A model generated the notes under the pieces. The model had not been told where the DNA came from. It saw nothing but the letters and a program-made list of their open reading frames with translations, and searched no databases. A DNA stretch of 24,285 nt from a bacterium (GTDB lineage: Bacteria > UBP15 > UBA6099 > DSWB01). The DNA is taken from positions 1 through 24,285 of the forward strand of contig JAGUYV010000397.1 of assembly GCA_020061125.1 (NCBI GenBank), written 5' to 3'. Each line of letters opens with the position of its first letter. The first letter of the stretch is position 1. Shown here piece by piece: positions 1 through 24,285 of this stretch. Both the position numbers and the translations under genes were made by a program.

Positions 1-612
1 CAGCGGCAGTCCCTGTTCGGCACCGTGATCAACACCGCCACATGCCCGCGCTGCGGCGGCGCGGGCAGCATCATCGCCGACCCCTGCAACACTTGCATGG
101 GGTCAGGCCGGCAGCGATCCGAAAAGACCGTTCGCATTACCATTCCCGCGGGTGTGGAAACCGGCCAGAAGCTGCGCTTGAGCGGCGAGGGCGAGGCTGG
201 CGAACCCGGCGCGCCCCCGGGCGACCTCTTCGTGTTCATCATTGTGGCGCAGCACGAATTCTTCCAGCGCGACGGGCAGGACATCTTCTGCGAAATCCCG
301 GTCAGTTTCGTGCAGGCCGCGCTTGGGGATGAAATCAAAGTCCCGACATTGTATGGATATGAAAAGCTGCGCATTCCCGCGGGCACCCAGCCGGGCGCAA
401 TTTTCCGCCTTCGCGAGAAAGGGTTCCCGCACCTTCGGGGACACCACAGGGGCGACCAGCATGTGCGCATCAAAATCGAGGTGCCCTCGAAGCTCAACTC
501 AAAACAGAAAAAGGCCCTCGAGGAATTCGCCAAAGTCAGCGGCGAGGATGTCAAACAGCCCCAGCAGGGTTTCTTCGACAAAATCAAGGACCTGTTCCAG
601 AACAAAGACTAA
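1..612 (+). CDS. dnaJ: Chaperone DnaJ, C-terminal part (cut by left edge)
   Basis: Co-chaperone that delivers unfolded clients to DnaK and stimulates its ATPase. The frame is open from base 1, so the gene starts outside the window; the GTG at 25 is internal. Two zinc-finger repeats of the CxxCxGxG type are visible (CPRCGGAG and CNTCMGSG), which are the last two of the four in a full DnaJ. The C-terminal substrate-binding domains follow, with typical DnaJ signatures: TVRITIPAGVETGQKLRL, a GDLFVFIIVAQHEFFQRDG strand region, and LREKGFPHLRG. The protein ends in a lysine-rich tail. The zinc finger makes it a type I DnaJ rather than CbpA. The J-domain and Gly/Phe region cannot be seen. The phosphatase gene begins 61 bases downstream on the same strand, so co-transcription is possible. 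Confidence 0.95.
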   Translation, partial: QRQSLFGTVINTATCPRCGGAGSIIADPCNTCMGSGRQRSEKTVRITIPAGVETGQKLRLSGEGEAGEPGAPPGDLFVFIIVAQHEFFQRDGQDIFCEIPVSFVQAALGDEIKVPTLYGYEKLRIPAGTQPGAIFRLREKGFPHLRGHHRGDQHVRIKIEVPSKLNSKQKKALEEFAKVSGEDVKQPQQGFFDKIKDLFQNKD

Positions 613-673
613 CCGCAAGCGCCTGACGGGCGCGCACATGCGCGACAGGCAACCATGAACGGGCGCACCTCAC

Positions 674-1609
674 ATGAAAAAACGCATTGGAGTCATTGAT
701 ATAGGGACCAACACAACGCGCCTCGCGGTGTTTGAAGCCAAGGACGCGGGCGAGCGGGTTCCCCTGGTGCGGCGCAGCCAGATCACGCGCCTCGGCCAGG
801 GCGTGAACCGGAACCGGCGGCTTGCGCCCGAAGCTGTGGAGCGCACCCTGGCCGTGCTGGATGACTATGTGGCCGAAGCGCACGAACTGGGCGTGAATAC
901 GCTCGCGGGCGCGGGCACAAGCGCATTGCGCGACGCCGCGGATGCGCAGCAGTTTGTGAACGCCGTGCGTTCGCGGGGCGTGGACTTCAAAGTTGTGGCC
1001 GGAGAGCAGGAAGCGCGACTGGTATTCGCGGGCGCAAGCGCGGCCTTCGGGGGAAATTCGGACCAGCCCGTGCTGGTGATTGACGCGGGCGGCGGCAGTA
1101 CGGAACTCATCCGCGGACGCGGCGGTTCGTTTGAACATGCCGCCAGCCTGGACATCGGCGCGGTGCGCATGACCGAGCAATTCTTGCACAACAGCCCCCC
1201 GGCGCCGGAGCAGACCGCGGCCATGGAGCAATTCATGAGCCGCGCATTCGAAGCCGTATCTCCGGAATTCTCGCCTGGGCCTGAAGGAACAGCCGCGGCC
1301 GTGGGCGGCACCATAGCCACACTGGCCGCAATGCATCTCGGGGCATGGGACGCGGACCGTGTTCACGGCCTCGAACTGACCCTCGAATACATGGAATCCG
1401 TTTACGGGCAACTCCTTGATATGGCCGCCGCGGACATCGCCCAACTGCCTGGCATTGAGCCAAAGCGCGCGGACATCATCACTGCGGGCGCCGGGCTGTA
1501 TGTGTGCCTGTTGCGCGCGTTTGAACTGCACTCCGTGCGCGTGAGCCTTCACGACATCCGTCACGGCATCTGCGAGGCCGTACTCTCGGGCGCATGGGAC
1601 GAACTGTAA
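674..1609 (+). CDS. Ppx/GppA-family phosphatase (exopolyphosphatase or pppGpp phosphohydrolase)
   Basis: 311-residue member of the ASKHA-fold Ppx/GppA family, which hydrolyses polyphosphate or the gamma phosphate of pppGpp in the cytoplasm. Visible motifs are the phosphate-1 loop IDIGTNTTRLAV (residues 8-19), a GEQEARL segment carrying the expected catalytic glutamate (E113), the second phosphate loop IDAGGGSTELI (136-146), and AVGGTIATLAA near 215. Its length matches the short single-domain form, consisting only of the two actin-like lobes; the C-terminal HD-like extension of E. coli Ppx is absent. Sequence alone does not separate polyphosphate from pppGpp as the substrate. The ATG has only a weak upstream GGGCGCACCT element, so coupling to dnaJ is plausible. 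It ends 46 bases before the convergent tRNA gene. Confidence 0.9.
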   Translation: MKKRIGVIDIGTNTTRLAVFEAKDAGERVPLVRRSQITRLGQGVNRNRRLAPEAVERTLAVLDDYVAEAHELGVNTLAGAGTSALRDAADAQQFVNAVRSRGVDFKVVAGEQEARLVFAGASAAFGGNSDQPVLVIDAGGGSTELIRGRGGSFEHAASLDIGAVRMTEQFLHNSPPAPEQTAAMEQFMSRAFEAVSPEFSPGPEGTAAAVGGTIATLAAMHLGAWDADRVHGLELTLEYMESVYGQLLDMAAADIAQLPGIEPKRADIITAGAGLYVCLLRAFELHSVRVSLHDIRHGICEAVLSGAWDEL

Positions 1610-1655
1610 TCCGGACGGCACCGCGCCTCAATATTTATATTCGCTGAAAAAAGAA

Positions 1656-1730
1656 TCGGGAAGGCGGGATTTGAACCCGCGGCCTCGTGCGCCCAAGGCA
1701 CGCGCGCTAACCGGACTGCGCCACTTCCCG
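1656..1730 (-). tRNA. tRNA-Pro (UGG)
   Basis: Complete 75-nt cloverleaf on the minus strand. The acceptor stem is CGGGAAG paired with CTTCCCG, with discriminator A; C1-G72 and A73 are the usual bacterial proline identity elements. The D stem is GCGC/GCGC. The anticodon stem is CGTGC/GCACG around loop CTTGGGC, giving anticodon TGG. The T arm is GCGGG-TTCAAAT-CCCGC. The 3' CCA is not encoded. A T-rich run (TTCTTTTTTC) follows the 3' end and may help termination. A good -35/-10 pair lies upstream at 1768-1796. Confidence 0.97.
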
Positions 1731-1737
1731 GATTGCC

Positions 1738-1761
1738 GCTCCGGGCCGCTGCGCCCGGAGC
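1738..1761 (-). other. Hairpin in the tRNA-Pro leader
   Basis: A perfect inverted repeat, GCTCCGGGC and its complement, forms a 9-bp GC-rich stem with a 6-nt loop. It sits between the predicted tRNA promoter and the mature 5' end of the tRNA, stopping 7 bases short of the acceptor stem. No T-run follows it, so it does not look like a terminator. It may affect 5' processing of the precursor or be incidental in GC-rich DNA. Confidence 0.6.
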
Positions 1762-1767
1762 CATTCC

Positions 1768-1796
1768 ATTGTAATGTGCGCGGGCCGCGGCGTCAA
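1768..1796 (-). promoter_or_regulatory. Sigma70-type promoter for tRNA-Pro
   Basis: On the minus strand TTGACG, 17 bases, then TACAAT. Each hexamer matches consensus at 5 of 6 positions with ideal spacing. It lies between the stop of the AAA+ regulator gene and the tRNA, so the tRNA can be transcribed independently of that gene. Confidence 0.7.
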
Positions 1797-1813
1797 TTTC
1801 CGTGTTGCGCGCG

Positions 1814-2698
1814 TTACGGTTTGGCGAGCGCGTAAGTCCGGATTTTATCGTAGAGCGTGGCGCGGGTGATGCCGAGGATGCGCGCCGCGCGGCTTACGTT
1901 CCAGCCCGTGTAATCCAGCACCGACTGGATGTGCCGCTTCTCCATCTGCTTGAGCGTGAGCATCTCGGCGCCGCCTTCGCCGCCGGTGCGCGTGACAATG
2001 TCAAGCGGCAGGTCCTCGATCCATATCACGCCCCGGTCGTTCATGAGCACCGCGTTTTGTATCATGTTTCGAAGCTCGCGCACATTGCCGGGAAAATGGT
2101 AGCGTTTCAGAAAACTCAAGGCCGCGTCGGATATGCGCGTGACACCGCGGCCGTATTGCTTGCTGTACCGGGCCATGAAGTAATCCACGAGCAGGGGGAT
2201 GTCCTCGCGCCGTTCGCGCAGGGGCTTGATGTGCAGAGAGAACTCGTTGAGACGGAAGAACAGGTCGGAACGGAACCGGCCCGTGTCCACGGCGCTCTGC
2301 ATGTTGATGTTGGCGGCGGCGAGCACGCGCATGTCGCCGCCATGCCGCGGCTGCGCGCGCTGGGACTGGATGAGCTTGAGCACCCCCGCCTGCGCGGTCT
2401 CTGACAGATCTCCGACATCGTCCAGGAACAAGGTGCCGCCCGCGGGCAGCTCGAGGGCAGCGCCGCGCGCCGAAAAACAGTCGCCGGGCAGCGCCGAGCT
2501 GTTCACGGCCATAAACGGCTTTGCCTTGCGCATGCTGCGCGTGTGGATGGTCCGCGCCACAAGCTCCTTGCCCACGCCCGTTTCGCCAGTAATCAGCACG
2601 GGCGCGTCTGTGGCCGCCAGCCGCTCGATGAGTTCCAGCTGTTCGCTTAAAAATGCCTTGCTGCCTACAATCTCGATTTCCGTGTCAAATGATTCCAT
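1814..2698 (-). CDS. NtrC-type AAA+ transcriptional regulator lacking the GAFTGA loop
   Basis: 294 residues from the chosen ATG. There is no receiver or sensory domain, so it has the PspF-like layout of AAA+ ATPase plus C-terminal Fis-type helix-turn-helix. Visible are Walker A GETGVGKE, Walker B GGTLFLDDVGDL, an arginine-finger region FRSDLFFRLNEF, a sensor II region FPGNVRELRNMIQNAV, and the DNA-binding end NVSRAARILGITRATLYDKI. The stretch between NSSALPG and the Walker B strand is about 16 residues shorter than in PspF and contains no ELFGHExGAFTGA segment, the loop that touches sigma54. Known GAFTGA-deficient relatives (TyrR, Rhodobacter NtrC) act with sigma70, so the same is possible here. 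Start choice is uncertain: in-frame ATGs at 2716 and 2728 would add 6 or 10 residues. Further upstream the open frame looks non-coding. Confidence 0.88.
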   Translation of the reverse strand: MESFDTEIEIVGSKAFLSEQLELIERLAATDAPVLITGETGVGKELVARTIHTRSMRKAKPFMAVNSSALPGDCFSARGAALELPAGGTLFLDDVGDLSETAQAGVLKLIQSQRAQPRHGGDMRVLAAANINMQSAVDTGRFRSDLFFRLNEFSLHIKPLRERREDIPLLVDYFMARYSKQYGRGVTRISDAALSFLKRYHFPGNVRELRNMIQNAVLMNDRGVIWIEDLPLDIVTRTGGEGGAEMLTLKQMEKRHIQSVLDYTGWNVSRAARILGITRATLYDKIRTYALAKP

Positions 2699-2826
2699 GC
2701 CTGCCCCCGTGGTCATCCCCTGCCGCATCCTGTTTGAAAGAGTCTTTGTTTTATGATTAACAGAACGCTCATGCGATTTGTCAGAAAAGGCGACGCTTGT
2801 GTTCTTGATCTGCACAAGGTTCCCCA

Positions 2827-2854
2827 GTTTTACATATTCTTTCTGTTTTGTCAA
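2827..2854 (-). promoter_or_regulatory. Candidate promoter of the AAA+ regulator gene
   Basis: On the minus strand a perfect TTGACA, 16 bases, then TAAAAC (4 of 6 matches). Transcription from here would leave a leader of roughly 120 nt before the start at 2698. This supports reading the long 5' extension of the open frame as leader rather than protein. Confidence 0.45.
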
Positions 2855-2954
2855 CACAGCCGATGGCGCCTTTTGCAAGACACGGATACAGATTGGACAA
2901 ATTGTTCGCGAGGCCGCTTTTGCCGCGCCCGTCCCGCGCCGTTCCATTTTTGCG

Positions 2955-2960
2955 TATAAT
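2955..2960 (+). promoter_or_regulatory. Candidate -10 element upstream of the SDR gene
   Basis: A perfect TATAAT lies 47 bases before the start codon of the epimerase-like gene, at the right distance for a short leader. No convincing -35 hexamer occurs at 16-18 bases spacing, so this is a partial match only. Confidence 0.35.
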
Positions 2961-3007
2961 GGACCAAGAACCATGCCTCAAAACCAGCCGGGGGAGGGCG
3001 TTTCAAG

Positions 3008-4063
3008 ATGAGCGGAACCAAATATCTTGTGACGGGCGCATGCGGATTCACGGGATCGCACCTTTGCGACATCCTGCATGAGCGGGGCCTGGATTTCCGT
3101 GCCACGGACCGGGAGGGAGCAGACACGCGCTATATGCCGCCTCGCGCCGAATTCATGGCCAGCGATTTGACGGATTATGAATCGCTCCGGCGCGTTGTGC
3201 AAGGCGTGGACATTGTGCTGCACACGGCCGCGATTTTCGACTGGTGGGCGCCGCGCGAGCTGCTGGATGCGGTAAATGTGCGCGGCATGGAGAACCTGTG
3301 CCGCGCGGCCGCGGACGCGGGCGTGCGCCGCCTGGTGTCCTGGAGCACCAGCGGTGTATACGGCAAGCTGCCCCCGGGCGTCACGGTCATTGACGAGGAC
3401 ACGCCGCGCAACCCCCTCGAAGACTACAGCAAGACCAAGCTCGAACAGGACGCCATCGCGCACTCTTTCAATGGCCGCGGTGGCCTGACCACCAGCATCG
3501 TGCGGCCGGGCATCGTGTACGGACCGCGCGCGCAGTACGGCGCGGCGCAGATTTTCGACGCCGTGGCCGCCATGCCCGCCATGCCCGTGCCCGTGAATTT
3601 CAAGTACCGCCTCGGAACGGTGCATGCGCGGGACATCGCGGGCGCCGCCTTGTTCATTTCAGGAAAGCCCGAGGCTGCGGGCCAGGAATACTGTGTGGTG
3701 GACTGCTCGGGCGTGACAATCGCGGATTTCATTTCCCTGGTGGCGCGCGCCATGGGCAAGCCCGTGATTCCCATCGTGGCCCCGCCGCAGCTCGCACGCC
3801 GCGCGGGCCTGCTCGCCGCGGACATATCCGAATGGCTCGCGCACAATGTCACCAAATCCAGGCCTCTGATCGAACGCGGCCCCATTCAGTTTTTCCCCGT
3901 GGACTTGAATGTCAGCAACAAAAAACTCCTGGCTCTGGGCTACGAGTTCGAGTATCCAGGACCCGAGCGCGGCGTGGAGGAAACCGTGGCCTGGATGGGC
4001 GCCAACAACATGCTCAACATTTCCCCCTTGCAGCTTGTCAAAAAGATTAAAGGAAAGAAGTGA
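3008..4063 (+). CDS. NAD(P)-dependent epimerase/dehydratase (extended SDR)
   Basis: 351-residue cytoplasmic oxidoreductase of the extended short-chain dehydrogenase family, in the sugar-epimerase/3-beta-HSD-like branch. The N-terminal Rossmann motif TGACGFTGSHL (residues 9-19) binds the cofactor. An acidic residue at the end of the second strand (RATDREG) favours NAD. A serine-rich WSTSGVYG strand precedes the catalytic YSKTK (Y140, K144). IVRPGIVYGPR is the usual segment after the catalytic helix. GGGAGGG upstream of the ATG is a good ribosome-binding site. The substrate cannot be named; related proteins act on nucleotide sugars, sterols or dihydroflavonols. The gene is followed after 66 bases by the Dabb gene on the same strand, so the two may be co-transcribed. 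Confidence 0.92.
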   Translation: MSGTKYLVTGACGFTGSHLCDILHERGLDFRATDREGADTRYMPPRAEFMASDLTDYESLRRVVQGVDIVLHTAAIFDWWAPRELLDAVNVRGMENLCRAAADAGVRRLVSWSTSGVYGKLPPGVTVIDEDTPRNPLEDYSKTKLEQDAIAHSFNGRGGLTTSIVRPGIVYGPRAQYGAAQIFDAVAAMPAMPVPVNFKYRLGTVHARDIAGAALFISGKPEAAGQEYCVVDCSGVTIADFISLVARAMGKPVIPIVAPPQLARRAGLLAADISEWLAHNVTKSRPLIERGPIQFFPVDLNVSNKKLLALGYEFEYPGPERGVEETVAWMGANNMLNISPLQLVKKIKGKK

Positions 4064-4129
4064 TCTTCCCGCACTTGAACAGCGCGGGATTCGCGACTAA
4101 CAACAGATTATCCGGACACGGAGGGTTCC

Positions 4130-4423
4130 ATGCTTTTTCACGCAGTGCTTTTCAACTTCAAGGACGATGTTGCCGAAGAGAAGCGAAAGTCCATCCTGGG
4201 CCTCGCGTACAGCCTGCTCACGCCCATCCCCGGCGTGAGCGCCCTGCACGCGGGCCGCAGCGTCAAGGACGATTCGGATTTCGAATACGCCATCACTATG
4301 CTGTTCGAGGGCGGGCAGCCCGCGCTCCAGGCGTATCGCGATCATCCGGACCATGTGCGCTTCCGCGATATCGAGTTCTTCCCGTTTCTTAAAGATAAGC
4401 TCGGGCTGGATTACGAAGATTGA
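4130..4423 (+). CDS. Stress-responsive A/B barrel (Dabb) domain protein
   Basis: 97 residues, the size of a single dimeric alpha/beta barrel domain (Dabb family). Family features are the opening MLFHAVLFNFKDDV, the PGVSALHAGRSV strand, and the end QAYRDHPDHVRFRDIEFFP, which matches the usual 'Y..HP.H' C-terminal signature. The protein presumably forms a small homodimeric barrel in the cytoplasm. Characterised relatives bind or cyclise small hydrophobic molecules or are stress-induced, but no substrate can be assigned here. A GGAGGG site sits a few bases before the ATG. It lies directly downstream of the SDR gene, which might mean a shared small-molecule pathway; this is inference from position only. 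Confidence 0.85.
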   Translation: MLFHAVLFNFKDDVAEEKRKSILGLAYSLLTPIPGVSALHAGRSVKDDSDFEYAITMLFEGGQPALQAYRDHPDHVRFRDIEFFPFLKDKLGLDYED

Positions 4424-4458
4424 GATGCCAGCTGCAGCCCGGCATACCGCAACGGCTG

Positions 4459-4487
4459 TTGTTCCGGCGCATTGACTTCTCTATAAT
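4459..4487 (+). promoter_or_regulatory. Sigma70-type promoter upstream of the GH38 gene
   Basis: TTGTTC, 17 bases, then a perfect TATAAT, placed 65 bases before the mannosidase start codon and just after the Dabb stop codon. It marks a new transcription unit. Confidence 0.55.
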
Positions 4488-4552
4488 TTGTGTGATGCGC
4501 CGCCGGGCCGCAAACGCTGTGGCCCGATTTATCGAGGAAACGGGGCTTTTTC

Positions 4553-7291
4553 ATGGACGATGCCGCACAGCAGCCGCTGCCCGACAGCGCGGAGCCGATC
4601 AAGACGCGCATGCTGCGCCTGGCGTTCGAGACCGTCATGCGCCTGCAGGGCAAGCATCCGGGCCAGGTCCGGTTCCTGGCCGCGGGGCACTCGCACCTGG
4701 ACGCGGCCTGGCGCTGGCGCGCGTTCCAGACCCGTTCCAAGGCCAAGCTCACTTTCCGCAACGCCCTGCGTAATATCGAACAGTACCCCGAATTTTCATT
4801 CGCCCAGTCCTCGCCCCAGTTTTATGAATGGATGAAAGACCGCCAGCCGCGCATTTTCCGCGCCATCCAGAACGCGGCCAAGCGCGGGCGCTGGGACATC
4901 GTGGGCGGCTGCTGGATCGAGCCGGACGGAAACATGCCCGACGGCGAGTCGTTCGTGCGGCAGCGGCTCTACGGCCAGCGGTTCTACCTCGACCATTTCG
5001 GTAAGGTTTCCGAAATCGAGTGGCTGCCCGACACCTTCGGATTCGCCTGGACCCTGCCGCAGATTTTCGTGAAAAGCGGCGCCAAATATTTCTGGACCAC
5101 AAAGCTGTTGTGGAACGACACCAACAATTTCCCCCTGCGCACATTTTTGTGGCGCGGGCCGGACGGCACGGAAATCCTCACCCATGTCAGCCCCCTGTTC
5201 GGCGTCAACGCCAACGATTTCTTCCGCACCGTCAGCGCCAACCGCATTCTGCCTCCGGGCGAGGAACTCGAGGCGGACTACAGCATGAGCGAGCGGCAGA
5301 TCCGCCGCCGCCTGGACCGCAAGCCCATGCCCGAGGCGCTCATCGCCTACGGGCTTGGAGACGGCGGGGGCGGCCCCACGCCCGCGGAAATTGACATCAT
5401 GCGCACCCTCCAGGACGCGGATGTGCTGGACATCGGAACGCCCACGGAGTTTTTCTCACGCCTCGAACAGTACAGGGATCGCCTGCCCGTGTGGAACGAC
5501 GAGCTGTACCTCGAATTTCACCGCGGATGCCTCACCACGCAGGGCCTCGCCAAGCGCTACAACCGCCGCCTGGAACTCAAGGCCAGGGACGCGGAAATCG
5601 TGCATTCCATGAACTCTCTGTTCGGGGATCCGTATCCCGAGGACGAGTTGCGCGAGGTCTGGAAAACCATTCTCTTCCATCAGTTCCACGACATTCTGCC
5701 CGGTAGCTCCATCCCCGAGGTGTACGATGATGCGTACGAAGCCTACGAGCGCATCGAGACCCAGGCCAACGACCTGATCCGCGGCGGCCTCTACAGCATC
5801 GCGCGCCGCATCGCAACGCACAATCCCGCGCTCCAGGACATGGCTCCGCTCGTGGTGTACAACACCCTGTCCTGGGACCGCACCGGCGATGTGCGCCTCG
5901 AAGTCACGCCCACGCGCACGCTGCGCGTGTTCCGCGCCGACGGCTCCGAAGTGGCCGCCCAGAAGGTGGCGCTCGGCAACAGGTTCTTCGTCATGTTCAC
6001 GGTTTCGGATGTGCCAGACATGGGCTACCGCACCTACTATGTCAGGGAAGAAAAACCCGAGGCTGGCGCGCCCGAACCCGCGCCCTGGAACGAGGCCTGC
6101 GCCCCGGTCGCCGTTTCCGAATCTTCCGATGGCTCCGTGATTCTGGAAAACGAATTCCTCAAAGTCACCGTGGACGCGGCCACGGGCTGGATTTCAAGCA
6201 TCATTGACAAGGTGAATGCGCGCGAGATGCTCGACGGCCCGGCCAATGAGCTGCGCCTGTACCGCGATTCCAGCATGGTGTACCCCGCGTGGAACATTGA
6301 TCCGCATTACCGAGAAAAGGAAATCCCCATTGAGCCGCGCCCCGAAATGATCGAGGTGCGCGACCGCGGGCCTGTGGTGGGCACAGTGGCCGTGCGCCGC
6401 ATGGCGCACACTTCACCCGTGACCCAGGAAATCCGCCTCGTGGCCGGCCGACCGTTCATCTATTGCGCCACGGTGGTGGACTGGCAGGAGAAAAAGGCGC
6501 TGCTCAAAACCTGGTTCCACACAGCCATCAAGTCGGACACTGTAGCCGCGGAGATCCCTTACGGCGTGATCGAGCGGCCCACGCGCCCCCGCAGCCGCTA
6601 CGACAAAGCCCGCTGGGAAATGCCGTGCCAGAAATGGTTCGGCCTGGACGACGGCCGCTACGGCATCGCTGTGTTGAACGACGGCAAGTACGGGTTCAAT
6701 TGCGAAGGATCGTCACTGGGCCTCACACTGCTGCGCGGGCCGCGCTATCCCGCGGCCGTGGTCAACGCCTGGGGCTTGAGCGAACCCGCCAGCGACCGCC
6801 CGCGATATACGGATCAAGGCATTCATGTGATGCGCTACGCCATCTTCCCGCATTCCGGCTCGTGGCGCGACGCCAAGCTGTGGCGGCGCGGCCTGGAATT
6901 CAATGCGCCGTTCATCACCATGCGCACCAGCCACCACCAGGGCGCCATGCCGCCCCAGGGTTCGTCCCTGATCTGTGACGCCGAAACCACATACATCGCC
7001 GCCATCAAGCGCCCCGAGGACAACCCCGGCCGCCACGACGCGCGCTTCCATCAACTGGTTGTGCGCCTGGTGGAAGCAGCGGGTGAGCACGACACAGTGC
7101 GCCTCACCTTCCACGGGCCGCTCCTTGAGTTGACAGATGTCAATGATATGGATTTGCTGGAATTCAGTTCCGGAGCCGCCGGACTGGTCGAGGCCGAGCA
7201 GGGCGCTGTGACGCTCAACATGAAGCCTTTCGAAATCCGCACCATCAAGGTCACGCTCATCGGCAGCGGCCCGGATTCGCAGGACTCATGA
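4553..7291 (+). CDS. Glycoside hydrolase family 38 alpha-mannosidase
   Basis: 912 residues, a normal length for a bacterial GH38 enzyme. These are zinc-dependent retaining glycosidases that release mannose from alpha-mannosides. The catalytic domain begins with AAGHSHLDAAWRW (H46/H48/D50, the zinc-binding HxHxD of the family). WIEPDGNMPDGESFVRQ follows at 121-137, and the nucleophile region EWLPDTFGFAW has D160 as the expected catalytic aspartate. FHQFHDILPGSSIPEVYDDA near 378-397 is another GH38 signature. From about residue 430 the protein continues as the beta-sandwich domains (PLVVYNTLSWDR). There is no signal peptide, so it should be cytoplasmic and act on imported oligosaccharides; the motifs resemble the cytosolic MAN2C1-like branch. 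Substrate linkage cannot be predicted. The next gene has its own candidate promoter. Confidence 0.93.
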   Translation: MDDAAQQPLPDSAEPIKTRMLRLAFETVMRLQGKHPGQVRFLAAGHSHLDAAWRWRAFQTRSKAKLTFRNALRNIEQYPEFSFAQSSPQFYEWMKDRQPRIFRAIQNAAKRGRWDIVGGCWIEPDGNMPDGESFVRQRLYGQRFYLDHFGKVSEIEWLPDTFGFAWTLPQIFVKSGAKYFWTTKLLWNDTNNFPLRTFLWRGPDGTEILTHVSPLFGVNANDFFRTVSANRILPPGEELEADYSMSERQIRRRLDRKPMPEALIAYGLGDGGGGPTPAEIDIMRTLQDADVLDIGTPTEFFSRLEQYRDRLPVWNDELYLEFHRGCLTTQGLAKRYNRRLELKARDAEIVHSMNSLFGDPYPEDELREVWKTILFHQFHDILPGSSIPEVYDDAYEAYERIETQANDLIRGGLYSIARRIATHNPALQDMAPLVVYNTLSWDRTGDVRLEVTPTRTLRVFRADGSEVAAQKVALGNRFFVMFTVSDVPDMGYRTYYVREEKPEAGAPEPAPWNEACAPVAVSESSDGSVILENEFLKVTVDAATGWISSIIDKVNAREMLDGPANELRLYRDSSMVYPAWNIDPHYREKEIPIEPRPEMIEVRDRGPVVGTVAVRRMAHTSPVTQEIRLVAGRPFIYCATVVDWQEKKALLKTWFHTAIKSDTVAAEIPYGVIERPTRPRSRYDKARWEMPCQKWFGLDDGRYGIAVLNDGKYGFNCEGSSLGLTLLRGPRYPAAVVNAWGLSEPASDRPRYTDQGIHVMRYAIFPHSGSWRDAKLWRRGLEFNAPFITMRTSHHQGAMPPQGSSLICDAETTYIAAIKRPEDNPGRHDARFHQLVVRLVEAAGEHDTVRLTFHGPLLELTDVNDMDLLEFSSGAAGLVEAEQGAVTLNMKPFEIRTIKVTLIGSGPDSQDS

Positions 7292-7320
7292 CAGACCGCT
7301 GAACCAATCCGCAAACGCTA

Positions 7321-7349
7321 TTCCCAAGATCCCCGTTTTTGCTTACAAT
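7321..7349 (+). promoter_or_regulatory. Candidate promoter of the polysaccharide deacetylase gene
   Basis: TTCCCA, 17 bases, then TACAAT, with 4 and 5 matches to consensus, ending 44 bases before the TTG start. Spacing and position are good; the -35 is moderate. Confidence 0.4.
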
Positions 7350-7393
7350 CACATTCTGGCGGTTTATGCCGACTCCTTGTCAAGGCGCCTGAC

Positions 7394-8119
7394 TTGAAGC
7401 CAAAACTTTTTTCATCGCGTGTTACGGTGGCCGTGCTGCTTGTTCTTGCGGCCGCGGGTTTTGCGCTCCATTTGCACACGCCCGTTTTCGCGCGCCTTCA
7501 TGTGATAGGGCTGCACACCGGCCCGCGCATCATGGCCCTGACTTATGATGACGGGCCGGATCCGGCCAACACCCCCAAAATTCTGGATATGCTGGACCAG
7601 TACAACGCCAAAGCCACCTTTTTTCTGATCGGGGTCAGAGCGCAGCAGCATCCCGGCCTTGCGCGTGAAATTGCGAACCGCGGCCACGCCGTGGGCAACC
7701 ACACATGGAGCCATCCGCGCGATGTGCGCCTGCTTTCGGACAAAGATTTCGCCCTGGAGTTGTCGCGGGGCGCAGGGGCCGTGAGCCAGGCTGCCGGCCA
7801 GCCCGTGTCCCTGTTCCGCCCGCCGCGCGGTTGCGTGGACGCCCGCATTCTTTCCATGGCCTCCAGCCGCGATTTTCAGACCGTGATGTGGAATATCGCG
7901 CCAGCCCAAAAGCGCATTGGCCCGCCGGAGCGCATGGCCGCCCATGTGCGGCGATACGCTTTCCCGGGCGCCGTGATACTGCTCCACGATGGGGTGGGGC
8001 CGTTGCGTACGCGCGATGTGCGCGCCACACACCTTATTCTGCGAGATATGTCCCGCCGCGGCTACCGGTTCGTGACACTCCCCGAACTGCTCGACCATTA
8101 CCCCCGCGCGGCGCGCTGA
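7394..8119 (+). CDS. NodB-type polysaccharide deacetylase, membrane-anchored
   Basis: 241 residues from a TTG start preceded by an AAGGCG element. A hydrophobic segment at residues 10-28 should serve as signal anchor, placing the domain outside the cytoplasmic membrane. The NodB/CE4 fold is shown by motif 1 TYDDGPDP (D52/D53), motif 2 GNHTWSH with metal-binding H103 and H107, motif 3 FRPPRG (141-146), and motif 5 VILLHDG with H198. CE4 enzymes remove N- or O-acetyl groups from peptidoglycan, chitin oligomers or other glycans. Motif 3 normally reads RPPYG and motif 4 normally has a W-D pair. Here these are RPPRG and VMWNIAPAQKR, so substrate contacts may differ. No in-frame ATG fits a start that keeps the anchor. 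Confidence 0.88.
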   Translation: MKPKLFSSRVTVAVLLVLAAAGFALHLHTPVFARLHVIGLHTGPRIMALTYDDGPDPANTPKILDMLDQYNAKATFFLIGVRAQQHPGLAREIANRGHAVGNHTWSHPRDVRLLSDKDFALELSRGAGAVSQAAGQPVSLFRPPRGCVDARILSMASSRDFQTVMWNIAPAQKRIGPPERMAAHVRRYAFPGAVILLHDGVGPLRTRDVRATHLILRDMSRRGYRFVTLPELLDHYPRAAR

Positions 8120-8255
8120 ACACGCTGTTCCGCAATTATTTGTTTTGTCGCCGTTATCGTGGAAATCCGTTTTCTAAAAAATTAGAATATGTAGAGCCTG
8201 AAGCCCGCCGCGGCTGTGCCGCGCCACGGTACGCCCTTTGAAAGGTACGCCACCC

Positions 8256-9314
8256 ATGGATTATTCCTCCGTGAAAATCAACAACTATAAAGAACTCGTG
8301 AAACTGCCGTGGTTCGAGTTGCGCGGCGACGGCCGCCTCACCCTCAAGCAGGATTCGGGCGTGCCCCCCATTCTGGATGTCCACACCCACTTCGGCTGGA
8401 GCTATTTCGGCGGCCGCGTGGTCCCTTACGACACCCTGCACCAGGACGAAGCCCAGCAATATTACGATTATTCCAGCAACCCCGTGAACCTGGACAAGGA
8501 CGAGCATCCCCTGAAAAGCGAGGCGGACGGCATCACTGTTGACATCGCGCTCATCATCGCGCGCTGCCCGCCCAAAGCGCGCACCCAGACCGCCGCCAAC
8601 ATGCTCGAGGAAATGGACCGCTTCAACACCGTGGCCTCCGTGGTCCTGCCCATCGAAATCCCCCTGCGCTCGCGCCACGCGTTCCAGACCGTGTCCACTT
8701 GCAAAAAGCACGAGCGCCTCATCGCCTTCGCCGGGGTCCACCCCTGGACCCGCTGGAAAAAACTGCGCCTGGACTGGCAGATCTCGCAGGGCGTGCTCGG
8801 ACTCAAATACCACCCGGAATTCCAGTTCTGCCCCCCGGACACGCGCGGCGCGCTCGACCTGTTCGCCATGTGCCGGGATGCGGGGCTTGTGATCCAGGCC
8901 CACTCCGGCGCCACGGGCACCGAACCCGGATGGATGCAGAAACTCTCGCACCCGGACCGCTACCGCAAGGCCGTCGAGCAGTTCCCGGACTTGAAAATCA
9001 TTCTCGCGCACACCGCCATCATCCACTACAAGGCCGCCGTAGCCATGGCCAGAGAATACGAAAATGTGTTCGTGGACACCTCGGGGCAGGGCGTGCCCGT
9101 GCTGCGCGAGATTTTCGATGAGGTCCCCAGGCACAAAATCCTGTACGGCAGCGACTGGAGCTTCTTCCCGCTCGGCGTGCCCATCGCCCGCTCCATGGCC
9201 GCACTTGACGGGTATCCCGAGGATTTCAAACAAGATTACTTCTATCGTAACGCCTGCCGTCTGCTGGGGCTGGATGCGGCCGCATTCGCAAACGGCCGGG
9301 TTGTTAAAGCGTAG
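8256..9314 (+). CDS. Amidohydrolase_2-family metal-dependent hydrolase
   Basis: 352 residues of the TIM-barrel amidohydrolase superfamily, in the group holding ACMSD-type decarboxylases and related hydrolases. Metal and catalytic positions are recognisable: ILDVHTHFGW (H43, H45) on strand 1, LGLKYHPEF (H186), VIQAHSGATG (H216), ILAHTAIIHY on a later strand, and LYGSDWSFF with D300. It is a soluble cytoplasmic enzyme by sequence, with no signal peptide. The ATG at 8256 has GAAAGG about 10 bases upstream; an in-frame TTG at 8238 would add six residues but lacks a better site. The substrate is unknown. A 136-base gap separates it from the deacetylase, and a partial TAGAAT element near 8183 could drive it. 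Confidence 0.88.
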   Translation: MDYSSVKINNYKELVKLPWFELRGDGRLTLKQDSGVPPILDVHTHFGWSYFGGRVVPYDTLHQDEAQQYYDYSSNPVNLDKDEHPLKSEADGITVDIALIIARCPPKARTQTAANMLEEMDRFNTVASVVLPIEIPLRSRHAFQTVSTCKKHERLIAFAGVHPWTRWKKLRLDWQISQGVLGLKYHPEFQFCPPDTRGALDLFAMCRDAGLVIQAHSGATGTEPGWMQKLSHPDRYRKAVEQFPDLKIILAHTAIIHYKAAVAMAREYENVFVDTSGQGVPVLREIFDEVPRHKILYGSDWSFFPLGVPIARSMAALDGYPEDFKQDYFYRNACRLLGLDAAAFANGRVVKA

Positions 9315-9356
9315 AAGACTGCCGCCGGACTCCGCTCAACATTTTTCAAATAATGC

Positions 9357-9384
9357 TAAAGCCCTGCTGTATCTTTGCCGATAC
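9357..9384 (+). promoter_or_regulatory. Sigma28 (FliA)-type flagellar promoter
   Basis: TAAA, 16 bases, then GCCGATAC. The FliA consensus is TAAA-N15-GCCGATAA; this has the full -35 core and 7 of 8 bases of the -10, with one extra spacer base. It is upstream of the flagellin gene, where such a promoter is expected. The predicted start site is near 9391, giving a leader of close to 300 nt. Confidence 0.7.
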
Positions 9385-9396
9385 ACCGCATAGACG

Positions 9397-9416
9397 ATGC
9401 GGATCAGACTCCGCAT
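9397..9416 (+). other. 5'-end hairpin of the flagellin leader
   Basis: ATGCGGA and TCCGCAT form a perfect 7-bp stem with a 6-nt loop, starting a few bases after the predicted sigma28 start site. An upstream CCGCAT (9387-9392) could instead pair with the ATGCGG half, so two mutually exclusive folds exist on paper. A protective 5' stem-loop or a regulatory switch are both possible. Confidence 0.45.
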
Positions 9417-9487
9417 AATTTGTTGCCGGAAAGCGACAAGCAATCTGTAAAACGCCGCTGAAAGCAGCAGTGCGTCACATTCGAATT

Positions 9488-9504
9488 GCGGGAGCAAGAC
9501 CCGC
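9488..9504 (+). other. Small hairpin in flagellin leader
   Basis: GCGGG and CCCGC with a 7-nt loop, about 180 bases before the start codon. It could be a chance structure in GC-rich sequence. Confidence 0.3.
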
Positions 9505-9685
9505 TCTCTCTAGGGTGCGGCATCGGGTGATCAGCCCGCGGTTTGGCGTATGCGCAAACCGCCGGGCAAGGGACGCGCGGCCGGGATTGGCCGGGCCGGT
9601 TTGCTGTTGCATTCCGCGCGCGCCCGCGATCAACTCTACTAAAACCGCAGCGCCGACAGGCAAACGCGGGAGAGCGAGAGAGCCC

Positions 9686-12496
9686 ATGCAAGTCACCACG
9701 AATTCCCTGCTCGGCATGCAGCAGAATAATCAGATGCGGCTCCATTTCCGGAACACCGGCACAATCAGCGAACGCCTGTCGTCCGGGATACGCATCAACA
9801 AAGGCGCGGACGACCCCAGCGGCCTCGGCATCACATCGGGCATGCGGGCCGTCATCGGCGGGCTTGAACAGGCCATCGTCAATGCTCTTGAGGGCGTCAG
9901 TATGATCCGCACCGCGGATTCTGCCCTGGCCGAAATCCATGACATCCTCATGAGGGGCCGGGATCTCGCGGTGCGCGCCGCGAACTTCGCCGTCAACACC
10001 CCGGAAGACCTTGCCCGCATGCAGGCCGAAGTGGATGCGCTCGTTTCGGAAATCGATCAAATCGCGGGCCGGGTGAAATTTAACACCAAGCAAATCATCA
10101 ATGGCGGGACCGGCACAAGTTACGACATCACCACCCAGGCAGACTGGGCCGCGGGCGCGCAGGCGCCGGCGGGCAGCCTGGACTTCACCACCACGCCCGA
10201 CTCGCTCAAGCTCGATCTCATTGACCCCACCACCATCGCCGCAAAATCCACTTTCGCTCCAAACCAGAACCGCCGCATGATGAGTATGTACATCACGGGG
10301 TATTCGGACAACGGCGACGGAACCATCAATGTCACTATGCGCGTCCGCGCGCGCAACCAGGCCGCGGGCGCTGTTGATTACAAGGGCACAATCCAGTTCC
10401 ATTCCAGCGCCACGCTTGTCAGCCTGAACGGCAATGTCAACGGCGCGGACAATACGGTCACATGGAACGCCGGAACGCAGACCCTGGACTTCAACACGGG
10501 CGCAAACCGCATTCGCTGCAACAACACATATCAGGATGAAGTGGAACTTCAACTGCGATTGACCAAGGATCCTTCTGCGCTTCAGTGGACGACCACGATG
10601 ATTGCGCCGGCTGCCAGCCCGAACACCGCGTTTTATTTCGGAACAACCCTGCTGCGCGACGGACTGCCTTCATTCACGGTCGGAGATTATCTCACGGATG
10701 TGGAATCCACGGGAACCTGGACCGGCAACGCAATCAATACCGGCAATGTCACGGGCGGCGAAGCATATTTTGCTTACAACGCGAACACATTTTCGGGAAC
10801 CCAGGTTCAAATTCAGCTCTACGAGAGCGCGGACGGGGTTGCATGGACTGCCCTGCCCAGTGTGGAGAACGGCAACACCTTCGAGTACACCAAACAGTTC
10901 CTTCGCGCCGAAGCCGTGCTCACAAGCGCCGGCACCGCCTTCGGAACGCCTGAGCTGCTCGACATTACAATTCAATTGTCGGAAGGCTCCAATCTCCAGG
11001 TCGGCCAGAACAATGTGAACGAACACCGGCTCGCGTTAAGCCCGTGGGATGCGCGCTCCACCGCACTCGGCGTCAATGGCGTGGATGTCACAGTAGAACG
11101 CAAGATTATCAAGACATACGACACGGCCACGCAACTCAACGATGGAATCGTGTCCAGCACGGACATTGACTTTATCAGTGAGCCAGGTTTCCTCCAGCTT
11201 CTTTCCCCTGTCGCCGATCAGCAACCTGCCATCGCGCAGGCGCCCGGCTCCAGGATTTATGCCGCCATCAATTCGGCATTCCAGAACCCGGACGGCACTT
11301 TCACGGTCACTATGTCCCTGACCGGATACGGCTCCGCGCCCACTCCTGGCGGCGCGCAGGCCATCGGATGGGTAGGAACCATTGATATGTTCAACGGCGA
11401 CGGGTCGCGCGTGACATTTGACACGGTGCGCAACATCAGCATGGAAGTGCCGCCGCCCGCCGCGCAGAACTGGCCCATCAATCCCGGCTCCACTTCCAAC
11501 ACCAACGATGTGAACTTCGTGGACTCCAACGGCGACCTCGTGGCCGACACCTATGTGGGCGGCGGGTCCAACGGTTCCATCAGCGGCACCTATTCCCGCA
11601 TCTTCTTTGATTGGGGCACCACAAGCGCGCAGGACGGCGTGGAGTTCACCTTCACATGCGATCCCGACGCCTACATTAATGTGAATTTCAACTGTGTCGG
11701 CTTCTCGGCGAATCACACCACGACCACGAATGAGATCTGCGATGTCTATTTCCAGCAGAATCTTGTGGCGGACAATGTGGACGGCGTGGCAGGGGCATTC
11801 AATTTCGTGCGCAGGCTGCAGGAGTACGGAACCCCTGCGGGCGGGGTGCCGCCCAGTCCGCCAACGGGCCAGTTTACCACAGGCGCGTTTTATTTCGGGG
11901 CCAACTCCACGGGATTCCTCGAATCATCGCAGACACTCAACGGCGGCAGCGTGGCCTACACCGTGCAGGAAAGCGAAACCGGCGCGGGCGGCTGGAACAA
12001 TATCGCCGTGGACCCTGCCACAGGACAGTTCGCCACAGGCGCAACGGGCAAGTATCTGCGCATCATCGGTGATGTCACGGGCGTGGCGGCGGCATCTTCC
12101 ATCGGACCGGGCAACGCCGCTTACAATTACACGCAATCCACCACTCCGGTGGTGGACTATATGCGCGTGACCAAGGACACCAACGCCATCGCGGATTTCT
12201 CCGAAGCCATTGAGCGGGTGTCCCAGTTGCGGGCCGATATCGGAATCATCGAAAAGCGCCTGCTCCATGTGGTCGAGGATTTGACCATCGAGCGCATGAA
12301 CCTCATCAGCGCCAAGTCCACCCTCATGGATGTCAACATGGCCGTGGAAGCCGCCGAGCTGGTCAAGCAGCAGATCCTGAATGATTCCACCACTGCGGTT
12401 AAGGCCCAGGGCGATCCGTTCCTGCAGGCGGTTCTTGATCTGCAACGCGAGCACAATGTGGGACGCCACGAAATCAAGATGGTGAGCGAGCAATAA
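9686..12496 (+). CDS. Flagellin with a very large duplicated central insert
   Basis: 936 residues from the ATG beginning MQVTTNSLLGMQQNNQ, about twice a common flagellin. The conserved D0/D1 N-terminus (1 to about 140) carries typical motifs: RLSSGIRINKGADDPSGLGI, LEGVSMIRTADSALAEIHDI and VKFNTKQIINGG. The conserved C-terminus (about 825-936) has NLISAKSTLMDVNMAVEAAE and VKQQILNDSTTAVKAQ. Between them lie about 680 residues of Thr/Gly/Asn-rich beta-type sequence that would form surface D2/D3 domains. The insert reads as two modules repeated in order A-B-A'-B' (about 165-320, 341-435, 494-690, 727-825). The protein should be exported by the flagellar system and polymerise into the filament. 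It has a sigma28-like promoter and a strong terminator, so it is monocistronic. No other flagellar gene is in the window. An upstream in-frame start at 9470 is rejected. Confidence 0.9.
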   Translation: MQVTTNSLLGMQQNNQMRLHFRNTGTISERLSSGIRINKGADDPSGLGITSGMRAVIGGLEQAIVNALEGVSMIRTADSALAEIHDILMRGRDLAVRAANFAVNTPEDLARMQAEVDALVSEIDQIAGRVKFNTKQIINGGTGTSYDITTQADWAAGAQAPAGSLDFTTTPDSLKLDLIDPTTIAAKSTFAPNQNRRMMSMYITGYSDNGDGTINVTMRVRARNQAAGAVDYKGTIQFHSSATLVSLNGNVNGADNTVTWNAGTQTLDFNTGANRIRCNNTYQDEVELQLRLTKDPSALQWTTTMIAPAASPNTAFYFGTTLLRDGLPSFTVGDYLTDVESTGTWTGNAINTGNVTGGEAYFAYNANTFSGTQVQIQLYESADGVAWTALPSVENGNTFEYTKQFLRAEAVLTSAGTAFGTPELLDITIQLSEGSNLQVGQNNVNEHRLALSPWDARSTALGVNGVDVTVERKIIKTYDTATQLNDGIVSSTDIDFISEPGFLQLLSPVADQQPAIAQAPGSRIYAAINSAFQNPDGTFTVTMSLTGYGSAPTPGGAQAIGWVGTIDMFNGDGSRVTFDTVRNISMEVPPPAAQNWPINPGSTSNTNDVNFVDSNGDLVADTYVGGGSNGSISGTYSRIFFDWGTTSAQDGVEFTFTCDPDAYINVNFNCVGFSANHTTTTNEICDVYFQQNLVADNVDGVAGAFNFVRRLQEYGTPAGGVPPSPPTGQFTTGAFYFGANSTGFLESSQTLNGGSVAYTVQESETGAGGWNNIAVDPATGQFATGATGKYLRIIGDVTGVAAASSIGPGNAAYNYTQSTTPVVDYMRVTKDTNAIADFSEAIERVSQLRADIGIIEKRLLHVVEDLTIERMNLISAKSTLMDVNMAVEAAELVKQQILNDSTTAVKAQGDPFLQAVLDLQREHNVGRHEIKMVSEQ

Positions 12497-12526
12497 CCCT
12501 TCCGCGAAAGCCTCCCGGTGAACACA

Positions 12527-12560
12527 AAAGCCCGCCGCACAAGCGGCGGGCTTTGCTTTT
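12527..12560 (+). terminator. Rho-independent terminator, probably bidirectional
   Basis: A perfect 12-bp stem (AAAGCCCGCCGC and its complement) with the 4-nt loop ACAA, followed by CTTTGCTTTT. It lies 30 bases after the flagellin stop. Read on the other strand it also ends in a T-rich tract (TTTTGTGTT), so it can end transcription of the convergent cyclase-family gene. Confidence 0.9.
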
Positions 12561-12608
12561 CAGCGCCATGAGGGCAGGCGCGGAAAACGCAACATCATCG
12601 CGCGGCGA

Positions 12609-13376
12609 TTAATCCTCGATGATGGCCACGGCGCGGCACCAGCCCGCGCTCGCGTTTGCTATCAGCACCGGGAACACGCTGACCAGAAACCCGTGCGGCC
12701 GCGGAATGAGGTGCAGATTCGCGAGCTTTTCGATGTGGCAGTATTCGCGCTCGCGGCCCGCGAAGTGCCCGGGCCACAGGCTGTCCGGCTTGCCCGCTTT
12801 GTGGTCCGTGAGCATGGCCAGAAAAGGCCGGTCAAACCCATAGCCGTCAATGCCCATGACTTTGACACCATGGTCAAGCACCCAGAGCGTGGCCTCGCGC
12901 GTCATGCCCGGATGCGCGGACAGGTAGGCCGCGCCGCCCAGCTTCTTGTCCGCGCCCGTGTGCAGCAGCACGATGTCCAGGGGCCGCAACTCGTATTCGA
13001 TTCTGTCCAGCGCGGCGCGGATGTCGTCCGTTGTGATATGGTCCGCGGGCTGCTTGTGCGTGAGGTCCAGAACCACGCCCGGCGCGAAGCACCACTCCAG
13101 CGGCACCTGGTCTATGGTCTTCGCGGGCGCGCCCCCGGCCGTGGGGCCGAAATGCCACGGCGCATCCAGGTGCGTTCCCGTGTGCGTAATGGCGTGAACC
13201 TGCTCCCACGCCAGCCCCATGCCGTCCGGGAATTCGGACACGGGCACCTGCGCCGGCGCGCCCAGAACCTCGGCCCCGCCCCGGTGGTCCAGAGGCTCGA
13301 TCTGTGCGGGAAACGGCTCGTCCGGCGAGTTGTGCTTGATAGGAACACTCAAATCAATGAACCTGCGTTGCGTCAT
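12609..13376 (-). CDS. Cyclase-family (kynurenine formamidase-like) metal-dependent hydrolase
   Basis: 255 residues of the cyclase family (PF04199), whose characterised members include bacterial kynurenine formamidase KynB and polyketide cyclases. The metal-binding signature HTGTHLDAPWHF (residues 65-76) is intact, with H65, H69, D71 and H75 as likely ligands. RFIDLSVPI at the N-terminus and LRPLDIVLLHTGADK in the middle are also typical. The protein is soluble and likely a zinc or manganese enzyme hydrolysing an amide or lactone. No kynurenine-pathway genes are nearby, so the KynB name is not used. GGGAGG precedes the ATG. It converges with the flagellin gene and shares its terminator. Confidence 0.88.
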   Translation of the reverse strand: MTQRRFIDLSVPIKHNSPDEPFPAQIEPLDHRGGAEVLGAPAQVPVSEFPDGMGLAWEQVHAITHTGTHLDAPWHFGPTAGGAPAKTIDQVPLEWCFAPGVVLDLTHKQPADHITTDDIRAALDRIEYELRPLDIVLLHTGADKKLGGAAYLSAHPGMTREATLWVLDHGVKVMGIDGYGFDRPFLAMLTDHKAGKPDSLWPGHFAGREREYCHIEKLANLHLIPRPHGFLVSVFPVLIANASAGWCRAVAIIED

Positions 13377-13405
13377 GGCGGCGCCTCCCGCGGCGGTTTT
13401 ACGAA

Positions 13406-13411
13406 ATTATA
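13406..13411 (-). promoter_or_regulatory. Candidate -10 for the cyclase-family gene
   Basis: A perfect TATAAT on the minus strand, 29 bases before the start codon, preceded by GGGG. No good -35 is present at standard spacing, so this is tentative. Confidence 0.35.
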
Positions 13412-13453
13412 CCCCATGTCGCGCTGGCGCGCCCGCCATAGGGGCCGGGGCGC

Positions 13454-13482
13454 TTTTCACGCGCGCGCCGCTCGGGTATGAT
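13454..13482 (+). promoter_or_regulatory. Candidate promoter of the 149-residue unknown gene
   Basis: TTTTCA, 17 bases, then TATGAT, with 4 and 5 matches to consensus. It ends 53 bases before the ATG at 13536. Confidence 0.4.
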
Positions 13483-13535
13483 GTTATCAGGCCGCGACAT
13501 CGGCACATATTAGGAGCTGCGGGGTTTTCGGTTCC

Positions 13536-13985
13536 ATGCACATCTATCTCCTGCGGGACCTTGATGACTTCACTGAAACGCGCGTCCACGCGCTGCTGCC
13601 CGGACTGTCCGCGGTCACGGGCCAGCTCGACTACATTATGCGCAGCAACGAGTCCGGGCAGCCCCGTATCGCGACCCTGATCGCCGAGAGCCAGCACATG
13701 CGCGGCTACTGCTTCAACAGCTCCGCATGCGCGGCGGGCGGAGCCGTGAAAGAGCTTGTCAAGGATGTGAACCGGTTCATCGGCAAGGAGCGCGTGCTGT
13801 GCGTGGTGGCTCGGGGCGTGTGGCTCGAAGCCGTGCGCGAACTGTGCGGCCAGGGCGTTGCGCCCGCGGACGCGCCCCCGCTGTGCCTGGCGCACATCCA
13901 TGTCACAGGCATGCCCGCGCCCGCAGCCGGTCACCTGATCGAGACCCTTAACGAGCAGGAAATCCAAGCCCGCGCCTCGCGGTGA
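13536..13985 (+). CDS. Hypothetical protein, 149 residues
   Basis: I do not recognise a family. The protein starts MHIYLLRDLDDFTETRV and is mixed alpha/beta, with no signal peptide or membrane segment. Two cysteines fall in CFNSSACAAGGAV (near residues 64-72) and others in VLCVV, ELCGQ and PPLCLAHIHVTG. The gene looks real: it has a candidate promoter, GC-rich third positions like its neighbours, and no competing better frame. The nearest ribosome-binding-like AGGAG is about 19 bases before the ATG, farther than usual, but no closer in-frame start exists. It is bordered by a divergent cyclase-family gene and a convergent HAD gene, so context gives no role. The LAHIHVTG strand might be a metal site, but this is speculation. 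Confidence 0.65.
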   Translation: MHIYLLRDLDDFTETRVHALLPGLSAVTGQLDYIMRSNESGQPRIATLIAESQHMRGYCFNSSACAAGGAVKELVKDVNRFIGKERVLCVVARGVWLEAVRELCGQGVAPADAPPLCLAHIHVTGMPAPAAGHLIETLNEQEIQARASR

Positions 13986-14046
13986 TCTCCGCCGAGTGAC
14001 GGATTACAATAATGACATTTGAATGAAGCGGCGTTGCGGGCGGGGG

Positions 14047-14745
14047 TCAGAATTCCGGCTCGAAGCCCTGGGGCAACACGGTGTTGAACCAGCGGATGCG
14101 CCAGTTGCGCCACAGGGCCAGGGCCAGGAGTTTGCGGTCCGGATTCGTGGGCACGGGATGGCCCACAGCGTCCATCAGGGGCAGATCGCTGATGCTGTCC
14201 GAATAGAAATAGCAGTCCTTGAGGGCAATGCCGTTGTCTTCGCAGTATATTTTCGCAAGTTCGAGCTTGCCTTCTTCGTAGGAATAGGGTTTGCGCGCCT
14301 TGGCGGTCATCTCGAAGTCCTCGAAGATGGGACGCAGGGCGAAGATTTCGTCCACTTTGAGGTATTCGCCCAGAGGCTCGACCAGGAACTTGATGCTGGC
14401 GGTGATGAGCAGCACGCGGTGGCCCTGTTCCTTGTGCCACTTGATGGCCTTGTATGCGCCGCGGTAGATGTTTCTGGACAGGTACTTGTCGAACAGCTCC
14501 TTGGACACATCCTCGACCTGGGCGCGGGTCATGCCCTCGAAGCGCTGAAGGCCGGACTCGATAAGTTTTTCATAATCAATGTTCTTGGCGGAGAGGAAAT
14601 CCATGTAGGCGCGCACATAGTTGCCGATTTCCTTGAGGGACACGGTTTCGCCCCTGTCGAAGAGCATGAGGCGGGCCAGGAACAGGCCCGAGGCGCCCTT
14701 CAAAATGGTGTCGTCCACATCGAAAATGGCTGCTGCCTGGCCCAC
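14047..14745 (-). CDS. HAD-superfamily subfamily IB hydrolase (SerB/CicA-like phosphatase)
   Basis: 232 residues with a GTG start and GGAGAG 7-12 bases upstream. HAD motif I is IFDVDDTI, with nucleophile D9 and acid/base D11. Motif II is VLLITAS (T115), the conserved lysine falls near EEGKLELA (K160), and motif III is FYSDSISDLPLMDAVG (D183, D187). The helical cap between motifs I and II is the C1 type of subfamily IB, which includes phosphoserine phosphatase, CicA and phosphatidylglycerophosphatase-like enzymes. It is expected to be a cytoplasmic phosphatase of a small phosphomonoester. It is the last gene of a three-gene minus-strand run with a TerB-like protein and a MobA-like nucleotidyltransferase, so its substrate may be the precursor or product of that transferase. 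Confidence 0.88.
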   Translation of the reverse strand: MGQAAAIFDVDDTILKGASGLFLARLMLFDRGETVSLKEIGNYVRAYMDFLSAKNIDYEKLIESGLQRFEGMTRAQVEDVSKELFDKYLSRNIYRGAYKAIKWHKEQGHRVLLITASIKFLVEPLGEYLKVDEIFALRPIFEDFEMTAKARKPYSYEEGKLELAKIYCEDNGIALKDCYFYSDSISDLPLMDAVGHPVPTNPDRKLLALALWRNWRIRWFNTVLPQGFEPEF

Positions 14746-14838
14746 GGTTCACTCTCCGGAAACGGCGTATGCAATGCGGGGAAAATCTTAACAGAAAACC
14801 GCGGGGCGGTCAATTCGGCGGCTCGCGCCGGGCGGGGT

Positions 14839-15186
14839 TCACAGCGGGATGTCGGACTCGGGGAGGCCCATGGACGCCGAGTATTTCTTGAGCAGTTCAA
14901 TCTCCTCGGGCTTGACGGCGCCATCGGCTTTCATCATGGCGAGCACGCCGGCCAGCAGCAGCTTCTGCTTTTCCCGGTCTTTGGGGAACGCCTGGCTGTA
15001 TTTGGTGCAGTTCAGAATCATGTCTTCCATGTCGGCCTTGTCCAGGCCCTTTTCGCGGCACATGTCCCAGAAGTACCGGGATTCCTCGCTGGAGGTGTGG
15101 CCGTCGGTCATCATGAATTTGTACATGCAGGCCATCATGGCCTTGGTTTCGCTCTTGTTGCGGTCTTTTTTGAACAGGTTGAACAT
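14839..15186 (-). CDS. Small TerB-like helical protein
   Basis: 115 residues, acidic and helical. It contains two segments of similar form, MMTDGHTSSEESRYFW (residues 25-40) and MMKADGAVKPEEIELL, each an '(A/T)DG...EE' turn between helices, as in the tellurite-resistance TerB fold. That fold often appears in stress or membrane-associated proteins, and TerB itself binds metal through such acidic turns. GGAGA lies six bases before the ATG. The gene sits 41 bases after the nucleotidyltransferase stop and 93 before the HAD start, so the three are likely one operon. The family call is by motif only; no other ter genes are here, so tellurite resistance should not be inferred. Confidence 0.6.
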   Translation of the reverse strand: MFNLFKKDRNKSETKAMMACMYKFMMTDGHTSSEESRYFWDMCREKGLDKADMEDMILNCTKYSQAFPKDREKQKLLLAGVLAMMKADGAVKPEEIELLKKYSASMGLPESDIPL

Positions 15187-15227
15187 GGGGATTCTCCGGC
15201 CGCGGCGCGGAGCGCGCGGGGCGGGGC

Positions 15228-15983
15228 TTACCGGCCCAGGGTCTGCATGACCAGCTCATAGTCCACGACTTTGTCCACATCAATGCCGATTTCCGCGTCG
15301 TGCACAATCACGGCTTTCATTTTGGCGCCGATCATGGACTCGATTTTGTCTTCCACGGCCTTGATGCGGAGCTGCCGCAGCAGGAGCAGGATGATGAACC
15401 AGACGCCGATCTGGCGGGCGAGCTTGATGGGGGACTTGCGGGCGGCGATCACGGCCTCGATGCGGTGCCAGTTGTCCAGCAGCACCCGGGGGCGCAGCAG
15501 GACCAGGTTGCCGCCGGTGAAAACGCCGTCCTTCATTTTGCCATAGGTGCGCTTGGTGGTGGGGTAGGCGCTGTCGAAGGTGGATTTCTCGATCACGGAA
15601 TAGCAGATGTCGCCGCCGGAGCGCTCGGCCGCATCCGCGAAACGGCTCACCATGTCCGCGGTGATGAGCGGGATGTCGCAGGTGGACACCATGATGAACT
15701 CGCTGTCCTTGAAGGTGTCGAGACCCACGCGCAGGGTTTCGAACATGGCCCCGCCCGGGGGCGCGATCTTCCAGACTTTGTCGCCGATGAGCTTCTCAAG
15801 CGGGTCCGCGTGGCCCACGACCAGCACGCGCCGCGCGCCGCGCGCGCCGCACAATGCATCCACCACCGGCTCGATCATGAGCTTGCCGCCCAGCTTGAGC
15901 GTGGCTTTGGTTCCGTAATCCGTGTGCTGCTCCAGGCCCTCGGGCGCTTCGCCGCCGCCAAGAACCATGACATCGTATTCCAT
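15228..15983 (-). CDS. MobA-like nucleotidyltransferase (NTP transferase domain)
   Basis: 251 residues. The GT-A-fold nucleotidyltransferase layout is visible: an N-terminal VMVLGGGEAPEG loop in place of the usual LAGG, KATLKLGGKLMIEPVVDAL corresponding to the conserved G-K-P-L-I segment, RRVLVVGHADPL, and STCDIPLITADMV with the metal-binding aspartate D103. Such enzymes join NTP to a sugar phosphate, cofactor or polyol phosphate in the cytoplasm. The C-terminal part carries a hydrophobic stretch GVWFIILLLLRQL (about 194-206) and ends with the IDVDKVVDYELV segment common in these proteins. GAAGG precedes the ATG, and a good promoter lies at 16044-16072. The LGGGE loop departs from the consensus LAGG.G..RMG, so the nucleotide cannot be predicted. 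Confidence 0.85.
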   Translation of the reverse strand: MEYDVMVLGGGEAPEGLEQHTDYGTKATLKLGGKLMIEPVVDALCGARGARRVLVVGHADPLEKLIGDKVWKIAPPGGAMFETLRVGLDTFKDSEFIMVSTCDIPLITADMVSRFADAAERSGGDICYSVIEKSTFDSAYPTTKRTYGKMKDGVFTGGNLVLLRPRVLLDNWHRIEAVIAARKSPIKLARQIGVWFIILLLLRQLRIKAVEDKIESMIGAKMKAVIVHDAEIGIDVDKVVDYELVMQTLGR

Positions 15984-16043
15984 ACCGGCCTTCTTTCCAT
16001 GCCTGCGGGTTGCGCGGCGCGCAATGCCGCGCGTGTTGCAGCA

Positions 16044-16072
16044 ATCATAACAAAGGACCCGGCGCGGCGCAA
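16044..16072 (-). promoter_or_regulatory. Promoter of the nucleotidyltransferase operon
   Basis: On the minus strand TTGCGC, 17 bases, then TATGAT, ending about 60 bases before the nucleotidyltransferase start and after the stop of the upstream DUF2284 gene. This separates the two transcription units. Confidence 0.5.
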
Positions 16073-16091
16073 CAAAACCGCACCCCGCGCG

Positions 16092-16628
16092 CTAATCCAC
16101 GAGCAGGAATGCGTAGCGATTCATGGTGTCCGTGAAATCCGCCAGGGTCTGGATGGGATAGCCCGCGGTGCGAACCGTGGCGAAAACATCCACGCCCAGG
16201 GCTTCGGGCGAGGGTCGCGCCGCAGCCTTGTCCGCGCATCCGGCGCGCGTGGCCGCGCAGCTCTCGCACAAGCGGCAGCACTCGATGAACAGGGCCAGGG
16301 CGCGGTAATGCCCGGCGCGGAAAAGGGCGCGCTCCAGGTCCACCAGGCCCCGGTTCACCTCCGCGGCCCACGCGCGGCTCTGCTCCGCACCTCCGGCCGC
16401 GTGCTCGAATCGCAGGACCGCGATGCGCCCGTACTCGCGAAACAGTTCGCGGCACGCGTCAAGCTCCGGCACATTGGGCGGACACGCGCCACACCCGTAG
16501 CTGGGGCACCCGAACGCACACTTGAACCGCACCCAGCGCGCAATCGCCACTTCCGAGCCTGATATCCACTTCCAATCCCGGTGTCCGAACTTCTTGAAAA
16601 TCTGTTCCGGCGCATTCCCGTTGTCCAT
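16092..16628 (-). CDS. DUF2284-type cysteine-rich metal-binding protein
   Basis: 178 residues resembling the DUF2284 predicted metal-binding family. Two cysteine clusters are visible: FKCAFGCPSYGCGACPPNVP (C37, C41, C46, C49) and IECCRLCESCAATRAGCADK (C117, C118, C121, C124, C131), followed by the RPSPEALGVDVFATVRTAGY segment usual in the family. The spacing suggests iron-sulfur or other metal-cluster binding. Family members often occur near radical or redox enzymes, but their function is not established. GGAGGA precedes the ATG by about 10 bases, and a weak TATATT lies at 16651-16656. The gene marks the edge of the GC-rich block; upstream DNA becomes AT-rich. Confidence 0.85.
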   Translation of the reverse strand: MDNGNAPEQIFKKFGHRDWKWISGSEVAIARWVRFKCAFGCPSYGCGACPPNVPELDACRELFREYGRIAVLRFEHAAGGAEQSRAWAAEVNRGLVDLERALFRAGHYRALALFIECCRLCESCAATRAGCADKAAARPSPEALGVDVFATVRTAGYPIQTLADFTDTMNRYAFLLVD

Positions 16629-16980
16629 TCGATTCCATCCTCCGGCAATGAATATAGGCTAATCCAGTTCGAGCCGGAAATCAATATGGCGCGAAGGTTC
16701 TCGCATTCCCGCATGAATCGGCGCCGATGCAGCGATTTGTTTTGGTTTACAATAATAAATATCGCCGCTTCCGCAGTCACCTCTGGGTTTTGCGCCAATT
16801 AAAAATGCGAGCGTGAATGCTTTGCCTCAACCCTCTTTTTTGTTTCGTAAATATTATTTTGCAAATTTTATTGCCATATTTTTTATTTCGTTTTTACTTA
16901 TTTTTGAGAAGTCATTAACTCCCAGGGGCACTATTTGATGTAATTCTGTGCTATGCACACAGTGGCGCAATTCCAAAAAT

Positions 16981-17226
16981 TCAGGGGTACGCTGGCGCGA
17001 CACCGTAATGGCCCCCAAAATCGGGGTTGTTGCGGTAAATGGAGTTGTTATACATAGAAGCTATGGAGTAGTACAAATCGGATTGCTGGAGACGCCGTTG
17101 CCCTGTATTCATTGTGGTGATCCCAGCAAGAATCGGGACGCAGGCAAGGGTATGGCATTGAGCGCAATAGCTCGATGTCACTGGCGCCGCCCGCACTGGC
17201 ATGAAAATTGAATTGCAATATGGCAA
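16981..17226 (-). pseudogene. Possible remnant of an unidentified gene
   Basis: An 81-codon open frame on the minus strand. Its last part (SDLYYSIASMYNNSIYRNNP, then DFGGHYGVAP) shows pyrimidine-biased third positions and a protein-like composition. The first part is cysteine-rich and less convincing. There is no ribosome-binding site or full-length domain. It may be the 3' end of a decayed gene in the AT-rich island, or chance. Confidence 0.25.
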
Positions 17227-17271
17227 TGCCGCGTTTTATGCAGTCGCCTGTTAGCTATGCGCGCGGCCCTG

Positions 17272-17289
17272 AATTTTCCATGGAAAATT
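17272..17289. promoter_or_regulatory. Perfect 18-bp palindrome, candidate operator
   Basis: AATTTTCCATGGAAAATT is identical on both strands with no central gap. It ends 29 bases before the ATG of the FapA/HTH gene, so it would lie in the promoter or leader. A dimeric regulator is the natural reader. The HTH domain of the downstream protein is one candidate but is not shown to bind it. Confidence 0.6.
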
Positions 17290-17318
17290 TGTCTTGACCG
17301 CCATCTGGGAGTTGCTCC

Positions 17319-19262
17319 ATGCCTGACAAGCTATTGACTGCCGCCGAAGTTCTGGATTACATGAATATAGACAAGGAGGCTCTTATTGCGCTTATCCGTA
17401 ATGAAAACATGCCCTTCCTGCGCATTGGAAAGCAGGTGAGATTCAGGCCAGAAGATCTTGAACCCTGGCTGGAAACCAGGCGCGTGTCCGCAAGCACCGA
17501 CCCCGAATGCCCGGTGCTGGTGGAGTCCGCCCTGGGAATCGCCGCTGACTCAAGAGAGCGCAGCACCGGGGGTAATGCGCCGCGCAGCCAGAGAAACGCA
17601 TCCGCGAAGGCCTTAAGTTCTGAAGCAACCAGTATTTCCGAAACAAAACAACAGCCGGAACAGCCGCAAAAGACAACCGAAAAATCAGTCTGCGAACCCA
17701 TGCCGATAACGGATCCATTTCTCATTTATCAAGAGGGCAACGCACTTGCGCTGAAGATATTTGCATCCAGGGCGGCGCAAAAGCAAATACACATAATTTC
17801 TTCAATAATTGGCACCCTGTATCCGGAAGAACCCGTTGAGTCATTGGTTGCCTCGGCATTAGCATCATCTGGACAGCCTGTAATTATTGGTGTCCTACCT
17901 CCGTGTCTCAACTCCATCCTTAATATAATTGTCACCAGTGACAAGCAATATGCCTTTTATATTATTAATCGTGTCAAAATCGTGACGGATATAACGCCTA
18001 GGGACGAGTTGCTTGAAGCCCTGGCTGAAATGCGGATCCGCCATGGCATCAACACCGGGGCCATAGGCAATGCGAACCACCCGGATGCGCCCGGCAAGCT
18101 CATGCTTGTCGCAAGAGGAACGCTCCCCAAGGTTATGGGCAAGCCGGAATTAAAGGTCCATTTCAAGACCCCTCGAACATTCAATCCCAAGGACATCGAA
18201 AGCCTTGGTGATGAAAAAGACACAACTCAAAACTTTCCCGCATGTCACAAGGATGAGGTCCTTGCGGAGGTTGTCAGCGCTGGACTATCTCGAAATGGGA
18301 TAGATGTTTACGGCAATATCGTGACATCTGATGATGCAGACGGCCCCTTGCTTAAAAGCGGTCCTAACACATATTTCTCCAGTGACAGATCCCGGATTCA
18401 CGCGTCTTGTGACGGAATTCCGTATTGGAAGGGGCGCGCGATCTGTGTGGACAACACCTTGATTCTTGATGGGGTGGGATATGAAACGGGCAATATTCAG
18501 GCTGGCGGCCGTATGGTGATTCAGGGGAATGTGCAAAGCGGATTCTCCATTGATGCGTTACGGAAAGTCATAATAAAAGGGCAGGTGGATGCCGCCACAG
18601 TCAGATCCCGGAAGAGCAGCATCAGCGTGCTTCAAGGGATTCATGGCAACGACAAGGCCATGCTTGTGGCCGGCTCCAGCATCCAAGCAGCTTTTGCAAC
18701 AGGCTGCACTCTTGAGGCGGGCATGAATATTATTGTGGACACATCCATCGTAAGATGCAATGCCAGTGCCTTCAAAAGCATAAAACTTCGGGACGAAGGG
18801 TCCAGGGTTGTATCCAGCACACTTGCCGCGGGCCGTTGCATAAGCGTGGGGTCATGCGGCACGAAAAGTCAGTTGCGGACCACCCTGAAAGTGCAAATCC
18901 CATCAGACGACTGTTCCGGGTTCGAAAAGGAACGCCTTGAAAAACAAATTATCGAAACCAGAAATAAAATAAGCCAGCAGAAAAGCTGCATTTTCAGGCT
19001 TCGGGAGCAGAAGTCCAGCGCAGTGGAACCGGAGCGCAGGCAACTTCAGAGATTAGAGAAGCGGCTTTCCAAACAGGAATCCGCGCTCGAAACCTTTTAT
19101 CAATGGCTCAAGGATTCGGATACAATATATATTGATGTGCGCGAGACCGCCTGGCCCGGCACGGTTATCGGGATTGAAGACAAAGAGTTGCGAATTAGGA
19201 AACCTTTATACGGGCAGCGTTTCTATTACACCCATTCCGGAATATTGCATAAAGACATCTGA
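17319..19262 (+). CDS. FapA (DUF342) family protein with N-terminal excisionase-type HTH
   Basis: 647 residues with GGGAG eight bases before the ATG. Residues 1-55 form an excisionase/MerR-type winged helix: LLTAAEVLDYMNIDKEALIA, then MPFLRIGKQVRFRPEDLEPWL. Residues 56-130 are a polar linker. Residues 130-200 (IYQEGNALALKIFASRAAQK onward) match nothing I know. Residues about 200-285 look like the FapA N-terminal domain (ITPRDELLEALAEMRIRHGI, LMLVARGTLPKVMG). Residues about 300-520 form the FapA beta-helix with repeated turns (GYETGNIQAGGRMVIQGNV, DALRKVIIKGQVDAATVRS). Residues 533-598 are a charged coiled coil. FapA proteins are conserved but poorly understood, with links to polymer scaffolding and flagellar or cell-surface control. 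A DNA-binding head on this scaffold is unusual. Base and codon use (many ATA, ATT and AAT codons) differ from the neighbours, which suggests acquisition. Confidence 0.85.
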   Translation: MPDKLLTAAEVLDYMNIDKEALIALIRNENMPFLRIGKQVRFRPEDLEPWLETRRVSASTDPECPVLVESALGIAADSRERSTGGNAPRSQRNASAKALSSEATSISETKQQPEQPQKTTEKSVCEPMPITDPFLIYQEGNALALKIFASRAAQKQIHIISSIIGTLYPEEPVESLVASALASSGQPVIIGVLPPCLNSILNIIVTSDKQYAFYIINRVKIVTDITPRDELLEALAEMRIRHGINTGAIGNANHPDAPGKLMLVARGTLPKVMGKPELKVHFKTPRTFNPKDIESLGDEKDTTQNFPACHKDEVLAEVVSAGLSRNGIDVYGNIVTSDDADGPLLKSGPNTYFSSDRSRIHASCDGIPYWKGRAICVDNTLILDGVGYETGNIQAGGRMVIQGNVQSGFSIDALRKVIIKGQVDAATVRSRKSSISVLQGIHGNDKAMLVAGSSIQAAFATGCTLEAGMNIIVDTSIVRCNASAFKSIKLRDEGSRVVSSTLAAGRCISVGSCGTKSQLRTTLKVQIPSDDCSGFEKERLEKQIIETRNKISQQKSCIFRLREQKSSAVEPERRQLQRLEKRLSKQESALETFYQWLKDSDTIYIDVRETAWPGTVIGIEDKELRIRKPLYGQRFYYTHSGILHKDI

Positions 19263-19505
19263 CGCGACAGCGTATGGTTTTCGGGATTAACCGATAAGCA
19301 GGCAATGGTTTTTGACCAGTTCAACAGCATATATCGGATTTGTTGTAATTATTGATATCAAAATACCAAAATACTGAAAAAGCAAACTAAAATGGCGTGT
19401 GTTTTATCCGCATTTAATACTGATAACAATAACAAAGAGATATAAAACAGGATGAAAGCGGGTCTCAAGACAATAATTTCATGCGATTTCTGGATTATTA
19501 GCAGA
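19263..19505 (+). other. AT-rich intergenic region
   Basis: 243 bases without a supported gene, continuing the AT-rich composition of the FapA gene. It has a 10-bp palindrome TTGATATCAA at 19352-19361 and a short AAAATAC repeat just after it. No terminator hairpin is evident. Composition returns to GC-rich inside the convergent methyltransferase gene. Confidence 0.5.
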
Positions 19506-20282
19506 TCATGGCTGCGGTTTGATGTCTTTGGCCCAGGCGCGATCTATGTGAGCAACCATTGCGTGGAGCATGCGCCATTCGCGCCAGGAGAGGTTGGAGC
19601 GGACAAGAATTTTGCGGAGGCGTGCGATGACCTGGCGCTGGTCCGCGCCCTGAATCATGCCCGAGCGGCGCAGCAGGGGTTCGGCGTGGCCCAGGAGTTC
19701 TTCGACGCGCGCCATGGCGGTAAAGGCCTCGGGCGGGGAGGCCTGGAAGGTGCGATGCGTTTCGTAGAGCATGAGCAGCACGGCCTGGGCCAGATTGAAG
19801 GAATTGTAGTCCGCGCGCGTACGCACGGTGACGATGGCGTTGCACTGGTCGAGTTCCTCGGAGTTGAGACCGGAGCCTTCGTTGCCGAAAACGATGGCAG
19901 CCGGGTTGTCAGGCCCCACGGTGAGCAGGGATTCGGCCATGCCGGACTGCGACAACTCGGCTCGGCGTCTTCGGCCCACGCGGCGGGTGGTGCCGAACAC
20001 GGTGCGGCAGTCGGCTGTGGCCGAGGGAATGTCGTCAAAGATGCGCGCGGCCTGGATGATGGGGAAGGCGTCCACGGCCATGCTGCGGGCGTCCACGCCA
20101 AGGACCTCGCAGGACGGGGCCACGAGGCGCAGGCTGGCGAACCCGAAGTTGGCCATGGCGCGCGCGGCCGCGCCCAGATTCAGTCCGCCCTGTGTGCGCA
20201 CAAGCACGATGTGCGTGTTCGCGGCCATCTGCTCGAACGCCAGGTCCATGGGGGACGGTTTTCTGGTGGGCTTGCGGTACAT
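19506..20282 (-). CDS. TrmJ/TrmH-family (SPOUT) RNA 2'-O-methyltransferase
   Basis: 258 residues. The SPOUT fold is clear: motif 1 TQGGLNLGAAARAMANFGF (residues 30-48), motif 2 IVFGNEGSGLN near 128-140, and motif 3 SFNLAQAVLLMLYE near 155-170. Together these form the trefoil knot that binds S-adenosylmethionine. The short N-terminus and the helical C-terminal tail containing WREWRMLHAMV match the TrmJ branch, which methylates position 32 of the tRNA anticodon loop. TrmH or rRNA-directed relatives cannot be excluded. It is cytoplasmic and presumably dimeric. GAGG lies eight bases before the chosen ATG; longer in-frame extensions start inside the upstream gap and look non-coding. It follows the FecR-domain gene by 46 bases, so both probably share one transcript. 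Confidence 0.88.
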   Translation of the reverse strand: MYRKPTRKPSPMDLAFEQMAANTHIVLVRTQGGLNLGAAARAMANFGFASLRLVAPSCEVLGVDARSMAVDAFPIIQAARIFDDIPSATADCRTVFGTTRRVGRRRRAELSQSGMAESLLTVGPDNPAAIVFGNEGSGLNSEELDQCNAIVTVRTRADYNSFNLAQAVLLMLYETHRTFQASPPEAFTAMARVEELLGHAEPLLRRSGMIQGADQRQVIARLRKILVRSNLSWREWRMLHAMVAHIDRAWAKDIKPQP

Positions 20283-20328
20283 GGCGAATCCTCGAATGGG
20301 CGCGGGGCGCGCAGGGGGAGCGTGCGGG

Positions 20329-21222
20329 TTATTTGGAGACGCGGCACACATCGTCGCAGCACATGCGGTTTCCAATGTAATAGGTGCCGGCCTGGCACAC
20401 GATGTCCGCGGGCAGGGAGGACGGCCCCTGGCGGCACGATTCGGGACAGCACCACAGGGAGGCGCTGTAATATCCGGGCGGACAGGCGAGCAGGCGCCGG
20501 CGCGCTTCCCCCAGGGCCTCGCGGCCCGCCACGCCGCCCGCGTCCGGGGTCTCGGACAGGGGACGCGTCCACAGTTTTACATATTCGGCGATTTTCTTCT
20601 CGTCAATGAAAATGGCGCTCTGGGGTTTCATGCCGCGCATCACATTGGTCTGCTGGCCCGGCCCCACGGTGATGCGGTGGTTCAGATACACATCCAGCAC
20701 ATGCACGGCGCCGTTGAGCACGAACACGCTCATTTCCCGCGACCGTTCGGGGCTGTTCGCGCCGCTCGGGTGAATGAGCACGGTGGCTGACGCGCCCTGC
20801 ACGATGGCGGCGCCGGCCATGGTTTCCACGAAAATGTCGTCGTAGCCTGCGGTCATGTCGAATGCGGCTTCGCCGTACAGCAGGCTCATGCCCGCCAGGC
20901 GCGATAGCAGAAACCGCTCGGGCACATGTGTGAACCATGTTTCGGAATCCTGGTTGAGGCGAATCACGGAGCCGTCGTCGAGCAGGATCATGGCGCCGGA
21001 CTCCTGCCCGGTGCGCAGTCCTGCGCCCTCGAACAGGCAGGTGTGCGCGGGCGCGGGCTGCCACTCGCCGCCCTCGCGGGCCATGAATTCGACCACGCCT
21101 TTGGCCACGCGCACCGTGCCGAAGCATCCGCGCGGCTGCGCCTGCGCCATGCCGGCACACAGCATCACAAGTGCAAGGGCCGTCATGGCTATTCGTGATA
21201 TCGCGCCAACCGTTCGCGTCAT
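20329..21222 (-). CDS. FecR-domain exported protein with C-terminal cysteine repeat
   Basis: 297 residues from an ATG preceded by GGGAG. A Sec signal peptide occupies residues 1-28 (MTALALVMLCAGMAQA core, likely cut after AQA). The FecR-type domain follows: a variant-sheet region with GAGLRTGQESGAMILLDDGS and VIRLNQDSETWF, then FVLNGAVHVLDV, HRITVGPGQQTNV and a C-terminal helix. In this type, FecR is a periplasmic or surface beta domain rather than an anti-sigma factor with a cytoplasmic end; no sigma factor is adjacent. The last 55 residues hold two copies of a cysteine motif, CPPGYYSASLWCCPESC and CQAGTYYIGNRMCCDDVC. These probably form disulfide-linked loops outside the cytoplasm. The function is unknown. 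The gene is probably transcribed with the methyltransferase gene downstream. Confidence 0.85.
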   Translation of the reverse strand: MTRTVGAISRIAMTALALVMLCAGMAQAQPRGCFGTVRVAKGVVEFMAREGGEWQPAPAHTCLFEGAGLRTGQESGAMILLDDGSVIRLNQDSETWFTHVPERFLLSRLAGMSLLYGEAAFDMTAGYDDIFVETMAGAAIVQGASATVLIHPSGANSPERSREMSVFVLNGAVHVLDVYLNHRITVGPGQQTNVMRGMKPQSAIFIDEKKIAEYVKLWTRPLSETPDAGGVAGREALGEARRRLLACPPGYYSASLWCCPESCRQGPSSLPADIVCQAGTYYIGNRMCCDDVCRVSK

Positions 21223-21267
21223 CGTATCTCCCGTGCCGCCCGCCGCGCGGCGGAATTCGTGTTCCCG

Positions 21268-21296
21268 ATTATAGCAGATCCGCAATGCAATCAAAA
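21268..21296 (-). promoter_or_regulatory. Candidate promoter of the fecR-like/methyltransferase unit
   Basis: On the minus strand TTTTGA, 17 bases, then a perfect TATAAT, about 45 bases before the start at 21222. The -10 is strong and the -35 weak. Confidence 0.4.
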
Positions 21297-21473
21297 AGCT
21301 GCCGTGCATTTTATGGCGTTAGCCTTCCGACGCCGCCGCGCTTGTCCGCGCGCTCCGTGGCGGCCGCGGTTATCCTTGTTTTCGGTTTTGCCCGAGCCTG
21401 ATGTGCATTATGATTCAGAAAGGCATTTTGAAAAGCGCCGCGCCAGCCGGCGCTCTAACCCGGAGCCAGCGCC

Positions 21474-22754
21474 ATGCGCATACTGCTTGTCAACGCCAAC
21501 ACATTCAGCAATCCGCCGTGCATCCCCATAGGCGTGGAATACGCGGCCGCGGCCCTGCGCGCCCATGGGCATGCCGTGGGCGTATGCGACCTGTGGCCGC
21601 ACCCGTCGCCCCTGGAAGAGTTGCTGCGGCGGCTCAACGCCGAGGAGTACGATCTCGCGGGGGTGTCGTTCCGCAACCTGGACACGGCCCAGGCCGCGCG
21701 ATACATCAATTTCGTCCCGGATCTGCGCGTGATAGTGGAAGAACTGCAGAAGCGGGGGCTGCCGGTGATCCTGGGCGGTTCCGGGTTCCAGGCCATGCCG
21801 CGCGAAGTGCTTGACTACACGGGCGCGGAGTTCGGGATTGACGGACCCGCGGACCTGGCGCTACCCCGGTTCGTGGCGCAGTTCGATGCCGCGCGCGGCG
21901 CGTGGATGGGCGCGCCGGCCGAGGCGCGCATCGTGAACGCGCATGTTATGGGCATCAATCCGGATTTCGCGCCCGAACGCGCGGTGGACATTTATTATCC
22001 CGCCTACATTGCCAAGGGCAGCGTGGCCGGTTTCGCCACGCAGTACGGATGCGGCGGAGCATGCGAATACTGCGTGGAGACACGGGCCGCGCACCACATG
22101 CGCAACCCGGCCGCGGTGGCCGCGGAACTCAAGGCCCTGTGCGCGCAGGGTTTCGACGACTATCACCTGTGCGACGCCGAATTCAACATCAACCTCGAAC
22201 ACTGCCATGGGGTGCTGGACGCCATGGCCGGGGCGCGGCTGCCCATGCGCTGGGCGCTGTACATGAAACCCGTTCCCTGCGATGCGGCATTGCTGGACGG
22301 GCTGCGCCGCACGGGCGCGTATCTTGTGACATTGAGCGTGGACAGCGCCGCGCCCGCGCGCGGGCAATATTCGTGGGACGATGTGTCTTTCGCGCTCGAC
22401 GGCCTGCGGGATCGCGGCGTGAAGTGCGCCGTGGACCTCACCGTGGGACTTCCCGGCGAGGACATCGGCAGCGTGCGCCGCGCCATCGAGTTCTTCCGCG
22501 CAGCTCGGCCCGAAAAAGTCAATGTGAACGCGTACCTGCGCGTTTACGGCGGCACGCGTCTCGAAGCCCTGCTGCGCAGCCAGCCGGAGCTGCACGCGCA
22601 CCTGGACGACGAGCTGCCGCCGGGGCCGCCCCTGTTCCGCCTGTTCTACAACCAGTTGCCCCTGCCAGAACTCAAGGCCATGCTCGGAGACGACCCCGTG
22701 TTCAAGCTCGAAGGATTCGACAGGGGCACAAACTATGAATTGTTTCACGACTGA
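21474..22754 (+). CDS. Radical SAM protein with B12-binding-type N-terminal domain
   Basis: 426 residues. The N-terminal region (1 to about 150) has the Rossmann layout of cobalamin-binding domains in class B radical SAM enzymes: MRILLVNANTFSNPP, IPIGVEYAAAALRAHGHAV, DLAGVSFRNLD and PVILGGSGFQAMP. It lacks the DxHxxG histidine, so cobalamin, if bound, would not be His-on. The radical SAM core begins at ATQYGCGGACEYC (C193, C197, C200, a CxxxCxxC motif binding the 4Fe-4S cluster). Later segments are DYHLCDAEFNIN, CAVDLTVGLPGEDI and KVNVNAYLRVYGGTRLEA, typical of this group's barrel strands. The reaction may be a methylation, methylthiolation or rearrangement; the sequence does not decide. CGGAG precedes the ATG. 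It has no partner gene in the window, and the lipoprotein gene follows after 63 bases. Confidence 0.9.
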   Translation: MRILLVNANTFSNPPCIPIGVEYAAAALRAHGHAVGVCDLWPHPSPLEELLRRLNAEEYDLAGVSFRNLDTAQAARYINFVPDLRVIVEELQKRGLPVILGGSGFQAMPREVLDYTGAEFGIDGPADLALPRFVAQFDAARGAWMGAPAEARIVNAHVMGINPDFAPERAVDIYYPAYIAKGSVAGFATQYGCGGACEYCVETRAAHHMRNPAAVAAELKALCAQGFDDYHLCDAEFNINLEHCHGVLDAMAGARLPMRWALYMKPVPCDAALLDGLRRTGAYLVTLSVDSAAPARGQYSWDDVSFALDGLRDRGVKCAVDLTVGLPGEDIGSVRRAIEFFRAARPEKVNVNAYLRVYGGTRLEALLRSQPELHAHLDDELPPGPPLFRLFYNQLPLPELKAMLGDDPVFKLEGFDRGTNYELFHD

Positions 22755-22817
22755 CGCGGCGCTCCGGAATGGATTTGGAGCAGTCCGAAACAAATCGGAG
22801 ATGAGGTCTTTCACACC

Positions 22818-23798
22818 ATGAAAACAGCAACCATGAAACCGGGCCTTTGGCTCATCGCGGGGCTGATCGTGTCCCTGTGCCTGGCCGGATGCCCGCAGAA
22901 AAAGCAGGACAAAGACAGCGGCAAAATCACCCTCGGCCTCGGCCTGGACAAAGGCAAGGCCTACACCTACGAAATGAACGGAACCATCACCATCAAGCAG
23001 TCCATGAACGGCAACGAGCAAACCCTGCCCGAGATGAAGATGAAAATGACGCAGCACATGGCCGTAGCCAAAGACAAATCCCCGGATTTCCATGTCAAAG
23101 CGCGCCTCGAAGGGTTCAGCATGGACATCCCCGGGCTGCCTGATGAGATTAAAAAGAAAATGGACGAATTGTACGCGGCCATGAATGGCGCGGAGTTTTC
23201 ATTCGCAGTGACGCCCAAGGGGGAAATCAAATCCTTCAAGGGACTCAAGGAATACATGGCACGCCTGGGGAAAACCATGCAGGGCGACCCCATGTCCGCG
23301 CAGATGTTCAAAAGCCTGGAGCAATACATTAATGACGAGCAGCTCATGAAGCAGATGGGCATTCTGTACAATTTCGGTGCGGGCGCGCGCAAGCTGTCGC
23401 CCGGCGAGACCTGGGCCGCGAAATTCGACATGCCCATGGTGGGAGCGGACAAGCCGCTCGCGCTCAAAATCAAGTACAAGCTGGATCAGGTCAAAACCGT
23501 GGAAGGCGCGAAAACCGCGATTCTGACATTCGATTCAAAACAAAGCTACGGCGAGGAAGGCATGCCGTTCATGGAAGAGCTTATGAAGGAATCGGCGACG
23601 AACATGGGCGTCAAGGTATTTCTTCACGAATTCAACATGGACGGCCGCATCACCATGGACCTGACCAACAACCGGCTGAAGCTGGCGGAGCCGAATTCCA
23701 CCATCAAGCTGCGTGTAGTGATATCGCCCCCGGATCAGCCAACCAGGGAAGTGACGCAGACAGTACACTCGGCAGTGGCGATGAAACTGGCGAAATAA
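22818..23798 (+). CDS. Lipoprotein resembling the DUF6263 group
   Basis: 326 residues. A lipoprotein signal peptide is evident: a basic N-terminus, the hydrophobic core LWLIAGLIVSLCLAGC, and the lipobox LAGC with C25 as the modified cysteine, followed by a lysine-rich spacer. The mature part starts with a KGKAYTYEMNGTITIKQSMN strand pattern. It continues as a beta-rich domain with GEIKSFKGLKEYM and FNFGAGARKLSPGETWAA-like segments (the last reads YNFGAGARKLSPGETW). This resembles DUF6263-type proteins, whose role is unknown. It is probably anchored to the outer or inner membrane. It is Lys/Met-rich, unlike its GC-rich neighbours' Arg bias. The second ATG at 22833 is possible, but the first gives a fuller signal peptide. 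The amidohydrolase gene follows after 23 bases, suggesting an operon. Confidence 0.8.
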   Translation: MKTATMKPGLWLIAGLIVSLCLAGCPQKKQDKDSGKITLGLGLDKGKAYTYEMNGTITIKQSMNGNEQTLPEMKMKMTQHMAVAKDKSPDFHVKARLEGFSMDIPGLPDEIKKKMDELYAAMNGAEFSFAVTPKGEIKSFKGLKEYMARLGKTMQGDPMSAQMFKSLEQYINDEQLMKQMGILYNFGAGARKLSPGETWAAKFDMPMVGADKPLALKIKYKLDQVKTVEGAKTAILTFDSKQSYGEEGMPFMEELMKESATNMGVKVFLHEFNMDGRITMDLTNNRLKLAEPNSTIKLRVVISPPDQPTREVTQTVHSAVAMKLAK

Positions 23799-23821
23799 CA
23801 GCGGCGCCTCGTGGAGGAACC

Positions 23822-24285
23822 ATGGACGGAAGCGGAGAACAATTGCTGATTTGCAACGCGGGTGTTTGGGCGGACCGCCCGGCGCGCGCCGTGGCCGTGA
23901 AACACGGCGGAATCGCCGCCGTTGGCTCCGAGGACGAGTGCCGCGCCGCGCTCCCCGGCGGGTTCGAGACCCTCGATCTGCAAGGCGCGGCTTTGCTTCC
24001 CGGTTTCATAGACACGCACCTGCACCCCGTGCCCATGATTTATTACACAATGAACCTGAACCTTGAGGGCGCGCCCAGCCTGCTCGCTGTGCAGGACGCG
24101 TATCGCGAGGCCGCCGCCGCAAAAAAGCCGGGCGAATGGGTCGTGGGCCTGCAATTCGACGAAAACAGCCTGGACACGCCCCGGCTGCTGACGCGCGCGG
24201 ACCTGGACGCGGCATGTCCGGACCGCCCGGCCGTGGCCATCAAGCGAGATGGTCACATGATCATCGCCAACACTGCGGCCATGCG
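23822..24285 (+). CDS. YtcJ-like metal-dependent amidohydrolase, N-terminal part (cut by right edge)
   Basis: The frame runs from an ATG with an excellent GGAGGAACC site to the window end without a stop, giving the first 154 residues of a protein that is usually about 500-550 long. The N-terminal part is the small beta domain of the family (LLICNAGVWADRPARAVAV, then GGIAAVG). It is followed by the metal motif LLPGFIDTHLHP (the HxH on strand 1) and VAIKRDGHMIIANTAAM, which matches the 'R.DGH...N..A' segment of YtcJ/NfdA-type amidohydrolases. The enzyme likely hydrolyses an amide or formamide in the cytoplasm; the substrate is unknown. It begins 23 bases after the lipoprotein stop, so it is probably co-transcribed. 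Confidence 0.88.
   Translation, partial: MDGSGEQLLICNAGVWADRPARAVAVKHGGIAAVGSEDECRAALPGGFETLDLQGAALLPGFIDTHLHPVPMIYYTMNLNLEGAPSLLAVQDAYREAAAAKKPGEWVVGLQFDENSLDTPRLLTRADLDAACPDRPAVAIKRDGHMIIANTAAM

Follow-up and report, generated by a model that had tools for sequence, protein, structure and literature searches.

A FapA scaffold protein with an N-terminal excisionase/MerR-type winged-helix head in one small bacterial order

We analysed a bacterial DNA stretch of 24,285 nucleotides (the window) and found that its open reading frame at 17319-19262 encodes a FapA protein with an N-terminal excisionase/MerR-type winged helix-turn-helix (wHTH) head. The frame is intact: it starts with ATG at 17319, its stop codon ends at 19262, and an in-frame stop lies just upstream. 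The gene stands alone, between DUF2284 and a SpoU-type methylase on the other strand. As for function, we tentatively favor the reading that the tethered wHTH docks a cytoplasmic FapA scaffold on DNA, with a probability of about 0.42. The features of the gene are as follows.

17307..17311, + strand: GGGAG, read from the sequence as a probable ribosome-binding site; 7 nt separate it from the ATG.
17319..19262, + strand: headed FapA gene, 647 residues (open reading frame; Pfam and NCBIfam; same architecture in the homologues of genomes G001 and G006).
17331..17483, + strand: winged-HTH head (HTH_17/excise), residues 5-55 (profiles, structure models, Xis/RacA/BldC/RdfS neighbors).
17508..17711, + strand: disordered polar linker, residues 64-131 (pLDDT below 50; 23% identity to the nearest relative).
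17712..17906, + strand: beta-beta-alpha-alpha-beta module, residues 132-196, duplicating the first part of FapA_N (hhalign; also in headless FapA).
17913..18428, + strand: FapA_N, residues 199-370, its first part (199-270) being the second module copy (Pfam, structure model, hhalign).
18447..18905, + strand: FapA beta-solenoid, residues 377-529, resembling the MinC C-domain (Pfam, structure model).
18912..19112, + strand: antiparallel coiled-coil hairpin, residues 532-598 (structure model).
19128..19256, + strand: C-terminal strands packing on the solenoid, residues 604-646 (structure model, MinC superposition).

The head, which the initial annotation had described as an excisionase/MerR-type HTH, was recognized by two profiles. 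HTH_17 matched residues 5-55 with 33.3 bits (E 6.1e-8; Pfam cut-off 27), and TIGR01764 (excise) matched residues 5-52 above the NCBIfam cut-off (E 4e-8). The corresponding head of the G001 relative also exceeded the cut-off, at 41.5 bits, and that of the G006 homologue reached only 21 bits. An AlphaFold model of the whole protein, built with an alignment of 28 relatives (mean pLDDT 81.5, pTM 0.52), predicted a winged helix at residues 8-60, mostly with pLDDT above 90; the low pTM means that the placement of the head relative to the body is not predicted, as expected from the linker. Modeled alone, the head was again predicted to fold as a wHTH (pLDDT 81), and the models gave the order H-H-beta-beta-H, with helices at 8-15, 19-28, and 44-58 and strands at 34-36 and 39-42.

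The nearest PDB structures to the head model found by Foldseek were Pukovnik Xis, the GIsul2 excisionase, RacA, BldC, and RdfS, with E values of 0.06-0.2, which are weak in themselves at 60 residues, and probabilities of 0.99-1.00. A second structural aligner gave Z scores from 8.5 to 5 against wHTHs of the Xis/RacA/BldC/RdfS kind, and 8.0 against excisionase 8c3t. The complex of CbpM and the CbpA J-domain was also among the neighbors (3ucs, Z 6.5). A sequence search of the PDB gave no match for the head and, for the whole family, mostly coiled-coil matches. Since the profile matches and the structural neighbors agree, the wHTH fold predicted for the head is well supported.

The polar linker and the complete FapA scaffold with a coiled coil, both of which the initial annotation had proposed, were also recovered. 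Residues 64-131 were disordered in the AlphaFold model (pLDDT below 50), followed by two predicted beta-beta-alpha-alpha-beta units at 134-192 and 201-266, the beta-solenoid, the coiled-coil hairpin at 532-598, and the C-terminal strands. FapA_N (PF20250) matched residues 202-370 with 65 bits (E 5.3e-18; cut-off 27), and FapA (PF03961) matched residues 380-636 with 140 bits (E 1.4e-40; cut-off 31). AlphaFold2 is reportedly overconfident on beta-solenoids built from repeat sequences (PMC11795689); the assignment of the solenoid survives this caveat because the Pfam match also supports the domain.

In contrast, residues of about 130-200, suspected to form a new domain, turned out to be a duplicated FapA_N module that is ordinary for the family, as judged from sequence. 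When residues 132-196 were compared with the opening part of FapA_N (residues 199-270), hhalign gave a probability of 96.4% over 63 columns, whereas five other stretches of the family alignment scored 0.1-0.6%. The extra module also precedes FapA_N in headless FapA proteins of Bacillota, Synergistota, and others. The novelty of the domain was thus ruled out by both the profile match and its presence in headless proteins.

The modeled solenoid and C-terminal strands superposed on MinC (4v02_C) with a Z score of 10.5 and an rmsd of 2.2 over 99 residues. In Pfam, the MinC_C profile did not match the window protein, and its matches in sister FapA proteins were weak and below the cut-off. Because of the superposition on the MinC C-domain, the predicted solenoid suggests a putative partner of the MinD/FlhG type.

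Subsequently, the distribution of the headed architecture was examined. The source genome (4.1 Mb in 513 contigs, 79% complete) contains 12 FapA frames, and at least three of its FapA genes are headed. One is the paralogue L011 on contig C438 (496-597), whose head lacks the wing. In another case, a head (L079) lies at the end of contig C231, and a matching FapA body (L007) opens contig C333; these are probably one gene split over the contig ends, which do not overlap. Of the order's six other genomes, two (G001 and G006) have one headed FapA each and four (G002-G005) have none, so that the architecture is present in three families of one small order, that of the source included. Close relatives of the order's FapA proteins occur in bacterium UBP15_UBA6099 and in ADurb.Bin236, among others.

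The head is conserved across genomes, a point that the initial annotation had proposed to check. Its identity to the head of the G001 relative is 47%, compared with 22-50% for the body and 23% for the linker, which supports, at the sequence level, that it has been retained to the same degree as the remaining protein. In a tree of 50 FapA proteins built with no bootstrap, the five headed proteins formed one clade (SH-aLRT 97), and a single headed clade fits one fusion event.

Outside the order, no fusion of the head with FapA was found among about 480 genomes, not every FapA being scored in all of them. No case outside the order turned up in 60 genomes in which all candidates were scored, in five further phylum-wide searches of FapA-bearing phyla (19, 3, 2, 14, and 2 genomes), or in 386 genomes in which at most three candidates each were scored, so that rare fusions may have escaped there. 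Nor did 80 named FapA loci, selected with a single FapA motif, show the fusion outside the order, and the heads met beyond the order were separate small ORFs. Our local head profile had included the headed sequences, which inflates its E values for them; hence, the Pfam values are given here. The idea that the fusion is common across bacteria was accordingly rejected for the genomes and named loci searched, and no description of it was found in the literature searched. The FapA family and the wHTH are both already known; their fusion was, in the genomes searched, limited to one lineage.

Two further observations were made in these searches. On G215:C156, a small stand-alone HTH gene (5237-5422) precedes a FapA match (6732-8108) on the same strand by about 1.3 kb and is possibly an unfused counterpart. 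In the phylum of G289 (19 genomes; G386-G402), each genome has many FapA genes, none of them headed, and many of these genes are tandem FapA repeats whose frames span 1000-2100 residues.

With regard to origin, the GC3 of the window gene is 0.55, versus 0.73-0.87 in 16 neighboring genes and at least 0.75 in the other FapA paralogues. This composition hints that the gene may be a later arrival of foreign origin. A mobile-element origin was rejected, no flanking tRNA or terminal repeats being present, and the plasmids and phages searched gave no headed match. FapA-like proteins were seen in fecal contigs labeled as phage (H9-H14), which are probably bacterial DNA. The low GC3, the patchy occurrence (not in G002-G005), a long branch in the FapA tree, and the half head of one paralogue could be explained if the gene were a drifting, perhaps horizontally acquired paralogue whose head is vestigial and has no distinct function. 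However, the 647-residue frame is intact, the head is conserved like the solenoid at 47% identity to that of G001, and three families have the architecture in common; we consider this explanation very unlikely.

The residues expected to contact DNA were then compared with those of BldC. The placement of the BldC numbering rests on our own alignment to the BldC sequence, checked against the residues named in PMC5859096. In BldC, base and backbone contacts are made by Lys26, Thr27, Thr29, Arg30, and Lys33 together with wing residues, and the R30A substitution abolishes DNA binding (PMC5859096). The equivalents of Lys26, Thr27, Thr29, and Arg30 in the window protein are E20, A21, I23, and A24, which do not match; R27, matching Lys33, is the sole recognition-helix contact retained. 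Among the five heads, one has a Thr27 equivalent and one a basic residue at the Arg30 position; in 23 other HTH_17 domains from this order, the counts are 21 (p 0.003) and 16 (p 0.06), respectively. These p values are rough, some of the 23 domains being orthologues. The basic wing was kept as VRFR, TRFR, or VKFR (VRFR in the window protein), and the head of the window protein, with 9 K+R versus 10 D+E, is not positively charged overall. The head of the C438 paralogue shows the reverse of the window protein: it has lost the wing and the third helix and kept the recognition-helix Thr and Arg. Because the residues by which BldC grips DNA are mostly lost, though the basic wing is kept, sequence-specific DNA binding by the head appears doubtful from these comparisons.

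This bears on whether the protein might be a sequence-specific transcription regulator. The wHTH would then bind promoters, possibly that of its own gene, and the FapA body would sense a cellular state, such as how far a polar or flagellar scaffold is occupied. An N-terminal HTH_17 is found in classical regulators, and the headed gene of G001 comes after a gene for a SpoIIE phosphatase sensor in the same orientation. Elsewhere, FapA has a link to flagellar control: in the flagellar superoperon, fapA and sigma-28 share a sub-module next to flhF/flhG (PMC11607428). Nevertheless, besides the loss of base-reading residues, no operator-like repeats stood out upstream of the gene, and a promoter scan gave no signal above chance. 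No neighboring genes were conserved between genomes and the window gene stands alone; an operon-based function was rejected on this ground. A regulator of this kind is therefore quite unlikely in our estimation.

Alternatively, the head may be a protein-docking winged helix that recruits the FapA scaffold to a partner or regulates that partner, as in the case of the MerR-like CbpM with the CbpA J-domain. Eroded DNA-contact residues in a head whose fold, wing, and core are kept would agree with this, as would the CbpM-CbpA complex among the structural neighbors and the paralogue without a wing. In addition, Vibrio FapA acts through protein partners: it binds dephosphorylated EIIAGlc (PMC6877527), and HubP recruits it to the pole, according to a title cited in that paper. 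On the other hand, the wing is still basic and canonical, the structural neighbors are mostly DNA binders, and no partner is known. We consider protein docking somewhat unlikely.

Docking on DNA by the tethered head, the reading we prefer, is favored by a head that passes the profile cut-offs, is predicted to fold as a wHTH nearest to DNA binders, and keeps its wing. It is also favored by conservation of the head at least like that of the body while the linker drifts, all in one clade, and by the signaling context of other FapA paralogues in the genome, described below. The eroded recognition contacts, the lack of net positive charge, the lost wing in C438, and the absence of conserved neighbors and operator-like repeats weaken it. 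A link of the head to DNA thus stays plausible but weakened. In the proposed mechanism, a flexible tether of about 70 residues would connect an Xis/MerR-type winged helix to a cytoplasmic FapA scaffold. The body of this scaffold, made of two small modules, solenoid, and coiled coil, would self-assemble or bind partners like other FapA proteins, and the head would dock the assembly on DNA mainly via the basic wing and the DNA backbone, several heads per assembly giving avidity. Such a head would be an architectural wHTH in the manner of RacA or Xis, less a sequence-specific repressor, and would link a signaling or polar scaffold to the chromosome. A further reading, quite doubtful, is that a FapA polymer or assembly uses its many tethered winged helices to hold on to the chromosome or to a group of loci.

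Comparison with known systems places the protein as follows. FapA_N, solenoid, coiled-coil hairpin, and C-terminal strands match FapA/DUF342 (PF03961 and PF20250), in which the duplicated N-terminal module is common; the added wHTH and 70-residue linker were found only in this order among the FapA proteins searched. The fold, element order, and basic wing are common to the head and the Xis/BldC/RdfS/RacA wHTHs (HTH_17, TIGR01764), whereas the recognition-helix Thr and Arg are mostly lost, and the head is fused to a FapA body where other excisionase/MerR wHTHs stand alone or carry a sensor. RacA, a chromosome-anchoring protein, also combines a wHTH with a coiled coil, and its proposed link between DNA and a polar structure resembles the putative one here; however, it has no FapA body, and the sequence relationship is limited to the wHTH. 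Compared with the MinC C-terminal domain, the FapA solenoid is longer and has an inserted coiled coil.

The other FapA genes give the context. The window gene is not placed in a flagellar gene cluster beside an FlhG-type ATPase, and another paralogue, L001 on contig C330, lies near a MinD/ParA-type ATPase in the position of flagellar FapA; L001 is likely the flagellar FapA of the source genome. A flagellin-like frame of 1008 residues was noted by eye at 9470-12496 of the window; a variable insert of great length separates its conserved ends. C-terminal response-regulator receivers were seen on FapA proteins of the source genome (L005, L008) and of G001 (L041, L070, L091), which would be used as two-component outputs or scaffolds. 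L005 adjoins CheB, L008 adjoins an Hpt gene, and L009 follows a sigma-54 response regulator. Because paralogues bear receiver tails or adjoin such genes, FapA appears to be a modular scaffold here; we infer that it was made into a signaling scaffold in the source genome, the headed clade being one branch. HTH_17 heads on other bodies were also read by eye in the source genome (L073, L074), one body being a CheY-like receiver and one a short C-terminal domain after a Pro-rich linker.

FapA is widespread and its biochemistry is little known, and a head of the DNA-binding type offers a handle on the role of the body. The polymer reading, if true, would represent a new kind of linker between DNA and a scaffold. 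The receiver-tailed paralogues suggest a general scaffold for regulatory inputs, beyond flagella; if this is true, a candidate phylum would have turned FapA into a general signaling scaffold with interchangeable heads and tails.
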